Positions 1 to 64,000 of a stretch of 64,000 nucleotides of DNA are shown here, in pieces. The position numbers and the translations under genes were made by a program. The notes beneath the pieces were generated by a model. That model was not told the DNA's origin. It saw nothing but the letters and a program-made list of their open reading frames with translations, and made no database searches. Source of the stretch: an uncultured Lewinella sp. (GTDB lineage Bacteria > Bacteroidota > Bacteroidia > Chitinophagales > Saprospiraceae). The DNA is taken from positions 124,001 to 188,000 of the forward strand of contig CALMYQ010000101.1 in assembly GCA_937873655.1 (NCBI GenBank), written 5' to 3'. Within the stretch, counting starts at the first letter, position 1. Every line of letters begins with the position of its first letter.

Positions 1-2
1 GG

Positions 3-71
3 GTCTTCAATCGAAATGTCGCAGTTCTTTGCGAGTACATTGAGCTGAGCAAGTTGCAGGCCGGCCGCTGA
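3..71 (+). CDS. C-terminal end of a protein cut by the left edge (tentative)
   Basis: One plus-strand frame is open from the window edge to a TGA at 69-71 and encodes 22 residues beginning VFNRNVAV and ending KLQAGR. It would be convergent with the lipoprotein gene that ends 11 bases further on, a common arrangement here. The piece is too short to recognise and could be a chance open frame. No product is assigned. Confidence 0.3.
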   Translation, partial: VFNRNVAVLCEYIELSKLQAGR

Positions 72-82
72 GGGGAAAATGC

Positions 83-775
83 TTATTTCTCGACCACAAT
101 ACCACCACCATCCTCGATCCGGTAAAGCTTTTTCACCACACGGGTCGAATCATCCGCCGGGTCATTATTGGAGGTGTTGAACAATTCGGTTTTCGTGACC
201 CGGATCCGGCGATCATCCAGGAACCGGCTCTCGACGCGGGCTTCGTACCCTTCGCTCAGGTATTCCTGGCTCAATACCAGGCGGTTGACCCGATTGGAGG
301 ATTTATCGACGGTAACCAGTTCGAAGGCGTTGCCGTAGTGGGACTCCATCGATCTGGTATAGAAAACATACGCATTGAAGCCGGGTGATATGGATTTGTC
401 GCAGTAATAATCAGTAACGCCAAGAATGGCATGCTGGGCTTTGCTGACGGGGTTGTCCATACCTGCATTCTGCGCGACCAGGTCCAGGGTGAAATCGGTG
501 CATTCCCTGGTTTTAAACCTGGAAAGGTCAAAACCGTGCAGATCCGCAAAGGAGTCGATGTTTACCGGTTGGTTCTCTTCCATGATCTCCTGCACGATGG
601 ATTCGGCCATAGCATCCGGATAGGGTTCGCCGGGGATCTCCTCCGCTTGCTTTTCAGCGGTGGGTTCATCGTTTGCGGGCAAATCCCTGTTTTTTTCGGC
701 GTTGGTGCAGGCTGCCGCCAGGAGGAACAGGAAAGACGTAAGGACTATGCCGGGTTTAATTGAGGTGGTTTTCAT
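83..775 (-). CDS. Predicted lipoprotein of unknown function
   Basis: A 230-residue protein with a hydrophobic signal sequence ending in a lipobox (LAAAC, Cys about residue 23), so it is probably exported and lipid-anchored. The first 30 residues of the mature part are rich in Asp, Glu, Lys and Pro, a typical flexible tether. The rest is a mixed alpha/beta domain with Cys in TRECTDF and YYCDKS, and a long positively and negatively charged C-terminus ending RIEDGGGIVVEK. I do not recognise the family. The gene stands alone: its upstream neighbour on the same strand begins 140 bases away and has its own terminator. The ATG at 773-775 is the only start that keeps the signal peptide. Confidence 0.8.
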   Translation of the reverse strand: MKTTSIKPGIVLTSFLFLLAAACTNAEKNRDLPANDEPTAEKQAEEIPGEPYPDAMAESIVQEIMEENQPVNIDSFADLHGFDLSRFKTRECTDFTLDLVAQNAGMDNPVSKAQHAILGVTDYYCDKSISPGFNAYVFYTRSMESHYGNAFELVTVDKSSNRVNRLVLSQEYLSEGYEARVESRFLDDRRIRVTKTELFNTSNNDPADDSTRVVKKLYRIEDGGGIVVEK

Positions 776-804
776 TTTAGGCTGATTAGGTACGGTATCG
801 AAAG

Positions 805-850
805 TAAATAAAAAGGATTCACGCCAGATCCTTGAGGCAGGCGTGAATCC
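805..850 (-). terminator. Intrinsic terminator of the 917-1480 gene
   Basis: Arms GGATTCACGCC (815-825) and GGCGTGAATCC (840-850) are perfectly complementary over 11 bp with a 14-base loop. On the minus strand the stem is followed by a T-rich tract (complement of 805-814). It lies 67 bases past the stop of the 187-residue barrel-like protein. Confidence 0.85.
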
Positions 851-916
851 GGGATTGAGCCAATTTCCGGCTTTTTGATGAATAAGTCAACCTTTGGCCG
901 GTAAATTCTCCTGAAA

Positions 917-1480
917 TTAGTACCAATTGAAGCCGATACCTACCGAGAAGGCGACGCCGTCGCGGTGTTGATCGTTCCCGAGAAAGGCCCGTCCCAGGTG
1001 CAATTGGGTCTGCAGGTCGATGGCGAAGCGCTTCTTTTGCACGATCTCGTACCCTGTGGCGGCAGCGACTGCGCAACCGAAATTCCAACGTTCTCCTCCG
1101 GAGTTTTTCTCGTAAAGCGCCGGGAAATCCATGGCCAGACCAACGCCGCCGTTGATCCACCACCTGTCTTTGGCCCAGTATTGGACGGCGGGAATGAGCG
1201 CTTCGAAACTCCGGTCCTTGCCCTCATAATCGTAGATCATGCCGGGCAGGGTGGCCAGTACGGCCAACCGGTCGTTCACCATCCAACCGATCTTGAGGTT
1301 GGGCAGGCTGAGGGCGCCCTGGGCTTTGTTGAAAGGGACTTCCTGATCGCTGTCGGAGATGCTGATGACGCCGCCGCCGGCGCCGATGCCGAATACGAAT
1401 CCGTTCCTTTCAATACCGGTATTCTGACCGAAAACACCGAGGGCGCAAAACGTTAAAACGATGATCAAGACTTTTTTCAT
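917..1480 (-). CDS. Secreted outer-membrane-type protein, probable small beta-barrel
   Basis: A 187-residue protein with a Sec signal peptide (MKKVLIIVLTFCALGVFGQ, cleavage after about residue 19) and a mature part made of alternating short hydrophobic strands and Gly/Asn turns (GFVFGIGAGGG, WWINGGVGLAMDF), ending in an aromatic residue (FNWY). This is the usual look of a small outer-membrane beta-barrel in Bacteroidota. The family cannot be named from sequence alone. The gene is monocistronic: the MFS gene upstream ends 140 bases away and a strong terminator follows. A weak -7-like CATCTTTG (complement of 1533-1540) lies upstream of the start. Confidence 0.8.
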   Translation of the reverse strand: MKKVLIIVLTFCALGVFGQNTGIERNGFVFGIGAGGGVISISDSDQEVPFNKAQGALSLPNLKIGWMVNDRLAVLATLPGMIYDYEGKDRSFEALIPAVQYWAKDRWWINGGVGLAMDFPALYEKNSGGERWNFGCAVAAATGYEIVQKKRFAIDLQTQLHLGRAFLGNDQHRDGVAFSVGIGFNWY

Positions 1481-1621
1481 GATGTTGTTTTTTTAAGTGA
1501 ATGAAAGTTTATTGTCTTTCTCGAATTGACAATGCAAAGATGGGGCGGTGAGACGCCTCAATCGTCCTGATATGTAATTGCGTACCTTTTGGTGAGATTC
1601 CGAACGTTCGGCGGTGTGCGA

Positions 1622-2854
1622 TCAGCGCTTGCGGGCTATGATCCCGTTGATGAGCTGCATCAGTCCCATAGTGATCAGCATAACAGCGATGACCACGGCC
1701 CCCAGTGAAGGGTATCCATGGATCATGCCGTCCGCGGACTGCCGCACGAGAAGGCCTGCGACGGCGGCGGCTACCCCGCCCGCAACCTGCTGAAGGGAAG
1801 CATCCAGGGCCATGAAAGCACCCCTGTCCCGCTGATCCGGCATGGCGGTGGTCAGGGCTGTGGAGGAGATCATGCGGGCGTTGATCCCTGTAAAGAGGAG
1901 AACGTGCCAGGCAATGACCAGCCAGAGCGGCGTTATGCCCGACCGGCTGTAAACGGCCGCAATGGAAGCGGCCAGGATCGTTCCCGCGGCAAAGACCCGA
2001 AATTTGCCGTATCGGTCGGAAAGATAGCCGATGACCGGGCCGAGCGCCAGGGTGGTAATGCCGCCGATGCCGAATATCAGCGGAAGGTCCTCCAGGCTCA
2101 TGCCCAGGTTATTGGTGCTGTAGGCTGAGCCGAAGGTCATAAACATCACATCGCCGAGCACAATGAGGATGTTGTTCAGGAAAACCGCCCAGTAGTCCCG
2201 TCGGCCGAACAGCCGCAGGGGATGCCTGAGCGGGATGTCGCCTTTGTGTTGAACGGCAAGGTGGGCAACAACCGGTTTCATCCTGAACAGAACAACAGTG
2301 AAAATGATGGAACCCATACCGAAAAACGCCCAGTAAACGCTATGCCATTCAGCCCGGGCTGCCAGGTACAAAGCGAGCGGAAGACCCACAACCTGGCCGC
2401 CGGCAAACGCCATCTGCAGAAAACCCATTACCCGCCCCCGCAGGTCAACCGCGAATAAATCGGAAATGACCGCAAAACAGACGGAAGCCACAACACCCCC
2501 GAACAGCCCCGAGGTCACGCGGGCAACAACAAGGGCGATCAGCGAATCGGCGGTCGCGCACAATACCATGCCGGCCAGGAAACCGCCGTAATAAACCAAC
2601 AAAAGCCGCTTTCTGTCGAATTTGTCCGCAAAGCCGGTCGCCAAAAAACCGGATATGCCCGCACTGAAAGCATACGCCGAGACGATCAGGCCGAATTGTT
2701 CTGTGGTGAGCTTCAGATCGGGCAACAGGATGGCCGACAGGGCAGGCAAGGTCATATAATCCACCACAATAGTGAATAGAATGAACACAAATAGCGCGGT
2801 CAACAAGATCTGGTAGCCGGTGAACCGGGTGTTTTGTATGGGGCTGTCCGTCAA
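1622..2854 (-). CDS. MFS transporter, drug/sugar efflux type
   Basis: A 410-residue polytopic membrane protein with about 12 hydrophobic segments. The loop after segment 2 carries the major facilitator motif A in the form GFADKFDRKR. The pattern fits the efflux branch of the family (AraJ/YdhP-like DHA1 proteins), which exports small molecules by proton antiport; the substrate cannot be read from sequence. The start appears to be TTG at 2852-2854, overlapping the last bases of the upstream regulator gene (TTGA), which implies translational coupling. The next Met is at residue 34, inside the first membrane segment, so the TTG start is preferred. The regulator and exporter form a two-gene operon, so the regulator may control this pump. 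Confidence 0.9.
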   Translation of the reverse strand: MTDSPIQNTRFTGYQILLTALFVFILFTIVVDYMTLPALSAILLPDLKLTTEQFGLIVSAYAFSAGISGFLATGFADKFDRKRLLLVYYGGFLAGMVLCATADSLIALVVARVTSGLFGGVVASVCFAVISDLFAVDLRGRVMGFLQMAFAGGQVVGLPLALYLAARAEWHSVYWAFFGMGSIIFTVVLFRMKPVVAHLAVQHKGDIPLRHPLRLFGRRDYWAVFLNNILIVLGDVMFMTFGSAYSTNNLGMSLEDLPLIFGIGGITTLALGPVIGYLSDRYGKFRVFAAGTILAASIAAVYSRSGITPLWLVIAWHVLLFTGINARMISSTALTTAMPDQRDRGAFMALDASLQQVAGGVAAAVAGLLVRQSADGMIHGYPSLGAVVIAVMLITMGLMQLINGIIARKR

Positions 2855-4653
2855 AACTTCTTCATTTTTACCCAGGCTCTGGGCGTCATTCCTTCCATTT
2901 TCTTAAAACTGGCATTGAATACAGTCTTTGAGTTGAATCCGCTGTCATAGGCCAATCCCAAAAGGGTGAGGTGACTGTTGGCCGGATCCAGGGCTTTTAC
3001 CTTGAAAGCCTCCAGGCGGAACCCGTTGATGTATTCATTGAAGTTTTTGCCGATTTGCTCATTGAGCAGCCACGACAGTTTGTTGGGATGCAAGGCCATT
3101 TTTTCCGCCAAAGACCGGAGCGAGAGAGCCGGATCGGCAAACAGTTCTTCCGTCCGGACCCACCGGTCCAGTTCCCCAAGATAATAGGCGGTTTCTTTAC
3201 CGGTGAGCAAGGCGGGTTGGTCCGGATTGACGCCTGGCGCGGCAGCGACAGGAGAGTTCCTGGTAGCCGGAAAATTCATGCGCGCACAAATTTCCTGAAA
3301 ACGGGGGGCTTGCCGGATGTTATCCCAGATCCAGTAGTTCTTCAGCGATACCAGCATAACCGACCGTTCCTCGTAAGCTTTTTCCAGCCAGAAAATAGCC
3401 TCATCCGGCCTATTCATGAGGGCATACAGGAATGCGGGATCTGAAGAATCGACAAAAGCGGTTTGGTTTACGGCCGCCAACACTTCTTCTTTTTGGCCCA
3501 TCAGCAGTTTTACGACAAGGAGGTCCAGATTGGCCAACCCCTGCCCGCCGGAAAGCTCGAGCGCCTGGTTAATATCCTTGAGCGCTTCCTCAAAACGGCC
3601 CAGATATCCCCTGACCAATCCCCTGAAACGCAGGGCTTCGCCAAAACCAGGGTCAATGTCCAGTGCAACGCTGAATGCATCGGCCGCTTGTTCAAAACGG
3701 CGGGCAAAATAACAGGCCAGGCCCAGTTGCCAATGCGTGATGACATGGAGCGGATCGGTTTCAACGGCCTTCTGCGCTACCCGGATGGCGCGGTCGTAGT
3801 CCTTTTCAATGAAAATATAATAGTAGGTGATGAACTCGTTCTGATCCGGGAGACCGTTGGCCACTGCCTTTTCGTATTCGGCCAAAGCCTGTTCCCAGTC
3901 CCAATCGTAGAACAGCCTGATGAAAGCCAGGACCTTGTGCCCCTGCGCGTTTTGCTCCTTTAGCGCAACGGCCTTTTCAGCGGCCTGCCGGGCCAGTTCA
4001 TGGGCTTCCCGCGTCGTCAGCATACCGAAGCCGGCGGCATGGATATAGGCCTCTCCCAATGCCGACCAGGCTTCGGAGTATTGAGGGTCGAGCTGTATGG
4101 ATTGTTTGAAGAGTTCCAACGCCCGCCTGATGTCGTCAAAGTCTTTTCGCCTCAGGAAATAGTTTCCTTTCATCAGCAATTCATAGGCTTCGATGCTGCC
4201 GGTAGGAATGGCGTGCGGAAAGAACGGGAGTTCCAGGTGGCCGAAGTTCTCCCGGATCTGGTCGGCAATGAGTTCGCTGATCTCATCCTGCAAATGGAAG
4301 ATGTCCTCCAGTTCCCGGTTGTAGTTTTTCGACCAGAAATGGGTACCGTCGCCGGCGTTGATGAGCTGGGCGGTGATCCGCACCCGGTTCTTGGCCCTGC
4401 GGACGCTGCCTTCCAGAATGGTGGATACGCCCAGTTTCCTGCCGATGGTGCGAATGTCGATATTTTGATTTTTGAAAGCGAAGGAAGAAGTGCGGGCAAT
4501 GACCTTCAGGCGCGGTATCCTCGTCAACGCATTGATGATCTCCTCCGTAATGCCGTCGCTGAAGTATTCATTGTCCGGTTCGGCGCTCATGTTGACAAAA
4601 GGCAGTACGGCTATGGACTTGTCAGGTGCTGTTATGGCCTGCAGGGTTCCCAA
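2851..4653 (-). CDS. TolB-like / TPR / AraC-type one-component regulator
   Basis: A 600-residue protein in three parts. Residues 11-137 are a TolB-N/FlgO-like domain starting with the hallmark KSIAVLPFVNMS and containing EYFSDGITEEI. Residues about 145-430 are tetratricopeptide repeats. Residues about 490-600 are an AraC-type helix-turn-helix region (SLRSLAEKMALHPNKLS and the second helix-turn-helix LLGLAYDSGFNSKTVFN). Family knowledge suggests a sensor/scaffold coupled to transcription. Unlike CadC-type relatives, the DNA-binding domain is C-terminal and there is no membrane segment, so it looks cytoplasmic. The start is probably TTG at 4651-4653, because an in-frame TAA lies just upstream and the domain begins 11 residues later. 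Its stop overlaps the MFS start. Whether the N-terminus is truncated is uncertain. Confidence 0.85.
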   Translation of the reverse strand: MGTLQAITAPDKSIAVLPFVNMSAEPDNEYFSDGITEEIINALTRIPRLKVIARTSSFAFKNQNIDIRTIGRKLGVSTILEGSVRRAKNRVRITAQLINAGDGTHFWSKNYNRELEDIFHLQDEISELIADQIRENFGHLELPFFPHAIPTGSIEAYELLMKGNYFLRRKDFDDIRRALELFKQSIQLDPQYSEAWSALGEAYIHAAGFGMLTTREAHELARQAAEKAVALKEQNAQGHKVLAFIRLFYDWDWEQALAEYEKAVANGLPDQNEFITYYYIFIEKDYDRAIRVAQKAVETDPLHVITHWQLGLACYFARRFEQAADAFSVALDIDPGFGEALRFRGLVRGYLGRFEEALKDINQALELSGGQGLANLDLLVVKLLMGQKEEVLAAVNQTAFVDSSDPAFLYALMNRPDEAIFWLEKAYEERSVMLVSLKNYWIWDNIRQAPRFQEICARMNFPATRNSPVAAAPGVNPDQPALLTGKETAYYLGELDRWVRTEELFADPALSLRSLAEKMALHPNKLSWLLNEQIGKNFNEYINGFRLEAFKVKALDPANSHLTLLGLAYDSGFNSKTVFNASFKKMEGMTPRAWVKMKKF

Positions 4654-4776
4654 TATCGATTATTTATACATGGCAATGTGGGGACGATTTAGCCGCAGCC
4701 AATCACCCCAGGGCAAAAATGTACAATTTTTTTGAAAACCAGCCCTTATTGTTTACAGGATATATCGCTGCAAAAC

Positions 4777-5160
4777 TCATCCCCGCCGCTTTTCCCGCCG
4801 ATACAAAACAATTGCCCACACCGCCGACACAGCAAACGGCAGGCTCGACAGCAGGATCCTGAAATTCAGGCCCAGCATGCCGATGAACAGGATGAAGAAC
4901 AACAGGATGCCGATCAGGCCGATGCCGGTGAACGTCAGGATCCAGGACGGCTTTTTTTGGAACAGCGCGATGAGCAGCAGGATCTGCCCCAGCAACGGCA
5001 GCACCGTGAACGGGTGGATGGCGGAACCCGGGTCGGTAAACAGCCTGCGGGCTATATCCAGTTCGCCCTGGAACAAATACATGCTGTTGCCGCCGCCCCA
5101 TTCCAGGTAGCCGACCAGGGAGGTGAGGATCAGGGCAAGATTCAGGATCTTGTGTTTCAT
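4777..5160 (-). CDS. Small integral membrane protein of unknown function
   Basis: A 127-residue protein with four predicted membrane segments (about residues 5-22, 48-66, 72-96 and 101-119), short loops, and a basic C-terminal tail ending RREKRRG that should face the cytoplasm. The loop between segments 1 and 2 contains GNSMYLFQGELD, which is polar and probably periplasmic. Such four-helix proteins are common orphan genes in Saprospiria. It reads in the same direction as the TolB/AraC regulator, 123 bases upstream of it, with no terminator seen between. The function is unknown. Confidence 0.7.
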   Translation of the reverse strand: MKHKILNLALILTSLVGYLEWGGGNSMYLFQGELDIARRLFTDPGSAIHPFTVLPLLGQILLLIALFQKKPSWILTFTGIGLIGILLFFILFIGMLGLNFRILLSSLPFAVSAVWAIVLYRREKRRG

Positions 5161-5252
5161 TTTCTTCTTTTCGTTGCCGGGCGAATTTCCGCGTTTTCCC
5201 GAATATATTTCACCCCATTGATCAAAATCATCCCCGTTTCCGGTCGGGGTTT

Positions 5253-5283
5253 TTGGGCATCACCGGGCAATTGCCGATATTTG
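5253..5283 (+). promoter_or_regulatory. Promoter candidate for the YggS-family gene
   Basis: A -33 element TTTTTG (TTG at 5253-5255), a 20-base spacer and GATATTTG (5276-5283, 7 of 8 positions of TAnnTTTG) match the Bacteroidota sigma-A promoter. Transcription would start near 5288, about 22 bases before the ATG at 5310, which argues for that start codon over the in-frame TTG at 5253. Confidence 0.6.
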
Positions 5284-5309
5284 CCCGCATAGCAAACCTG
5301 ACCGAATTT

Positions 5310-5966
5310 ATGCTTTCAGCCATTCTGGACCAGCTCAAACCCTACCGCGCCAAACTCGTCGCCGTCTCCAAAAGGCGAACGATCCCCGAGATCCGGGCCA
5401 TCTATGACCAAGGGCAGCGGGACTTCGCCGAAAACCGGGTCCAGGACCTGCTGGAGCGCAGGGAAGCCCTCCCCGCCGACATCCGCTGGCACCTGATCGG
5501 CCACCTTCAATCCAACAAGGTCAAATACATCGCCGATTTCATCCACCTGATCCACGCGGTTGACAGCCTGGGCCTGCTGCAGGAAATTGACAAGCGCGCA
5601 CAGGCCGCCGGCAGGGTCATCGACTGCCTGCTGCAGTTCAAAATCGCGGAAGAAGACACCAAATACGGCATTCCGGACCTTGCGACTGCAGAAGCGATGC
5701 TGGGGTCGGCCGGATTCAGCCGGTTGTCCCACGTCCGGGTTTGCGGGGTGATGGGCATGGCGACCTTCACGGACGACGAAGACCGGGTGCGGGCTGAATT
5801 CAGAAAATTAGCCGGTATTTTCAAGGCCCTGAAGTGGGCCTTTTTCAAGGACAACGACCGGTTCAGCGAGCTTTCCATGGGCATGTCCGGCGATTACGGC
5901 ATCGCGCTGGAGGAAGGCAGCACCCTGGTGAGGATCGGAACCCTGCTGTTTGAAGGAGAGGATTAA
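5310..5966 (+). CDS. YggS/PROSC-family pyridoxal phosphate-binding protein
   Basis: A 218-residue single-domain TIM-barrel protein of the YggS (PLPBP) family. These proteins bind pyridoxal 5'-phosphate through a Schiff base and buffer cellular vitamin B6, with no known catalytic reaction. Visible hallmarks are the PLP lysine in LVAVSK (Lys21), FAENRVQDL, WHLIGHLQSNK, the phosphate-binding region ELSMGMSGDY and the C-terminal VRIGTLLFE. The length is slightly shorter than the usual 225-235 residues. The start at 5310 is chosen because a promoter lies at 5253-5283 and because extending to 5253 adds 19 residues not seen in the family. It stands alone, with convergent or divergent neighbours on both sides. 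Confidence 0.93.
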   Translation: MLSAILDQLKPYRAKLVAVSKRRTIPEIRAIYDQGQRDFAENRVQDLLERREALPADIRWHLIGHLQSNKVKYIADFIHLIHAVDSLGLLQEIDKRAQAAGRVIDCLLQFKIAEEDTKYGIPDLATAEAMLGSAGFSRLSHVRVCGVMGMATFTDDEDRVRAEFRKLAGIFKALKWAFFKDNDRFSELSMGMSGDYGIALEEGSTLVRIGTLLFEGED

Positions 5967-5973
5967 CGGAATT

Positions 5974-6684
5974 TCAAAGGCTGATGTAAAGGCCGATATC
6001 GCTGATGACCCGGCTCCAGGGCAATTCGAATTCCCGAAAGCGTTTCTCTTTCAGCTTCAGGTCGGCATCCAGGTAAGGCACCTCACCGATCAAAAAATGT
6101 ATGGGCACTGCAAATTCCACAAAAAAACCGATGTTCCTGCCCAATGCTTTCCTGCCGCCCACAAACGGGCTCAATCCGACAATGTGCAGAGTGCTTTGGT
6201 TGGTTGTGATCAGATCACGGTCCGTGCCGGTTAATTTGATGGTTTTGTAAAATGAATTGACGTCTGCCCGCGCCAGGCCGAAGCCCAGATCCAGGCCGTA
6301 ATACACCGGCAGTACATTATTGCGCATATTCCTGGAAATGCCGATCCCCGCCAGAAAACCCGTTTTTGGCGTGTACAGGTTCTCCACGTAAGTGAGGCTT
6401 TCCGGCTGGTTATCCTCTATCTCTTCGGCGCTCACGAAACTGCTGCCGGTATAATTCCGGTTGTTGATAGACAGGCGGAACCGGAGGTCTCCGTTTTTCT
6501 GGAGTTCCCGGTATACCAGTTCCAGTTCGGAATAGTCGATGTTGCCGCCGCCTGCACGGATGATCAGAGGAAGGACATCAAGGCCGAATTCGGTGCGATA
6601 ACGGGTGGGCAGGTCGGGCAGTTGAGCTTTGAGGCTCAGACAAGTGAGGAGCAAGAGCAGCGAAAACGAAATCCTGGCGATCAT
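5974..6684 (-). CDS. Secreted outer-membrane-type protein of unknown function
   Basis: A 236-residue protein with a signal peptide (MIARISFSLLLLLTCLSLKAQ, cleavage after about residue 20). The mature part alternates polar and hydrophobic residues with Gly-rich turns (PVYYGLDLGFGLARADV, LSPFVGGRKALGRNIGFFVEFAVPIHF) and ends VISDIGLYISL, consistent with a beta-barrel closing strand. It resembles the many lineage-specific barrel proteins of Saprospiria, but no family can be named. It is convergent with the YggS-family gene, with only 7 bases between the stops and no obvious hairpin. The ATG at 6682-6684 places the signal peptide correctly. Confidence 0.78.
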   Translation of the reverse strand: MIARISFSLLLLLTCLSLKAQLPDLPTRYRTEFGLDVLPLIIRAGGGNIDYSELELVYRELQKNGDLRFRLSINNRNYTGSSFVSAEEIEDNQPESLTYVENLYTPKTGFLAGIGISRNMRNNVLPVYYGLDLGFGLARADVNSFYKTIKLTGTDRDLITTNQSTLHIVGLSPFVGGRKALGRNIGFFVEFAVPIHFLIGEVPYLDADLKLKEKRFREFELPWSRVISDIGLYISL

Positions 6685-6826
6685 ACGGCGGTCATGGGTT
6701 CTGAAACATAACGCAGATTCACCGCAATATTTTCACCGGGAGACGATTTTAACAAACAGGCGTCGTCTCAAAACCTTTCAAACAGCGGAATAAATATAAT
6801 TATCTGGTTGTTAATTAATTAAGGGG

Positions 6827-6890
6827 TCTGCAGTTCATCAGTTGGCAGCCAGCAGCATTACTGTCGACTGCCAACTGAAGGACTGCAAAC
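6827..6890. repeat. REP-like inverted repeat, copy 1
   Basis: The core TCAGTTGGCAG (6838-6848) is repeated inverted as CTGCCAACTGA (6868-6878) around a 19-base spacer. The flanks (TCTGCAGTTCAT to the left, AGGACTGCAAAC to the right) match those of the element at 10621-10680, so the two are homologous over about 60 bp. The copy sits just beyond the 3' end of the lamin-tail gene. No T-run follows the hairpin, so it is not a classical intrinsic terminator. Confidence 0.75.
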
Positions 6891-6898
6891 GCTTTTCT

Positions 6899-9733
6899 CT
6901 ATTGCTTAACGAATCGCTGGATGTATTGGTCGCTGCCGTTCTCTACCCGTACGAGGTAGAGGCCCGGAACGAGGTTAAGGCCTTGCAGATCGAGCTGGAT
7001 CGTGCGGTCGCCTTCTACTTCCGTAATCGTATTGTACAGTGTTTTGCCGTTGAGGTCGACGATGCTCACCTGCGCTTTGCCCAGAATCCGCTCCGGAACG
7101 CTTACGAACAACTCGTGCTGCGCCGGGTTGGGATACAGGTTCAGGTTCTGCGGAGCAATGTCGAAGAAAGCCGCTTCCTCATCGTTACCGCCGCGCGACT
7201 GGTTGATCTGTCCGGAAAGGTTAACCTCATTGAAATGAGCCGTCACCGTATTCGTGGAAACATTGCTTTCGGTAGCCAGACCGACGTAACCGCAGGAGTT
7301 CATCAGGATGACGGACTGGAACAATTTGATCCAGGATACGCCGTTGGTGGAGACATAGCCGTAGAAGAAATTACCCGACCGCTCAATTTTGATGTATTTA
7401 TAGCTCGGCAGCCACGGCCTGGTCAGGATGGACGTTAACCCGTTCTGGGCGCTTCTGACCTTCCAGTACACGAGGTTGCCCTGGCGGCGGAACATCCAGG
7501 CCATTTTCGAGCCCGGGCTCAGGTTTTCCCGGATCATGAGGCCTGCCGATGCGTTATAATTGACGACTTCAACGGTGGCTGAAATGGCGGTATTGCCGCA
7601 GAACTCCTGGAAGGAGAAGGTCACGTTATCCGCCAGCGCACCCGGGCTGACGCAGTTGGTGGTTTGGGTCCATTCGCCGTCGTCAAAGGTCGTGGTGCCG
7701 TCGCAACCGACAGCGTAAGGGTTCCAGCCGGCAGGTAAAGCCGGTTGGCAGTCCGTGGCGTGGTAACCCAGTCCCCAGGCGGTATTGATGGCAAAGCTGG
7801 TCCATTCAGCGGCCGGAGTGAAAGCATCCGATCCGTCGTTATCGCCTTTTTGTACGGAGTAATTTCGGCGAAGCGTAACGTCCGGTCCGAAGTTATCGCT
7901 GTTGCCGATCTGGCCGATCACGTCCAGAACGCCTTCGGCATTGCTGAGCTCAATGGCATCATTGCCGTTGAACCAACCGCCGCCGGCAAGCTGGTCGGCA
8001 TGAGAGGTGAAGTCGGCAGTGGAGCCGGTGTTGCAAACCACATAGGTTCCGCCGCTGGGGATCACCCCCGTAAGGTTGATCGTCAGGCCGGCAGATGCGC
8101 TGCCGTTGAAGTACATTTTGATCTGGTATTCGCCCGAAGCGAGGTCGATGTCGCTGCCGGTCGGGTTATAGATCTCCACACACTTGTTGTTGCCGCTGCC
8201 TTCGATGTATTCCGAGAAGAAAAGCGCGCCGCAATCCGGGATAACGGAACAGGGAGAGGGCGCAGTGCCCAGATCGAGTTCCGACAGGGTGCAGGCGCCT
8301 TCGTCGGAGAAGCTGGCCGTCAGTTGGATCGGCGTGCCGTCGGCGGCCATTGTTACGCCGGTAAAGGTATAAGATGTCGGCGAGTCAATGTTGCTGACCA
8401 AAACGCTGCCGGAACCGTCGCCCGTCAGTTCGAGGGAGCCGCCTTCCGGTGCATTGGCAAAGGTGACCGTCACATCGGCAGTGAACGAGTCATCGCCGGT
8501 GCCGATGCTGCCCTGGCCGTCGCATTCGCTGACATTCGACAGCGTAATGGAGACGATCTCGCAGGATACTTCGATGCAATCGCTGGTATGAGCGCCAAGG
8601 CCGGATACGTCGTTGGTCGGGTATCCGTCCCATTCGGAAGTCAGGGTGGCGAAACCGGTCGGCCCGGTGCCTGAAGGATTGATGGTTACCCCGCCGGTTA
8701 CGGAAGATTTCCGCCGCAGGGTGCGATCCATGGTAGAAAGGCCGCCGTCAGACCAGGCTGAACCCGGGTCATCGCCGAGAACACCGAAGATGTCCACGAT
8801 CGTGTTGTCGGAAACCCTGACCAGGGCATAGGCATCGTCCCCGTTGTGGTTGACCGCGCTGATGACGTAACCGCCTGAATAGCCGACCGCCTGCGAGTTC
8901 TTGAACACCACTGCCCCGCCGCTGGGCAACATGCCGGCGGCGGAAAGGCTCGAGCTCGTGCTTGCTGCCGCAGCCCCGTTGGTGTGCAGATCCAGCGTGT
9001 AGTTGGACAGGTCAATCGGGCTGGAAGTGGGATTATAAATCTCTATATATTTTTCGAAGCTGGTACCTTCAACATACTGGGAAATGAACAGCTCGTTGCA
9101 ACCGGTCGGGGTTGGTGGTTCGCTGATGCAATCGCTGGTATGCGATCCCAGGCCGGAAACATCATTCTGATTAAACAGATCCCATTCGGTGGTCAGGGTG
9201 GTGAAGGCAGCGACGCCGGTGCCAGAAGGGTTTACGGTTACGCCTTTGCCAACGGATTCCTTCCTGCGGAGCGTCTTGTCGGCTGTGTTGTACCCGCCTG
9301 CGCCCGTCCAGGCACTGCCCGGGTTATCGCCGATGCGGCCGAAGATGTCTACGGAAGCTTCGGTAGAAAGCTTGTACAACTCGAAGGCATCGTTACCGTT
9401 GTGGTTGATCACCGCGGAGTTGACAAAACCGCCTGTGTACAGGGTGGCCGAATTGTTGCGGAACACCACTACTTCGCCGCTGGCCAGCGTGCCGGCAACA
9501 CCCAGATTGACGGATTGGGACGGAGTTGACGCACCGTTGGAATAGAGCCGCAGTACGTAATCCGACAGATCGATCGGATCCGCAGTAGGGTTGTAAATCT
9601 CGATGTATTTCTCAGAACCGCTTCCTTCAACGTACTCGGAAAAGAACAGGTCGCTGCAGGAAAAGGGCTGGGCCTTCAACAGCGCAGCAGAGCCCAAGGT
9701 AAACAACAATAGGATGGGTAAAAACCGATTCAT
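6899..9733 (-). CDS. Secreted multi-domain protein with three lamin-tail domains and a T9SS type A signal
   Basis: A 944-residue secreted protein. Signal peptide (residues 1-21), then two tandem lamin-tail (LTD) domains (about 24-175 and 210-385), a beta-sandwich region (about 390-495), a third LTD (about 500-665), a concanavalin-like domain similar to DUF1349 (about 685-840, with SAGLMIRENL and YGYVSTNGVSW), and a T9SS type A sorting domain (about 865-944, NLNLYPNPA ending in YIQRFVKQ). Each LTD begins with SEYVEGSG, SQYVEGTS or SEYIEGSG followed by IEIYNPT. LTDs are often found on exported nucleases and surface proteins; no nuclease motif is visible here, so an adhesive or matrix role is inferred. 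T9SS should place it on the cell surface or outside the cell. The first two LTD blocks look like a recent duplication. No partner gene is adjacent. Confidence 0.92.
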   Translation of the reverse strand: MNRFLPILLLFTLGSAALLKAQPFSCSDLFFSEYVEGSGSEKYIEIYNPTADPIDLSDYVLRLYSNGASTPSQSVNLGVAGTLASGEVVVFRNNSATLYTGGFVNSAVINHNGNDAFELYKLSTEASVDIFGRIGDNPGSAWTGAGGYNTADKTLRRKESVGKGVTVNPSGTGVAAFTTLTTEWDLFNQNDVSGLGSHTSDCISEPPTPTGCNELFISQYVEGTSFEKYIEIYNPTSSPIDLSNYTLDLHTNGAAAASTSSSLSAAGMLPSGGAVVFKNSQAVGYSGGYVISAVNHNGDDAYALVRVSDNTIVDIFGVLGDDPGSAWSDGGLSTMDRTLRRKSSVTGGVTINPSGTGPTGFATLTSEWDGYPTNDVSGLGAHTSDCIEVSCEIVSITLSNVSECDGQGSIGTGDDSFTADVTVTFANAPEGGSLELTGDGSGSVLVSNIDSPTSYTFTGVTMAADGTPIQLTASFSDEGACTLSELDLGTAPSPCSVIPDCGALFFSEYIEGSGNNKCVEIYNPTGSDIDLASGEYQIKMYFNGSASAGLTINLTGVIPSGGTYVVCNTGSTADFTSHADQLAGGGWFNGNDAIELSNAEGVLDVIGQIGNSDNFGPDVTLRRNYSVQKGDNDGSDAFTPAAEWTSFAINTAWGLGYHATDCQPALPAGWNPYAVGCDGTTTFDDGEWTQTTNCVSPGALADNVTFSFQEFCGNTAISATVEVVNYNASAGLMIRENLSPGSKMAWMFRRQGNLVYWKVRSAQNGLTSILTRPWLPSYKYIKIERSGNFFYGYVSTNGVSWIKLFQSVILMNSCGYVGLATESNVSTNTVTAHFNEVNLSGQINQSRGGNDEEAAFFDIAPQNLNLYPNPAQHELFVSVPERILGKAQVSIVDLNGKTLYNTITEVEGDRTIQLDLQGLNLVPGLYLVRVENGSDQYIQRFVKQ

Positions 9734-9950
9734 AAGTTAGTGTTTATAGTTTAACATGATTAGCGCCAATACGGGATAAGCGTGTATTGGGAAACCCTAG
9801 ATTTCCAAAACAGGTGTGGATGTAGAAAAGCCTTTAACCGATTGGGAAAGTATGCGACCGTAAATATAAGGTCTTTCCATAAATTATAGCGGTCATGCCT
9901 TGAAAAATTAAAAAAATTAATATTCATTTTAATTTAAGGCGTGATTCTTT

Positions 9951-9982
9951 TTGATTTCTTTACAGAACAAGGTCTATTTTTA
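9951..9982 (+). promoter_or_regulatory. Promoter candidate for the HupE-like gene
   Basis: TTG (9951-9953, within TTTTTG), a 21-base spacer and TATTTTTA (9975-9982, 7 of 8 of TAnnTTTG). The predicted start of transcription near 9988 lies downstream of the ATG at 9941 and upstream of the ATG at 10007, which supports the latter. Confidence 0.55.
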
Positions 9983-10006
9983 CCCTTCATTAATATCCGA
10001 AACAGC

Positions 10007-10606
10007 ATGTTCGGCATTTACCTCGAACTGGGATTCAAGCATATCTCCGACCTGAAGGGATACGACCACATCTTGTTTATTGTTGCACTTTGCGCCATTT
10101 ATCGGCCTGCGGAATGGAAAAAGGTAGCCCTGCTGGCCACCGCCTTCACAGTCGGCCATTCGATCACCCTGGCGCTGGCCGCCCTGGATGTCGTCCGTTT
10201 TCCGGCGAAATGGGTGGAGTTCCTGATCCCTGTCACCATCTGCCTGACGGCAGTGTACAACGTGACGATCGGCAGGCAGTTGCCGGAAGAAAAAGGAAGC
10301 GGGCTTCGTTCAAAGTGGATGTTGTACCTGCTGCCGTTGATCTTCGGGTTGATCCACGGGATGGGATTTTCCAATTTTCTGCGTTCGGCCTTGCTTCCGG
10401 GTGAGGAGCACGACCTGGTGTATCAGCTGCTGGCCTTCAATATAGGCGTAGAGCTCGGGCAGCTCTGCATTGTCGGCGTCATCATGGCGTTGACGGGTAT
10501 TGCCCTTAGCCTGATGCGGACGAAGCAACCGGACTGGAAGCTGTTTATCTCCGGGATGGCTTTCGGCCCGGCGCTGATCATGGCGCTGGAGCGTTGGCCT
10601 GGATGA
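10007..10606 (+). CDS. HupE/UreJ-family membrane protein
   Basis: A 199-residue protein with about six membrane segments. The first helix region carries the family signature as HISDLKGYDHILF, in which the conserved Asp-His pair is thought to bind metal; a second conserved stretch is LIFGLIHGMGFSNFL. HupE and UreJ proteins are nickel permeases or accessory proteins of hydrogenase and urease clusters, but no such cluster is in this window, so the substrate is uncertain. Bacteroidota carry many stand-alone members of this family. The start at 10007 is favoured over 9941 because a promoter lies between them and the family begins close to this Met. It is convergent with the M16 peptidase gene; repeats fill the space between. 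Confidence 0.85.
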   Translation: MFGIYLELGFKHISDLKGYDHILFIVALCAIYRPAEWKKVALLATAFTVGHSITLALAALDVVRFPAKWVEFLIPVTICLTAVYNVTIGRQLPEEKGSGLRSKWMLYLLPLIFGLIHGMGFSNFLRSALLPGEEHDLVYQLLAFNIGVELGQLCIVGVIMALTGIALSLMRTKQPDWKLFISGMAFGPALIMALERWPG

Positions 10607-10610
10607 GTGT

Positions 10611-10723
10611 CAGTTGGCAGTCTTGCAGTCTTCAGTTGGCAGCCGATCATAACAGACTGCCAACTGAAGACTGTAAAACTGAAGACTGTAAAACTACAGA
10701 CTGCCAACTGAAGACTGTAAAAC
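10611..10723. repeat. REP-like inverted and direct repeat cluster, copy 2
   Basis: The decamer CAGTTGGCAG occurs at 10611-10620 and 10633-10642, and its complement CTGCCAACTG at 10657-10666 and 10701-10710. A perfect 17-bp inverted repeat joins 10626-10642 with 10657-10673 around a 14-base loop. A 28-bp direct repeat occupies 10652-10679 and 10696-10723, and a 15-bp unit starting GAAGACTGTAAA is in tandem at 10666-10695. The cluster fills nearly the whole 131-base gap between two convergent genes and is homologous to 6827-6890. Confidence 0.85.
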
Positions 10724-10737
10724 GGAAGGACTGGCCC

Positions 10738-13506
10738 TTATGGCTTCGCCTTACCCAATTTCGGGATCGGTTTGCCGTTGGCGTCGATCAGGATGATCTC
10801 CAATCCGAGTTTTTCGAGTTCCGGCATCACCTTTTCTTTGTCGCCGACGACCATGAAGGACAACTGGTCCGGGTGGACGAGTTTCTTGGCCATATTTTGC
10901 ACGTCGCCAAGCTTCAGTTCGCGCACTTTCTGGTCGTACGTCTGGTAATAATCCTCCGGCAGATCATACTGCACCATGTTCACCAGCGAGCCCAGCACAG
11001 CGTTGTTGGTTTCCCATTGCCCCGGAAGCTGAAGGACGGTGTTTTGGGTCGTTTTTTCAAATTCGGCTTCGGTTACCGGCTTGTTGCCGACAATCTGCTG
11101 GAATTCCTTGGTGAATTCATCAATGGATTCTTTCGTCTTGTCGGTTTGGACTTGCGCGTAGGCTATCAGCGGCCGCTGTCCCTTGGCATTCTGGATGAAG
11201 GAATAGGCGCCGTAGGCCCAGTGTTTGTCCTCGCGAAGGTTCATGTTGATCCTGGAAGTGAACTGACCGCCGAATACGTCGATCATGGCCTCGCGTGCGA
11301 TTTCCGGGATTTGGCCGTAAGGCTCAACCAGGTAAGCGCCGACAACTACCGATTGCGGTGACTCGGGGCGGTCCATCAGGAAAAGTTTCCCTTTGTTTTC
11401 GGCCTCGTCCACTTTGGCAATATTTTTGGCGGGCACCTTGCCTTTCTGCCATTTACCGAAGCGGGCTTCCAGTTTCGGCAGGAGCTCATCCATGGTCAGG
11501 TCGCCCACCACAGCCAGGGTGGCGTTATTGGGTTTGAGCCAGTCGTTGTAATATTTGACCAGGTCTTCGCGGGTCATCGCCTGTACGGTTTCTTCATAGC
11601 CCGATCCCGGGGTGCTGTAGGGGTGTCCTTCGCCGTAGAGGAACTGCGGGAGGGTCCTGAAAGCCATTTGCACCGGGCTGGATTTTTCGCGTTTGATCTG
11701 AGCCAGGGTTTCATTTTTGAGCCGGTCAAACTCCGACTGCGGGAAAGCCGGGTTGAGCGCCACATCGGCGTACAGATCCAGGCTTTTGTCCAGAGTGGGC
11801 TTAAGCGTGTTCAGGCTGATGAAGGAAGCGTCCCTGCCTGCGCTGGCTCCGATCCCGGCGCCGAGGATCTGCAATTCCTCGCTGATCTCCAGCCCTGTGC
11901 GGGATTTGGTGCCCTCGTCCAGCATGTTCATGGCCAGCGAGGCGGTGCCCGGTTTGGCGGACTGGTCGGCAGCGGTACCGGCGTCGAACACCATGTTCAT
12001 GACCACGGTCGGCACGCCCGGCCGGCGGGCGAGTACCACTTTCATGCCGTTTTTGAGAGTAGCGTGCTGGAGGTCCGGGAATTTGGATTCCACAGGTTCA
12101 CCCATTTCGGGCAGGCCTTTATCGCGATCCACATCGGATGCGGTCACGGAATAATCCGGGAAAGGCGTGCAGGTGATGGTGTGCTTGCCCTGGGAAAGCC
12201 ATTTGGCGGCCGCCTTGCGGATATCTTCCGGGGTGGCCTTGGAAATGGTATTCAGGATTTTCTTGTAATAATCGGGCGAGCCGCCGTACACCTCGTTTTG
12301 GGCCAGGATATCCGATTTGCCGCCGAAGCCGCCGATACGTTCAAGACCTTTGATGAAGTTGGCGAAGTACTGGGACTTGGCGCGGTACAATTCGTTGTCC
12401 GTGGGGCCGTCTTTCAGGAATTTTTGCAATTCTTCGATCAGCACGCTTTCCACTTTTCCGATGTCCTGCCCCGGTTTTACATTCGCCTGAACAATGAAGT
12501 TGCCGGCAATTTCCTTGATCGAAACATAGGCATTGGCCGAGCTGGCGATCTGATCTTCGTAGACCAGGCGCTTGTAGAGGCGGGAATTCTTGCCCACAGA
12601 AAGAATGTCGGAAGCCAGGTCGAGATAAACGGCTTCGGGGGTTCCCCATTCCGGGACGTTCCAGAACATGGCTACGCGGGCTTCCGGGACGCGGTCCTGG
12701 TATTCCTCGCGCGTGTCGGCTGTGCGGACCGGGATATTGACCTCAGGCCGGACGATGGTCGGTCCCGATGGAATGTCGCCGAAATACCTGACCACTTTTT
12801 TATAGATTTCCTCGGCCTTGACGTCGCCGGCAATGACCAGAACGGCGTTGGCCGCACCGTAATAGGATTTGAACCATTGGTGCACGTCCTCCAGGGACGC
12901 GGCATTGAGGTCTTCCATTTCACCGATCGTCGTCCAGGAATAAGGGTGTCCTTTGGGGAACATGGCCTTGGTCATCAGGTCGAATTGCTTGCTGTAAGGT
13001 TGGTTGTCCCCCTGGCGTTTCTCATTTTGGACAACGCCGCGCTGCTCGTCCAGTTTGGCCTGGTCGATTGCGCCGAGGAGGTGGCCCATCCGGTCGCTTT
13101 CCAGCCAGAGCACCTGATCGAGGGAAGCCAGCGGCACGTTCTGGAAGTAGTTGGTGCGGTCGGTATTGGTGGTGCCGTTCAGGTCGGTGCCGCCGATCCG
13201 TTCCAGCACCTGGAAGTAATCGTCGTTGAAGTGTTCGCTGCCGTTGAACATCAGGTGTTCGAACAGGTGGGCGAAACCGCTTTTGCCGGGTTTCTCATTT
13301 TTGGAGCCGACATGGTACCAGACGTTGACCGCTGCGATGGGGGCCTTGTGATCTTCATGGACCACCAGGGTGAGGCCGTTCGGCAGTATGAACTTCTGGA
13401 AAGGAATGTCAATGTCGTCCGGTTTAAAATACATTTCGGACTGAGAGAAGACGGGCGCCGCCAGCGCAGCGCATAAGAGCGTCAGAAGGGTGAAACGTTT
13501 CAACAT
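10738..13506 (-). CDS. M16 family zinc metallopeptidase (two-domain, secreted)
   Basis: A 922-residue protein with a signal peptide (cleavage near residue 21) and two M16 (pitrilysin/insulinase-like) halves. The first half has the inverted zinc motif HLFEH (80-84) and the downstream Glu in VVQNEKRQ, so it should be catalytic. The second half begins near residue 480, lacks HxxEH (GTASLAMNMLDEG at that place) and is probably the inactive partner that closes the chamber. The domain pairing and length match bacterial periplasmic M16 peptidases, which degrade peptides and unfolded proteins. The gene is single. A palindrome AACCTG-N7-CAGGTT lies at 13541-13559, just upstream of the start, and could be an operator. 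No T9SS tail is present, so it probably stays in the periplasm. Confidence 0.95.
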   Translation of the reverse strand: MLKRFTLLTLLCAALAAPVFSQSEMYFKPDDIDIPFQKFILPNGLTLVVHEDHKAPIAAVNVWYHVGSKNEKPGKSGFAHLFEHLMFNGSEHFNDDYFQVLERIGGTDLNGTTNTDRTNYFQNVPLASLDQVLWLESDRMGHLLGAIDQAKLDEQRGVVQNEKRQGDNQPYSKQFDLMTKAMFPKGHPYSWTTIGEMEDLNAASLEDVHQWFKSYYGAANAVLVIAGDVKAEEIYKKVVRYFGDIPSGPTIVRPEVNIPVRTADTREEYQDRVPEARVAMFWNVPEWGTPEAVYLDLASDILSVGKNSRLYKRLVYEDQIASSANAYVSIKEIAGNFIVQANVKPGQDIGKVESVLIEELQKFLKDGPTDNELYRAKSQYFANFIKGLERIGGFGGKSDILAQNEVYGGSPDYYKKILNTISKATPEDIRKAAAKWLSQGKHTITCTPFPDYSVTASDVDRDKGLPEMGEPVESKFPDLQHATLKNGMKVVLARRPGVPTVVMNMVFDAGTAADQSAKPGTASLAMNMLDEGTKSRTGLEISEELQILGAGIGASAGRDASFISLNTLKPTLDKSLDLYADVALNPAFPQSEFDRLKNETLAQIKREKSSPVQMAFRTLPQFLYGEGHPYSTPGSGYEETVQAMTREDLVKYYNDWLKPNNATLAVVGDLTMDELLPKLEARFGKWQKGKVPAKNIAKVDEAENKGKLFLMDRPESPQSVVVGAYLVEPYGQIPEIAREAMIDVFGGQFTSRINMNLREDKHWAYGAYSFIQNAKGQRPLIAYAQVQTDKTKESIDEFTKEFQQIVGNKPVTEAEFEKTTQNTVLQLPGQWETNNAVLGSLVNMVQYDLPEDYYQTYDQKVRELKLGDVQNMAKKLVHPDQLSFMVVGDKEKVMPELEKLGLEIILIDANGKPIPKLGKAKP

Positions 13507-13815
13507 AACCTGCTATTTGATGAATAAAAATATGATCTCCAACCTGTTGTTTTCAGGTTAGTCAAATTTATCCTCGACTGTATACGTTTGAAAATGCATG
13601 TACCTGTCAAGCTTGCTGCAACACAAATCGGTAAATTCAGGAAAGGGAATAACAGCACGTTCCGGCGTTGGTCCTTGATTGCAAACATAAAACGGGTACA
13701 AACCGACTAGTTATAAGGCTAAGCAAAAGTAGAGAAATCCGGATGGAACACCTAGCTGCGGGGCGGTTAATTTCTACAAAACCGGCAATTTAATAGACAA
13801 AACAGCGATTAAGGC

Positions 13816-13851
13816 AAAAAAAACTGTCGCCCCGAAAAATCAAGGCGACAG
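13816..13851 (-). terminator. Intrinsic terminator with no upstream gene
   Basis: An 8-bp perfect stem with a 12-base loop, followed on the minus strand by T8 (complement of 13816-13823). The nearest upstream minus-strand gene start is more than 4 kb away, across a plus-strand gene block, so it should end a local transcript. Confidence 0.8.
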
Positions 13852-13942
13852 AACAGGAGACACCTAATCTCCTTTAAACAATTGAACACCCAATTGACCT
13901 ATATCTTTTCTTCTTTCGAAGTTTATGCTCTCGCTTTCAACA
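13816..13942 (-). ncRNA. Candidate small RNA (about 125 nt)
   Basis: The minus strand shows a perfect -7 box TATCTTTG (complement of 13946-13953), a 20-base spacer and TCTG at the -33 position (complement of 13974-13977). About 90-100 bases after the predicted start lies an intrinsic terminator: perfect 8-bp arms at 13824-13831 and 13844-13851 (CTGTCGCC/GGCGACAG) followed by eight T. A second hairpin (AGGAGA/TCTCCT, 13855-13860 and 13868-13873) precedes it. There is no convincing reading frame. I do not recognise 6S, SRP, tmRNA or RNase P motifs. The call rests on these signals only. Confidence 0.45.
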
Positions 13943-13945
13943 CTA

Positions 13946-13977
13946 CAAAGATAAGGCGGTTCACCACCGCGTTCAGA
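13946..13977 (-). promoter_or_regulatory. Promoter candidate for the small RNA
   Basis: Read on the minus strand: TCTG (complement of 13974-13977), a 20-base spacer, then TATCTTTG (complement of 13946-13953), an exact match to the Bacteroidota -7 consensus at the expected spacing. Confidence 0.5.
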
Positions 13978-14123
13978 TGATAAAAATCAGCATATCCGGT
14001 GATATTTATCCTTTTTCATTTCTTCCCGGCTATGTTAATTCAAGTTTAATATTAAAATAATTGACGCGCGAATGAATAGTTTTTACTAAAATTGATTCTC
14101 TTTGTTCGCAAAAGCCAAATAGA

Positions 14124-14966
14124 ATGAAAAAGATCCTTTTCCCGACAGATTTTTCTGACGCCTCCAACAAAGCCTTTATCTATGCGCTTCAGTTGGCCGG
14201 CAAAACCGGGGCTTCCATTACCACCATCCACGTATTCAAAAAACCGGACATTTCGGCCGTTCACCTGCCCGTAAGCCTTCAGGATTTCTACGACTCTGTG
14301 GATCTGTACGAGTTTGAAAGCTATAAGGATGCTATCCCCCCCCTGGTCGACATGGCCAACGCATACGGTTTCGGACATGTGGAACTGAACCACGTGCTGA
14401 AGGAAGGTGAGACCGTTGAAACGATCCTGAAAATAGCCGGGCAGGAGAAAGCTGACCTGATCGTGATGGGCACTACCGGCGCCCGGGGGCTCAAGGAGAT
14501 CTTCCTGGGCAGCGTTACCGGAGAGATCCTGGAAAATGCCTGCTGCCCGGTCCTGGCTGTGCCGGAGAAAAGCGATTTTGACGGGGTGATCGACAACATC
14601 GGATTCGCCACCAGCTACCACGAGGAGGAGCTGAAGGCCCTCGAAACGCTCTCCGCCCTTTTTGACGTGTTCAATCCCGAAATCCACTGCATCAACGTCG
14701 ACCTGTCGCATACCGAAGAAATAACCCATCAGATGGATAAATTTGCCGTGCACCTCAAGCAACACGGTAAAAACGTGTCGACCCACGTATTGGAAGGTAC
14801 GGATTTTCAGGAGGCCGTAACCGACTTTCTGGAGCAGAAACATATCGACCTGTTTGCCATGGTTACCCATAAGCGGAGTTTTATCCAGGAACTTTTCCAT
14901 TACAGCAAAACCAAAATGTTGTCCTACCACGCCAGTACCCCTGTCCTGGCCTTGCACGTTTCCTGA
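14124..14966 (+). CDS. Universal stress protein, tandem UspA domains
   Basis: A 280-residue cytoplasmic protein of two UspA folds. The first (residues 1-147) begins MKKILFPTDFSD and ends with the ATP-binding signature MGTTGARG then GSVTGEILENACCPVLAVP. The second (about 155-280) is degenerate: it keeps the fold (IGFATSYHEEELKALETL, VLEGTDFQEAVTDFLEQ) but its loop reads MVTHKRSFIQELFHYSKTKM, without the GxxGxxG pattern. Such double-Usp proteins are common in Bacteroidota and respond to starvation, redox or membrane stress. The gene is divergent from the small-RNA candidate and precedes the ABC/bshB1 group by 52 bases, so it could be the first gene of that operon, though a promoter may lie in the gap. 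Confidence 0.93.
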   Translation: MKKILFPTDFSDASNKAFIYALQLAGKTGASITTIHVFKKPDISAVHLPVSLQDFYDSVDLYEFESYKDAIPPLVDMANAYGFGHVELNHVLKEGETVETILKIAGQEKADLIVMGTTGARGLKEIFLGSVTGEILENACCPVLAVPEKSDFDGVIDNIGFATSYHEEELKALETLSALFDVFNPEIHCINVDLSHTEEITHQMDKFAVHLKQHGKNVSTHVLEGTDFQEAVTDFLEQKHIDLFAMVTHKRSFIQELFHYSKTKMLSYHASTPVLALHVS

Positions 14967-15018
14967 AAGGCCTTTTGGAATAATTCCGTAACTTTACAGG
15001 GAACAAGCTGATCGAAAA

Positions 15019-15363
15019 ATGAAACGATTGCTCCTGGTGGCGTTCCTCTTCTCTTGCGCCGTTCCGGCATTTGCCCAGGACGGCCGCTGGTACCGCTTAT
15101 CCGGAAAATCAGTCATGGAGATCAAGACCGCCCGGCCGGAAAAGGTTGCGCATTTCCAGCTTCTCCAGCGTCAACCGGCCGGCAAAAATCGGAGCGCCTC
15201 CCCTACCCTTTTTCGCAAGGCCAACCTGCCGGCCGCCTGGAAATACGAAGACCTTGCCTTCTTTTGCAAGATCGAGGTCCGCTTGGAGGAATTTGCCGAT
15301 TTTCCCATCAAATTCAGGATCGGCGAAGTACAGGAAGTTGAAAAACTGGAAGGAAAATATTAA
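15019..15363 (+). CDS. Small secreted protein of unknown function
   Basis: A 114-residue protein with a signal peptide (MKRLLLVAFLFSCAVPAFAQ, cleavage after residue 20). The mature part is about 94 residues, basic, and contains KYEDLAFFCKIEVRLEEF and FRIGEVQEVEKLEGKY. It resembles other short Bacteroidota periplasmic proteins, but no family is recognised. Its stop lies 5 bases before the ATP-binding protein gene, so the two are very likely cotranscribed. A weak -7-like TAACTTTA is at about 14990. Its position suggests a link with the transporter downstream, which is inference only. Confidence 0.75.
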   Translation: MKRLLLVAFLFSCAVPAFAQDGRWYRLSGKSVMEIKTARPEKVAHFQLLQRQPAGKNRSASPTLFRKANLPAAWKYEDLAFFCKIEVRLEEFADFPIKFRIGEVQEVEKLEGKY

Positions 15364-15368
15364 GTAAA

Positions 15369-16169
15369 ATGCAGGAACCACCACCATTCAAAGCACCTGT
15401 CATCAGTCTGAACCACCTCAGCAAATCCTACGGGAAAACCCAGGTCCTGTTTGACATCAACCTGGATTTTTATCCCGGTCAGGTCATCGGCTATATCGGC
15501 CCGAACGGCGCGGGCAAATCCACAACGGTCCGGGTTCTGGCCGGCCTGGACGGCGAGTTTTCAGGCGAAGCCACCATTTGCGGCATCGATGTGAGGAAGG
15601 ATCCCCTGGGGGTAAAACAAATGATCGGCTATGTGCCCGAAATGGCCGAACTGTACGACGTACTGACCCCCAGGGAATTCCTGACCATGATCGGGCGGCT
15701 GCACAACCTGTCGGATGCGGTGACCCTGGAGCGAAGCCTCCGGATGCTCCGCTTTTTCGGGTTGGAAGCCAATGCCGACGACCGGATGGACACCTTCTCC
15801 AAAGGCATGCGCCAAAAGGTGCTGCTGATCTCAGGACTGCTGCACAATCCGCAGGTCCTTTTCCTGGACGAACCGCTTTCCGGGCTCGATGCCAATTCGG
15901 TGATCATGGTCAAGGAGATCATCTCCAGGCTGGCCGCACAGGGCAAAACCGTTTTTTACTGTTCCCACATGATGGATGTCGTGGAAAAAGTATCCGACCG
16001 GATCATCCTGATCGACAAAGGCCGGGTGGTGGCCGACGGCACCTTCAACGAATTGAAACAGCAGGAGGGCGAATCCCTCGAACAAGTCTTCTCCAAACTG
16101 ACCGGCAAACAGGATCTCGACCAAATGGCCGGCGACTTTATGGAATCCTTTCGATCCGACGAGCAATGA
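15369..16169 (+). CDS. ABC transporter ATP-binding protein (ABC-2 exporter type)
   Basis: A 266-residue ATPase with Walker A GPNGAGKST (44-52), the signature in the form FSKGMRQKV, and Walker B LFLDEPLSGLD. The C-terminal extension (LEQVFSKLTGKQD) is usual for the CcmA/NatA type of export ATPases that pair with a separate ABC-2 permease. The next gene, whose start overlaps by ATGA, is the permease. The ATPase powers export or membrane remodelling by ATP hydrolysis at the cytoplasmic face. The substrate is unknown. The gene is part of the group ending with bshB1. Confidence 0.93.
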   Translation: MQEPPPFKAPVISLNHLSKSYGKTQVLFDINLDFYPGQVIGYIGPNGAGKSTTVRVLAGLDGEFSGEATICGIDVRKDPLGVKQMIGYVPEMAELYDVLTPREFLTMIGRLHNLSDAVTLERSLRMLRFFGLEANADDRMDTFSKGMRQKVLLISGLLHNPQVLFLDEPLSGLDANSVIMVKEIISRLAAQGKTVFYCSHMMDVVEKVSDRIILIDKGRVVADGTFNELKQQEGESLEQVFSKLTGKQDLDQMAGDFMESFRSDEQ

Positions 16170-17827
16170 TCAGATTCTGGCTCTTCATAATACGGCTGTT
16201 GAAACCCCTGTGGAAGCGCCTCGGGGTCAATTATGACCAATTGAAGGCGTTGATGGAAGCCCGGTTGCTGATGGAAACCCGGCGCAGGAAAACGTGGCAG
16301 CAGAACAAATCCTCCAATTCGGGCGGCAGCAGCTGGCTGATCTACCTCTCCTTCTTTTTCATCGGCGGCGGCGCATTGGCGGCCATCATCCAGTTCGACC
16401 ATGTCGGCAGCGGCCTCACGCTCTATTTCCTGATCTGGATGGTCTTCTTTTCCGTCACCCTGATCAGCGATTTCACGGAAGTCCTCATCGACGTGCGGGA
16501 CAACTATATCGTCCTGCCAAGGCCCGTGAACGACCGCACCATCAGCGCCTCCAGGCTCATGCACATCGTCATTTACCTGGCCGGCCTTACCGTTCCGTTC
16601 ATGCTGCCCGCGCTGATCTACATGGCCGTCATGTTCGGCATAACCGGGGTGCTGATCTTTATATTCCTCCAGCTCCTCAGCGAATTGATGGTGGTCTTCG
16701 GCATCAACCTGATCTACCTGGGCATCCTCCGGTTTGCCTCACCGGCCCGGTTCCGGGACATGATCGGCTATTTCCAGATCGCCCTGACGGTAATGATTTT
16801 TGCCGGGTACTACCTCACACCCCGCCTATTGGACTGGGACCGCGTAACCGCCGTCAACTTCCTGGAAAAACCGCTGTCGACGATCCTTCCGCCGGCCTGG
16901 CTGGGCAGTATCTGGGAAGTCGTCCATGAGGGGGTAACGGATAAGGTCTCCTTGTTCCGCGCTGGATTGGGTGTACTGGTTCCCTTGCTGGGGATCTGGC
17001 TGGTCGTTCGCTTTCTCGCCGGCGGATTCAACCGCAAACTGATGGCCATCAGCATGGGCGTTAAATCCGATGCCGGCCCGGTCATCAGTCAAAAACATAA
17101 ACCCGGATCCGGTTATATGGACCGCCTGAGCAGATGGGTCTGCAGGTCGCAAGCCGAAAAAGCGGCATTCGACCTGACCTGGCTGATGACCGCCAGAAGC
17201 CGGGATTTCAAGGTCAAGGTCTATCCCAGTTTCGGATTTATACCGGTATTTTTCCTGTATATGGCCATCCAGGGGAAGGGCACCCTGGCGGAGCGGTTCA
17301 TGGAGATCCGGAGCGGCAATTATTTCCTGTTGTTGCTGTATATGTTGCTGCTGGCGGTTTCCACACCGCTGGTGAGCATCCGGTTTTCGGATAAATACAA
17401 GGCCTCCTGGTTGTTCATCACCTCACCTGTTGCCAGAAAGGGAGAATTGATCGCCGGCGCGTTCAAGGCGGTCATGGGCAGGTTTTTTGTCCCGTTCTTC
17501 CTGGTTTTTGCCGTCATTACGCTTTCCTTCTGGGGTGTCAAAACGACGCCCCATATCCTGCTCGCTTTCGTCAACCTGTCCATCATCTCGGTCATCATCA
17601 CGTACCTGACGCCTGACCTGCCCCTGGCAGCACCCTGGGAGGAGGCCAAAAAAGGGGGCCAGGTGGCGACCAATATCCTGACCACGGTTGCGGTAGGGGT
17701 CATCGGCGGCTTCCATTATTTGCTGGTGCTGTTCACCCCGGGTTGGGTTTCCTTTGTTGCGGCTGTGGTTTTAATATTACCTTTGTATTTCCTTTTGAAA
17801 AGATTATCTGCGTTAAAGTGGACCTGA
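16166..17827 (+). CDS. ABC-2-type transporter permease
   Basis: A 553-residue membrane protein with about 12 hydrophobic segments, beginning MIRFWLFIIRLLKPLW. A basic amphipathic N-terminus with KALMEARLLMETRRRKTWQQ precedes the first segment. A cytoplasmic insert near residues 300-340 contains SQAEKAAFDLTWLMTARSRDFKVKVYP. It fits large ABC-2-type permeases found in Bacteroidota next to a NatA-like ATPase. The ATG at 16166 overlaps the ATPase stop (ATGA), the best-supported start; reading further upstream in this frame would run through the ATPase gene. The stop is 16 bases before bshB1, so the three are probably one operon. The substrate is unknown. Confidence 0.88.
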   Translation: MIRFWLFIIRLLKPLWKRLGVNYDQLKALMEARLLMETRRRKTWQQNKSSNSGGSSWLIYLSFFFIGGGALAAIIQFDHVGSGLTLYFLIWMVFFSVTLISDFTEVLIDVRDNYIVLPRPVNDRTISASRLMHIVIYLAGLTVPFMLPALIYMAVMFGITGVLIFIFLQLLSELMVVFGINLIYLGILRFASPARFRDMIGYFQIALTVMIFAGYYLTPRLLDWDRVTAVNFLEKPLSTILPPAWLGSIWEVVHEGVTDKVSLFRAGLGVLVPLLGIWLVVRFLAGGFNRKLMAISMGVKSDAGPVISQKHKPGSGYMDRLSRWVCRSQAEKAAFDLTWLMTARSRDFKVKVYPSFGFIPVFFLYMAIQGKGTLAERFMEIRSGNYFLLLLYMLLLAVSTPLVSIRFSDKYKASWLFITSPVARKGELIAGAFKAVMGRFFVPFFLVFAVITLSFWGVKTTPHILLAFVNLSIISVIITYLTPDLPLAAPWEEAKKGGQVATNILTTVAVGVIGGFHYLLVLFTPGWVSFVAAVVLILPLYFLLKRLSALKWT

Positions 17828-17843
17828 AGAAAAACACCCTTCC

Positions 17844-18593
17844 ATGATCCTCAATCAATTGACTAAAGTTGACATCCTCGCTGTAGGCGTCCATCCCGAT
17901 GATGTGGAGCTGAGTTGCAGCGGGACCTTGCTGCATCATATCAAAATGGGCAAAACAGTGGGTTTGCTCGACCTGACGCGAGGTGAATTGGGTACCCGGG
18001 GGAGCGCTGAAATCCGGGATGCTGAAGCCCGGTCCGCCGCAGATATCATGGGCGCCAAATTCAGGAAAAACCTGGAGTTTGCGGACGGCTTTTTCGAATA
18101 CACCAAGGAAAACGTGTTGAAAATTGCCGCGGCCGTACGGTCCTGCCAGCCGGAAATCGTTTTGGCCAACGCCTTGTCAGACCGTCATCCCGACCACGGC
18201 CGGGCGGCAAAACTGGTGGCAGAAGCCTGCTTTTACAGCGGTCTTCAGAAAATTATCACCTATGGGGAAGACGGCGCCATCCAGGACAGATGGCGGCCCG
18301 CAGCCGTCTATCACTATATCCAGGATCACAACCTCGAACCCGATTTTGTGGTGGACATCACACCGTATATCGACCGTAAAATGGAGCTGATCCTCGCTTT
18401 CCGCTCCCAGTTTTATGCGCCGGATGCGCCGGAATATTCCAATGAGCTGCAATCGCCCATTTCCGGGCAGGATTTCCTGCAATTCCTGAAGGCCAAGGCG
18501 GCTACTTACGGCCGGCCCGCCGGCTTTGAATTCGGCGAAGGCTTCAACGTGAACAGAACCATCGGGGTACACTCCTTTTTCGATCTTTGCTAG
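17844..18593 (+). CDS. bshB1: Bacillithiol biosynthesis deacetylase BshB1
   Basis: A 249-residue LmbE/PIG-L-family zinc hydrolase. It removes the acetyl group from N-acetylglucosaminyl-malate to give glucosaminyl-malate, the second step of bacillithiol synthesis. Zinc-binding residues are visible in VGVHPDDVE (His17, Asp20) and SDRHPDH (His115 or His118). TRGELGTRG and the long C-terminal region QFYAPDAPEYS match the BshB1 subgroup. Bacillithiol is made by many Bacteroidota. The bshA and bshC partners are not in this window. The gene is last in a likely operon with the ABC exporter genes, and its stop lies within an inverted repeat at 18589-18635. Confidence 0.93.
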   Translation: MILNQLTKVDILAVGVHPDDVELSCSGTLLHHIKMGKTVGLLDLTRGELGTRGSAEIRDAEARSAADIMGAKFRKNLEFADGFFEYTKENVLKIAAAVRSCQPEIVLANALSDRHPDHGRAAKLVAEACFYSGLQKIITYGEDGAIQDRWRPAAVYHYIQDHNLEPDFVVDITPYIDRKMELILAFRSQFYAPDAPEYSNELQSPISGQDFLQFLKAKAATYGRPAGFEFGEGFNVNRTIGVHSFFDLC

Positions 18594-18635
18594 TGGCGCG
18601 AAACTTGAGTGGTATCTAGACTTCGCGCTACTAGC
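18589..18635. repeat. Inverted repeat at convergent stops (possible bidirectional terminator)
   Basis: Arms of 14 bases (18589-18602, GCTAGTGGCGCGAA, and 18622-18635, TTCGCGCTACTAGC) pair with a single mismatch (G-T) around a 19-base loop. They span the stop codons of bshB1 and the facing lipoprotein gene and fill the whole 41-base gap. There is no T-run, so this is either a weak terminator or a small dispersed repeat of the REP kind. Confidence 0.7.
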
Positions 18636-19075
18636 TATTCCCGGATGGAGTTCAGGCCGGCATAGTAAATCAGGTTCCACTCGCCGTCCTGTTTGGCATA
18701 ACGCCGCATGATGGCGTACTGACCGGACCGGTGGATCATGTTCTCCGTGACGATATCATCGCCGAAGATCTCGAAATATATGTCAAAATCCGAATGGGCC
18801 GGATCAACAGGCTTGTGCATGAGCCAATCCTCCTTTTGCCAGCGGAATTCGCGCCCGGCAATGGTCAGGCTGTCCGCATGATCGGGAATGCCTTCCAGCG
18901 GAAAAACGATATGTTCCATCTGATAGAGGCTGTCTTTCAAAAAGCGCTGATAGAAGGTCGTGAAATCCTCCGGCAGGTTTACAGGCAAGGCGCTCGCCTG
19001 CTCTTTGGGCTTGCAGGCGCTGAAAAAAAGCGCAACCGGGATAAGCGGCAAACAGATCAATTGAAGTGGTTTCAT
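18635..19075 (-). CDS. Predicted lipoprotein of unknown function (DUF4348-like)
   Basis: A 146-residue protein with a lipoprotein signal ending FFSACK (Cys21). The mature part has FYQRFLKDSLYQMEHIVFPLEG, which resembles the DUF4348 family of Bacteroidota lipoproteins, followed by FRWQKEDW and YAKQDGEWNLIYYAGL. The family match is from memory of the pattern and is tentative. Its function is unknown. It is convergent with bshB1 and separated from hemD by 45 bases, reading in the same direction, so it may be the last gene of the hemC-NYN-hemD transcript. Confidence 0.78.
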   Translation of the reverse strand: MKPLQLICLPLIPVALFFSACKPKEQASALPVNLPEDFTTFYQRFLKDSLYQMEHIVFPLEGIPDHADSLTIAGREFRWQKEDWLMHKPVDPAHSDFDIYFEIFGDDIVTENMIHRSGQYAIMRRYAKQDGEWNLIYYAGLNSIRE

Positions 19076-19120
19076 CTGCGATTTTTTGAAAGAACGCCGA
19101 AATAAGGAAAAGTGACATAT

Positions 19121-19810
19121 TTACCGGCTGCCTTTGAGCGAAAGAACGCAGGCCGCCAGGTCCGCTTCGACGGGTGATGCGGGTAAATGAGCTTTCCGGA
19201 AACCCAGCGCTGATAGCCTTCCCGCTGTCGACGCGCCGATGGCCACGACTTGCCGGTTTTCGAGTTTTTGCAACGGATCGGGGACCTTTTGAAAAAAAGC
19301 CTCAGCGTTCAACGGGCTGGTAAACACATACAGGTCCGCATCCGGCGGCTCCGCATCCGGGGCAATTTCGTTTTTGTAGACGATGAGATCAAGGGCAGTA
19401 ATCCGGTCATCCATTTGATGGCGGACGGACTGAACGGAGGTTGCGGCCCTGGGAAACAGAACCCTTGAGCCGCGGGCGATCCGGAGAAAGGATTGAGCAA
19501 CCTCCGGCGGCTTTCCTGATCCGGCAAATGCAGTTTTGATCCCCAGCGTCGAGAGGTACTGGTCCGTACCCGGCCCCAGGGCTGCGATTTTGGCCTGCGG
19601 TTCAGGAAGCCCTGCTGCGCGAAGGCCTTCATAGAAAAAACGCGCTCCTTGTTTGCTGTAGAAAAAGATCCAATCCGATGCGGGAATTTCCAGGAAGGGC
19701 TCCGGAGAGAAGGTCAGCAATGAGCATCCTTCGACCTGACATCCCTGAGCCTCCAGCACCCGGCTGAACAGGGAGCCGGATGCCAATTCGCGCGTGATGA
19801 AAATCTTCAT
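19121..19810 (-). CDS. hemD: Uroporphyrinogen-III synthase
   Basis: A 229-residue protein of the HemD fold, which cyclises hydroxymethylbilane to uroporphyrinogen III, the branch point to haem and sirohaem. The family is weakly conserved. Visible pieces are SDWIFFYSKQGARFFYEGL, AALGPGTDQYL, the strand YKNEI and VFTSPLNAEAFF, ending VVAIGASTAGRLSALGF, all in the usual order. The assignment is strengthened by hemC two genes upstream in the same direction. The stop of the NYN/CSD gene lies 21 bases before the hemD start, so all three are probably cotranscribed. Confidence 0.88.
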   Translation of the reverse strand: MKIFITRELASGSLFSRVLEAQGCQVEGCSLLTFSPEPFLEIPASDWIFFYSKQGARFFYEGLRAAGLPEPQAKIAALGPGTDQYLSTLGIKTAFAGSGKPPEVAQSFLRIARGSRVLFPRAATSVQSVRHQMDDRITALDLIVYKNEIAPDAEPPDADLYVFTSPLNAEAFFQKVPDPLQKLENRQVVAIGASTAGRLSALGFRKAHLPASPVEADLAACVLSLKGSR

Positions 19811-19831
19811 GTCCGCCTGCGTTCCGTCGGG

Positions 19832-20761
19832 TCATTCTTCTTCCCAGAGCAACCGGATGCTTTCGGCGATCGGTTCGCCGTCGTCGTTGCGGCCGATGGT
19901 GAATTCGACCTCATCGCCTTCGCGAAGTTCGGTGAAATCGCCGTCGATCACGCTGGTATGGTGGAAGAACAGGTTGTTGGGCGGATATTTGATAAAGCCG
20001 TAGCCGTTTTTCAGACTGAAGATCTCCCCTACCAGGATCTCTCCCTCCTCGAATTCCTCAAAAGCCTCGTGGCCGTTAGTGGCCGGCTCCACCTGATAGG
20101 CTTTCTTGCCTTCAGTCTGGACGAAGATATTATTGACCAGCGGGTCATTGCGTTTGAGCCGGTTGTCGATCAGTTCGTGCATGGCGATCGGATAGGTTAC
20201 TTCCTCCAGCAATTCCTGGGAAGTGCGGGTGATCATGCGCTTGCCGATCTCGTTCTCATATTCGAAATCCCAGCTAAGGACCATGACCCGGACGCCTGCG
20301 CCGTTCAGCTTGCGGATCAGCGGAACGTAATCTCCGTCGGAGCTGATCAGGACCAGTACGTCAAATTTGTCGTGTACCCCCTGGTCATAAGCTTCCAGGG
20401 CCAGGTATACGTCGACGCCTTTTTCTTCGCGGCGGCCGAAGGTAGAGCGCAGGGGCAAAAAGTGGGTCATCACCCCGGCAGACATCAGGATATCGTCGAA
20501 AACCCGGTCCCAATACAGGGTATCCCCGCGTTGTTTGGCTTCAAAAGCGTTCAGCCGGCCGCGGAAATAATGGGCCGAAACGATCTGGGCCAACCGAACG
20601 TCGACATTTTCCTCCTGAGCGACCTGGTGGCGGATGAATTCATGCAAACCGGAAATACTGAGCCGTCTTCTTCGCTGGTGATCGTAATTGTAATAGTTGC
20701 TTACGTGCAGAAAGTAATTGCCATCGTAAAAAACCCCGATTCTGGTCATCTTTTCTCGCAT
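19832..20761 (-). CDS. NYN-domain ribonuclease fused to a cold-shock-like RNA-binding domain
   Basis: A 309-residue protein. Residues 6-180 form a LabA-like NYN (PIN-fold) domain with acidic metal-binding candidates in FYDGNYF and ISSDGDYVPLIRKL, and GVDVYLALEAYD between them. Residues about 243-307 form a cold-shock domain with the RNP motifs KNGYGFIKY and LFFHHTS. NYN proteins are predicted Mg-dependent RNases; the CSD should bind single-stranded RNA. A short linker rich in Glu joins them. The architecture is widespread in Bacteroidota and the cellular target is unknown. What is notable is its place between hemC and hemD. The first Met could be that at residue 5 (MTRIGVFYDG), which is equally plausible. 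The intervening region before hemC is 86 bases. Confidence 0.88.
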   Translation of the reverse strand: MREKMTRIGVFYDGNYFLHVSNYYNYDHQRRRRLSISGLHEFIRHQVAQEENVDVRLAQIVSAHYFRGRLNAFEAKQRGDTLYWDRVFDDILMSAGVMTHFLPLRSTFGRREEKGVDVYLALEAYDQGVHDKFDVLVLISSDGDYVPLIRKLNGAGVRVMVLSWDFEYENEIGKRMITRTSQELLEEVTYPIAMHELIDNRLKRNDPLVNNIFVQTEGKKAYQVEPATNGHEAFEEFEEGEILVGEIFSLKNGYGFIKYPPNNLFFHHTSVIDGDFTELREGDEVEFTIGRNDDGEPIAESIRLLWEEE

Positions 20762-20847
20762 CTTATCTTATTAATTTAAATTAACATATTTTAATTGCGC
20801 GTAAATAAGGGTTTAAGGTGGGGGTATAAGCGGGTTGTCAAATTAAT

Positions 20848-21747
20848 TTACCGGCCTGAAGTGCTCAGGCCTTCTGCTACCTTTTCGGCAAGTTGATAAC
20901 TGGTACTGGCTGATAGTTGGATTCTGGCGACCGGGGCGTCCCAGGAATCTGCTTTGGCGGCCCATACGTGAAAATTGCCTGCCGGGTCTTTTTCGCAATA
21001 TACGCCCAACGGCATCTGGCATCCGCCTTCCATTAATTTGAGGACTTTTCGTTCTATATTGGTCACTGCGGAAACTTCCGGATGGTGGATTTGTTTCAGC
21101 GCGTTTCTAACTTCCAGGGCCTCGGCTTTGACTTGCCAGGCAAGGACTCCCTGCCCGGGCGCCGGCACAAATTCCCGGGGGTTGAGCCGGATAACCTGAA
21201 TGCCGTTCAGGTCGGGTTTCAGTCTTTCAAGCCCGGCTGCGGCCAGAAGAACGGCATCGACCTGGCCTTCGCGCAGTTTCCGGATACGGGTGGGGACATT
21301 GCCCCTGATATCGGAGAACCGGATATCAGGCCTGAAAAACAGCATTTGCGCTTTCCTTCTGGCGGAAGAGGTTCCGATGATCGCACCTTCTTTTAGTTGA
21401 AAAAGCTTGCCGTCGACTGTGGCGTCCTGGCGGCATAGCAACCAATCTGCGGGGTTTTCGCGATAAGAAACCGCGCCGATCACCAATCCTTCCGGGTTAG
21501 CGGTGGGAAGGTCTTTCATCGAATGAACGGCAAGGTCTATTTCGTCGAGGAGTAATGCTTCTTCTATTTCTTTGGTAAAGAAACCTTTTCCTTCAATTTT
21601 ATCAAAGCTAAGATCTTGTATCCGGTCACCTTTTGTCGATATAATGACCAATTCAGTGTCAATTCCTTTTTCGCTTAGGGCCTGTCGGGTGTGATTGGCC
21701 TGCCAAAGGGCCAATTCACTGCCCCGTGTACCGATCCTCAAAGTCAT
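20848..21747 (-). CDS. hemC: Hydroxymethylbilane synthase (porphobilinogen deaminase)
   Basis: A 299-residue enzyme that joins four porphobilinogen molecules into hydroxymethylbilane in haem synthesis. Landmarks are IGTRGSELALWQ at the N-terminus, DLAVHSMKDLPT with the catalytic Asp79, GTSSARRKAQ, RGNVPTR, and the dipyrromethane-cofactor Cys243 in GGCQMPLG. Length and order match the family. It appears to be the first gene of the operon hemC-NYN/CSD-hemD. A perfect -7 box lies about 30 bases upstream of the ATG at 21745-21747. Confidence 0.97.
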   Translation of the reverse strand: MTLRIGTRGSELALWQANHTRQALSEKGIDTELVIISTKGDRIQDLSFDKIEGKGFFTKEIEEALLLDEIDLAVHSMKDLPTANPEGLVIGAVSYRENPADWLLCRQDATVDGKLFQLKEGAIIGTSSARRKAQMLFFRPDIRFSDIRGNVPTRIRKLREGQVDAVLLAAAGLERLKPDLNGIQVIRLNPREFVPAPGQGVLAWQVKAEALEVRNALKQIHHPEVSAVTNIERKVLKLMEGGCQMPLGVYCEKDPAGNFHVWAAKADSWDAPVARIQLSASTSYQLAEKVAEGLSTSGR

Positions 21748-21777
21748 TCAAAAATATTGTATTTTTTTCGGGCGGGG

Positions 21778-21785
21778 CAAAGATA
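21778..21785 (-). promoter_or_regulatory. Promoter -7 element of hemC
   Basis: The minus strand reads TATCTTTG, an exact match to TAnnTTTG, about 30 bases before the hemC start. No clear TTG is at the -33 position, so it may need an activator. Confidence 0.5.
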
Positions 21786-21879
21786 GTAAATTCTTCTGCC
21801 ATTTGATCCGATCAATTTCATTTTTGCCTGGCCGGAGTTGTGCCGGTGAGGAATAAACTGCGCTGAAAGGGATAGAAAT

Positions 21880-21906
21880 AAAAAGCCCCGTGGCAAACAC
21901 GGGGCT
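21880..21906 (-). terminator. Intrinsic terminator downstream of the flavoprotein gene
   Basis: Perfect 9-bp arms AGCCCCGTG (21884-21892) and CACGGGGCT (21898-21906) with a 5-base loop, followed on the minus strand by TTTTTATTTC. It should end the transcript of 22085-23344. Confidence 0.88.
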
Positions 21907-22084
21907 CCAACTTTACACTCACTAGTTTATGAAACTAAAGCCAACTTTTCTTTTTATGCGGATCCGGCAGTAAAACGCATACATGCGTGCGAATCTGAAT
22001 ATATAATGTTTAAACTCGGATTTTATTGTAAATGTTTCAAGAAGAAGAGTTAAAAAATATTTAAATCTATAAGAAACCTGTCTT

Positions 22085-23344
22085 TTAGGGAGATTTGGGG
22101 CCGTTTTTTCGGGCAAACAGCATTTTGAACCAGAAAAAAGGCGTCAGCAGCCGCTCCCGCAGGTTGAAATCGGTGTACATGTCAGAAAGGGATTTCAGCA
22201 TTTTACGGTTGCCGGAAATCACGTATCCCATCAGGTTTACAATAGCCGGATACCGCATAACCTCCTGTAATTTCCGGCTCAATTTCATTTCCGAGCCCAG
22301 CACCCTGGCAACCCTGACGTCGTAGGCTTTCATGGCCTCCGCACTGAAGTCATTGGCTTGCAGGCAGTTGACCGCCTGGTCCGCAGCTATAAACCCGCTG
22401 TAGAATGCATTGCCGATGCCCTCCCCCGTCAGCGGGTCGATCAGGTGGCCGGCATCGCCGACGAGCATGAAGCCGTCGCCGGAAATGGAGCGTTCTTTTG
22501 ACCCCAGCGGCAATCCGTAGCCGGTAACCGGGCCGGTCCTTTCGGCGGCGGCAAACCGGTCCCGGATCAGTGGATGATGGGCGATCAGGTCGTCCAATAC
22601 CCGGTTTAGGTTTACTTTTTTCTGCTTGAGGATATCGCTGCGCATGCCGATCCCGACGTTGGCATGGCCGTCCGGGAGGGGAAAGATCCAGAAATATCCG
22701 GGCGTGATTTCCCGGATAAAGTGGAGCTCGATGAATTGGTCGTTGCTGAAGCCTGTAACGCCTTTATAATAAGCCCGGAGTGCTGCGGCATGGTGCCTGG
22801 GATCCTTTTCCAGCCCTGCGGTTTTGCGGCTGAAGGATGAATGGGCGCCGTCGGCAATGATCAGCAACCGGCAGCCGATGAGGCGTTCTCCCTGATTGAC
22901 GACCACCTCCCAACCGTCGCCTGTACGGTTATAAGCCGTGGCTTCCGAGGACGGCCGGAAATCAATATTGGGCCTCCTGGCGATCTCATCGGTCAGAAAC
23001 CGGTCGAAATCCAGCCTGCGGCAAACATACCCTGGAGGAGCGCCGTCCGAATCGCCGGTTGCCGTGTTGAAAGGCACATCAATGACCCTTCCGTTGGGGG
23101 CAAGGAACCGGATGCCCCATACCCCGACGCTGGGCACCGCTGTGTTGAACCGCTTGAGGATTTCAGGATCCAGCCGGTTCAGCAGGGTGGTCACCTTCCC
23201 GCTGACGGCGTCTCCGCAGATCTTGTCCCGCGGAAATTCGGCTTTATCCAACAGTATGCAGGGAATGCCGGCATAGCTCAACTTCAGCGCGCACGCTGCG
23301 CCGCCCGGGCCCGCGCCGACTATGCAGATATCGCTATGAAGCAT
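22085..23344 (-). CDS. Geranylgeranyl-reductase-family FAD-dependent oxidoreductase
   Basis: A 419-residue flavoprotein. The FAD-binding signature is CIVGAGPGGAACALKL (residues 8-23), followed by LLDKAEFPRDKICGD, the family-specific PxxKxCGD-type motif, and the second FAD motif VGDAGHLIDPLTGEGIG. The family includes geranylgeranyl reductase and related enzymes that reduce isoprenoid double bonds, as well as less specific flavin monooxygenases. In Bacteroidota such proteins are frequent and their substrate is usually unknown, so no gene symbol is given. The C-terminal tail (about 360-419) is basic and could touch the membrane (LTPFFWFKMLFARK). The gene ends with a clear terminator about 180 bases downstream. 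Confidence 0.9.
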   Translation of the reverse strand: MLHSDICIVGAGPGGAACALKLSYAGIPCILLDKAEFPRDKICGDAVSGKVTTLLNRLDPEILKRFNTAVPSVGVWGIRFLAPNGRVIDVPFNTATGDSDGAPPGYVCRRLDFDRFLTDEIARRPNIDFRPSSEATAYNRTGDGWEVVVNQGERLIGCRLLIIADGAHSSFSRKTAGLEKDPRHHAAALRAYYKGVTGFSNDQFIELHFIREITPGYFWIFPLPDGHANVGIGMRSDILKQKKVNLNRVLDDLIAHHPLIRDRFAAAERTGPVTGYGLPLGSKERSISGDGFMLVGDAGHLIDPLTGEGIGNAFYSGFIAADQAVNCLQANDFSAEAMKAYDVRVARVLGSEMKLSRKLQEVMRYPAIVNLMGYVISGNRKMLKSLSDMYTDFNLRERLLTPFFWFKMLFARKNGPKSP

Positions 23345-23373
23345 GAAGATTGGTCTTGGTGAGGCGGGGAGAT

Positions 23374-23414
23374 AAAAAAAAACCTGGCGCCAGATCTAAG
23401 GATAGAACGCCAGG
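23374..23414 (-). terminator. Intrinsic terminator downstream of 23499-24092
   Basis: Perfect 7-bp arms CCTGGCG (23383-23389) and CGCCAGG (23408-23414) with an 18-base loop, followed on the minus strand by T9. It lies between the flavoprotein start and the stop of the secreted protein gene. Confidence 0.8.
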
Positions 23415-23498
23415 CAAACTATCAGTGTAGTTCATAATTCAAGGCAAAGGTACACTTAAAAGCTGAACCTGCAAATTTTTTTCCCGATTTTTGAAAAA

Positions 23499-24092
23499 TC
23501 ATTGTTTTGAGAAATGCCCCCGGACTTCAGCCGGAATGATCTCCTTCAACAAAATATCCTGTTCGGGATTATTTTCTATAAAATACCAGTTTCCGGCGTC
23601 TTTTTCAGCAACGCCGAACAGGGATTTTTCCGCCAGTATCCGGAAGGTTTTGTTTTCCTTGTTGAAAGCGACATTGTCCTTTCCGAATGTCGTTTCAAAG
23701 CTCGTTTTCAGGAACGGCAGCACGTCGTCACCGTACAGGTCTCCCTCAAAGCCGATGGTCATTTCGGCGGAATAGCTGATCTGCGTGAAAAGGAGCGTAT
23801 CGAAAGGGAATACGGGTGAGATGGAATTGATTTTCATATCCTTGAACTGGATATCCATGCCGCTGTTCTCCATCTGGTCGAACAGGGCCAGCATCTCTTC
23901 CCTTGAGGCCAGGGTGAAGAGGGCCGGGTAGGTCAGGTCCAATACCCCGTTCCAGTCCTTATTGGAGGTTGCGGCAATAAACTGATCCAGCCTGGCGGTG
24001 ATGGCCGCTTCCGCTTTATCCTGGGCTGCCGCCTGCCCCGGCAGCAACAGCCAGGCGGCTAAAAACATATTGAACAGCAGGGAGCGCTTCAT
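23499..24092 (-). CDS. Secreted protein of unknown function
   Basis: A 197-residue protein with a signal peptide (MKRSLLFNMFLAAWLLLPGQAAAQ, cleavage after about residue 24). The mature part begins with helical AAITARLDQFIAATSNKDWNGVLDLTYPALF, a pattern that resembles NTF2-like or SnoaL-like periplasmic domains, followed by a strand-rich region with YSAEMTIGFEGDLYG and YFIENNPEQDILLKEIIP. The NTF2-like suggestion is weak. It is upstream of the flavoprotein gene in the same direction but separated from it by a terminator, and it lies 20 bases beyond the stop of the 24113 gene, so the latter two are likely cotranscribed. Confidence 0.78.
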   Translation of the reverse strand: MKRSLLFNMFLAAWLLLPGQAAAQDKAEAAITARLDQFIAATSNKDWNGVLDLTYPALFTLASREEMLALFDQMENSGMDIQFKDMKINSISPVFPFDTLLFTQISYSAEMTIGFEGDLYGDDVLPFLKTSFETTFGKDNVAFNKENKTFRILAEKSLFGVAEKDAGNWYFIENNPEQDILLKEIIPAEVRGHFSKQ

Positions 24093-24112
24093 TTTTTACA
24101 ATTGTACTTGGA

Positions 24113-24706
24113 TTAAAAATTATAGGTTACCCCGGCCCGGTAATCCAACGGGGATTCGATCGTATTGGACGGCTGGTTGAAATTGTACATCAGCAGCACT
24201 TCAAAACCCCAAGGCCCGCCGCCTCTGCTGGAATACCCCAACCCGACATAACCGGCCCCCCTTGTTCTGCGATCGGCCACCAGCATCTGTCCGTCGTAAG
24301 AGATCAGCGGCTCGTTCTCATAATCGTATTCCACCTGCGCGAAAAAGGTCTGAATAGGGTGAATGCGCAAAAAGGCGCCCGCGCCCCATTCCGTAGGGTT
24401 GATCTTTTCGATGCGGCCGCCGCCGAAATCAACCCGGTAATTGTAATACAGGAAATAAGCCCTCGGGCCGGCCGACAACCAGGGCAAAACCTTATAGCCG
24501 ACCATCGGAGCAAGGCCGAAAGTGAACAAACTCTCGCCGTATCCTCCGTTGAACCCCAACGTAACATGCGTGCCGTACCAGAGCCTGTACCCGAAATTGG
24601 CATCCGCATTTTTTTTGCTTGTCGTCGAAACGCCCTGTCCGTAAATCGGGCTTAAGGCACAGGCAACCACCAGGCCGAGGGCGGCGAAAAGGCATTTTTT
24701 ATTCAT
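24113..24706 (-). CDS. Outer-membrane beta-barrel-type protein
   Basis: A 197-residue protein with a signal peptide (MNKKCLFAALGLVVACALSPIYGQ, cleavage after residue 24) and a strand-rich mature part (FGYRLWYGTHVTLGFNGGYG, LSAGPRAYFLYYNYRVDFGGG, GAFLRIHPIQTFFAQVEYDYEN) ending YRAGVTYNF, which closes with an aromatic residue as outer-membrane barrels do. The start is chosen at 24706, which begins the signal peptide; an ATG two codons earlier (24712) is equally possible. A longer reading to 24760 would pass over a perfect -7 box and is not favoured. The following gene begins 20 bases downstream. Confidence 0.8.
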   Translation of the reverse strand: MNKKCLFAALGLVVACALSPIYGQGVSTTSKKNADANFGYRLWYGTHVTLGFNGGYGESLFTFGLAPMVGYKVLPWLSAGPRAYFLYYNYRVDFGGGRIEKINPTEWGAGAFLRIHPIQTFFAQVEYDYENEPLISYDGQMLVADRRTRGAGYVGLGYSSRGGGPWGFEVLLMYNFNQPSNTIESPLDYRAGVTYNF

Positions 24707-24712
24707 CTCCAT

Positions 24713-25071
24713 ATGTCTTTTGGGCAAATATAAGCCGCAATCATTAAAACGGCCGAACAAAAAAAGTATTGCAATAATGACGTTCAGGCAACTTTTCCAA
24801 ATATTCTCCTCTTTTATATTAAATTAGTCGTAAATTGCGCCGTCAAATTACAACCCGGTCTTTTGCAAAACCCCGGAAAATAACATCTACTCCGAATAAA
24901 ATTTGGATTAAATTGGGAGCGACATTCAGGGGAGGAATTCACCAACAATGCACGGTTATTCTTGAAAATGCACACCTGCCACCATTACATTCAGCATTTT
25001 ATTACCCCAACCATTAAAGCTCTCCTCTTCAAACTTGCTCTCGCAAATTAGAAATTTATTAACCATTCGAT
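24713..25071. other. Gene-free divergent region upstream of the giant repeat protein
   Basis: This 359-base AT-rich stretch separates the divergent 24113 gene and the 2369-residue gene. Near the left end it holds the -7 box of the 24113 gene (24725-24732). I see no hairpin of note and no perfect TAnnTTTG before the giant gene; TAAAATTTGG near 24897 is the nearest candidate, with one extra base. No open frame looks real. Confidence 0.55.
24725..24732 (-). promoter_or_regulatory. Promoter -7 element of the 24113 gene
   Basis: The minus strand reads TATATTTG, an exact match to TAnnTTTG, 19-26 bases before the ATG at 24706. A TTTG on the same strand is 25 bases upstream rather than 19-21, so the -33 element is imperfect. 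The leader would be only about 10-15 bases long. Confidence 0.45.
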
Positions 25072-28000
25072 ATGAAGGCAAAATTTACACTTTGCTTAGG
25101 ACTGCTCTTTTGTGCCTGGACTGTTGCGTTTTCCCAACCTGCCAATGACGATTGTTCCAACCCGCAGGTCATCAACCTGAATTCGCCCGCGCCATGCCCG
25201 TCGACAACCCCCGTAAACACGGTTGTCAACGGAACAACCACAAATGCGACGCCGATATCTCCTTATCCACTGCTGCAATGTACCAACGGCGACCAGAACG
25301 ACGGCCCTGCCGCAGAAGTCTGGTACTCCTTTGTGGGTGTTTCCAACGTCATTGATATCATTGTCAACGGCTTGCATACCCCCAATGTGATCTTGTTCAG
25401 GGGGACGGATTGCTCCTTCCTCACGCCGCAGGATTGCGACCGGGGCTCCAACGGCACACTTACCTTAACTCAGAATATTCTGGTAGGTGAAACCTATTAT
25501 CTAATGGTTTCCGGCGGAGATATCAGCGACCAGGGCAACTTCACCCTCACCATACGAAGCAGGAACAACTGCAACCCCTGCTTGCTGGATCAAACCCTGA
25601 CCGTTTCGCCTCCGCCCATTAACGGCACCTATTCATCGGGCCAGGAAGTGACGGTCTGCATGACCATCAACGACTGGGACGTCACCTCAACCATCGAATG
25701 GCTCCATGCTGTAACCGTTCAGTTCGGCCCGGGTTGGGATGTCACCTCCCTGCTCCCGCAACCCCCGGCTCCCTGTACCGCTACCGGCGACTGGCACTGG
25801 TACGACTCCTGGGTCAGCTCAAATACAGGGCAGGTCTTCGGACCGGGGTTCGCCTTCGACTCAAGCCAGGGCGGGCCCTTTGACGGCAACCCCGGCAACA
25901 ACTGGGGGGACCCCTGCCAGAACCCCGGCGGAGGAGATTTTCCGATCACCTTCTGCTGGACGGTTTCAGTTTCTGACTGTATGGACACCGGCGGCCCCAA
26001 CTTCACCGGAAACGACCTGAGCATGGTCATAGAGATCTGGTCGGACGGCGATTCCGGCTCCTGGACCCAAACCGGTTGCAACTCGGGGTTCACCTTCAAC
26101 TTTCTGGCATCGGTGGTTTGTTGCTCCGGGATCGAACCCATTGCCGTACCGACACCGACCTCCTGCCCCGGCGCCAACGACGGCAGCATTCAGATCGATC
26201 CGCTCGGCGGCACTTACCAGTACTATGTTTTCTATAATAACGGATCCACACCCATCACCACCATACCGCCTACCAGCAATATTGTCGACCTCAATAACCT
26301 GGCTACGGGCAGTTACAGTATTGTAGCTGTTGACATCGCGAGCGGTTGCAACCTCAGCGTCAACCCGCAGCCGGTGGTCATTACGGACGGTGACCCGCCG
26401 CAGGCCTTCCCGGACGCGGATACCCCCTGCCCGGGCAATCCGTTCACCCTCACCGGCAGTACAGACGGCTTTGGGTCGAATATTCAATACCACTGGACCG
26501 GCCCCGGAGGCTTTAACCAGAACGGTCAAGTCGTCCATCCGACCCAGGCCGGCACCTATACGCTCGTGGTTACGGTTGACGGCTGCCAGTCGGAACCGCA
26601 GACCGTCAATGCCCAATTCGTCGATTTCTTCATTGAGGCCCAGGCCAGCCAGACATCGGTATGCGTAGGCGCCAGCGTCGAATTTGCCGCCCTCGGTACC
26701 GGCATTACCAGCGTTCAGTGGATCAATACCAATACCGGTCAGGTGCTTGGCACCAGCAACCCGTTCGATTATACGTTCACGCAGACCGACCTGGCCGACA
26801 GTCCGATCACCATCCAGGCGGTGGCTACCGATGTCAATGGCTGCGAAGCCACTGACGACCTGGTGATCACCGTGAACCCTTTGTCGGAGATCACCCTGGA
26901 TGTACAAGGCACCTGGTGCGTGGGCAGTACGATAACCGTGACCGCCAGCGGTGCGCAGTCCTATTTCTGGGAAGACGGCCTGTCGGACAACCCGAGATTC
27001 TTTGTCATCGACCAACCCGGGCCGTTCCAGTTCCAGATCTTCGGCCAGGATGCCAACGGTTGCCAGGCGGAAGGTTTACTGGATATTTATATCGACCCCT
27101 CTCCTACCGTTTCCATCAACGCCTCTGCTACCACCATTTGCAAAGGCGAATCGGTGACGCTGACCGGGGTCGGGGCAAACTCATACAGCTGGAGTACCGG
27201 CGCCAACAACACGCCCTCCATCACCATTACGCCCATGACCACGACCATCGTCTCGGTTCTGGGCACCAACCTGGCCGGCTGTTCAGATGATGCCGAAGTC
27301 ACCATTACGGTGGTAGACCCGATCACCGCGCCTGTTGTCAGTTGCGGCGCAGCAACGCCAAATTCCGTGTCATTTACCTGGCCTGCCGTCACCGGAGCAA
27401 CCGGCTATAATGTTACGGTCAACAGCGGCCAGACCGGGACCCTGACCGGCACCACCTACTCGGTTACAGGCCTTGCACCCGGTACGCCGGTAAGCATCAC
27501 AGTTGTGGCGATCAGCCCGAACCCGGCCTGCCCGAACCCGTCGACCACCATCACCTGTAATTCCGTAGACTGCCCCATGGAAACGATTGCCATCACACCG
27601 GTGGCAGATATCTGTTTTGAGGCCGGGCTTCCCGTGATCGATCTGGAAGCAACCATTACCGGCGGCATGGCCGGCACGGATAGCTGGAGCGGCCCCGGCA
27701 TAACCAACCCGGCAACCGGAATATTTAATGTTGATACGGCCGGTGTCGGCAACCACCAGATCATTTTTACTCACGCGGAAGGGCTTTGCGTTTACACGGA
27801 TACCACCGTTATCCGGATATTCGACATCCCGACCGCCGGCCTTTCCATCGCCGACGCGCAGATCTGCAATAACCAGTCCACAACCGTGACCTTTACCGGA
27901 ACGGCCGGCGCCGGCGCTACCTACACCTGGGATTTCGGCGGCGGTATTGCCGATCCCGGTACCGGCCCCGGCCCGCATCAGGTCAACTGGACTGCGTCCG

Positions 28001-31000
28001 GCCCTAAAACGGTTACCGTCAGCGTTACGGAGAACGGCTGCACATCCGAGACCGCCAGCGCCTCCATCGACATTACCGACGCGCTTACGCCGCCGGCAAT
28101 CGCATGCGGCAATGCCACAACCACTTCCGCTGAATTCACCTGGGGCCCCGTTGCCGGATCGACCGGATTCACCGTCAACGTCATTTCAGGCCCCACCGGT
28201 ACCCTCAACGGCAATACCTACACGGTCACCGGGCTTTCACCCGGTCAGTCGGTCGAAATCCAGGTAGTCGCGGAAACGGATGATCCGTGCGGTTCTGTTT
28301 CCAGCAATTTCACCTGCAGCGCATTGCCTTGCCCGGATTTCGTATTTGATATTACCCCGGTCGATCCGATCTGCCTGGGCGCTTCCTCTCCGCCGGTTAC
28401 GCTGGCGGCCACTGTGACAGGCGGAACCGGCGGAGGCGCCATGACCTGGAGCGGACCGGGTGTGACCGGCAATTCCTTCAATCCGCAGACGGCGGGTGCA
28501 GGCAACCATACCCTCACGGTTACGTATGCAGAAGGCCCGTGTACCGAAAGCGAAGATATCGTTGTTCAGGTCTTTGCTGCCCCGGTGGCAGGGTTTGCGT
28601 TCTCGCAATCGCCCGCTTGTATCAACCAACCGGTGACGATTACTTTTAACGGAACGGTAAGCGATCCGAATACGGCATCCTTTACCTGGAATTTCAACGG
28701 CGGCACGGCCAACCCCAATTCAGGCGCCGGCCCGATTGATGTTACCTGGGCAACCGCCGGTCAAAAAACCGTGACCCTGACCGTAACGGAAAACGGCTGC
28801 ACCTCTGCGGTGTTCAGTCAGAATATTACCATTCAGAATCCGATGCCGGAGCCTGTCGTCAGTTGCATCCCAAGCCCTTCATCCATTGAATTCAGCTGGG
28901 CTGACGTACCGGGTGCGACCGGATATCAGGTCACCGTGCTCAGCGGCCCGGCCGGCGTACAAAGCGGCAACACCTATACCGTGACCGGACTGGTGCCCGG
29001 TGATATGGTCGAAATCCAGGTTACGGCGCTCGGCAACGGCCCCTGCGGCAACAGCGTAGGCATGGGTTCCTGCACCGCCGAAGACTGCCCGGACATCACC
29101 CTGGCGATCGATCCGGTAGCGCCGATCTGTCTGGATGCTTCCGCAACAGCCATTAACCTGAACGGAACCGTCACCGGCGGAGACCGCACCGGCGCCGAAA
29201 GCTGGACCGGCACCGGCGTCAGCCCCCAAGGGGGTTTTACACCTTCTGCCGCAGGCCCGGGAAGCCATATCATCACGTTCAGATACCAACAGGGGAACTG
29301 CCCCTATAATGTGTCCATTACCATTGTGGTGAATGAGCAGCCTTCTTCAACGTTCACGGCGGATCAGTCCGTTTGCGCGGGTGACCCCATCACCGTTACC
29401 TATACCGGCGGCGCCGACCCCGGAGCTACTTACAACTGGGATTTCGACGGCGGAACAGTGGTCAGCGGAACCGGCGCCGGTCCGTACACGATCAGCTGGC
29501 CGACCGGGGGGGGCAAGCAAATTGAGCTCGTGGTGATTGAAAACAATTGCCCGTCCGTCAGCTCCAGCGTAGCTGTGGAGGTGGCTGATCCCATCGCAGC
29601 GCCGGTGATCAGTTGCGAAACCACCACAACTTCAATCAATTTCACCTGGCCGGCGGTGACAGGCGCTACCGGCTATACGGTTAATGTGCTGACCGGCCAG
29701 ACCGGCACGCAAAATGGCAACAGCTACCTCATTACGGGGCTGATGCCGGAGGAGACGGCTACCATTGTCGTGACGGCTCAAACAGCCAATATCTGCGGCC
29801 CGTCCATGACCGAGCAAACCTGTTCGGCGGATCCCTGTCCCTCGATCACGGTGACGCCTCAGGCCCCCGGGGCGCTGTGCGCTGACAGCGACATACAAAC
29901 CCTGACGGCTAACATTACCGGCGGAGCGGGCGGCGGAACCCTGACCTGGGCCGGAACCGGCGTGACCGACCCGTCAGGTACTTTCGACCCGGCCATGGTT
30001 TCCGGCACAACAACGGTGACGGCGACCTATGTGGAAGGCGTATGCTCGTATACAGCAGACCTCGACATTTCGGTCAATCCGGTACCTGTAGCTTCCTTTA
30101 CGGCAGCCGGCCCTGCGTGTACCGGGCAGGATGTCATGGTGACCTTTGACGGCGCCGCCGGTGCGGGCGCTGTTTACGACTGGAATTTCGACGGGGGTAC
30201 CGTTGCCAGCGGAACCGGTCAAGGGCCTTATGCTGTCTCCTGGCCGACGGCAGGCGCCAAAACCATTTCGCTGACCGTGACCGAAAACGGTTGCGTATCC
30301 GCTGCATTTACGGCCACAGTTGACATCGAGGCGCCGTTAACAACGCCCCAGGTCTTCTGCCTGGAAACCAGCACCAGCAGCATCACCTACGGCTGGCACC
30401 CGGTAGCGGGCGCACAAGGGTATGAGGTAACCGTCGTGGATGGCCCGCAGGGCGTGCTTTCCGATACGACTTATACCATCAATAACCTGACGCCCAACCA
30501 GGAAATCACGATACAGGTCGTGGCGACCGGCAGCGGCGCCTGCGGCAACAGTTCGCCGGGCTCAGCCACCTGCATAGCCAACAACTGCCTGCCGCTGAGC
30601 CTGAATCTCTCCCCTTCCGTTACCTTATGTGAAGGCAGTTCAACTCAGCTGACTTTTGATTTCAATACCGCAAGCGCCGGGCCGTTTGAGGTTACCTATT
30701 CCATCAACGGAGCCCAGCAAGCGCCCATAACGCTCTCGGACAACGGAGTTGTGCCGTTCAATAACGTGACGGACAATATCTCATTGGTCGTCATCTCCAT
30801 CCTGGACCTGAGCGATGCGAATTGTACCTATCCCGGCAATGCCGCCTGGGACCTGACGGTCAATCAATCCGTGGATGCGGGCATAGCCGGGGAACCCGTC
30901 CGCTTCTGCCAGGGCGAAGGACAGACCGTGCTTTTGAGTGACCTGCTTGAAGGCGCGCAAACCGGAGGGGTATGGACGGAAACCTCCGCCGTGCGGTCGA

Positions 31001-32181
31001 CGGGCGGCGCTTTCAATGCAGCCGGCGGTACGTTCAACCCGGTCAATCAACTCCCTGCAACCTACACCTTCCTGTACCACCTGGATGCGGGCGACCCTTG
31101 TCCGGATGACGAAACAACGGTCACCGTGATCATTGAGCCGACGCCGAAAGCCGTGGCCGGAGAGGATCAGCTGCTGACCTGCGACATCAGCCTGGTTAGC
31201 CTGGGCGGCAACAGTTCGTCCGGTAACGGCATAACGTATGCCTGGTCCTCCGGCAATCCGGATGTGGTCATTTCGGATCCGACCAGCCCGCTGATCGATG
31301 TCAGTCAGGCCGGCGTTTACACACTGACCGTGACCAATGACCTGGGCTGTTCTTCAACGGACTCTGTAGAGGTTACTTCCGAAAACGCCTCGCCTGTGGC
31401 CTCGCTCTCCATTTCGCAGATCAGCTGCTTCCAGGCAAATGACGGCGCGATAACAGTAGATGGGGTTCAGGGCGGAACGCCGCCCTACCAGTTCAGCTTC
31501 AACGGCGGTCCTTTCAATGGACAGACCCATTTCGCCTTCCTCGGCCCTGCAGCCTACACCGTAGTGGTTCGCGACCAAAACGGTTGCTCTTCGGAGGTGT
31601 CCATCAATCTCACCCAACCGGAGGAGTTGACGGTTACCCTGGTAACGGACCTGGAAGCGGGGCAGAATACCATCGAGAACGGGGATGAAATCACGCTCAG
31701 GGCCGTTTTTGATCCGAATGTGGTGCTGGATACGATCATCTGGAAACCCGATTCCCTGGCGTTGGGCAATAACCCGACCTCCATTTCGGTCATGCCGACG
31801 GAGACGACCCAGTTTTCTGTGACAATTGTTGATGAAAACGGATGCAGCGATTCGGACGACGAGACCATTTTTGTCCGGAAGGTGCGGCCTGTTTACATAC
31901 CGAGCGCTTTCTCGCCCAACAATGACGGATTCAATGATATTTTCTATATCCAGGCGAGGGATAACTCCGTTACCAGGATCAAATCCTTCCTGATCTTCAA
32001 CCGTTGGGGCGAAAACATGATGGAGTTGTATGATTTCCAACCGAATGACCCCGGCTACGGGTGGGACGGCAAACACCGGAGCAGGCCTATGAATCCCGGC
32101 GTATACGTTTATTTTGCCGAGATCGAATTCACGGATGGAGAGGTCATTCTGTATAAGGGAGACGTCAACCTCCTGAAATAA
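25072..32181 (+). CDS. Giant secreted repeat protein with a gliding-motility-type (T9SS type B) C-terminus
   Basis: A 2369-residue surface protein. Signal peptide (1-21, ending VAFSQ); a jellyroll-like N-terminal domain (about 22-165) containing EVWYSFVG and GETYYLMVSGG; a Trp- and Gly-rich domain (about 170-355); several Ig/PKD-like domains (360-750); then a 250-residue unit repeated four times from residue 754 (starts at 754, 1008, 1261 and 1511, fifth partial at 1759). Each unit is a fibronectin-III-like domain (SFTWPAVTGATGY), an Ig-like part (ITGG, SGPG) and a PKD-like part (YTWDF, TVTENGC). Further beta-sandwich domains and SprB-like repeats (FQANDGAITVDG, GGTPPYQFSFNGG) follow. The last 95 residues are the gliding-motility-associated domain (VYIPSAFSPNNDGFND, FNRWGE, GWDGK, YKGDVNLLK). 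It should be exported and held on the surface, acting as an adhesin or motility fibre. It carries no catalytic motif. Confidence 0.96.
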   Translation: MKAKFTLCLGLLFCAWTVAFSQPANDDCSNPQVINLNSPAPCPSTTPVNTVVNGTTTNATPISPYPLLQCTNGDQNDGPAAEVWYSFVGVSNVIDIIVNGLHTPNVILFRGTDCSFLTPQDCDRGSNGTLTLTQNILVGETYYLMVSGGDISDQGNFTLTIRSRNNCNPCLLDQTLTVSPPPINGTYSSGQEVTVCMTINDWDVTSTIEWLHAVTVQFGPGWDVTSLLPQPPAPCTATGDWHWYDSWVSSNTGQVFGPGFAFDSSQGGPFDGNPGNNWGDPCQNPGGGDFPITFCWTVSVSDCMDTGGPNFTGNDLSMVIEIWSDGDSGSWTQTGCNSGFTFNFLASVVCCSGIEPIAVPTPTSCPGANDGSIQIDPLGGTYQYYVFYNNGSTPITTIPPTSNIVDLNNLATGSYSIVAVDIASGCNLSVNPQPVVITDGDPPQAFPDADTPCPGNPFTLTGSTDGFGSNIQYHWTGPGGFNQNGQVVHPTQAGTYTLVVTVDGCQSEPQTVNAQFVDFFIEAQASQTSVCVGASVEFAALGTGITSVQWINTNTGQVLGTSNPFDYTFTQTDLADSPITIQAVATDVNGCEATDDLVITVNPLSEITLDVQGTWCVGSTITVTASGAQSYFWEDGLSDNPRFFVIDQPGPFQFQIFGQDANGCQAEGLLDIYIDPSPTVSINASATTICKGESVTLTGVGANSYSWSTGANNTPSITITPMTTTIVSVLGTNLAGCSDDAEVTITVVDPITAPVVSCGAATPNSVSFTWPAVTGATGYNVTVNSGQTGTLTGTTYSVTGLAPGTPVSITVVAISPNPACPNPSTTITCNSVDCPMETIAITPVADICFEAGLPVIDLEATITGGMAGTDSWSGPGITNPATGIFNVDTAGVGNHQIIFTHAEGLCVYTDTTVIRIFDIPTAGLSIADAQICNNQSTTVTFTGTAGAGATYTWDFGGGIADPGTGPGPHQVNWTASGPKTVTVSVTENGCTSETASASIDITDALTPPAIACGNATTTSAEFTWGPVAGSTGFTVNVISGPTGTLNGNTYTVTGLSPGQSVEIQVVAETDDPCGSVSSNFTCSALPCPDFVFDITPVDPICLGASSPPVTLAATVTGGTGGGAMTWSGPGVTGNSFNPQTAGAGNHTLTVTYAEGPCTESEDIVVQVFAAPVAGFAFSQSPACINQPVTITFNGTVSDPNTASFTWNFNGGTANPNSGAGPIDVTWATAGQKTVTLTVTENGCTSAVFSQNITIQNPMPEPVVSCIPSPSSIEFSWADVPGATGYQVTVLSGPAGVQSGNTYTVTGLVPGDMVEIQVTALGNGPCGNSVGMGSCTAEDCPDITLAIDPVAPICLDASATAINLNGTVTGGDRTGAESWTGTGVSPQGGFTPSAAGPGSHIITFRYQQGNCPYNVSITIVVNEQPSSTFTADQSVCAGDPITVTYTGGADPGATYNWDFDGGTVVSGTGAGPYTISWPTGGGKQIELVVIENNCPSVSSSVAVEVADPIAAPVISCETTTTSINFTWPAVTGATGYTVNVLTGQTGTQNGNSYLITGLMPEETATIVVTAQTANICGPSMTEQTCSADPCPSITVTPQAPGALCADSDIQTLTANITGGAGGGTLTWAGTGVTDPSGTFDPAMVSGTTTVTATYVEGVCSYTADLDISVNPVPVASFTAAGPACTGQDVMVTFDGAAGAGAVYDWNFDGGTVASGTGQGPYAVSWPTAGAKTISLTVTENGCVSAAFTATVDIEAPLTTPQVFCLETSTSSITYGWHPVAGAQGYEVTVVDGPQGVLSDTTYTINNLTPNQEITIQVVATGSGACGNSSPGSATCIANNCLPLSLNLSPSVTLCEGSSTQLTFDFNTASAGPFEVTYSINGAQQAPITLSDNGVVPFNNVTDNISLVVISILDLSDANCTYPGNAAWDLTVNQSVDAGIAGEPVRFCQGEGQTVLLSDLLEGAQTGGVWTETSAVRSTGGAFNAAGGTFNPVNQLPATYTFLYHLDAGDPCPDDETTVTVIIEPTPKAVAGEDQLLTCDISLVSLGGNSSSGNGITYAWSSGNPDVVISDPTSPLIDVSQAGVYTLTVTNDLGCSSTDSVEVTSENASPVASLSISQISCFQANDGAITVDGVQGGTPPYQFSFNGGPFNGQTHFAFLGPAAYTVVVRDQNGCSSEVSINLTQPEELTVTLVTDLEAGQNTIENGDEITLRAVFDPNVVLDTIIWKPDSLALGNNPTSISVMPTETTQFSVTIVDENGCSDSDDETIFVRKVRPVYIPSAFSPNNDGFNDIFYIQARDNSVTRIKSFLIFNRWGENMMELYDFQPNDPGYGWDGKHRSRPMNPGVYVYFAEIEFTDGEVILYKGDVNLLK
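27331..30345 (+). repeat. Tandem repeat of about 750 bp inside the giant gene
   Basis: Four units start at 27331, 28093, 28852 and 29602 (spacing 762, 759 and 750 bases), and a partial fifth starts at 30346. Each encodes the FN3-Ig-PKD block and begins with a Pro-x-(Ile/Val/Phe)-x-Cys motif. The units have drifted at the DNA level, so expansion is not very recent. Confidence 0.85.
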
Positions 32182-32202
32182 GGTTCCTTATCCCACAGGC
32201 GG

Positions 32203-32242
32203 AATGCTCCGGCCCGCGTTTGCAGGCCGGAGCATTTTTTTT
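32203..32242 (+). terminator. Intrinsic terminator of the giant gene
   Basis: Perfect 12-bp arms AATGCTCCGGCC (32203-32214) and GGCCGGAGCATT (32225-32236), a 10-base loop and a T-run to 32242, starting 22 bases after the stop codon. Confidence 0.95.
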
Positions 32243-32341
32243 CCGGTTATGCGCAGAATATCAGATGCGGCGACAGGTATCGGTCAAACCCCCTTTTTTT
32301 GTAAATAGTTCTACAAATACACAAATACTGCTTTTAGAAAT

Positions 32342-32373
32342 GCCGCCAATGCCCATTCAGCTTGGCGGCTTTT
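32342..32373 (+). terminator. Possible second terminator
   Basis: Perfect 8-bp arms GCCGCCAA (32342-32349) and TTGGCGGC (32362-32369), a 12-base loop and TTTT. The T-run is short. It may be a back-up for the giant gene or may end a short unrecognised transcript. Confidence 0.5.
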
Positions 32374-32704
32374 GAAATCCTTTCGCCTGAAAACATGTAA
32401 TACCGTGCCATTGCAAGCTGCGTCGGGACCACAAACCAGTTCCGGCGCATATTTACCTGTCAGTGTTCTTTTTATTTGGATCAAATCTTAATAAAGTCTG
32501 GAAAACTGTCTATCTTGACAGGCAGAATGTTCATATGAAATCCGCAGAATTCCAATCGTAAAACGCTCTGTCCGTCCAATCACTTAACCGGTTTGAAGTA
32601 CGAAAGGCTGAATGCCCTGAAATTGCTGCAATTTTCATTGCTGCTTCAGCGTATGACCCATCCTTTGCCCTGGCAGAGGTTTTTTGAATACTCAAATTTT
32701 CGCC

Positions 32705-33586
32705 ATGAAAAAAACGTTTATCTCCTTCCTGACCTTTCTGGTTGCGGGCATCACTGCCTGTTTTGCCCAAACCACGTTTATCAACGAAATCAATTACCTG
32801 GCCACTAACCCAAGTTCACGCGGGGTTGAGATCGCCGGTGAATCAGGAACCGACCTCAACGGTTGGATGTTGTATTTCTATAATCCGGACGGCAGCGTGC
32901 AGAGTTCGAAAAGCCTGAATTCATCCAGTACCGTTCCCGACCAGCAAAACGGCCATGGTACCATTTGGTACGAAGTGGAGCAGTTGAACTCCGGCCAGAC
33001 CAACCGGGGCGGCGCCGCATTGGTAAGGCCCAACGGTGAGGTTGAGCAATTCTCCAGTTACGGAAATACGCCTTCCGGTCAGCCCCTGACCATCAATGCC
33101 GTTGAAGGCCCTGCAAGCGGTATGTCATCGGATAATATTGGTAAACAGACCAGTCCGAACAAATCGCTCCAGCTCAAAGGCATCGGCATTGATCTGCTCG
33201 ACTTCATCTGGGGGCTCCCGCTGTTCAACAGTACCCCGGGACAGGTGAATACGCTGCAGATCTTCCAACTGATCGGCGGTTTGCTCTTCTGGAAAGACAG
33301 CGGCCAATCCGGTGATGTGATCAATGCCGTACCGATCGGCAGCGACGGTACCGACGTTTATCCCAACCCGATCATCGGCGCCATGAACATCCGTTTTGAG
33401 CGGCCTGTCATCCTGGACGGCGCCGTTGAACTCCGGGACGGGTTCGGACGATTGATCCAGCATACCCAGGTTGCCGCCGGGGATGACCAAACCTATATGG
33501 ACTGCTCAAGATTGCCTGCCGGACAGTACTATCTGCGGTTCAATATCGACGGCAAGGTCTTCACCAAGCAAGTGATCAAGAACTAA
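32705..33586 (+). CDS. Secreted lamin-tail-like protein with a T9SS type A signal
   Basis: A 293-residue protein with a signal peptide (MKKTFISFLTFLVAGITACFAQ, cleavage after residue 22), a domain beginning TTFINEINYLATNPSSRGVE that resembles a lamin-tail domain (residues about 23-150), a short linker with a hydrophobic stretch, and a T9SS type A sorting domain (about 222-293, with VYPNPIIGAMNIRF, LPAGQYYLRF and FTKQVIKN). It should be exported to the surface. The start at 32705 opens the signal peptide; an ATG seven codons earlier is less likely. Its LTD is related in layout to those of 6899-9733. It is monocistronic and ends at a clear terminator. Confidence 0.85.
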   Translation: MKKTFISFLTFLVAGITACFAQTTFINEINYLATNPSSRGVEIAGESGTDLNGWMLYFYNPDGSVQSSKSLNSSSTVPDQQNGHGTIWYEVEQLNSGQTNRGGAALVRPNGEVEQFSSYGNTPSGQPLTINAVEGPASGMSSDNIGKQTSPNKSLQLKGIGIDLLDFIWGLPLFNSTPGQVNTLQIFQLIGGLLFWKDSGQSGDVINAVPIGSDGTDVYPNPIIGAMNIRFERPVILDGAVELRDGFGRLIQHTQVAAGDDQTYMDCSRLPAGQYYLRFNIDGKVFTKQVIKN

Positions 33587-33614
33587 TTCAGAAAGCCCTC
33601 AGCTCTAAAAATGA

Positions 33615-33648
33615 CCGCTTTGGAAAAAATTTCCAAAGCGGCTTTTTT
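33615..33648 (+). terminator. Intrinsic terminator of 32705-33586
   Basis: Perfect 12-bp arms CCGCTTTGGAAA (33615-33626) and TTTCCAAAGCGG (33630-33641), loop AAA, followed by CTTTTTT. It starts 29 bases after the stop codon. Confidence 0.95.
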
Positions 33649-33786
33649 ATGGTTGCATCTGTGGGGATTTCCGGGCAATCAATTACCGGAGTATTTTTTT
33701 CCGGTAAGTTGACGCATATCAGATACCGGCTCCGGGCCGGGTAAACAAGGGTATCTTGTGGGTATCAATGACAACGCCACAGAAAC

Positions 33787-34103
33787 TACTTTTGAATCAT
33801 TCGGAGAAACTTAGTCCCTCTTTTGCCGGCAAGTCGTAAATAACCGAGCGGCTTGCCGGCCTTTGGTCTAAGCCCTGCCAATTACCCATAAAAGCATTAT
33901 TACGTTTTTACACATGGCGATGTGAAGAAGTGGCGCCAGGTGGTTTGCCTGGCGGCCATTTCTTCTGTTGAACGCCTTTTCTGTGCAAATCAGGTTTAAT
34001 TGAGCGTATAAAAGCAAATGTGCAGGTAGTTAATAGTTCACCTTAAATCGAGTGTTAATGTGAATGAAACCGGTGGAGAATCCTTCACCGGTTTTCTTTT
34101 TTT
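33787..34103 (+). ncRNA. Candidate structured RNA ending in a strong terminator
   Basis: Downstream of a perfect -7 box TACTTTTG (33787-33794) are a 9-bp perfect inverted repeat (GCCGGCAAG 33825-33833, CTTGCCGGC 33852-33860), further hairpins and, after about 270 bases, a strong intrinsic terminator. The next gene downstream is on the opposite strand, so this would not be a leader of a coding gene. There is no -33 TTG and no known RNA family was recognised. The 5' end is uncertain; a shorter RNA is possible. Confidence 0.35.
34067..34103 (+). terminator. Strong intrinsic terminator with no gene just upstream
   Basis: 12-bp arms AAACCGGTGGAG (34067-34078) and CTTCACCGGTTT (34083-34094) with one G-T pair and a 4-base loop, followed by a C-interrupted T-run to 34103. 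The last plus-strand gene already ended at its own terminator 450 bases earlier. Confidence 0.88.
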
Positions 34104-34284
34104 AAGCCCGCCACAAGCAGCGCCTTGCGGCCTTTTGTAACCTGCCGATTTACCAGCAGGCCTTTCGGCTTTCCGGTAAAGTAATTCATGGTTACTGACC
34201 GGGGGCCCGGAACGGCCTTATTTGAGTGATATCGTACAAGCCTGGGAGGGATCTGCCGGTACCTGGCAGGGAAACGGTGGGAAT

Positions 34285-34317
34285 AAAAAAACAGCGCCGA
34301 TCCGTGTTTCGGCGCTG
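34285..34317 (-). terminator. Intrinsic terminator of the M4 protease gene
   Basis: Perfect 9-bp arms CAGCGCCGA (34292-34300) and TCGGCGCTG (34309-34317) with an 8-base loop, followed on the minus strand by T7. It is 70-100 bases beyond the stop of 34386-36596. Confidence 0.9.
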
Positions 34318-34385
34318 CTCAAGACCTAAAAGGTCACTCCTTACTAATTTTTTTTCTGTCGTTCAGTTTTTGTGTTTAATTGTCC

Positions 34386-36596
34386 TTATTTACGATTGAT
34401 CAATAATTTTTGGGCGGTACCCGGCATTGCAGCGCCCCGGGCATCGTACAGGCCGATCCAATACAATCCTGCGGGGACATCGGCTACCGGAATTTCAACA
34501 GATTGCCCGGGAATGGCCCCCCCAACGGATTTGGTGGTCAGCGGACGTCCTGCCGAATCGATTATTTTCAATTGAACTCCGGCTTCGGCATCTGTGTTCG
34601 GGATTACGACGAAGACCCTGTCGTTTGCGGGGTTCGGGTAGACAGTTGCGGATCCCATATTGTTGACCATCGGATTGATCAGGCTCCGGGCTCCTTCGCA
34701 ACCGAATGCCGCTCCTACTCCTACACCGAACCAGGCATTGGTGGTGGCTTCTTCCTCCGGCGAGCAAACGCCGTAAACCGCCTGGGCATATGCGATCGAA
34801 GCTGCCCGGGCTTCCGCGAAAGTAGCGTTGGGAGAAAGCATGATTTCCGTACCGAAGGCGATAAGTTCTGAGCGGGTAAAGCCAAGGCCGGAAACAGTAT
34901 AGGCATCGCCGTTGTCATTCACGCCGTCATCGGGGGCGTTGCCCGATCCGGCCGTCAGCAGGTAAAACCATTTGTTCAGCAGGCCGCTGTTGGAGTGGAC
35001 GCCGCAATAGTCGTTGACCAGGTTTGGGGTGCCGCAGTCCGGGTCGGTCCAGAAATCACCGCCGTAGGTATCCGGGTTGCTTGCCCGTTTGGGGTCGTCC
35101 ATCCAGCGCAAAGCCTGATTCAGGTTGTTGAAACCGTTGCTTTGGTCGATTTGCTCGCCGATCCCCCATGGGTTATAATCCAGTGATTTACCCGGGAAAC
35201 GCTGAAGGACATAAGCTTCGACACAGGCGGCCCAGATATCGCTGAAGCCTTCATTCATTGCGCCGGATTCGCGCTCGTAGACCAGGTTGGCCGTATGCTC
35301 GCAGACGCCGTGCCCGATCTCATGCGCGCACACATCCATGGAGGTCAGCGGGCTGAAGCTGCCGATCTGGGTAAACCCGAAATCCTGATAGCTGCCGTCT
35401 CCGTAGGTCATCTCTGCGCCATCCCAGAATGCATTGTCATAGCCGACGCCGTAGTGTACGTAGCTGTTAATGGCGCCGTTATTGCCGTCAAAACTGAGCC
35501 GGTTGTGGCGCTGTTTCCAGTAATCGTATACCATCGATGCGCCGAAGTGGGCATCCCAGGCAATATCGTCATTTACAGCTTCCAGGATGGTAGGCGCCGG
35601 GTCGCGAACGTGTTCGGAGGTCGTCCAGGAATTGTCATCATCGACGCATTCAGCGGCAAGATTATAGAGCAGCGGCACCGAAATGGGCGCTCCGCCCAGG
35701 CCGTTCATGTCGAGGGTATTGACGCCGCCCCCGCGGGTCTGATCGCGCAGGACGTAATAACCGAAATCAAGCAGGTATTGGGGGCTTGGGTTCAGGCCGG
35801 TCCTGGCCGTTGTCTGTATGGTTTGCTGACCGCTATAACGCGTGCTGACCGTAGCGCCGGCATGTTTGATGATCGCGTCCTTGAGCATGATCTTACCGGA
35901 TTGAGCGTTGACATAGACCCAATCCCGGGAAAGCGGCTCGCTGGCATAAATATTGAACTTATAGGCCAGGGCCGGGTCGGATTCCGGGGTGGAATAATCA
36001 TCGACAATGACCAATTCGCCCTTGGGCAGGTAGTTGTCGTAAAGCTCGTTGAGCTTATCGGCTATTTTGGGCGCATTTATCCCATTTCTGAACTTGTTGA
36101 CATATTCATATACGTATTCGGAAGCGCCGACGGATTTAAACGCCAGGTCAAGCGCCTGGTTTTCGGTCAGTACCGGTCTGGTATCGAGGTTGCGGAGGTC
36201 ATAAAATTCTCCGTTCAGCGAAATCAGCAGGCCTTTCCGGGTGAAGGCAGTGAACTGCCCGTGCTCAACCCTGATGCCTTTATAATATTGCTGGAATCGC
36301 TCAAATCCGGAACCGGCGACATGTTCTGTCCGTTTTACAGAACCCAGTTCGCACTGACCGGAAGCCAGATTGAAAAATCGCTGCAACAACGGGCGAACAT
36401 CTTTTTCCGTATAGGCGTCCTGGGCCTGCCAGTCAAAAACGATGAGGGAGGGCGTTTCCCTGATGGCATTTATTTCAACTTTGCTTATCTTGGGGTCCGA
36501 TCCGACAGTATTCTTTTGCGCTATACCGGCTGGGATAGCAGCCGTCAATGCTGCTATTCCGATCCATACTCTAAATTTGTAGTAGTTGTTGTCCAT
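34386..36596 (-). CDS. Secreted M4 (thermolysin-family) metalloprotease with a T9SS type A signal
   Basis: A 736-residue zinc endopeptidase precursor. Signal peptide (about 1-26), FTP and PepSY propeptide region (about 50-235, with VEHGQFTAFTRKGLLISLNGEF), catalytic M4 domain (about 300-640) and a C-terminal T9SS type A sorting domain (about 660-736, with VYPNPANDRVFV). The active site HEIGH is at 425-429, the third zinc ligand Glu449 is in MNEGFSD, and the catalytic His534 is in GVHSNSG. All essential residues are present. The prodomain should be removed on export. It degrades extracellular protein and probably acts as a nutrient-releasing or processing enzyme. The gene is monocistronic, with a 266-base upstream region lacking a clear promoter and a strong terminator downstream. 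Confidence 0.96.
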   Translation of the reverse strand: MDNNYYKFRVWIGIAALTAAIPAGIAQKNTVGSDPKISKVEINAIRETPSLIVFDWQAQDAYTEKDVRPLLQRFFNLASGQCELGSVKRTEHVAGSGFERFQQYYKGIRVEHGQFTAFTRKGLLISLNGEFYDLRNLDTRPVLTENQALDLAFKSVGASEYVYEYVNKFRNGINAPKIADKLNELYDNYLPKGELVIVDDYSTPESDPALAYKFNIYASEPLSRDWVYVNAQSGKIMLKDAIIKHAGATVSTRYSGQQTIQTTARTGLNPSPQYLLDFGYYVLRDQTRGGGVNTLDMNGLGGAPISVPLLYNLAAECVDDDNSWTTSEHVRDPAPTILEAVNDDIAWDAHFGASMVYDYWKQRHNRLSFDGNNGAINSYVHYGVGYDNAFWDGAEMTYGDGSYQDFGFTQIGSFSPLTSMDVCAHEIGHGVCEHTANLVYERESGAMNEGFSDIWAACVEAYVLQRFPGKSLDYNPWGIGEQIDQSNGFNNLNQALRWMDDPKRASNPDTYGGDFWTDPDCGTPNLVNDYCGVHSNSGLLNKWFYLLTAGSGNAPDDGVNDNGDAYTVSGLGFTRSELIAFGTEIMLSPNATFAEARAASIAYAQAVYGVCSPEEEATTNAWFGVGVGAAFGCEGARSLINPMVNNMGSATVYPNPANDRVFVVIPNTDAEAGVQLKIIDSAGRPLTTKSVGGAIPGQSVEIPVADVPAGLYWIGLYDARGAAMPGTAQKLLINRK

Positions 36597-36862
36597 AAGT
36601 TTCTGTTTTTTTCAATCTGGTTCAATTACGTTGTAAAATTCCTTACATTTCGGAAAAGTGGCCGGGTCTTCTGATGTGGATAGGATTATGGGAAAAAAAA
36701 GAAGGCGCTATTTTATGTTTAGTTTTCTCTGGTTGAGCATAAATTGATTAATTTGCAACCCGCCCCCGATATTAGGCTGCACACCCATCTTCCAATCACC
36801 TGAATTGGTAAATCTGAAAACTCTTTTAGAAGCCGTTTTTTGCGTTATCGCCATGATTGCAT

Positions 36863-38392
36863 ATGCTTTTAATTGAAAAAGTCATCAAGCTGCTGGATGA
36901 ATTCCACTTCAGCCAGTTCCGGGAACACGTCAAGCATTACAGCGTCAGATCCTATTATCCTTTGGCGTTGGTTGACGTAATTGACCGCAGGGCTGATGTG
37001 GAACAGGATTCTGAGGGGCTGTACAAAAAAGTGTACGGCGACCCACCTAATGGCGACCGGGATATGAAGAAATTTTTTCAGCTCAGCCATTACACCTTCA
37101 AGTTCACCGGTTTTTTGGCCCGGAATTATCCCGACTATTTGCAACATAATATTACCAGGATACAGCAATCCATCAATAACGGCGACCTGACTGCGGCAAA
37201 ACGCCTGTCGGAAATGGTGCGGGATGTAGCTGAAAAGATCGAAGACTTTGATACCGAGGTCAAGATCCTCAGCATATTGGCCCAACAGGAAGTATTGAAT
37301 GAATCGGGGAAAGACGCACTCAAATATTATGAACGAATTGACCGCCTGCTTAAACTGAAATCGGGGATCAATGAGCTCAATAACTTTGTCCTCGTTCAAT
37401 TAAAAGACAGGGGGAAAGAAGAGTTTAATTTCGATCTGGATCAGAAACTTGCCTATCTGGAAGGATTCCTCAGGAGTGAGAGTTTTGCAAAACGCATGCT
37501 GGCCCAACTGAATATCTGCCACTTGCTGTATATTTTGAAGGACGACCGGTTTTACAACCCTGAAAGCCTCCGCAAGCTGGAGACGATCGAAGACGAGTTG
37601 GAGAAATCCGACTACATCATTTTTCCGTTCCTGCACAATATCCGGCCCCGGCTGGCTTTCCTGAAACTGAATTATTCCATTCGCCAATTGAACCAGGAAA
37701 AAGTCCTCCAGGAAGCTGCCCGGATCATCGAAGACAGCAAGGATGATCTTTTTTGGAACAGTTTTGTCAACCTGCCTGAAATATCCTCCATTGCCATTCA
37801 GACCAGCTATTTTGTCACCAACTATTTTACCGCTTACAGGCCCGATCACCTTCAATTGATACCTTCGGAGATCAAAGACCGAATGGAAGAACTCAAAGTG
37901 CGGTGCGAGGCCATCCTGAACAACCCTGCGCTGCAGGACCGTTTTGTGGTCCGCCTGATCAACCTGACCACCATTTATTCCGGATTGCTGCTGCTGGGCA
38001 GCAAGGAGGAGATCAAAAAAAGCATCCAGACCCTCGAGTACATGTTGCTGTCCTATCAGCAGGTGCCCTTCCATGCCTATATCGACCCGGCCTTCACCAC
38101 CCTGATCATGGGGTGTTTCTGTCTGGAGGATTATGAGGAAATGGAGCGCAATTACAGGCGGTATAAGAAATCGATCAAAGGGAAAACCGTGAACCCGGAG
38201 AACGACCTGGCGCTGCACGGCTTTTATTACGCCGCTAAATGGCGTGAAACCCAACGGGGTCAATACGCCAACAAACTCAGCAGCGTGCTCGAACAGGCAT
38301 CCGACAAATCCCAGCTGGAATCCACCAAAAAGACCCTTCTGGAAGTTGCCAGGTATTTCAACATTCCCATCGACCCCCAGGCTTTTACCTAA
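36863..38392 (+). CDS. Large alpha-helical protein of unknown function
   Basis: A 509-residue cytoplasmic protein without signal peptide or membrane segment. It is almost entirely helical. The N-terminal 110 residues contain a conserved-looking block FSQFREHVKHYSVRSYYPL then YGDPPNGDRDMKKFFQLSHYTFKFTGFLARNYPDYLQHN. After that come helical hairpins that look like irregular TPR or HAT repeats (DLTAAKRLSEMVRDVAEK, QLNICHLLYILKD, LFWNSFVNLPEISS). No catalytic motif is seen. Start: an ATG at 36863 begins MLLIEKVIKLL; a TTG two codons earlier is possible. The stop codon overlaps the stop of murB on the other strand by three bases. Such proteins seem restricted to Saprospiria and their function is unknown. 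Confidence 0.78.
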   Translation: MLLIEKVIKLLDEFHFSQFREHVKHYSVRSYYPLALVDVIDRRADVEQDSEGLYKKVYGDPPNGDRDMKKFFQLSHYTFKFTGFLARNYPDYLQHNITRIQQSINNGDLTAAKRLSEMVRDVAEKIEDFDTEVKILSILAQQEVLNESGKDALKYYERIDRLLKLKSGINELNNFVLVQLKDRGKEEFNFDLDQKLAYLEGFLRSESFAKRMLAQLNICHLLYILKDDRFYNPESLRKLETIEDELEKSDYIIFPFLHNIRPRLAFLKLNYSIRQLNQEKVLQEAARIIEDSKDDLFWNSFVNLPEISSIAIQTSYFVTNYFTAYRPDHLQLIPSEIKDRMEELKVRCEAILNNPALQDRFVVRLINLTTIYSGLLLLGSKEEIKKSIQTLEYMLLSYQQVPFHAYIDPAFTTLIMGCFCLEDYEEMERNYRRYKKSIKGKTVNPENDLALHGFYYAAKWRETQRGQYANKLSSVLEQASDKSQLESTKKTLLEVARYFNIPIDPQAFT

Positions 38393-39408
38393 ACGATGTT
38401 AATTTCCGGTTGGAGATCCACGCCGAATTTCGCCCTGACATCCCGCCGGATCATGGTCGACAGGGCCAGAATGTCCTCACCCACAGCATCGGCCCAATTC
38501 ACCAGCACCAGGGCCTGCTTGTCGTAGCAGCCCGCATCCCCTACCCTCCTGCCTTTCCATCCGCATTGTTCGATCAGCCATCCTGCAGAAAGCTTGATCC
38601 TGCCGTCGGCGCCGGGATAATGGACCAGTTCCGGAAAAGCGGCTTTCAACCGTTCAGCTTCCGCTACCGTCACTTCGGGGTTTTTGAAAAAACTGCCGGC
38701 ATTGCCGATCTTTTCCGGATCCGGCAACTTGCTTTGGCGAATGGCGGTTACCGCCCGGCTGACATCCTGGACAGTGGGGTGGGTTATGCCGTTTTCGGAC
38801 AACATCTGCCGGATAGCGCCGTACTCCAGATGGAGTTGATGGTTTTTTTTGCTGAGGCTCAGCCAGATCCTGGTGATCAGAAACCGGTTTCGGTCCATGT
38901 GTTTGAAAATGCTGTCGCGGTATCCGAACCGGCACTCGGCGGCATTGAAGGTAACCCGCTTCCCCGTTTTGAACTCGAACGCCTCCAGCTTTTCAAAAAC
39001 CATTTTGAGCTCCACACCGTAAGCCCCGATATTCTGGATCGGCGCCGCGCCCGCAGTGCCCGGGATCAGGGAAAGATTTTCCAGGCCGCCGTAATTGTGC
39101 CGAAGCGTCCAAAGTACCAGATCATGCCAAATGACGCCGGCCATCGCGCTGATCAAGACACGATCGCCGGTCTCTGCTTCGACCCGGATGCCTTCCAGCC
39201 GGTTGAGCAGGGTCAGCCCGGGAATATCGCTCAGCAGGAGGACATTGCTGCCGCCGCCGAGGATCAACCCGATGGAATCCGCGGCCCCGTCACGTCGGAG
39301 TTCATCCAGGTCCGTTTCCCGGCGGATGACGGCAAAACGTTCGGCAACAGCCTCTACCCCGAAGGTGTTCAGGTTGCGCAGAGAGATCTTTTCTTCAATT
39401 TTGATCAT
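38389..39408 (-). CDS. murB: UDP-N-acetylenolpyruvoylglucosamine reductase
   Basis: A 339-residue FAD enzyme that reduces UDP-N-acetylglucosamine enolpyruvate to UDP-N-acetylmuramate with NADPH, an early cytoplasmic step of peptidoglycan synthesis. Visible are NLNTFGV at the N-terminus, the FAD-binding LGGGSNVLL, GTAGAAPIQNIGAYGVEL, CRFGYRDSIFK, and GNAGSFFKNP, which holds the catalytic Ser. The arrangement near the C-terminus (SAGWLIEQCGWKG, NWADAVGEDI) fits type I MurB. It reads toward the unknown helical gene, and their stops overlap. Upstream genes (39427 and 39999) read in the same direction, with 18 and 32 base gaps, so the three are likely cotranscribed. Confidence 0.97.
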   Translation of the reverse strand: MIKIEEKISLRNLNTFGVEAVAERFAVIRRETDLDELRRDGAADSIGLILGGGSNVLLLSDIPGLTLLNRLEGIRVEAETGDRVLISAMAGVIWHDLVLWTLRHNYGGLENLSLIPGTAGAAPIQNIGAYGVELKMVFEKLEAFEFKTGKRVTFNAAECRFGYRDSIFKHMDRNRFLITRIWLSLSKKNHQLHLEYGAIRQMLSENGITHPTVQDVSRAVTAIRQSKLPDPEKIGNAGSFFKNPEVTVAEAERLKAAFPELVHYPGADGRIKLSAGWLIEQCGWKGRRVGDAGCYDKQALVLVNWADAVGEDILALSTMIRRDVRAKFGVDLQPEINIV

Positions 39409-39426
39409 GCTGATTGGGGCTGCTGG

Positions 39427-39966
39427 TCAGTTAGCGGGCAGGGCAATCCAATCGAGCCCCAAACCGCCTTTTCTGACCGCCAGTGAAACCGTATCGCCGG
39501 ATGACCGATTCTCCCAAATCGGCTTATCCAGGGTGATGCGCCTTAATTTCGGCCCAAGGTAAAAAAAATAGATATGCCGGTTGGGCTCCAGGTTACTCCG
39601 CGCGGAGGCGCCGAACCGGGAGGTGAAGCGGGCTTCATGGGAAGCAAATACCGCGGGAACCACATCTTTTGCTCCAAAGGAAGAAACCTGATTGACAAGG
39701 CTGATGATGAGCGGGCTGAAGGCCACAACAGCGGCCCAAGTGGTGAATCCGATCCTGATCTTGTCGTAAAGGTCCTTTTGCCGGCGCATGACCTGCCAGG
39801 CCAATACCGTGCCTGCGACTGCTCCGGTAATCAAAGAAACTGCGATCAGCCGGTTGGGCTCCAGGTAGCGGTTGATGACGTTCAGCTCGAAAGCGTAAAG
39901 GATGATCAGGCCGAAAAAAACGGCAGCCGCCAACAGATAAACGCCTGATTTACGGTCGAGCCTCAT
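39427..39966 (-). CDS. Membrane protein of unknown function
   Basis: A 179-residue protein with three membrane segments near its N-terminus (about residues 9-27, 40-59 and 73-93) and a C-terminal soluble part of about 85 residues (FASHEARFTSRFGASARSNLEPNRHIYFFYLGPKLRRITLDKP). The soluble part is basic and lacks Cys. I do not recognise it. It is placed between the MsbA-like exporter gene (32 bases upstream) and murB (18 bases downstream), so it may belong to an envelope operon. Confidence 0.78.
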   Translation of the reverse strand: MRLDRKSGVYLLAAAVFFGLIILYAFELNVINRYLEPNRLIAVSLITGAVAGTVLAWQVMRRQKDLYDKIRIGFTTWAAVVAFSPLIISLVNQVSSFGAKDVVPAVFASHEARFTSRFGASARSNLEPNRHIYFFYLGPKLRRITLDKPIWENRSSGDTVSLAVRKGGLGLDWIALPAN

Positions 39967-39998
39967 ATAAGGGGAGTTGGTTCGCCCTGTAAGTTACA

Positions 39999-41807
39999 TT
40001 AAGTTGTTGCGTTTTCAAACTGCATTTTGGCCAGTTGGTTGTAAATGCCTTTTTCAAGCAGAGAGAGCTCCTCATGGGTGCCCTGTTCGACGATCTGACC
40101 GTTGTCGATGACATAAATGCAATCGGCTTCCCGGATAGTGGCCAGCCGGTGGGCGATAATGACGGACGTACGGCCTTCCATCAGGGTATTCAAGGCATCC
40201 TGCACCACTTTTTCAGATTCGGCATCCAGGCTTGAGGTGGCTTCATCCAGGAGCAAAATGGCCGGATCCTTAAGAATGGCCCTCGCGATGGCCACCCGCT
40301 GGCGCTGCCCGCCGGACAGTTTCACGCCGCGCTCGCCGACTACCGTGTCCAACCCTTCCGGGAAGGACCGGATAAAGTCCCAGGCATTGGCCAATCTGGC
40401 CGCTTCGATGATCTCTTCTTCATCAGCGTCGGGCTTGCCGTACCGGATATTATCGCGGATGGTGCCGCCGAAAAGCAGGACTTCCTGCGGTACAATGGCC
40501 AGGTTGGACCGGTACTCCGACAGGTCAAAAGCCTGTATGGGGCGATCGTCAACCAGGATCCGGCCTTCATCCGGCTGGTAGAACCGGAGCAGAAGCTGGA
40601 CGATGGTCGACTTGCCGGCGCCGCTCGATCCCACAAGGGCGACCTTTTTGCCGGGTTCAATTTCAAGATTGATGCCTTTCAATACTTCGACGTCCTTGCG
40701 GGTGGGGTAGGAAAACCTGACGTTTTCGTAGGTGATCTTCCCATGATAACGGGGCGCCTTGCGGGGTTTATCATCCGCCGTCAGCTCGAGCTCGGATTCT
40801 TCATCCAGAATTTCCAGCACCCGGTCGGTAGCGCCCACCGCTGAAATAAGCTCCGTATAAAAATTGCCGAGGCTGGCGATGGCGCCGCCGATGATCCCGG
40901 TGAAGACGACAAAATCCACCAGATCGCCTTTGAGCATCGCGCCGGACTGAACCATGATCGCAGCCCGCCACATGATGAAAAACAGGGCCCCGAACATGAC
41001 AAATATGATGAATGCCGCAAAAAGGCCGCGCATCCAGGCCGTCTTCAGGGAGATCCTGACCGCTTCATTCAGGCTTGTAACATATCTTTTCCATTCAAAC
41101 TTCTCGTTGGTATAGGCCTTTACGGTCTGAATGGTTTGCATGGATTCTTCAACGACCACATTGGTAAGGGCGAGCTGATCCTGCCTTTTCTTCATCAGCC
41201 TGCGGATATGCCTGCCGAAGACCATGGCCAGCACCACCACGACCGGAAAGGTAGCGAGCATGGTCAGGGCCAGCCGGGGCATGGTGAAGATAATGATGCC
41301 GATACCGCCGACCAGCACAATGACCTGACGGACAAATTCGGCCAGGGTGATGGAAAAGACCCCTTGCACCTGGGTGACGTCATTGGTCAACCGGCTGGTG
41401 ATCTCGCCGACCCGCCGCTGTTCAAAAAACGGGATCCCCAGCGTGACCAGTTTGGCGAACAGCTCCTGCCGAAGCAGGGCAATGCTTTTTTCACTCACGA
41501 TGGCAAACAGCTGAACCCGGAGAAAGGACAGGCCGCTCTGCAAGGCCAGCAATCCGAAAAGGATGCCCATCAGTTGCCCCAGGCCGAGACCATATTGGGA
41601 TTCTCCGGAAACAACGTTAAAAATTTCACCGGGTACTTTCATGATACCCAGGAAGATAAGGCTGCTCAAACCCAGGCAGACCATACCGCCGATAAAAGCC
41701 CAGCGATACGGCAGGACGTACCTGAAAATCCGTAACGCCCGCTTGAATTTATCTCTGGTGATCTTAACAGGAGGCTTATCGTCGCCTCCTCTTCTGCGCA
41801 TTCCCAT
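39999..41807 (-). CDS. MsbA-like ABC exporter (fused permease and ATPase)
   Basis: A 602-residue half-transporter with about six membrane helices (about 30-320) followed by a nucleotide-binding domain. Motifs are Walker A VGSSGAGKST, signature LSGGQRQRVAIARA, Walker B ILLLDEATSSLD and the H-loop in IIAHRLAT. The family (MsbA, BmrA and lipid- or multidrug-exporting half-transporters) works as a homodimer. With the neighbouring murB and the small membrane protein, an envelope-lipid role is plausible but not shown. The cytoplasmic N-terminus is basic (MGMRRRGGDDKPPVKITRDK). It is the first gene of the likely operon. Confidence 0.94.
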   Translation of the reverse strand: MGMRRRGGDDKPPVKITRDKFKRALRIFRYVLPYRWAFIGGMVCLGLSSLIFLGIMKVPGEIFNVVSGESQYGLGLGQLMGILFGLLALQSGLSFLRVQLFAIVSEKSIALLRQELFAKLVTLGIPFFEQRRVGEITSRLTNDVTQVQGVFSITLAEFVRQVIVLVGGIGIIIFTMPRLALTMLATFPVVVVLAMVFGRHIRRLMKKRQDQLALTNVVVEESMQTIQTVKAYTNEKFEWKRYVTSLNEAVRISLKTAWMRGLFAAFIIFVMFGALFFIMWRAAIMVQSGAMLKGDLVDFVVFTGIIGGAIASLGNFYTELISAVGATDRVLEILDEESELELTADDKPRKAPRYHGKITYENVRFSYPTRKDVEVLKGINLEIEPGKKVALVGSSGAGKSTIVQLLLRFYQPDEGRILVDDRPIQAFDLSEYRSNLAIVPQEVLLFGGTIRDNIRYGKPDADEEEIIEAARLANAWDFIRSFPEGLDTVVGERGVKLSGGQRQRVAIARAILKDPAILLLDEATSSLDAESEKVVQDALNTLMEGRTSVIIAHRLATIREADCIYVIDNGQIVEQGTHEELSLLEKGIYNQLAKMQFENATT

Positions 41808-41904
41808 ATTCGAAGCTTAAAATTACCCCAATTGAACATTTCATCCCTGAAAAAGGTTACCATAATTCGGTGCAATTTTAGCGCTTCCATAATAAAGATT
41901 TGCT

Positions 41905-41912
41905 TAATTTTG
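41905..41912 (+). promoter_or_regulatory. Possible -7 element for the DUF6089 gene
   Basis: TAATTTTG matches TAnnTTTG exactly, but no TTG is found 19-21 bases upstream, and the leader to the ATG at 42054 would be about 140 bases. Possible but not strong. Confidence 0.3.
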
Positions 41913-42053
41913 CCCCGAAACGGTTCCTGTCCTTACCAATTCCTCAATAGCAACAAAACAGTTCCCGCGCTCTCAGGCCTTATGGCTCTCAAATTAATTG
42001 CATACTAAAGCCCATGGTCAAAAACGTTATTGCAAGGTTAAATAAATAATCCT

Positions 42054-42884
42054 ATGAAAAGATCATTTCTATTGGCAATCCTTTTGTTTCCATTGGCTGT
42101 TTTTGCCCAGAAACTGGAATTGGGGGTCATGGGCGGGGGCGCCATCTACAGCGGCGATATCTCTCCGGACGAGTTCGGTGTCTATTTCAATCAGATCAAT
42201 CCGGCATTCGGCATTTTCGGCCGGCTGAACGTAGCCAAGCCGCTTTCCATCCGCCTGGGCATCACCAACGGCAAAGTGGACGGCGATGACATGGAAATCG
42301 GCCTGGAACAACGCGGACTCAATTTCAGAACCAACATATTCGAAGTTGCCCTGACGGCAGAGATCAATGTCGCACATGCCGGTAATGAAAAGGGCACGCA
42401 GTGGGTGCCTTATCTTTTCGGCGGCGGCGCCGTATACCATTTTGATCCGCAAGCCAAATTTGACGGCGACTATGTAAACCTGCAGCCCCTCGGCACCGAA
42501 GGACAAGGCCTTCCGGGGTATGAAGCCCCGTATAAACTCACCCAATTCGCCGTTCCGATGGGCGTCGGCATGCGATTCATTTTCAAGAACGCCTGGAGCC
42601 TCGGGTTCGAGTTCGGCGGAAGAAAACTCTTCACCGATTTCCTGGACGACGTATCCTCCAAAGAAGTGAATTACCTCGATATCCTGGAAGGCAACGGCAC
42701 CCTTGCAGCACAACTCAGCAACCCAAAGATCAAGGACACGCCGGATGCCAACCTGACCTATGTCAGGGGTGGGGAATACCAGGACTGGTATTATTTCGGC
42801 GGGGTGACCATCTCCTTTTACCTGGGCGGCGGCGGCGCCGGTTGGGGAAGCGGCAAGGGCATCGGCTGCCCTACCAATTTCTAG
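42054..42884 (+). CDS. DUF6089-type outer-membrane protein
   Basis: A 276-residue protein with a signal peptide (MKRSFLLAILLFPLAVFAQ, cleavage after residue 19). The mature part starts KLELGVMGGGAIYSGDIS and continues with barrel-like strands (FGRLNVAKPLSIRLGITNGKVDGDD, LNFRTNIFEVALTAEINV, PYLFGGGAVYHFDP) and a typical region AWSLGFEFGGRKLFTDFLDDVSSKEVNY. This is the pattern of the DUF6089 family, small outer-membrane beta-barrels of Bacteroidota of unknown function. The C-terminus YFGGVTISFYLGGGGAGWGSGKGIGCPTNF is Gly-rich. The gene appears single; the ArsC-like gene follows after 98 bases and has its own promoter-like element. Confidence 0.88.
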   Translation: MKRSFLLAILLFPLAVFAQKLELGVMGGGAIYSGDISPDEFGVYFNQINPAFGIFGRLNVAKPLSIRLGITNGKVDGDDMEIGLEQRGLNFRTNIFEVALTAEINVAHAGNEKGTQWVPYLFGGGAVYHFDPQAKFDGDYVNLQPLGTEGQGLPGYEAPYKLTQFAVPMGVGMRFIFKNAWSLGFEFGGRKLFTDFLDDVSSKEVNYLDILEGNGTLAAQLSNPKIKDTPDANLTYVRGGEYQDWYYFGGVTISFYLGGGGAGWGSGKGIGCPTNF

Positions 42885-42960
42885 GAATATCGCCGAACCA
42901 GCCGGAATTTTTCAGACCGGTTAAGGTTTAATGTAAATTTAAGGTTATCTTTACTTCTGG

Positions 42961-42968
42961 TAAGTTTG
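42961..42968 (+). promoter_or_regulatory. Promoter -7 element of the ArsC-like gene
   Basis: TAAGTTTG matches TAnnTTTG exactly, 15 bases before the ATG at 42983. No clear TTG at -33. The leader would be very short (about 10 bases). Confidence 0.4.
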
Positions 42969-42982
42969 ACCTTTATCATTCT

Positions 42983-43444
42983 ATGAGGAAAATTTTGGTT
43001 CTTTGCAAGCAAAATTCCTGTAGAAGCCAGATGTCTGAGGGGTATCTCGATTTTTTTGCCGGAGAACAGATTCAGGCATTTAGCGCAGGGCTGGCCTCGG
43101 ACAATGTTCATCCTTTGGCCGTTAAAGCTATGGCAGAGGATAACATCGATATTTCCCAGAAAGAATCCAAAAGTTTTTCGGTTTACAACAATCATAAGTT
43201 CGACTTTCTGATCACCGTTTGCAGGGAAGTCAAAAAGAATATACCCAAATCAATTCGCGCCAAACGACATTTCCATTTCGAGGTTGCCGATCCGGCGCTT
43301 GCTACCGGCACTGAAGAGGAGCAGTTGATCGTCTTCAGAAAAGTCAGGGAAGACATCAAAAAGAATATCCTCAAATTCATCGGTCAGGAATTGCTCCTCA
43401 ACAAGCCGGTAGAAGAAGGCGATATTCTGATCAACTTTATCTGA
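42983..43444 (+). CDS. Low-molecular-weight phosphatase / ArsC-like protein
   Basis: A 153-residue protein of the low-molecular-weight tyrosine phosphatase fold. The active-site loop is VLCKQNSCRSQMSEG with the CX5R motif (Cys8 to Arg14), and the typical later Asp is in ADPAL. The family includes thioredoxin-coupled arsenate reductases (ArsC) and protein tyrosine phosphatases. Against ArsC, the usual sequence CTGNSCRS is altered to CKQNSCRS; the resolving cysteines of thioredoxin-linked ArsC (around 82 and 89) are not clear, since only Cys in ITVCREVKKN is present. No arsenic genes are nearby. It could therefore be a tyrosine or arsenate-related phosphatase. The gene precedes ppk1 by about 80 bases. 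Confidence 0.85.
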   Translation: MRKILVLCKQNSCRSQMSEGYLDFFAGEQIQAFSAGLASDNVHPLAVKAMAEDNIDISQKESKSFSVYNNHKFDFLITVCREVKKNIPKSIRAKRHFHFEVADPALATGTEEEQLIVFRKVREDIKKNILKFIGQELLLNKPVEEGDILINFI

Positions 43445-43524
43445 TTCCATTAACAGAAACTTTGATATTTCGGCCATTCGATCGCTGACCGGACGGCTTG
43501 TCATTTTCAGGAACCCGAATCACC

Positions 43525-45564
43525 ATGGAAGAACCCTCGCAATATATCGAACGGGATATCAGCTGGCTGGCCTTCAACCACCGCGTACTCCAGGAAGCCG
43601 AAAACCCAGGCACCCCGCTTTACGAACGGATCAAATTCCTGGCCATCTACAGCAGCAACCTGGACGAGTTTTACCGGGTCCGCGTCGCCTCGCTCCGCAG
43701 TTTTCGCCAGCTCAAGAAATCCACCCGCAAAGCGCTTGAAATCAACCCCAAACAACTGCTGAAGGAGATTCGCGAAACGGTGGACGCCCAGCAAAGGACT
43801 TTCGGCCGGATATTCACCGGACAGATCCTGCCGGCGCTTGCCGAAGAAGGCATTCACCTGATAGATGAAGCTGCATTCGGGCCGGCGGAAACGGACTTTG
43901 CCAGGGCCTGGTTCCGTCAGCGGGTGGAGCCCGTGCTGGAGGTCCGATTCACACAAGATCCGGCATCCGCGCCCTTTTTGAAAAACAAGGTCGTCTACCT
44001 GCTGGCAACCTTCGGGGATACGCCCGAACTTGCCCTGGTTGAGATCCCGGTGCCTGACCTGCCCCGGTTCGTTCCCTTGCCGTCTTCGGACGAAAATCAT
44101 ACTGCCATCGCTTTTCTGGATGATATCATCCGCTGCAATTTGCCGGAATTCCTGAATCGGCCGGTTTCCGGGGTCTATGCCCTCAAATTCTCCAGGGACG
44201 CCGAACTCTATATCGACGACGAATACGACGGCGACTTGCTGGAAAAGATCAAAAAGGGCCTCGACAACCGCCATATCGGCCTGCCGACGCGCGTATTATA
44301 CGACAGCGCAATGCCCCCGGAAGTGCTGGCGCAGGTAAAACAGCTTTGGGGATTGAACAAAAACGACCTGATCCCCGGGGCCCGTTATCATAACTTTCAC
44401 GACTTCTTTTCCTTCCCGGATCCCAAGGGCCATGAGCACCTGCATTTTCCGCCGTTGCCTGCCTTGCCTTGTCCGGCATTGGATCAGTCGGAGTCTATTC
44501 TGAGCGCCATGGAAAAAAGGGATATCATGCTCCACTTCCCCTACCATCGGTACGACTATGTACTGCGGTTGCTCGGGGAAGCAAACTCCGACCCCGTGGT
44601 GAAGTCCATCCGGATCACCCTTTACCGGGTTGCCGATCCGTCGGAGGTCATCAATGCCTTACTGGAGGCCTGCCGGAATGGGAAGGAGGTGGTTGTGTTC
44701 ATTGAGGCCAAGGCCCGTTTTGACGAGGCCACCAACCTGAAAGCCGGTGAGACCCTTACCCGGGCGGGTGCAAAAGTTTATTATAGCTATCCCGGCATAA
44801 AGGTCCATGCCAAATTGCTGCTCATTGAGGCGGAGGATAGCCGTAAACCCTCCCGTTACGCCTACCTCAGTACCGGAAATTTCAACGAAAAAACCGCCAG
44901 GGTTTACGCTGATCACGGCCTTTTTACGGCAGACAAGCGATTGACCCGCGACGTGCGAAGGGTTTTTGACCTGCTTGAGCGCAAGATCATCACCCCCGGA
45001 GCCCGGCACCTGTTCGTTGCTCCGTTTGACCTCCGGGAGCGCTTCACCCAATTAATCGACCAGGAAATAAAGCTGGCGGCTTCAGGAAAAGGCGGCTCGA
45101 TCGCCGTTAAGCTCAACAGCCTGGAAGACAAAACGATGATCGATAAACTGCGGGAAGCTGAAAAAGCGGGCGTAAGGGTCCGGCTGATCGTCCGCGGCAT
45201 CTTCTGCATGAACACGGAACAGATCGGGCAGGGAAAACAATTCGTGGCCTGTTCCATTGTGGACCGGTACCTTGAACACGCCCGGGTCTTCTTTTTCGGA
45301 AATGACGGCGACGAGATCTGCATGATCGCCTCTGCAGATTGGATGGGCAGGAATCTGGACCGAAGGATCGAGGTTGCCATTCCCGTTTATGATGCAAATA
45401 TCCGGCAACAGTTGAAAAGGATCCTGAGAATACAATTAGGCGAAAATGCCAAGGCCCGCCTCCTCGACGGTAAACTGGAAAATCCCTTTCGCTACAAAGC
45501 GGCCGCAAACTCGCCCCAGGTGCAGATCTATAATCTGATCAGAGATGATTTTCAATCAAATTAG
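43525..45564 (+). CDS. ppk1: Polyphosphate kinase 1
   Basis: A 679-residue enzyme that transfers the gamma phosphate of ATP to inorganic polyphosphate. The N-terminal domain opens ERDISWLAFNHRVLQEAE and SNLDEFYRVRVAS. The catalytic domains contain the phosphorylated His428 in KVHAKLLL and the second conserved His585 in YLEHARVFFF, with the characteristic SADWMGRNLDRRIEV near the end. Length agrees with the family (about 680-700). The start at 43525 is preferred to a TTG at 43498, because the family begins right at the conserved EEPSQYIERDISW. It is convergent with a secreted protein gene with no base between the stops. Polyphosphate serves in stress tolerance and phosphorus storage. Confidence 0.97.
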   Translation: MEEPSQYIERDISWLAFNHRVLQEAENPGTPLYERIKFLAIYSSNLDEFYRVRVASLRSFRQLKKSTRKALEINPKQLLKEIRETVDAQQRTFGRIFTGQILPALAEEGIHLIDEAAFGPAETDFARAWFRQRVEPVLEVRFTQDPASAPFLKNKVVYLLATFGDTPELALVEIPVPDLPRFVPLPSSDENHTAIAFLDDIIRCNLPEFLNRPVSGVYALKFSRDAELYIDDEYDGDLLEKIKKGLDNRHIGLPTRVLYDSAMPPEVLAQVKQLWGLNKNDLIPGARYHNFHDFFSFPDPKGHEHLHFPPLPALPCPALDQSESILSAMEKRDIMLHFPYHRYDYVLRLLGEANSDPVVKSIRITLYRVADPSEVINALLEACRNGKEVVVFIEAKARFDEATNLKAGETLTRAGAKVYYSYPGIKVHAKLLLIEAEDSRKPSRYAYLSTGNFNEKTARVYADHGLFTADKRLTRDVRRVFDLLERKIITPGARHLFVAPFDLRERFTQLIDQEIKLAASGKGGSIAVKLNSLEDKTMIDKLREAEKAGVRVRLIVRGIFCMNTEQIGQGKQFVACSIVDRYLEHARVFFFGNDGDEICMIASADWMGRNLDRRIEVAIPVYDANIRQQLKRILRIQLGENAKARLLDGKLENPFRYKAAANSPQVQIYNLIRDDFQSN

Positions 45565-46143
45565 TTACACTCTTGGGCATTGTTTGATGGGAGACATATT
45601 GTCGATCAGGACATTTCCGCGCCTTGAGAATCGCTTTTCGCTGAAAAAGGCCTCAAAAATCAGGAACCGGACCGGTTTTTCCGGTGTGAAGCGGACCTCG
45701 TAAGTTTTCCAGTCGGAATGATCGATCAGCGGCGTCTCCAGCAGCAACTGGTCTTTGCTGCAGGCCGTTTCGCCGCCCCAGATGCGGAGTTTGATCGACT
45801 GATTGTAATTGGCGTAAGTCCCGGAATGGGCCAGATCAATGGTGAAAGAATAGCATTCCGGCGGATTCAAGGCTGATTTGAGCCGCTGTCCGACGCTTTC
45901 CCAGGTGCCGTTATCCCGGGTGATCAGGCCCATGAAGGTCTCGCCGTCCGACGGCTCGGTATATACCCCCCAGGGGCCGGGCAGGATATCGGGCGTTGTG
46001 CCCGGTTCGCACCCATGCCAGCCGATAGGAACGGTGGCATCCTGCGGGTCCCCCTCAAAAGAAGGATTGTTCAGAAAAATTTTTTGCCCCTGACCCTCCG
46101 TAAAACCCAAAAGGACCAGGATTAGCAGTGCTGTTATTCTCAT
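45565..46143 (-). CDS. Secreted carbohydrate-binding-like protein of unknown function
   Basis: A 192-residue protein with a signal peptide (MRITALLILVLLGFTEGQGQ, cleavage after about residue 20). The mature part starts IFLNNPSFEGDPQDATVPIGWHGC, which resembles the N-terminus of many Bacteroidota secreted proteins with jellyroll (carbohydrate-binding module or discoidin-like) folds, and later has ETACSKDQLLLETPLIDHSDWKTYEVRFTPEKPVRFLIFEAFF. No T9SS tail. The function is unknown; a substrate-binding or matrix role is inferred only from fold resemblance. Its stop abuts the ppk1 stop. It follows ilvN by 70 bases in the same direction but is probably a separate unit. Confidence 0.78.
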   Translation of the reverse strand: MRITALLILVLLGFTEGQGQKIFLNNPSFEGDPQDATVPIGWHGCEPGTTPDILPGPWGVYTEPSDGETFMGLITRDNGTWESVGQRLKSALNPPECYSFTIDLAHSGTYANYNQSIKLRIWGGETACSKDQLLLETPLIDHSDWKTYEVRFTPEKPVRFLIFEAFFSEKRFSRRGNVLIDNMSPIKQCPRV

Positions 46144-46213
46144 AAACGGGACGGATTATAAACAAAGAACGTTTTCCGGTCCCTTTTTGCTTATTGCCCT
46201 GTTCCAGGAATTG

Positions 46214-46762
46214 CTAATGGCCGTTCTGTGTCGCATTTTTCTCCAGGGACTGGAGGTAAGTATTCAAGCGTTCCATAGCCTTTACCACCGCTACCCTACC
46301 CGACCGGACGAATTCGTAGATGCCGATCTCCCTGAGGTCGGTAAGCAGGGCTTCCGTTTCCCGTTCGTGGCCGGTCTTTTCGATCACAACGTATTCAGGT
46401 TCAATGGAAAGTATCCTGGCATTGTGCGAACGGATGAGGGTTTCTACCTTGTCGCTGTTGGAAAAAATATGCATGGGCACCTTATACAAGGCGATTTCCT
46501 GAAAAACGATCTCATGCGGTTGGTAGTAAAACGCCTTGAGCACGTCAACCTGCTTGTCCAGTTGCGCCACCAGTTTTTCCACCATTTCGTGGGTCGTTTC
46601 CACCACTATGGTGAAGCGATGTATCCTCGGCATGGACGATTTGGAGGTCGTCAGGCTCTCTACGTTGATATGGCGGCGGGTGAAGATGGATACCACCCTG
46701 GACAACAACCCCGTCTGATTCTCCGTGAAAACCGTCAGGGTATATTTATTGGTTTGCGACAT
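46214..46762 (-). CDS. ilvN: Acetolactate synthase small (regulatory) subunit
   Basis: A 182-residue protein of the IlvN/IlvH family, which binds the large subunit, raises its activity and mediates feedback inhibition by valine. The N-terminal ACT domain reads YTLTVFTENQTGLLSRVVSIFTRRHINVESLTT; the second ACT-like half follows (IALYKVPMHIFSNSDKVETLIRSHNARIL). Length and order are typical. It lies 14 bases downstream of ilvB and ends the ilvD-ilvB-ilvN operon. The ATG at 46762 gives the right start. Confidence 0.96.
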   Translation of the reverse strand: MSQTNKYTLTVFTENQTGLLSRVVSIFTRRHINVESLTTSKSSMPRIHRFTIVVETTHEMVEKLVAQLDKQVDVLKAFYYQPHEIVFQEIALYKVPMHIFSNSDKVETLIRSHNARILSIEPEYVVIEKTGHERETEALLTDLREIGIYEFVRSGRVAVVKAMERLNTYLQSLEKNATQNGH

Positions 46763-46776
46763 GGCTTCGGATAGAT

Positions 46777-48552
46777 TTAAAATTCAGGCGTAAGTTTAAT
46801 TTCATCAACCGCAGCGCCGGAAGGCACCATCGGGAAGACGTTGTGCTCTTTTTCGACCATGACGTGCAACAGGAAAGGGCCGTCGTGGGAAAGCAATTCG
46901 GATACCGCTGCCTTCAATTCTGCGGGCTTGCTGATCTTCTTGCCCGGAACACCGAACCCTTCGGCAATCTTGATGAAATCGGGGTTTTGGAGTTCAACAG
47001 AGGAATACCGCCTTTCATGGAACAATTGTTGCCACTGCCGGACCATACCCAGGTAGTTATTGTCCAGGATGATAATCTTCACACCGACATTCCACTGTGC
47101 GCACATGCCCAGTTCCTGGAGGGTCATCTGGAAGCCCCCGTCTCCTATAAAGGCAACCACCTCGCGCCCGGGTTGGGCCAGTTTGGCGCCGAAAGCAGCC
47201 GGAAGTCCGTATCCCATGGTACCGGCGCCGCCGGATGAAACCCATTGGTTGGTGTCTTCAAACCGGTAATACCGGGCTGCCACCATCTGGTGCTGGCCGA
47301 CGTCGGTGGCGACCACCGCCATGCCGCGGGTCTGATCGCTGACCTCTTTGACCACCATAGCCATGCGGATCTGGTCTTCGGGAGACGGTGTCAAATCCCG
47401 GTTGATGACCAGCTCGACTTCCTTCCTGTAGCATTCCCTGAACGATTCTACCCAGTCCGGATAGGCCTTTTCCTGAACCTTGGGCAGCAGCAATTCCAGC
47501 GCCAGTTTGGCGTCCGAATGGATCGGGACTTCGGCATAGACGTTTTTGTTGATCTCGGAGGCATCGATCTCGATGTGGATCACTTTGGCCTGTTTGGCGT
47601 AACTGGTCAGGCGGCCGGTAACCCGGTCATCAAAGCGCATGCCGATGGCGATCAGGACATCGCATTCATTTTGTTTGAGATTCGGGCCATAATTGCCGTG
47701 CATGCCCAGCATACCCATATGCAACGGGTGCGTGGAGGGCAGGGATGAAAGCCCGTGTATGGTACAGGCAAAGGGAATCCCTGTTTTATCGATGAATTTC
47801 CCGAAAGCTTCCTGCGCGTGAGCGATCTGAATGCCGTGGCCTGCCAGGACCATCGGCTTTCTGGCGGCATTGATCAGGTCCGCAGCAGCCTGTATCGCGT
47901 GATCTTCAGGTACCGGAAACGGGTGATAGCTTCTGATATAGGGGCGCCTGGCGTATTCAAAGTCCAGCATATCCAGCTGGGCATTCTTGGTGATGTCAAT
48001 GACAACCGGCCCCGGGCGCCCTGAATTGGCGATGTAAAAAGCCTTGGCAAAAACAGCCGGAATTTCGTCGGCCCTGGTGATCTGGTAATTCCACTTGGTC
48101 AGGGGGATCGTGCAATTGATCACATCCGTTTCCTGGAAAGCGTCGGAGCCCAGCAAATGGCTGGCTACCTGGCCGGTGATGCAGACCAGCGGAGTGGAAT
48201 CCATGATGGCATCCCCGATGCCGGTGATCAGGTTGGTTGCGCCGGGGCCGGAGGTGGCCATGCATACGCCGGTCTTGCGCGTAACGCGGGCATAACCCTC
48301 CGCTGCGTGAATAGCGCCTTGTTCGTGGCGCGGCAGGATGTGCCGGATCCTGTCCTGGTAGTCAAAAAGGGCGTCATAAACGGGCATGATCGCGCCGCCG
48401 GGGTAGCCGAAAATGGTGTCGACACCTTCCGCCAGCAGACATTCAAGAACCGCTTCCGCGCCCCGGATGCGCATTTTTTCCATTGCGGGCGCAGCCTGTT
48501 CGGATACTTTTTCTTTTTTGGTCATGGCACATTGATTTTGCTTATAACTCAT
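46777..48552 (-). CDS. ilvB: Acetolactate synthase large (catalytic) subunit
   Basis: A 591-residue thiamin diphosphate enzyme that condenses pyruvate to acetolactate (or pyruvate with 2-oxobutyrate) in isoleucine, valine and leucine synthesis. Conserved parts are [27 protein letters not shown] with the catalytic Glu, and the ThDP-Mg motif [15 protein letters not shown] to [12 protein letters not shown]. It needs FAD and Mg. The 48552 ATG overlaps the ilvD stop by 11 bases; an ATG at 48525 is also possible and would leave a 16-base gap. Its partner subunit ilvN follows. Confidence 0.97.
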
Positions 48553-50221
48553 CCGTAACGCAGCCGTTGCTGGCCGAGGAGACGGATTGTGCGTATTTCT
48601 TCAGAATACCCTTTGTCGCCGGCAGAGGAGGTGCAGTCCAGGCCTTTTTCCGGGCTTCGATCTCGGCAGGTTCCAGGTGGGCGTGGATCCGGTTATTGGC
48701 GGCATCAATAGTGATCCGGTCACCGTCTCTCAACAGGCCGATCAGGCCGCCTTCCTGCGCTTCCGGGGTGATATGCCCGACCACAAAGCCGTGCGTGCCG
48801 CCGGAAAAACGGCCGTCCGTGATCAGGGCAACGCTTGTACCCAGGCCTTCGCCCATAATGGCGGAGGTCGGCTTCAGCATTTCCGGCATGCCGGGACCGC
48901 CTTTTGGCCCGCAATACCGGATGACCACCACATCGCCGGGGCGCAGCACTTTGTTAACGATCGCGGCGTTGGCCGCTTCCTCTCCGTCAAAAACCCTTGC
49001 GGTACCGGTAAACACTTCTCCTTCCTTACCGGTGATTTTAGCGACAGACCCTTGTTCCGCCAGGTTGCCGTAAAGGATCTGGATATGGCCGGTCGGTTTA
49101 ATGGGTTGGTCGAACGGACGAAGGATGGCTTGCCCGCCGGCAAGGGTCGGCGCATCCTGCAGATTTTCGGCCATAGTCTTTCCGGTGACGGTGAGGCAGT
49201 CTCCGTGAAGGTAGCCCGCCTCCAGCAGCAGCTTCAGCACAGCCTGTACGCCGCCGACCCTGAACAGGTCCTCCATGACGTATTTGCCGCTGGGCTTCAG
49301 GTCGGCCAAAAACGGCGTTTTGTCGCTGATCCGCTGGAAGTCATCAATGGTGAAATCTACCTCCACCGAACGGGCGATGGCGAGCAGGTGCAGCACTGCG
49401 TTGGTGCTGCCGCCTAAAATAGTGACCAGGGTAACTGCATTTTCGAAGGCCTCCCGGGTCATGATATCCCGCGGTTTGATATCCTTTTCTAGCAGGTGGC
49501 GGATGGCTTTGCCGACGCGATGGCAATCATCCAGTTTGCCGGGATCGCTAGCCGGCACCGAGGAGTTATTGGGCAGGCTCATGCCGAGGGCCTCAATGGC
49601 GGAAGCCATAGTGTTGGCGGTATACATGCCGCCGCAGGCGCCCGGGCCGGGGCAGGCATTGGCCACAACGCCCTGATAATCTTCATCCGATATTTTGCCC
49701 GCAATCTTTTTGCCCAAGGCTTCAAAGGCCGAAATGATATCCAGGGTCTGGTCTTTGTAATGGCCAGGGCTGATGGTGCCGCCGTAGACCAGGATAGCGG
49801 GCCGGTTGAGTCGCCCCAAAGCCATCATCGCGCCCGGCATGTTCTTATCGCAACCGACCACCGGCACAACAGCGTCGTACCATTGAGCCGAAACCACGGT
49901 TTCAATGGAATCGGCTATCAGGTCACGGGACGGCAACGAATAGCGCATGCCCGCCGTACCCATGGAAATCCCGTCGCTCACGCCGATCGTATGGAAGATC
50001 AGCCCGACCAGATCGCTTTCCCGGACGCCTTGCTTCACGATCTCTGCCAACCCGTTCAGGTGCATATTGCAGGTATTCCCTTCCCAGCCGGTACTGACGA
50101 TCCCTACCTGCGCCTTTTTCAAATCCTCGAGGCTCAGGCCTGTTCCGATCAACATCGCCTGTGAAGCCGGCTGCGTCTCGTCCTGGGTAACCGTACGGCT
50201 GTATTTATTCAATTCCTCCAT
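48542..50221 (-). CDS. ilvD: Dihydroxy-acid dehydratase
   Basis: A 559-residue iron-sulfur enzyme that dehydrates dihydroxy acids to 2-oxo acids, the third step of branched-chain amino acid synthesis. The cluster cysteines are in [13 protein letters not shown] and [15 protein letters not shown], and [14 protein letters not shown] is the typical region near the N-terminus. The C-terminus [14 protein letters not shown] is also typical. It is the first gene of the ilvD-ilvB-ilvN operon. A perfect -7 box lies about 30 bases upstream of the start. I saw no leader peptide or attenuator. Confidence 0.97.
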
Positions 50222-50247
50222 TAGCTGTTGTGCATAATTATGAGGTG

Positions 50248-50255
50248 CAAAAATA
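50248..50255 (-). promoter_or_regulatory. Promoter -7 element of the ilv operon
   Basis: The minus strand reads TATTTTTG, an exact match to TAnnTTTG, about 27 bases before the ilvD ATG. The bases at the -33 position are GAATT rather than TTG, so the upstream element is weak. Confidence 0.45.
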
Positions 50256-50364
50256 AATGCCGGGATTGATGGCGGGAATTCTTTTTGTACAAGACTTACG
50301 ACCTAGATAAAGAAGGTTTTTGATCGTAAATTATTAATTATCAATAGCTTGAATGGTTGCTGAC

Positions 50365-51225
50365 TTACGAAGTGCAATACCGATCCAACCAATCCAATAA
50401 AACGGATCGCTGGTGGTTGTTTTCGTAGGCCCAGGAGCCGGCGTCCAGGTGGGTGCCCTGCCGGAGGACCTCGAAAACCGTTTCCTTCCGGTTAACGGCT
50501 TTGAGTTGTTCGATAAAGGAGACAGCTGAAGAGAATTCCACCAGTCCGTCTTTTTCGCCGTGAATGCACAGAACCGGGATGTCTTCCTCATTGGATAAGC
50601 GTTCCACCGGATTGGCGGCAGAAAACAGTTTGCCTTCCCTTTTACCGGCGAACCCCCGCACGATAACGGAAGGCGCCATCAGCCGGAGATTCAGCGGCGC
50701 GCCGCAAAGAAACAATCCGGCAAAATCAGTCCGGGCAAGGCCGGTGCCTGTTCTGACCTCATCATCAAATGCCGACAGCGCGGCAAGGGTTCCGCCTGCA
50801 GACATTCCGCCGAGGACCAAACCGGCCGGCGCCAGGCCGGCGGTACGAAGGTCGTCCAGAACGGTTAAAAGTACGGCGTTCAAATCTTTGCGGATGGTCT
50901 TGTAATCCGCCCAGGGAATGCGGCGAACCGATGGGAGATATACCTTGAATCCCGCGGCAGCAAGGACCTTGGCATTGGACAGAAAAAATTCGGGTTTCCC
51001 AAACCGCCAGCCGCCGCCGTGAAAATACACAACAGCCTTTCCGGGCGGGGCGGGGCTGCCCATGGGATCTATTCGAATGATGTATTGCCTGGAATGGCGG
51101 CCGTAACGGATTTTGGAAGCTCCCAGACCGGTGGTGTTCACCTTTGAAAGCTTGTACCAAAATGAGGGCAGGGAAAGGACTTCCTGTACGATCGTTCCTT
51201 TTGGAACGGGACTTAAAACTTGCAT
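50365..51225 (-). CDS. Alpha/beta hydrolase (HSL/esterase type)
   Basis: A 286-residue hydrolase of the alpha/beta fold. The oxyanion motif HGGGW (in VYFHGGGWRFG) and the nucleophile elbow GGMSAGG (Ser) are typical of the hormone-sensitive-lipase/esterase group. The acidic residue is in HGEKDGLVEF and the catalytic His in GTHLDAGSW. No signal peptide is present, so it is cytoplasmic. Substrate unknown: short-chain esters, as for most HSL-type enzymes, is likely. The upstream gene is the small membrane protein 51241-51474, 15 bases away, so the two may be cotranscribed. Confidence 0.9.
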   Translation of the reverse strand: MQVLSPVPKGTIVQEVLSLPSFWYKLSKVNTTGLGASKIRYGRHSRQYIIRIDPMGSPAPPGKAVVYFHGGGWRFGKPEFFLSNAKVLAAAGFKVYLPSVRRIPWADYKTIRKDLNAVLLTVLDDLRTAGLAPAGLVLGGMSAGGTLAALSAFDDEVRTGTGLARTDFAGLFLCGAPLNLRLMAPSVIVRGFAGKREGKLFSAANPVERLSNEEDIPVLCIHGEKDGLVEFSSAVSFIEQLKAVNRKETVFEVLRQGTHLDAGSWAYENNHQRSVLLDWLDRYCTS

Positions 51226-51240
51226 GGCATACCGGACGCT

Positions 51241-51474
51241 TTACGAGCCGGGTATCAGGCGTTTTCCGGTTTCAACGAGCTTTTGGATCATTTGGACATC
51301 AGGCAGGTGGACTTCTTGCTGGAAGTCATCACCAACCTCGACCTCTTCGATTGTTATCTGGTCTTCTTCAATTAACTGGTCGGCCACTCTGGCGCGTTGC
51401 AGGTAAAGGTAGGACAAGAAACTGGCTATGCCGATCAAGGTTAGCAGTACGGTTCGGGCTGATCTTTTTTCCAT
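51241..51474 (-). CDS. Small membrane-anchored protein of unknown function
   Basis: A 77-residue protein with one membrane segment (residues about 8-26, VLLTLIGIASFLSYLYLQ) and an acidic C-terminal part (EEDQITIEEVEVGDD, then HLPDVQMIQKLVETGKRL). The basic start MEKRSARTV implies an N-in orientation. No known family is recognised. It is tightly followed by the hydrolase gene (15-base gap), which argues that it is a real gene. It lies 143 bases after the double ABC ATPase in the same direction. Confidence 0.6.
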   Translation of the reverse strand: MEKRSARTVLLTLIGIASFLSYLYLQRARVADQLIEEDQITIEEVEVGDDFQQEVHLPDVQMIQKLVETGKRLIPGS

Positions 51475-51617
51475 GACAATAACAGGTAGATTGCTTAAAA
51501 TTAAGGGTTTCCGGGTTCAGGGTTCTGAATAATCGACGACTGTACCGGATTTTCGGACCATCGTCATAATATAGACGGTTCAAATCAAAAAAACGTTGAC
51601 CAAAACGGGGTGTTTTT

Positions 51618-53357
51618 TCAAAACAGGTCAATTTTTTTTGGAATGGCTGCGATCAGCTTTCGGGTGTAGGGGTGCTGCGGATGGCTGTAAATTTCCGCGG
51701 GATCACCTTGTTCGATGACCTTACCGTTTTGCATCACCATAATGCGATCGGAAATGAACTTCACGACCGACAAGTCATGTGAAATAAAAAGGTAGGTTAA
51801 CCCGAACTCCTCCTTCAAAGCCGACAACAGATTCAGGATCTGGGCCTGAACAGAAACATCCAACGCGGAAACAGGTTCGTCGCACACCAGAAACCGGGGT
51901 TCTACGGCAAGGGCTCTGGCGATGCAGGCCCTTTGCCGCTGCCCGCCGGAAAGCTGGAACGGATACCGGTTGAAATGCTCCTTTCCCAGCCCGGTCTTCA
52001 GCAATAATTCAAGGGCTTTATCAGCGGTGTCTCTCTTTGACAGGCCGTTGCGGTGGGTTCGGATCGGTTCGGCAACCGCATCCCCAACGGTCATTCTGGG
52101 GTTCAATGATCCGTATGGGTCCTGAAAGACAATTTGCATATCCTTCCGCAGGCGTGCCCACTGTTCTTCTCCTGCGGAGTCTATTTCCTGATCCATGAAG
52201 GACAACGCCCCGCCGTCCGCTTTCTGGAGGCCCAGCAAGGTCCGGCCCAGGGTAGTTTTGCCGCTGCCCGACTCGCCGACCAGGCCGAGGCATTCGCCGG
52301 TCCGTATGCTCAGGTCCACTTCATCGACCGCATTGACCCAGGAAACGGGTTTGCCCAGCCAGTTTCTGCCCGACGGGAACCGGACCTTCAGTCCCCGGGC
52401 TTCCAGCACCGGAGGCTGGCCGGACAGGAACCGGCGCCGCGCTTCAAGGTCGGCGGGGGAAACGGCGGCTTGCATTTTGGCAGCGGCTACGGAGATATCC
52501 GAATTTTCCTTTTCAAACAGCTCGACCGTAGGCAACCGCTTCAATTGCCGGTCAAGCGGGGGCCGGCACGCCAGCAAGGCTTTTGTATAAGGATGTTTAG
52601 GGTTGGAAAAGACTTCTTCAACTTTGCCGGACTCCACAATTTCGCCTTTTCGCATGATCAGGACGCGATCAGCCAGTTCGGCAATCACGCCCAGGTCGTG
52701 CGAAATGAAAATGACCCCGCTGCCGATGGATTCGCGCAGGTCCTTGAACAGGCTGAGGATGGCGCTTTGAACGGTCACATCCAGGGCCGTAGTGGGTTCG
52801 TCGGCAATGAGGATGTCCGGCCTGGAAGCCAGCGCCATGGCGATCATGACCCGTTGCCGCTGTCCGCCGGATAGCTGATGCGGGTAGGACTGCAGGATGC
52901 GTTCCGGGTCGGTCAGCCTGACCTCTTCAAACAGCTTTTTTGTTCTGCTGATCGCTTCCGCCTTTGACAGCCCTTCATGAACCATCAGGGATTCCGCAAC
53001 CTGTTCGCCGCAGCGAATGACCGGGTTAAGGGAAGTCATCGGCTCCTGAAAGATCATGGAAAGCCGGTCGCCCCTCAACCGGCGGCGCACCTGGGGCGAC
53101 GCTTCCGAAAGGTTCTGGGCCTGATCAAAATCTTTGCCTTGAAACCAGATCTCCCCGGAAGTCTGTTTGCCGCCTCCCGGCAATAACCCCATGAGCGACA
53201 AGGCGGTTATGGATTTCCCCGAACCGGATTCCCCCACAATGCCGAGGGTCTCGCCTTTGGCCAGCGTAAAGGAAATGTTTCGAACCGCGGCAAAGGATTC
53301 ATCCTTGCCCGGAAACTCGATTCGCAGATTTTTAATTTCCAGAAGGTTCGCCGACAT
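51618..53357 (-). CDS. Double ABC ATPase, oligopeptide/dipeptide (DppDF/YejF-like) type
   Basis: A 579-residue protein made of two complete ABC ATPase domains. The first has Walker A GESGSGKS, signature LSGGQRQRVMIAMAL and Walker B ILIADEPTTALD; the second has GESGSGKT, LSGGQRQRACIARAL and FLVCDEPVSALD. Both carry the typical C-terminal oligopeptide-transport extension (HPYTKALLAC, HPYTRKLIAAIPKK). Such fused ATPases energise ABC importers for peptides, nickel or microcins. The usual permease and binding-protein genes are not adjacent here. The start at 53357 is chosen because MSANLLEIKNLRIEF begins the domain; a TTG or ATG further upstream would add 13 unrelated residues. No transport partner means the substrate cannot be assigned. 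Confidence 0.92.
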   Translation of the reverse strand: MSANLLEIKNLRIEFPGKDESFAAVRNISFTLAKGETLGIVGESGSGKSITALSLMGLLPGGGKQTSGEIWFQGKDFDQAQNLSEASPQVRRRLRGDRLSMIFQEPMTSLNPVIRCGEQVAESLMVHEGLSKAEAISRTKKLFEEVRLTDPERILQSYPHQLSGGQRQRVMIAMALASRPDILIADEPTTALDVTVQSAILSLFKDLRESIGSGVIFISHDLGVIAELADRVLIMRKGEIVESGKVEEVFSNPKHPYTKALLACRPPLDRQLKRLPTVELFEKENSDISVAAAKMQAAVSPADLEARRRFLSGQPPVLEARGLKVRFPSGRNWLGKPVSWVNAVDEVDLSIRTGECLGLVGESGSGKTTLGRTLLGLQKADGGALSFMDQEIDSAGEEQWARLRKDMQIVFQDPYGSLNPRMTVGDAVAEPIRTHRNGLSKRDTADKALELLLKTGLGKEHFNRYPFQLSGGQRQRACIARALAVEPRFLVCDEPVSALDVSVQAQILNLLSALKEEFGLTYLFISHDLSVVKFISDRIMVMQNGKVIEQGDPAEIYSHPQHPYTRKLIAAIPKKIDLF

Positions 53358-53507
53358 AAAAGACTTACCGTTAAACGACGGCGAAGATAGGCACAAAAAT
53401 CAAAAACAGGAAAGCATGCCCGGTTCAACCCGGAGATATATCCCCTTGTCGCAGCTTATGGATGAATAGGCTTAAAATATTATCTTTACCAAAACATTTC
53501 TTCGTAC

Positions 53508-54158
53508 ATGCCAGCCGAAAGCCAGCCGATCCGGATCCTTATTGCAGACGACCAGCGCATGTGGCTCGAAGCCCTGACCGCACTTTTATCGACCATCCCC
53601 GGATTTGAAGTGGCCGGTACGGTCACCAGCGGGGAAAAGGCGCTGGCGTTTTGCCGGCATAATCCTTTGCCGGACCTGATCCTGCTGGACCTCGGCATGC
53701 CGGAAATGGACGGGTTCGAAACCATGGAGAAACTGCTGGCATTCCGGCCTGAACTCAAAATTATCATGCTGACCGTTCACGAGGACTTTGCCTCCATTCA
53801 GGAAAGCCTGCAAAAAGGGGCCCGGGGTTACGTGCTGAAGATCAGCAGCAAGGAAGAGCTCGAAGAATCGATTCGGCAGGTCTATTCAGGCAACCGGTAT
53901 TTTGATGCACGGGTCAGGGATATCATCACGGAGGGGATGATGTCGCCGGTCAAAAAGAACGGACCTTCTCCGCTCACCCCCCGGGAAACGGAGGTCCTGG
54001 GCATGCTGGCTGAAGGCAGGACCAGCGGCGAACTCGCCAAAGAATTGTTTCTCAGCGTCAATACCATTGAAACGCACCGGAAGAACATTCTGGCCAAACT
54101 CGGCGCCAAAAACATCGTGGAGGCGATCCAACTGGCCAAGGACAAACAGATTCTGTAA
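53508..54158 (+). CDS. LuxR/NarL-type response regulator
   Basis: A 216-residue regulator with an N-terminal receiver domain (RILIADDQRMWLEAL at 9-23, phospho-Asp61 in LLDLGMPEMDGF, the conserved Thr in IMLTVHED and Lys in YVLKISS) and a C-terminal LuxR-type helix-turn-helix (about 150-212, LTPRETEVLGMLAEGRTSGELAKELFLS). It should be phosphorylated by the sensor kinase encoded next door on the opposite strand, with the two genes convergent and only 5 bases between their stops. A -7-like TATCTTTA is at about 53481. The target genes are unknown. Confidence 0.95.
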   Translation: MPAESQPIRILIADDQRMWLEALTALLSTIPGFEVAGTVTSGEKALAFCRHNPLPDLILLDLGMPEMDGFETMEKLLAFRPELKIIMLTVHEDFASIQESLQKGARGYVLKISSKEELEESIRQVYSGNRYFDARVRDIITEGMMSPVKKNGPSPLTPRETEVLGMLAEGRTSGELAKELFLSVNTIETHRKNILAKLGAKNIVEAIQLAKDKQIL

Positions 54159-54163
54159 CGCGG

Positions 54164-56143
54164 TTAAATATCCTTGACCTCAGGTTCCAGCAGCGGGATC
54201 AAAGGCGCTTCAAGGCTGGCAATCGTGCCCCGCCCCGGGGAAGAATCCAGGTCGAACCGGCCGCCGAGCAGGTTGACCCTGTTTTCGATGTTCTTGATCC
54301 CGATCCCTTTGCCGTTCATTTTTTTCAGGTCGAACCCGGCGCCGTTGTCCTCAACCGTGACCAGCAGATTGTGGTCGTTGGTGCCGACGATCTGGACATT
54401 GAGCTCGGTTGCCCCGGCGTGTTGAACGACATTGGTAAATAACTCAAGCATGATCCGGTAAAGACTCCAGCGGGGCACAAGCTTCAGCCGGTTGAGCGGG
54501 ATATTGGTGTAAAAATGCGTTTTCAAACCAGGTTGGGCCACCTCCATCCGGTTCAGGTCTTCCTTGATGGCAGCTTCCAGCCCCAGTTTCTCCAGAGAAC
54601 GCGGCATCAGGTTGTGGGAGATCCTGCGCAGATCACCGTGGGCATTTTCAAGGTCTTTGGAGACTTGCCGAAGCTGGTCCTTTTGCCCGTTTGCGCTGGC
54701 CTCAGCGATCAGGGACAACCGCATTTTTGCAGCCGCCAGTTGTACACCCAGCGAATCGTGAAGGTCCTGCCCCACCCGCTTGCGTTCGGATTCAATTCCC
54801 ATCATGAGAGCGTCCCAGTGATTTTCCCGCCAGTTGGCCAGTTCGCGGGCCTGGTTTACGTTGTGGTCATAGAGCCCTTTGAACCGCACAAAAGCAATAT
54901 AAAAAAGGATGGGGGCTTCTACCAGGGCGCCGATGATCATCAGCACCTGGGTAAAAAAGGTCATCGGATGGCCCTGGTTGGCCAGGAACCGGGTAAAGGA
55001 AATGGTGGGCAACAGCCCCACGTATTGCATGATGGTCAGCAGAATGGCCAAGCCGTGCAGTCCGAACCCGATCAGGAACCAACCCGCCATGATCTTTTGC
55101 CGCCGGATGGCGGAATAGGCAAAAACACCCGCCACCAAACCGGATCCCGCCAGGAACACCAGATAGTGCAGCAGGGATAAAATATGGGTGAACCGGATCC
55201 GCTCGATCAGCGGTACCGCCAGGGTAAACGGAATCAATGCCGTGGCTACGCCCATGACGATGACCATTCCCTTGTTGATGTTCGGAAAATAATAGGCCAC
55301 CCTGAAATAGGTCCGGACAAACTGCAGTCCGGCCAGCAAATACAAATTGGCGAACAGCAGGTTAGAGGGCTGCCGGAATCCGGGCCACCCCGGCCATAAA
55401 TACTGATACCCCAGGCCCAGATCACTGAAGATGAACAAAGCCCCGAGCGCTACGTAAATCGCATAGTACCAAAGCGAAGAAAACCGGATCACCCGGTTGG
55501 CTATGCAGATCAGCGCCAGAAAGAACAGCAATACCGTGAAGCTGGCTACCAGGACCAGATTCTCCACATTCTGCTGCCAGGCGCGGGCGCCTTTTTCCCA
55601 CAGGTACAGGTCGAATTGCAGGGGGGTCTTGCTGGCGGGGATGTAGAGTAAAAAGGTAAGGCTGTCTTCCGGCGAAATGGATACGGTGTCCAGCTTGATC
55701 TGCCAGTTGCGATGGTGAGATGCTCCTGCCAGGGCCTCAGGGCCAAGCCTTTTGGTGAAAATCCGGTCCTCACCTTCGTAAATGAAGCAGGAGAGACTGT
55801 CCAGATAGGGATTGGCCAGTTCGATCAGGTAGGAGGTTGCTTCCTTGTCCGGCGGGATCCTGAACTTGGCGTCGAATTTCAGCCAGATGGAACTTTCCTC
55901 CAGGCCGAAGAAAAAACCGGGTTTATCCATCGGGGTAAAGGCCGAATCATCCAACCGGAAGACGTCGTCGGCTTTTTTCAGGTCATCCCTGCGAACCTTG
56001 AGGTAGCGGACTTCCCTGCCCAGCATCACATACCGGAAACTGGAATCGATCTCTACGGGATCAGGGACACCGGCTGCCATCGCAGAGCCGGACAGGATGG
56101 CAAAGGCAATCAGCAAGAGGCCTTTAGCCGGCAGCTTGTTCAT
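54164..56143 (-). CDS. Sensor histidine kinase with 7TMR-DISM sensor domain
   Basis: A 659-residue membrane kinase. Signal-like N-terminus (MNKLPAKGLLLIAFAILSGSAMA), a periplasmic DISM-type beta domain (about 25-180, with SSIWLKFDAKFR), a seven-helix membrane domain (about 190-400), then a NarL-family HisKA_3 dimerisation segment (His462 in VGQDLHDSLG) and a HATPase_c domain (VEDNGAGFDLKKMNGKGIGIKNIENR). The architecture is typical of Bacteroidota kinases that signal to LuxR-type regulators. The start at 56143 is used because the signal sequence begins there; reading further upstream adds unlikely residues. It is opposite in strand to its probable partner 53508-54158. The signal sensed is unknown. 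Confidence 0.94.
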   Translation of the reverse strand: MNKLPAKGLLLIAFAILSGSAMAAGVPDPVEIDSSFRYVMLGREVRYLKVRRDDLKKADDVFRLDDSAFTPMDKPGFFFGLEESSIWLKFDAKFRIPPDKEATSYLIELANPYLDSLSCFIYEGEDRIFTKRLGPEALAGASHHRNWQIKLDTVSISPEDSLTFLLYIPASKTPLQFDLYLWEKGARAWQQNVENLVLVASFTVLLFFLALICIANRVIRFSSLWYYAIYVALGALFIFSDLGLGYQYLWPGWPGFRQPSNLLFANLYLLAGLQFVRTYFRVAYYFPNINKGMVIVMGVATALIPFTLAVPLIERIRFTHILSLLHYLVFLAGSGLVAGVFAYSAIRRQKIMAGWFLIGFGLHGLAILLTIMQYVGLLPTISFTRFLANQGHPMTFFTQVLMIIGALVEAPILFYIAFVRFKGLYDHNVNQARELANWRENHWDALMMGIESERKRVGQDLHDSLGVQLAAAKMRLSLIAEASANGQKDQLRQVSKDLENAHGDLRRISHNLMPRSLEKLGLEAAIKEDLNRMEVAQPGLKTHFYTNIPLNRLKLVPRWSLYRIMLELFTNVVQHAGATELNVQIVGTNDHNLLVTVEDNGAGFDLKKMNGKGIGIKNIENRVNLLGGRFDLDSSPGRGTIASLEAPLIPLLEPEVKDI

Positions 56144-56254
56144 GCGTAACGGCGTTTCATTTGTACCGGCAAGATAAGGCGGATTTGCAGCCTTTCTGCC
56201 GGTCCTGTCCCAAAATACCGGATTCCGGTGAGGGGGTATAACGGATTTTGGTGA

Positions 56255-56304
56255 AATAAAAACGCCGGGGCCGGTTGGATGATGCCAACCGGCCCCGGCG
56301 TTTT
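56255..56304 (-). terminator. Very stable intrinsic terminator of the OmpA/TSP3 gene
   Basis: Arms of 20 bases (56259-56278 and 56285-56304) are perfectly complementary, with 6-base loop ATGATG. The stem holds a 16-bp G/C-rich core, and on the minus strand the hairpin ends in TTTT followed by ATTTC. It begins 25 bases beyond the stop of 56329-57855. Reading plus-wise it also ends in TTTT and may work in both directions. Confidence 0.92.
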
Positions 56305-56328
56305 CAGACAGGATTTCCCGCTTTCGAA

Positions 56329-57855
56329 TCAGGGAATATAAAGGTTGAACTCCACCCGCCTGTTTCTGCGCCGTCCATCCGGGGTATTGTTGTCGGCGAT
56401 CGGAACGCTTTCGCCATACCCCTGGAAGCCCAGTCTGACCGGATTGATGCCTTTTGAAACGAGGTAATCGTAACACGCTTTAGCCCGGGCTTCGGACAGG
56501 ACCTGGTTTTTGGTCTCATCCCCTACATTGTCCGTATGGCCCGCTATGCCCAGCCGGTAATCGACGTATTCGTTCATCACCGAAACGATCTGATCCAGCA
56601 CGGAATAGGATTGGGGCAGGAGATTCGCGCTGCCGGTTTCAAACTGAACGGCCTGCATAGCAAATTTGAGGACTTCGCGGATTTCCTTCCGGATCTCCGG
56701 ACAACCGCCGTTGGTGATGGCGCCCGGTTGATTGGGGCATTTGTCGTCGCCGTCGTGGATGCCGTCACCGTCCGTATCCGGGCAACCGGCATAGACGCCG
56801 GGTACGTCCGGGCAGCGATCGTACTGGTCGGCAACGCCGTCGTTGTCCCTGTCCGGGCAGCCTTTGGTCCTGGAAGTCCCCGGCACGTCGGGGCAGTCGT
56901 CGTCGTCGTCCTTGATCCCGTCGCCGTCGCGGTCGGTTACCGGGCACCCGTTGTTGGCGGCGGGCCCGGCTTCATCCGGACATTCATCCAGTTTATCGAT
57001 CACTTTATCGCCGTCGCGGTCCGGGCAGCCGTTGATATCGCCGGCCACATCCGGGCATTGGTCGTCTTTGTCCGCCACGCCGTCGCTATCCCGGTCGGGG
57101 CACCCCATCAGCGTTCCGGGGGTATCGGGGCATGCGTCCTTGTTATCGGCCACGCCGTCGCCGTCGCGATCGGGGCAACCGTTGAGGGTGCCGGCCACAT
57201 CCGGGCAGAGGTCATCGGCATCCGCAATGCCGTCACCGTCCTTGTCCGGGCATCCGGCCGCCGATATTGCGCCGGGTACATCCGGGCAGAGGTCCTGGCT
57301 GTCCGCGACGCCGTCGCCGTCGCGGTCCAGTTTACCCAACCGGTAGACGAACCCGACTCCCGCCTGGATATTATTCCTCAGGTCGACATTTGAGGACCGG
57401 TATTCAGCCTGTACATTCACCAGGGAGGTTTTGCCGACCCGGAAATTAAGGCCCCCGCCCAGCGGGATCTGGGTATTGTGATATTCCCATTTTTCAAAAC
57501 TGGCCCCTACTCCGCCGAAAATATAGGGAATCACCTTGGTATCTTCCTTGGGTTGGTACTGGAACCGCAGCAAGCCGTCGAGGTTGAAGAAATTGCGGTT
57601 GTTGATGTCATCGCCTACGTCCGCAACGCCGATTTTGAGCGGAACGGTGACCCCGAAAAAACGATTGAACAGGTGGGTTCCGCCCAATTCCAGGCCGTAG
57701 GTTATGTTCTGTCCGGTCACGTCATTGGGCCGGCCGTAATCGATCCCGATGACCTTGGCGAACACTTCGTTCGCCGATTTTTTCTCAGGCGCCTGGGCTT
57801 CGGAACGGAAGGCAAACATTGCCAGAACGGCCATGATTAGTAGGGATTTTCGCAT
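56329..57855 (-). CDS. OmpA-family outer-membrane protein with thrombospondin type 3 repeats
   Basis: A 508-residue protein. Signal peptide (1-20, ending FAFRSEA), N-terminal beta-barrel-like region (about 25-175), eight calcium-binding thrombospondin type 3 repeats (about 176-386, each like DRDGDGVADSQDLCPD), and a C-terminal OmpA domain (about 395-508) with the peptidoglycan-binding pattern GHTDNVGDETKNQVLSEARA. It should sit in the outer membrane and anchor it to peptidoglycan, with the Asp-rich repeats as a rigid Ca-binding spacer. The layout is common in Bacteroidota. The gene is monocistronic and ends at a strong hairpin. Confidence 0.95.
   Translation of the reverse strand: MRKSLLIMAVLAMFAFRSEAQAPEKKSANEVFAKVIGIDYGRPNDVTGQNITYGLELGGTHLFNRFFGVTVPLKIGVADVGDDINNRNFFNLDGLLRFQYQPKEDTKVIPYIFGGVGASFEKWEYHNTQIPLGGGLNFRVGKTSLVNVQAEYRSSNVDLRNNIQAGVGFVYRLGKLDRDGDGVADSQDLCPDVPGAISAAGCPDKDGDGIADADDLCPDVAGTLNGCPDRDGDGVADNKDACPDTPGTLMGCPDRDSDGVADKDDQCPDVAGDINGCPDRDGDKVIDKLDECPDEAGPAANNGCPVTDRDGDGIKDDDDDCPDVPGTSRTKGCPDRDNDGVADQYDRCPDVPGVYAGCPDTDGDGIHDGDDKCPNQPGAITNGGCPEIRKEIREVLKFAMQAVQFETGSANLLPQSYSVLDQIVSVMNEYVDYRLGIAGHTDNVGDETKNQVLSEARAKACYDYLVSKGINPVRLGFQGYGESVPIADNNTPDGRRRNRRVEFNLYIP
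56697..57330 (-). repeat. Thrombospondin type 3 repeat region (eight units)
   Basis: Eight imperfect units of 25-28 residues with the pattern D-x-D-x-D-G-(V/I)-x-D-x-x-D-x-C-P-(D/N). At the DNA level they share gccgtcgccgtc-like sequences, so the array could change length by recombination. Confidence 0.85.
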
Positions 57856-58011
57856 AGTGGTTTTTTAATTTTTTGGGTGGCTAAATCAGTTTTTGTGTAT
57901 TAGACGGAAAAATAAAAAAAAGTTTCATTTTTTTAATATACTTGCCTTGATCAAACCCCATTTCAAGCAACTATCATGTAACCAATTACCTAGCCTTAAA
58001 ATCTTATCTCC

Positions 58012-59541
58012 ATGATGCGCAAATCTTACTTGCTTGCCGCAGGATTAGCCCTGCTTTTTGCTGCCTGCCAAAAAGAAAATCCGGATGAACCCGGCTCGCC
58101 GGCCAACCAGGATCCGATGACCCGAAGCGAAATCAATGCGGAGGTCCGGGCAAAGATAGAACAGTCCAATGCCGTTTATAACTGGAAAGATGCCGGCGAC
58201 CGCATGTTGTGGAGCGCTGCGCTGCTCGGCGATTCCCTGCTGGCCATCGGTTACAAACCCGCGAACCAGGGGGAGATCAAAGACAAGATCCACCTGATCA
58301 ATGTCGATTCCGATCCCTGGAAAAACGCCAGGAACAAGGTGATCAACAAAGTCATTGAGCTGACCGAACGCCTGCATCCGGGGATGAAACCTTCAGAAAA
58401 AGACCTGCTATTCGAAGCGGATAAGGTTCTTCCCATTCTTGAAATGAAGGTATTTGACCGGGAAGTGATCGCCGGATTGCGGGAAATGCCCGAAGTCAGG
58501 TACCTTGAACCCCTCGGGTATACGCCAGAAGAGCTCAATTACCGCAGTGAATCCGGGTGCGGCGTGTCGCCGGCCTCATCGATCAATGCAGCTGATTACG
58601 CTACGATCAGCCCCAACGCCAAGGTGACCTGGAATTTCTACAATATGAACATTCCCGGCGCCTGGTCAACCTCCACCGGGTCGGGCATCACCATCGCGCT
58701 GATAGATACCGGCACCTCCCCGGATCAGAACAAGCTCGGCAGCCAGTTCAATTCCGGCCAATCCTCGGGTCGCTTTATCGACCGGCAGGGCACCTATGTA
58801 TCTTCCTGGTGGCCCTGGGCCAGCCCCGACGGACCGGATGACCAGTGCGGTCACGGTACACAGATGGCCGGTTTGCTGGCCGCACCCCGCGGAAACGGCG
58901 GCGCTACGGTAGGGGTCGCCTACAATGCCAACCTCCTGGCTATCCGGGCTACCGGCGACGTGGTAGTGAACGGCTCAAGCGAGAAAAAAGGCGTCAAAAA
59001 TGCGCTGATCATTGCGGGAGGACGCAGCGACGTCAAGGTGATCAGCATGTCGTTGGGAGATATCTTCTGGAGCGACACCGTTGCCGACGGCATTTATTAT
59101 GCCTACAATCACGGCAAAATGATCTTTGCCGCCGCCGGCACTTCCACTTCTTTCACCAATTGGTGGGGCGTCATCTTTCCGGCTTATATGCCTGAAACGG
59201 TGGCTGTGACAGGCATCAAAGACGGTTCTGCAATGGAACGCTGCAATGTATGCCACTCCGGGAGCGAAGTTGATTTTGTTGCTGTTATGCAAAGGGCTTC
59301 CAACAACAGCCGCACTGCCCTGACCCTTTCGATGAGTGGGAACCAACCCTCTACAGTTGGCGGGTCGTCAGCCGCGACTGCTATTACGGCGGGGATTGCT
59401 GCGCTGGTTTGGTCAACCAACCCCGGGCAGACACGCAATCAGGTTCTAACTCGCCTGAAAAACGCTTCCCAATTCTATCCCTCACGCGACAGCCAGTTCG
59501 GTTGGGGATTGATTGATGCCCAGCAGGCGGTGAACAACTGA
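58012..59541 (+). CDS. Subtilisin-family (S8) serine protease lipoprotein
   Basis: A 509-residue protease with a lipoprotein signal (LLFAACQKEN, Cys about residue 20), an N-terminal prodomain-like region (about 40-190) and an S8 catalytic domain (about 215-505). The catalytic triad is Asp232 in LIDTGTSP, His281 in CGHGTQMAGL and Ser453 in GGSSAAT, in the right order. The usual GTSMAxP is altered to GSSAAT, but the nucleophile is kept. There is no T9SS tail, so it is probably anchored to the periplasmic or outer-membrane surface by lipid. It is convergent with the papain-like gene and ends at a strong hairpin. Function is probably general proteolysis; specific targets are unknown. Confidence 0.93.
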   Translation: MMRKSYLLAAGLALLFAACQKENPDEPGSPANQDPMTRSEINAEVRAKIEQSNAVYNWKDAGDRMLWSAALLGDSLLAIGYKPANQGEIKDKIHLINVDSDPWKNARNKVINKVIELTERLHPGMKPSEKDLLFEADKVLPILEMKVFDREVIAGLREMPEVRYLEPLGYTPEELNYRSESGCGVSPASSINAADYATISPNAKVTWNFYNMNIPGAWSTSTGSGITIALIDTGTSPDQNKLGSQFNSGQSSGRFIDRQGTYVSSWWPWASPDGPDDQCGHGTQMAGLLAAPRGNGGATVGVAYNANLLAIRATGDVVVNGSSEKKGVKNALIIAGGRSDVKVISMSLGDIFWSDTVADGIYYAYNHGKMIFAAAGTSTSFTNWWGVIFPAYMPETVAVTGIKDGSAMERCNVCHSGSEVDFVAVMQRASNNSRTALTLSMSGNQPSTVGGSSAATAITAGIAALVWSTNPGQTRNQVLTRLKNASQFYPSRDSQFGWGLIDAQQAVNN

Positions 59542-59629
59542 TGTAAGGGATAAGACTGATTTTTTAAAAAGATCAGACGCTCCCGAAGACAAAACCCTTC
59601 GGTTTGGGTTTGTTTAAACCGCATAAGTT

Positions 59630-59675
59630 GATCACTACAATTGCGCTAATGCGCAATTGTAGTGATCGTTTTTTT
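59630..59675 (+). terminator. Intrinsic terminator of the subtilase gene
   Basis: Perfect 17-bp arms (59630-59646 and 59651-59667, starting GATCACTACAATTGCGC) with a 4-base loop TAAT and a T7 tail. The stem is AT-rich compared with the other terminators. Confidence 0.92.
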
Positions 59676-59708
59676 AATGTGTCCTGAACATTAAAGGGGA
59701 ATGACTTT

Positions 59709-61277
59709 TTAGCGCTTATCCAGCGCGATGACCATGCCGACCGCCGAACGGTCTTTGGAGGTGGCCTGAAAGGCTATCGTATTACCCGACTGGAAGGTGA
59801 CCTGCTCGATCCGCTGACCGGCGAGTGCATCCTTTAATTTATCCTGGTAGGTCGATTTGCGGCTGTTGTTGATGCGGCTGTTGAAATCGGTGAAGTTCAA
59901 CTCTTTTTTAGAAACCACGACGGCGATATAGTCGGTATTGCCGATCTCATCCGCTTTCATGGAATAATCCTTGGGAAAAAGCCGGGTTCCCGTGATGCCG
60001 CAATAGGGCGAATGTTTGTCCGTGTACGGGAAAAGGACATAACTTGAGCCGTCCGTTTCCTGTCCGAAAACATAGACATAACACTCAATGGAATTGGCCA
60101 CAAGGACCTTGAACTTATCGCCTTTCCTGATCGGGCTGGTCGTCCTGAAAACGATATCGGATTGCAATTTCAGGGGTATGGTCTTTTGGGAGGCTATATC
60201 CAGCAGGCCGAATTCGACCGCAAGCTTGTTCGGGTCGGATTGCGGCGCATCCGAACTGCCCATCGGATAAAGGCCGTAGGCTTCTTTGACAAAATACTCA
60301 AAATCCTTGTAGCGTACCCAGGCAAGGCCTTTGTCGCCCCAGTCCTCGCTCCAGCTATTCATCAGCTGGAAGGCGCCGCCCTGGTAATTGTCGTCGTAGC
60401 CGATCACGCACATGGCATGGCCACCGAAGTTCGGCATGGCGTAATCCCGTTCGGACGGAATCCAGGCTTTCTGGCCCAGCATCCTGCTCATGAACGTTCC
60501 TCCGACCTGCATGCCGATCACCACCGGCGCCCCTTGTGCCAGGTTCTGCTTGATGGCCCAGATGTCGGGTTTGTAGTCGTTGGCCCCGACCGTCAGGCGG
60601 TTGAACCCTTTGATCTTGAATTCGCGGCCCCTGGCGATGTCGGTCTGGGAAGGGTAATTGGAACAGGTGCGATCGGTATACCTGAAATCCTGGAACGGCA
60701 GCCCTCCGTTCTGTGCCATGGATTTCATGGCATCCAGCATATAGGCGCCCTCGCAGCCGGTCAGGGCGATCTGGTTGTAAAGGTAAGCCGGGCTGAAGGC
60801 GACCTGATTAGGATCTTTTCCGGTGGCCCGCGCCTGCAGGATAGTCCTGGCGGCGTAAGCGGAGGCCCACCCTACGCAGGAGCCCTGCTGGCCCTGGTGA
60901 AGCCGTCGGGGGATGTACTTTGCCAGGCTGGCGCTGGCGGGCAGTTGATTGCCGCTGTAGCCGTAGGCGATCGGCTCAAACACCTTGGCTTTGTCAAAAT
61001 GTTCCTGGTCAAGGGTTGCGCCAAATTGAAAATCGCTGGTTTCATTGTCCTCATAGGCCGTTCCGCCGCCGTTCAGCATTTCCTTTCCGCCGAAAAAGAA
61101 ATACCAGGCCCCGCCGATCAGCAATACCGGGATCAGCAGCTTTGGTTTTTTAAACAGCAACAGGAGCAGAAACGGGATCAATTGCAACAAAGACCGGCCG
61201 CCGCCGCCGCCCGGTTGCCTGGGGTTCTGATCCTGCGGTTGCTGCGGGTCGCGTTCCATTCTAATCGGCATGGTCAT
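59709..61277 (-). CDS. Membrane-anchored papain-like (C1) peptidase with a DUF4384-type domain
   Basis: A 522-residue protein. After a Gln-, Pro- and Gly-rich cytoplasmic N-terminus (about 1-28) there are one or two membrane segments (LLQLIPFLLLLLF and LLIPVLLIGGAWYFFF). A papain-like C1A domain follows (about 95-330): Cys134 in GSCVGWAS, His287 in GGHAMCVIGYDD and Asn307 in QLMNSWSEDWG are the expected catalytic residues. The C-terminal 170 residues resemble DUF4384, a domain often attached to caspase-like peptidases. The orientation and the nature of the target are unknown; the enzyme probably faces the periplasm. A -7 box lies 18 bases upstream of the start. Confidence 0.88.
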   Translation of the reverse strand: MTMPIRMERDPQQPQDQNPRQPGGGGGRSLLQLIPFLLLLLFKKPKLLIPVLLIGGAWYFFFGGKEMLNGGGTAYEDNETSDFQFGATLDQEHFDKAKVFEPIAYGYSGNQLPASASLAKYIPRRLHQGQQGSCVGWASAYAARTILQARATGKDPNQVAFSPAYLYNQIALTGCEGAYMLDAMKSMAQNGGLPFQDFRYTDRTCSNYPSQTDIARGREFKIKGFNRLTVGANDYKPDIWAIKQNLAQGAPVVIGMQVGGTFMSRMLGQKAWIPSERDYAMPNFGGHAMCVIGYDDNYQGGAFQLMNSWSEDWGDKGLAWVRYKDFEYFVKEAYGLYPMGSSDAPQSDPNKLAVEFGLLDIASQKTIPLKLQSDIVFRTTSPIRKGDKFKVLVANSIECYVYVFGQETDGSSYVLFPYTDKHSPYCGITGTRLFPKDYSMKADEIGNTDYIAVVVSKKELNFTDFNSRINNSRKSTYQDKLKDALAGQRIEQVTFQSGNTIAFQATSKDRSAVGMVIALDKR

Positions 61278-61294
61278 TCAAATTTGGTTCAGGG

Positions 61295-61302
61295 CAAATT
61301 TA
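61295..61302 (-). promoter_or_regulatory. Promoter -7 element of the papain-like gene
   Basis: The minus strand reads TAAATTTG, an exact match to TAnnTTTG, 18 bases before the start codon. No TTG at the expected -33 position. Confidence 0.4.
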
Positions 61303-61549
61303 CCCTAATCTTGAAAAGTGGTACCACTTTTCAGCCAGAAGTTTGCATTTACTCATTCTGCCCAAAAAATACGGTTGGAATTGAAACCTTGCCCTGGATA
61401 TGCCGTTTCAGTTATTGTATTCAAATCCAACCTGAAAGGCTTCCTACATATCAATATTAACCCAAGCAACCGCCCTGAAGACCACTGTTGCATAATCGCC
61501 TCCCGATTCCCGAATTGAGTATACCGACAGGATAGGTACGATCGTCTTG

Positions 61550-61557
61550 TACTTTTG
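61550..61557 (+). promoter_or_regulatory. Promoter -7 element of the small wHTH gene
   Basis: TACTTTTG matches TAnnTTTG exactly, 52 bases before the ATG at 61609. No clear -33 TTG. Confidence 0.4.
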
Positions 61558-61608
61558 TCAAAGTGCCTTCCGTCAACCTGAGATGATTATTTTACAAACC
61601 CATTTCTT

Positions 61609-61917
61609 ATGAACACGTGGAACACTTTAACGCGGGGGGAGACTGATCTGATGGATCGGGCAATTACCCTACTTGAAACCTTGTCGAAAGACAAACATCA
61701 GATCTTGCTGGATTATCTCCAGTCCTCAAAAAAAGTTTCGATACCAGAGATTTGTTCGGCTACGGGGCTCCCTGAAAAGCAGGTTGAGTCCCAGATCAGA
61801 CAAATCAGCCGGACCGGCGCACTGGATGTGTTTCCGGCCCCGGAAGGTGAAGAATTTGCCCTGAACAGGGGAAGACTACGCCAAATTTCCGCCATTGCCT
61901 GTCAAATTCATGGTTAA
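61609..61917 (+). CDS. Small winged-helix-type DNA-binding protein (tentative)
   Basis: A 102-residue protein without signal or membrane segments. Residues about 18-85 look like an ArsR/MarR-like winged helix: helices in LLETLSKDKHQILLDYLQSSKKVSIPEICSATGLPEKQVESQIRQISRTGALDV, then a short wing and a strand EEFALNRGRLRQISAIACQIHG. The recognition helix would be LPEKQVESQIRQI. The family cannot be named with certainty. It is monocistronic with its own -7 box and a shared terminator with fabG. It probably regulates transcription in response to an unknown signal. Confidence 0.7.
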   Translation: MNTWNTLTRGETDLMDRAITLLETLSKDKHQILLDYLQSSKKVSIPEICSATGLPEKQVESQIRQISRTGALDVFPAPEGEEFALNRGRLRQISAIACQIHG

Positions 61918-61943
61918 GGAAATTTGACACCCATGGACCCATT

Positions 61944-61988
61944 AAAAAGCCGGGACTGGTTTTCACTCCAGTTCCGGCTTTCTTTTTG
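61944..61988. terminator. Bidirectional intrinsic terminator between the wHTH gene and fabG
   Basis: 14-bp arms AAAGCCGGGACTGG (61946-61959) and CCAGTTCCGGCTTT (61968-61981) with a single G-T pair and an 8-base loop. A T-rich tract follows on both strands (TCTTTTT on plus; TTTTTAAT on minus), so it can serve both convergent genes. Confidence 0.88.
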
Positions 61989-62002
61989 GCGGCGGAACCC
62001 GG

Positions 62003-62749
62003 TCAGCAGTTCAGGGCGCCGCAAACGCTGATGACCTGCCCGGAAATATAGCCCGACATATCCGAACCCAGAAAAACGCAGACATCAGCCACTTCCTCGG
62101 CTTTTCCAAGCCGTTTCATCGGAATATTTGTGAGGTAAGCCTCTTTGGTTTTTTCGTCCAGTTCGCCGGTCATATCCGTTTCAATGAACCCGGGCGCGAT
62201 GACGTTGCAGCGAATGTTCCTGGACCCCATTTCCTTGGCGATGGATTTTGAAAAGCCGATAATGCCCGCTTTTGAGGCGGCATAATTGGCCTGGCCTGCA
62301 TTCCCGGTTACCCCGACAATGGAGCTCAGGTTGATGATAGAGCCGCCCCTGTTCTTCATCATCGGGCGCAAGGCGTGTTTGGTCAGGTTGAACACAGACT
62401 TGAGGTTGGTCTGTATGACCTCATCCCATTGTTCTTCGCTCATGCGCAGCATCAGGTTGTCGCGGGTGATTCCGGCATTATTGATCAATATATCCAGTCC
62501 GCCGAAATCAGCCAGTACAGCGCCGACCAGGGCTTCCGCTTCGGCGTAATTGCCGGCATCCGACTTGTAGGCTTTAGCCTTTATTCCGTTTGCCGCCAGT
62601 CCGGCTTCAATTTTCTTGGCCTTTTCTTCGGAGGAAAGATAAGTGAATGCAACAGAGGCGCCTTGTTCGGCGAGTCGCTGCGCGATAGCAGCTCCGATCC
62701 CGCGCGATCCGCCCGTTACCAGGGCTACTTTATCCTGCAAAAGTTTCAT
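62003..62749 (-). CDS. fabG: 3-oxoacyl-[acyl-carrier-protein] reductase
   Basis: A 248-residue short-chain dehydrogenase that reduces 3-oxoacyl-ACP with NADPH in fatty acid elongation. The cofactor motif is TGGSRGIGAAIAQ at residues 11-23, followed by NNAGIT and the catalytic triad Ser (INLSSIVG), Tyr and Lys in YAASKAG. The FabG-specific ending APGFIETDMTGEL is present. The start at 62749 (MKLLQDKVALVTGG) is preferred to a GTG at 62773, which would add eight residues not seen in the family. The gene is single and convergent with the wHTH gene. Confidence 0.94.
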   Translation of the reverse strand: MKLLQDKVALVTGGSRGIGAAIAQRLAEQGASVAFTYLSSEEKAKKIEAGLAANGIKAKAYKSDAGNYAEAEALVGAVLADFGGLDILINNAGITRDNLMLRMSEEQWDEVIQTNLKSVFNLTKHALRPMMKNRGGSIINLSSIVGVTGNAGQANYAASKAGIIGFSKSIAKEMGSRNIRCNVIAPGFIETDMTGELDEKTKEAYLTNIPMKRLGKAEEVADVCVFLGSDMSGYISGQVISVCGALNC

Positions 62750-62888
62750 TTTATGGTGTTTTTCATCCGGCACGAAGGTATAAATTATGTCGAAAATGGT
62801 TAAACTTTGTTAAAATTTTGTCGGACTGCAAAAAATATTCCAACTTTAATGGTCCTTATCTCCGTCTGTATCTAAAACACTTATTCAT

Positions 62889-64000
62889 ATGAATACCCGG
62901 ACCTTTACCTTATTGACGCTATTCGCTCTGAGCGGACTACTTACCTCTTGTTTGAAGGATAATGTCGCCGTGCAGGAATTCAATTACACCGATCAGGAAT
63001 TCTCGGTAATCAGCCGTGATCTGAACCTTCCGATTGATCGGGACAACTACCTCGTTCACCTGCCCCAGCACATGATGGGCAAAGGATTTATCCCGCCTTC
63101 CATCAACTCCGCCAAGGCAACCCTCGGACGGGTCCTGTTCTATGACACCAAACTCTCACGGAACAATTCGGTATCCTGCGCATCCTGCCACAAACAGGAA
63201 CTGGCATTCTCCGACGATCTCGCTTTCAGCAAGGGATTCGACGGGCAGCTCACCAAGCGCAATTCATTGCCGCTGGCTTCCACCGCCAATTTTGAAGCCT
63301 CGTACGGCGGCGGCGGCGCTTTCAACGGCCTTAAAGCCGGTTTTTTCTGGGATGAACGCGCCCAGAGCATCCACGATCAAAGCAAGCTGACCATCCAGGA
63401 CGATATCGAAATGGGCATGGACATGAACGCCCTGCCCGGCAAACTGGCCAACGAGGAATATTACCATATCCTGTTCAAAAAAGCCTACGGCGATGACATC
63501 ATCAATGAAAACAGGATACTGGAATCCATCCAGGAATTTGTCAACGCCTTTTTCTGCGTGGACTCCAAATTTGACGAAGGGCTGAACCGGACCAACGATC
63601 CGTTCTCCAGCTTCCCGAATTATTCCACGGCGGAAAACCTCGGCAAGTCCCTCTTCATGCAGCATTGCGCTAGCTGCCATAGCCGGGATATGTCGACCCT
63701 GTCCACCGTTGTGGCCAATAACGGGCTCGACGCGGTCTATGCCGACAAAGGCCTGGGCGGCATTTCCGGCCGCGAGCAGGATGAAGGGCTCTTCAAAGTG
63801 CCGTTCCTGAGAAATGTCGCACTGACCGCGCCCTACATGCACGACGGCAGGTTTGCCACCCTCGCTGATGTGGTTGAACATTACAGCTCCGGCATTCAGG
63901 CGAATCCCAACCTGGATCCGCTCCTATACAACCCTTCAGCCCCGGGCCAGGCGATGCAAATGAACTTCACGCAAGACCAGAAACAGGCTTTGGTGGCTTT
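62889..64000 (+). CDS. Di-haem cytochrome c peroxidase-family lipoprotein, cut by the right edge
   Basis: The frame opens with ATG at 62889 and stays open for 370 codons to the window end, so the gene is incomplete. A lipoprotein signal (LSGLLTSC, Cys about residue 21) precedes a CCP/MauG-family domain with two c-type haem sites: CASCH (residues about 98-102) and CASCH again in QHCASCHS (about 261-265), plus the family segments ATLGRVLFYDTKLSRNNSVSC and VPFLRNVALTAPYMHDGRFATLADVVEHY. These enzymes reduce hydrogen peroxide or oxidise a protein partner in the periplasm or at the outer membrane. The initial Ser/Thr-rich region after the Cys is a tether. The missing part should contain the C-terminal end of the second haem domain. 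Confidence 0.92.
   Translation, partial: MNTRTFTLLTLFALSGLLTSCLKDNVAVQEFNYTDQEFSVISRDLNLPIDRDNYLVHLPQHMMGKGFIPPSINSAKATLGRVLFYDTKLSRNNSVSCASCHKQELAFSDDLAFSKGFDGQLTKRNSLPLASTANFEASYGGGGAFNGLKAGFFWDERAQSIHDQSKLTIQDDIEMGMDMNALPGKLANEEYYHILFKKAYGDDIINENRILESIQEFVNAFFCVDSKFDEGLNRTNDPFSSFPNYSTAENLGKSLFMQHCASCHSRDMSTLSTVVANNGLDAVYADKGLGGISGREQDEGLFKVPFLRNVALTAPYMHDGRFATLADVVEHYSSGIQANPNLDPLLYNPSAPGQAMQMNFTQDQKQALVA

Follow-up and report, generated by a model that had tools for sequence, protein, structure and literature searches.

A predicted Crp/Fnr-controlled small RNA of Saprospiraceae with a near-invariant 19-nt core

On comparative sequence evidence, the minus strand between positions 13816 and 13941 of the window (the whole 64,000-nt stretch of DNA analysed here) encodes a genuine, hitherto uncatalogued regulatory RNA of Saprospiraceae, with a predicted length of ~126 nt. 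Our preferred reading, to which we give a probability of roughly 0.6, is that this is a Crp/Fnr-activated, Hfq-independent RNA whose core acts post-transcriptionally, with a logic like that of FnrS and an unrelated sequence. A stand-alone small RNA on this strand had been put forward in the first-pass annotation of the window, and homologues, covariation and promoter conservation all support it. The strongest features of the locus, a 19-nt core and two FNR-type palindromes, were overlooked in that annotation. The features, numbered by position in the window, are as follows.

13816..13941, minus strand: predicted small RNA of ~126 nt, supported by homologues, a covariance model and the fold z-score, with no gene overlapping
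13816..13851, minus strand: intrinsic terminator, CUGUCGCC..GGCGACAG followed by T8; 96% of alignment cells paired
13873..13855, minus strand: post-core hairpin AGGAGAU-UAGGU-GUCUCCU; its sequence varies among homologues with pairing kept (covarying)
13881..13899, minus strand: near-invariant 19-nt core GGUCAAUUGGGUGUUCAAU, a likely functional contact region
13910..13921, minus strand: leader hairpin CTTC-GAAA-GAAG, not conserved among homologues
13946..13953, minus strand: −7 box TATCTTTG, an exact TAnnTTTG, at the consensus position of PMC9723704
13978..13989, minus strand: proximal FNR-type palindrome TGATTTTTATCA (TGAY-N4-RTCA), centred at about −42.5, its position fixed in homologous promoters
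14000..14011, minus strand: distal FNR-type palindrome GGATAAATATCA, lying 22 bp upstream of its proximal counterpart
14124..14966, plus strand: divergent gene for a universal stress protein (Usp), with a Usp homologue likewise divergent at 14 further loci

The start of the RNA at 13941 was inferred by setting the TAnnTTTG box at −12 to −5, where it is placed in Flavobacterium psychrophilum (PMC9723704), and its end is the T8 tract. The locus has its own promoter and its own terminator in the sequence, as expected of an independent small RNA (sRNA) gene, and no open reading frame or gene overlaps it. Its neighbours are an M16 peptidase gene, which starts at 13506 on the same (minus) strand 310 bp downstream, and the Usp gene, which starts at 14124 on the plus strand. 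The predicted fold is more stable than those of shuffled sequences (z = −4.1, 0/200). The terminator stem (13851..13824) comprises 12 pairs and a 4-nt loop and runs into the T8 at 13823..13816; the hairpin and T8 had been recognised correctly at first pass, but with a stem of 8 bp rather than 12 pairs. The second hairpin that had been placed ahead of the terminator is present at 13873..13855.

Homologues share one order of elements: a leader of 9–63 nt, the core, a hairpin whose sequence changes freely while its pairing is kept, and the terminator. At three loci (L009, L056 and L064) a single hairpin doubles as the terminator. Across 25 aligned homologues, 89.5% of cells in the alignment are paired, compared with 32–47% when the partners are slid; fitting the alignment to the structure has inflated these figures somewhat, but those for the slid controls are much lower. 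Compensatory changes in related genomes, which the first-pass annotation had suggested as a check, were found as double-sided changes in 18 of the 21 pairs (9/9 in the post-core helix and 9/12 in the terminator). A conserved RNA secondary structure with compensatory changes is well supported by these comparisons.

BLASTN searches of the 211-bp region against 60 relatives returned mostly chance matches, several of them on one short stretch that pointed to the core. Of 199 Saprospiraceae genomes, 21 contain the core (GGTCAATTGGGTGTTCAAT, 13899..13881, minus strand) with at most one mismatch, and none contains the reversed pattern. We used 24 loci to build a covariance model, which matched 29 of the 298 Saprospiraceae genomes sampled (E ≤ 1.1e-7), spread over 16 genera. 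One bearer of the RNA, at locus L066, is a cultured species, Phaeodactylibacter xiamenensis. An exact 20-mer scan of contigs of GTDB species gave 18 stretches, which, with the exception of one from Flavobacterium, were assigned to Saprospiraceae, Saprospirales, Phaeodactylibacter, Chitinophagales or MAGs of unspecified Bacteroidota or bacteria. We rejected the Flavobacterium stretch as a homologue; it reads as a coding frame without sRNA features, as do the core matches at L012 and L063, which we regard as chance. Sampling 298 genomes across the order turned up a single core match outside Saprospiraceae (L133/G501); having neither FNR-type sites nor a terminator, it was also set aside as chance. 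Because 29 of 298 genomes of the family match and the one match outside it is a chance one, the sRNA is, as judged from these searches, patchy but lineage-specific, found in Saprospiraceae only. The patchiness within the family counts against our preferred reading.

Searches of Rfam at gathering and permissive thresholds returned nothing credible (weak matches to PyrR, rimP and others had E values of 0.13 or worse), in agreement with the first-pass annotation, in which no known RNA family had been recognised. A search of the accessible literature pairing Saprospiraceae with sRNA found no paper. Two minor observations concern copy number. In one MAG, two contigs (L062 at its start and L073 at its end; also G320 C377 and C195) end inside or beside the sRNA, which hints at an assembly break or at two copies. 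One sRNA-bearing genome has an additional, weak match to the core region (G029:C88:18209-18243), possibly a paralogue or chance.

The TAnnTTTG 8-mer is uninformative alone, since its count in the window equals chance (26, with 25.7 expected), and the case for the RNA therefore had to rest on comparison. Across 27 distinct promoters, a proximal TGAY-N4-RTCA palindrome matching 6–8 of the 8 positions starts 35 bp (20 promoters) or 36 bp (7 promoters) before the TAnnTTTG-type box. With start sites inferred from the box position, its centre falls at −41.5 in the former and −42.5 in the latter; the region of −41.5 is the class II position of Crp/Fnr activators. A distal palindrome with 7–8 of 8 consensus positions is found in 26 of the 27, separated from the proximal one by 22 bp at 22 loci, 23 bp at 3 and 24 bp at 1. 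The palindromes in the window share the core of the published FNR-type motifs TTGAT-N4-ATCAA and TTGAC-N4-GTCAA (PMC1274295). The simple −33/−7 promoter proposed at first pass stands only in part. The −7 TAnnTTTG is exact and a −33-like TCTG does lie at 13977..13974 with a 20-base spacer, but the TCTG is not conserved among the 27 promoters, and in place of a −33/−7 pair there are tandem Crp/Fnr-type sites. The promoter looks activator-dependent, and its class II Crp/Fnr geometry is well supported by this comparison.

We extended the analysis to other promoters of the same layout. In eight sRNA-bearing genomes, TGAY-N4-RTCA followed after 22–25 bp by TAnnTTTG occurs at 101 sites, compared with 4 for a reversed-pattern control. 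The genes behind such promoters in two genomes encode a cobW/HypB-type protein, a heavy-metal P-type ATPase (ATPase-cat_bd, E1-E2), a metallo-beta-lactamase with rhodanese (Lactamase_B/Rhodanese) and a Pyr_redox oxidoreductase; other genes behind them presumably encode, as we read their sequences, a SulP-like transporter, a CBS-domain protein and the start of an Hsp20-like protein. The regulon content suggests control by oxygen limitation or sulfur-redox state, and we infer a low-oxygen, redox or sulfur signal because the same layout precedes genes related to respiration, hydrogenase and sulfur.

Candidate regulators are numerous. The genome to which the window belongs (G000) encodes six Crp-type regulators above the Pfam cut-off, among them two Crp/Fnr proteins with an E-x-x-S-R recognition helix (FNR-type) and two response-regulator fusions. 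Relatives of the first kind of E-x-x-S-R regulator were found in all 20 sRNA-positive genomes tested but also in 16 of 20 sRNA-negative genomes, so that co-occurrence does not discriminate. The regulator cannot be assigned in this way because most sRNA-negative genomes carry the same regulators and because at least two E-x-x-S-R proteins and two fusion proteins are present. In G077, a site with the TGAY-N4-RTCA/TAnnTTTG layout lies ~160 bp before a relative of the E-x-x-S-R regulator. The fusions, encoded at L191 and L195 (G000 C203 and C214), join response-regulator receiver domains to Crp/Fnr-type regulators. Most of the Saprospiraceae tested have relatives of these fusions; G021, G034, G036 and G066 lack both such relatives and the FNR-like regulator.

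We propose the following mechanism. A Crp/Fnr-family dimer bound to TGAY-N4-RTCA at −41.5/−42.5, the class II position, would activate the TAnnTTTG promoter, a step with strong comparative support, and a second dimer, usually 22 bp further upstream, would assist it. The activator may sense low oxygen or a related redox or sulfur signal. The product, as predicted from the homologues, would be an RNA carrying the near-invariant 19-nt core, followed by a hairpin of conserved structure and then an intrinsic terminator. The core would then pair with mRNAs without Hfq, retuning their expression for as long as the regulator is active, a regulatory logic like that of FnrS.

FnrS of Escherichia coli is an anaerobic sRNA activated by FNR and ArcA (PMC10993149). 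The Saprospiraceae RNA resembles it in being short and stand-alone, with an intrinsic terminator and control by an FNR-type activator, here predicted from sequence, but differs in its phylum and promoter type, in having no Rfam match and in the failure to detect Hfq. We rate it as a new family of a known kind and not, having no Rfam match, as a member of FnrS. PaiI of Pseudomonas aeruginosa is reported to be another anaerobically induced sRNA in an oxygen and nitrogen-oxide regulatory setting, but one that requires NarXL (PMC5703892). Within the same phylum, Rfp18 of F. psychrophilum is, by its description, likewise a conserved structured intergenic RNA; it affects metalloprotease mRNAs, and the main text of the paper mentions no Crp/Fnr (PMC9723704), whereas the family described here was found in Saprospiraceae only. 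Reconstructions of the HcpR, DNR and FNR regulons share the palindrome core and the 4-bp spacer but concern protein genes in other taxa (PMC1274295).

For this sRNA family the activator geometry is defined, the 19-nt core is fixed and the regulon can be described by one pattern (TGAY-N4-RTCA, 22–25 bp, TAnnTTTG). To our knowledge, few Bacteroidota small RNAs have been assigned to a regulator. If the preferred reading is true, the coupling of a Crp/Fnr-type regulator to an sRNA would also have arisen where no Hfq is recognisable, which would raise the question of what replaces Hfq in Saprospiraceae. We offer as a speculative and rather unlikely reading that the RNA could be a lineage-specific arm of the Crp/Fnr response, probably to low oxygen or sulfur-redox state, in Bacteroidota lacking a recognisable Hfq, with the core working either through an RNA-binding protein or by a new Hfq-free riboregulation.

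Of 24 aligned loci, 21 have an identical core; L041, L042 and L043 differ by one change each, and the later-found L094/L096 by two. The core is likely to be the functional contact region of the RNA, although it is predicted to be only about half unpaired, which counts against our preferred reading. The Pfam Hfq model found no match in 40 Saprospiraceae genomes, whereas five control genomes were positive, and pairing would therefore be Hfq-independent or depend on another protein. Searching 25 genomes for antisense matches with GAACACCCAATTGACC (at most two mismatches) gave 129 non-self matches compared with 48 for the reversed control, an excess that composition may explain. In the 42 contexts read of 60 fetched, long matches only, few matches were near start codons, no gene recurred and no clear target emerged, which likewise counts against our preferred reading.

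These observations bear on the main rival reading, in which the RNA is still under Crp/Fnr control but the core is the site of an RNA-binding protein, acting by titration or within a protein–RNA complex, instead of an antisense seed. We judge this unlikely, while taking it seriously: the near-invariant stretch of 19 nt is longer than typical seeds, the alignment shows no covarying partner of the core, neither antisense target enrichment nor Hfq was found, and the core could fold into a weak AUUG..CAAU hairpin around a GGUGUU loop. However, the variants in L041, L042 and L043 weaken this small hairpin, and no candidate protein was identified.

The genomic setting argues for the sRNA as a unit of its own. 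Of the 34 loci whose neighbourhoods were compared, some being truncated or repeats from a single genome, 15, the window included, have a Usp homologue on the divergent side. Other loci have unrelated neighbours. Because neighbours are unrelated at several loci, the sRNA appears to be independent of them. This makes it very improbable that it is part of a longer mRNA, whether as the leader or attenuator of the M16 gene or as the 3′ end of a gene lying upstream. The short distance to the same-strand M16 gene, similar in L094/L096, and a Kelch-like gene just upstream on the same strand at ~15 other loci would fit such an arrangement, but the RNA is bounded by a promoter of its own and a strong terminator, and the neighbours differ completely between loci.

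Even less credible is a micro-ORF within the core (AUG GUC AAU UGG GUG UUC AAU, MVNWVFN) encoding a leader or regulatory peptide. The core does follow AU, giving AUG, at 21 of 26 loci, but an in-frame stop UAG is present in the window and in L061, and three more loci have AAG or AUA and no start. There are no synonymous wobble changes, the changes observed are nonsynonymous and the reading frame is not maintained beyond the core. The synonymy test is biased to identity, the loci having been found by a DNA pattern, whereas the missing start codons are unaffected by this. We therefore reject the micro-ORF; the constraint on the core is most readily explained if it acts on the RNA itself. There is equally little chance that the palindromes mainly serve the Usp gene, with the RNA a by-product: the window and several loci do have Usp as their divergent neighbour, but the palindromes keep a spacing of 35–36 bp from the sRNA −7 box even without an adjacent Usp gene, and the core and structure of the RNA are conserved.

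Some further observations concern the neighbouring genes and the window. A search of the Usp protein against viral contigs gave no match. At a number of loci a gene for a small Thioredoxin_3 protein lies near the divergent Usp gene, for example at L060 and L052, ~225–495 bp upstream of the core on the opposite strand, and the neighbourhood suggests a conserved Usp/thioredoxin stress cluster. The gene upstream of the sRNA at ~15 loci (L201:3259 in G122; L058, L069, L072 and L074) encodes a secreted-looking, weakly Kelch-like protein of ~258 aa, and in a few to several loci it is preceded by a tandem FNR-type promoter of its own, spaced in the same way. In the window as a whole, TGAY-N4-RTCA is over-represented, with 10 occurrences compared with 3.2 expected (0/100 shuffles), for example at 33710-33721, 42754-42765 and 42967-42978.
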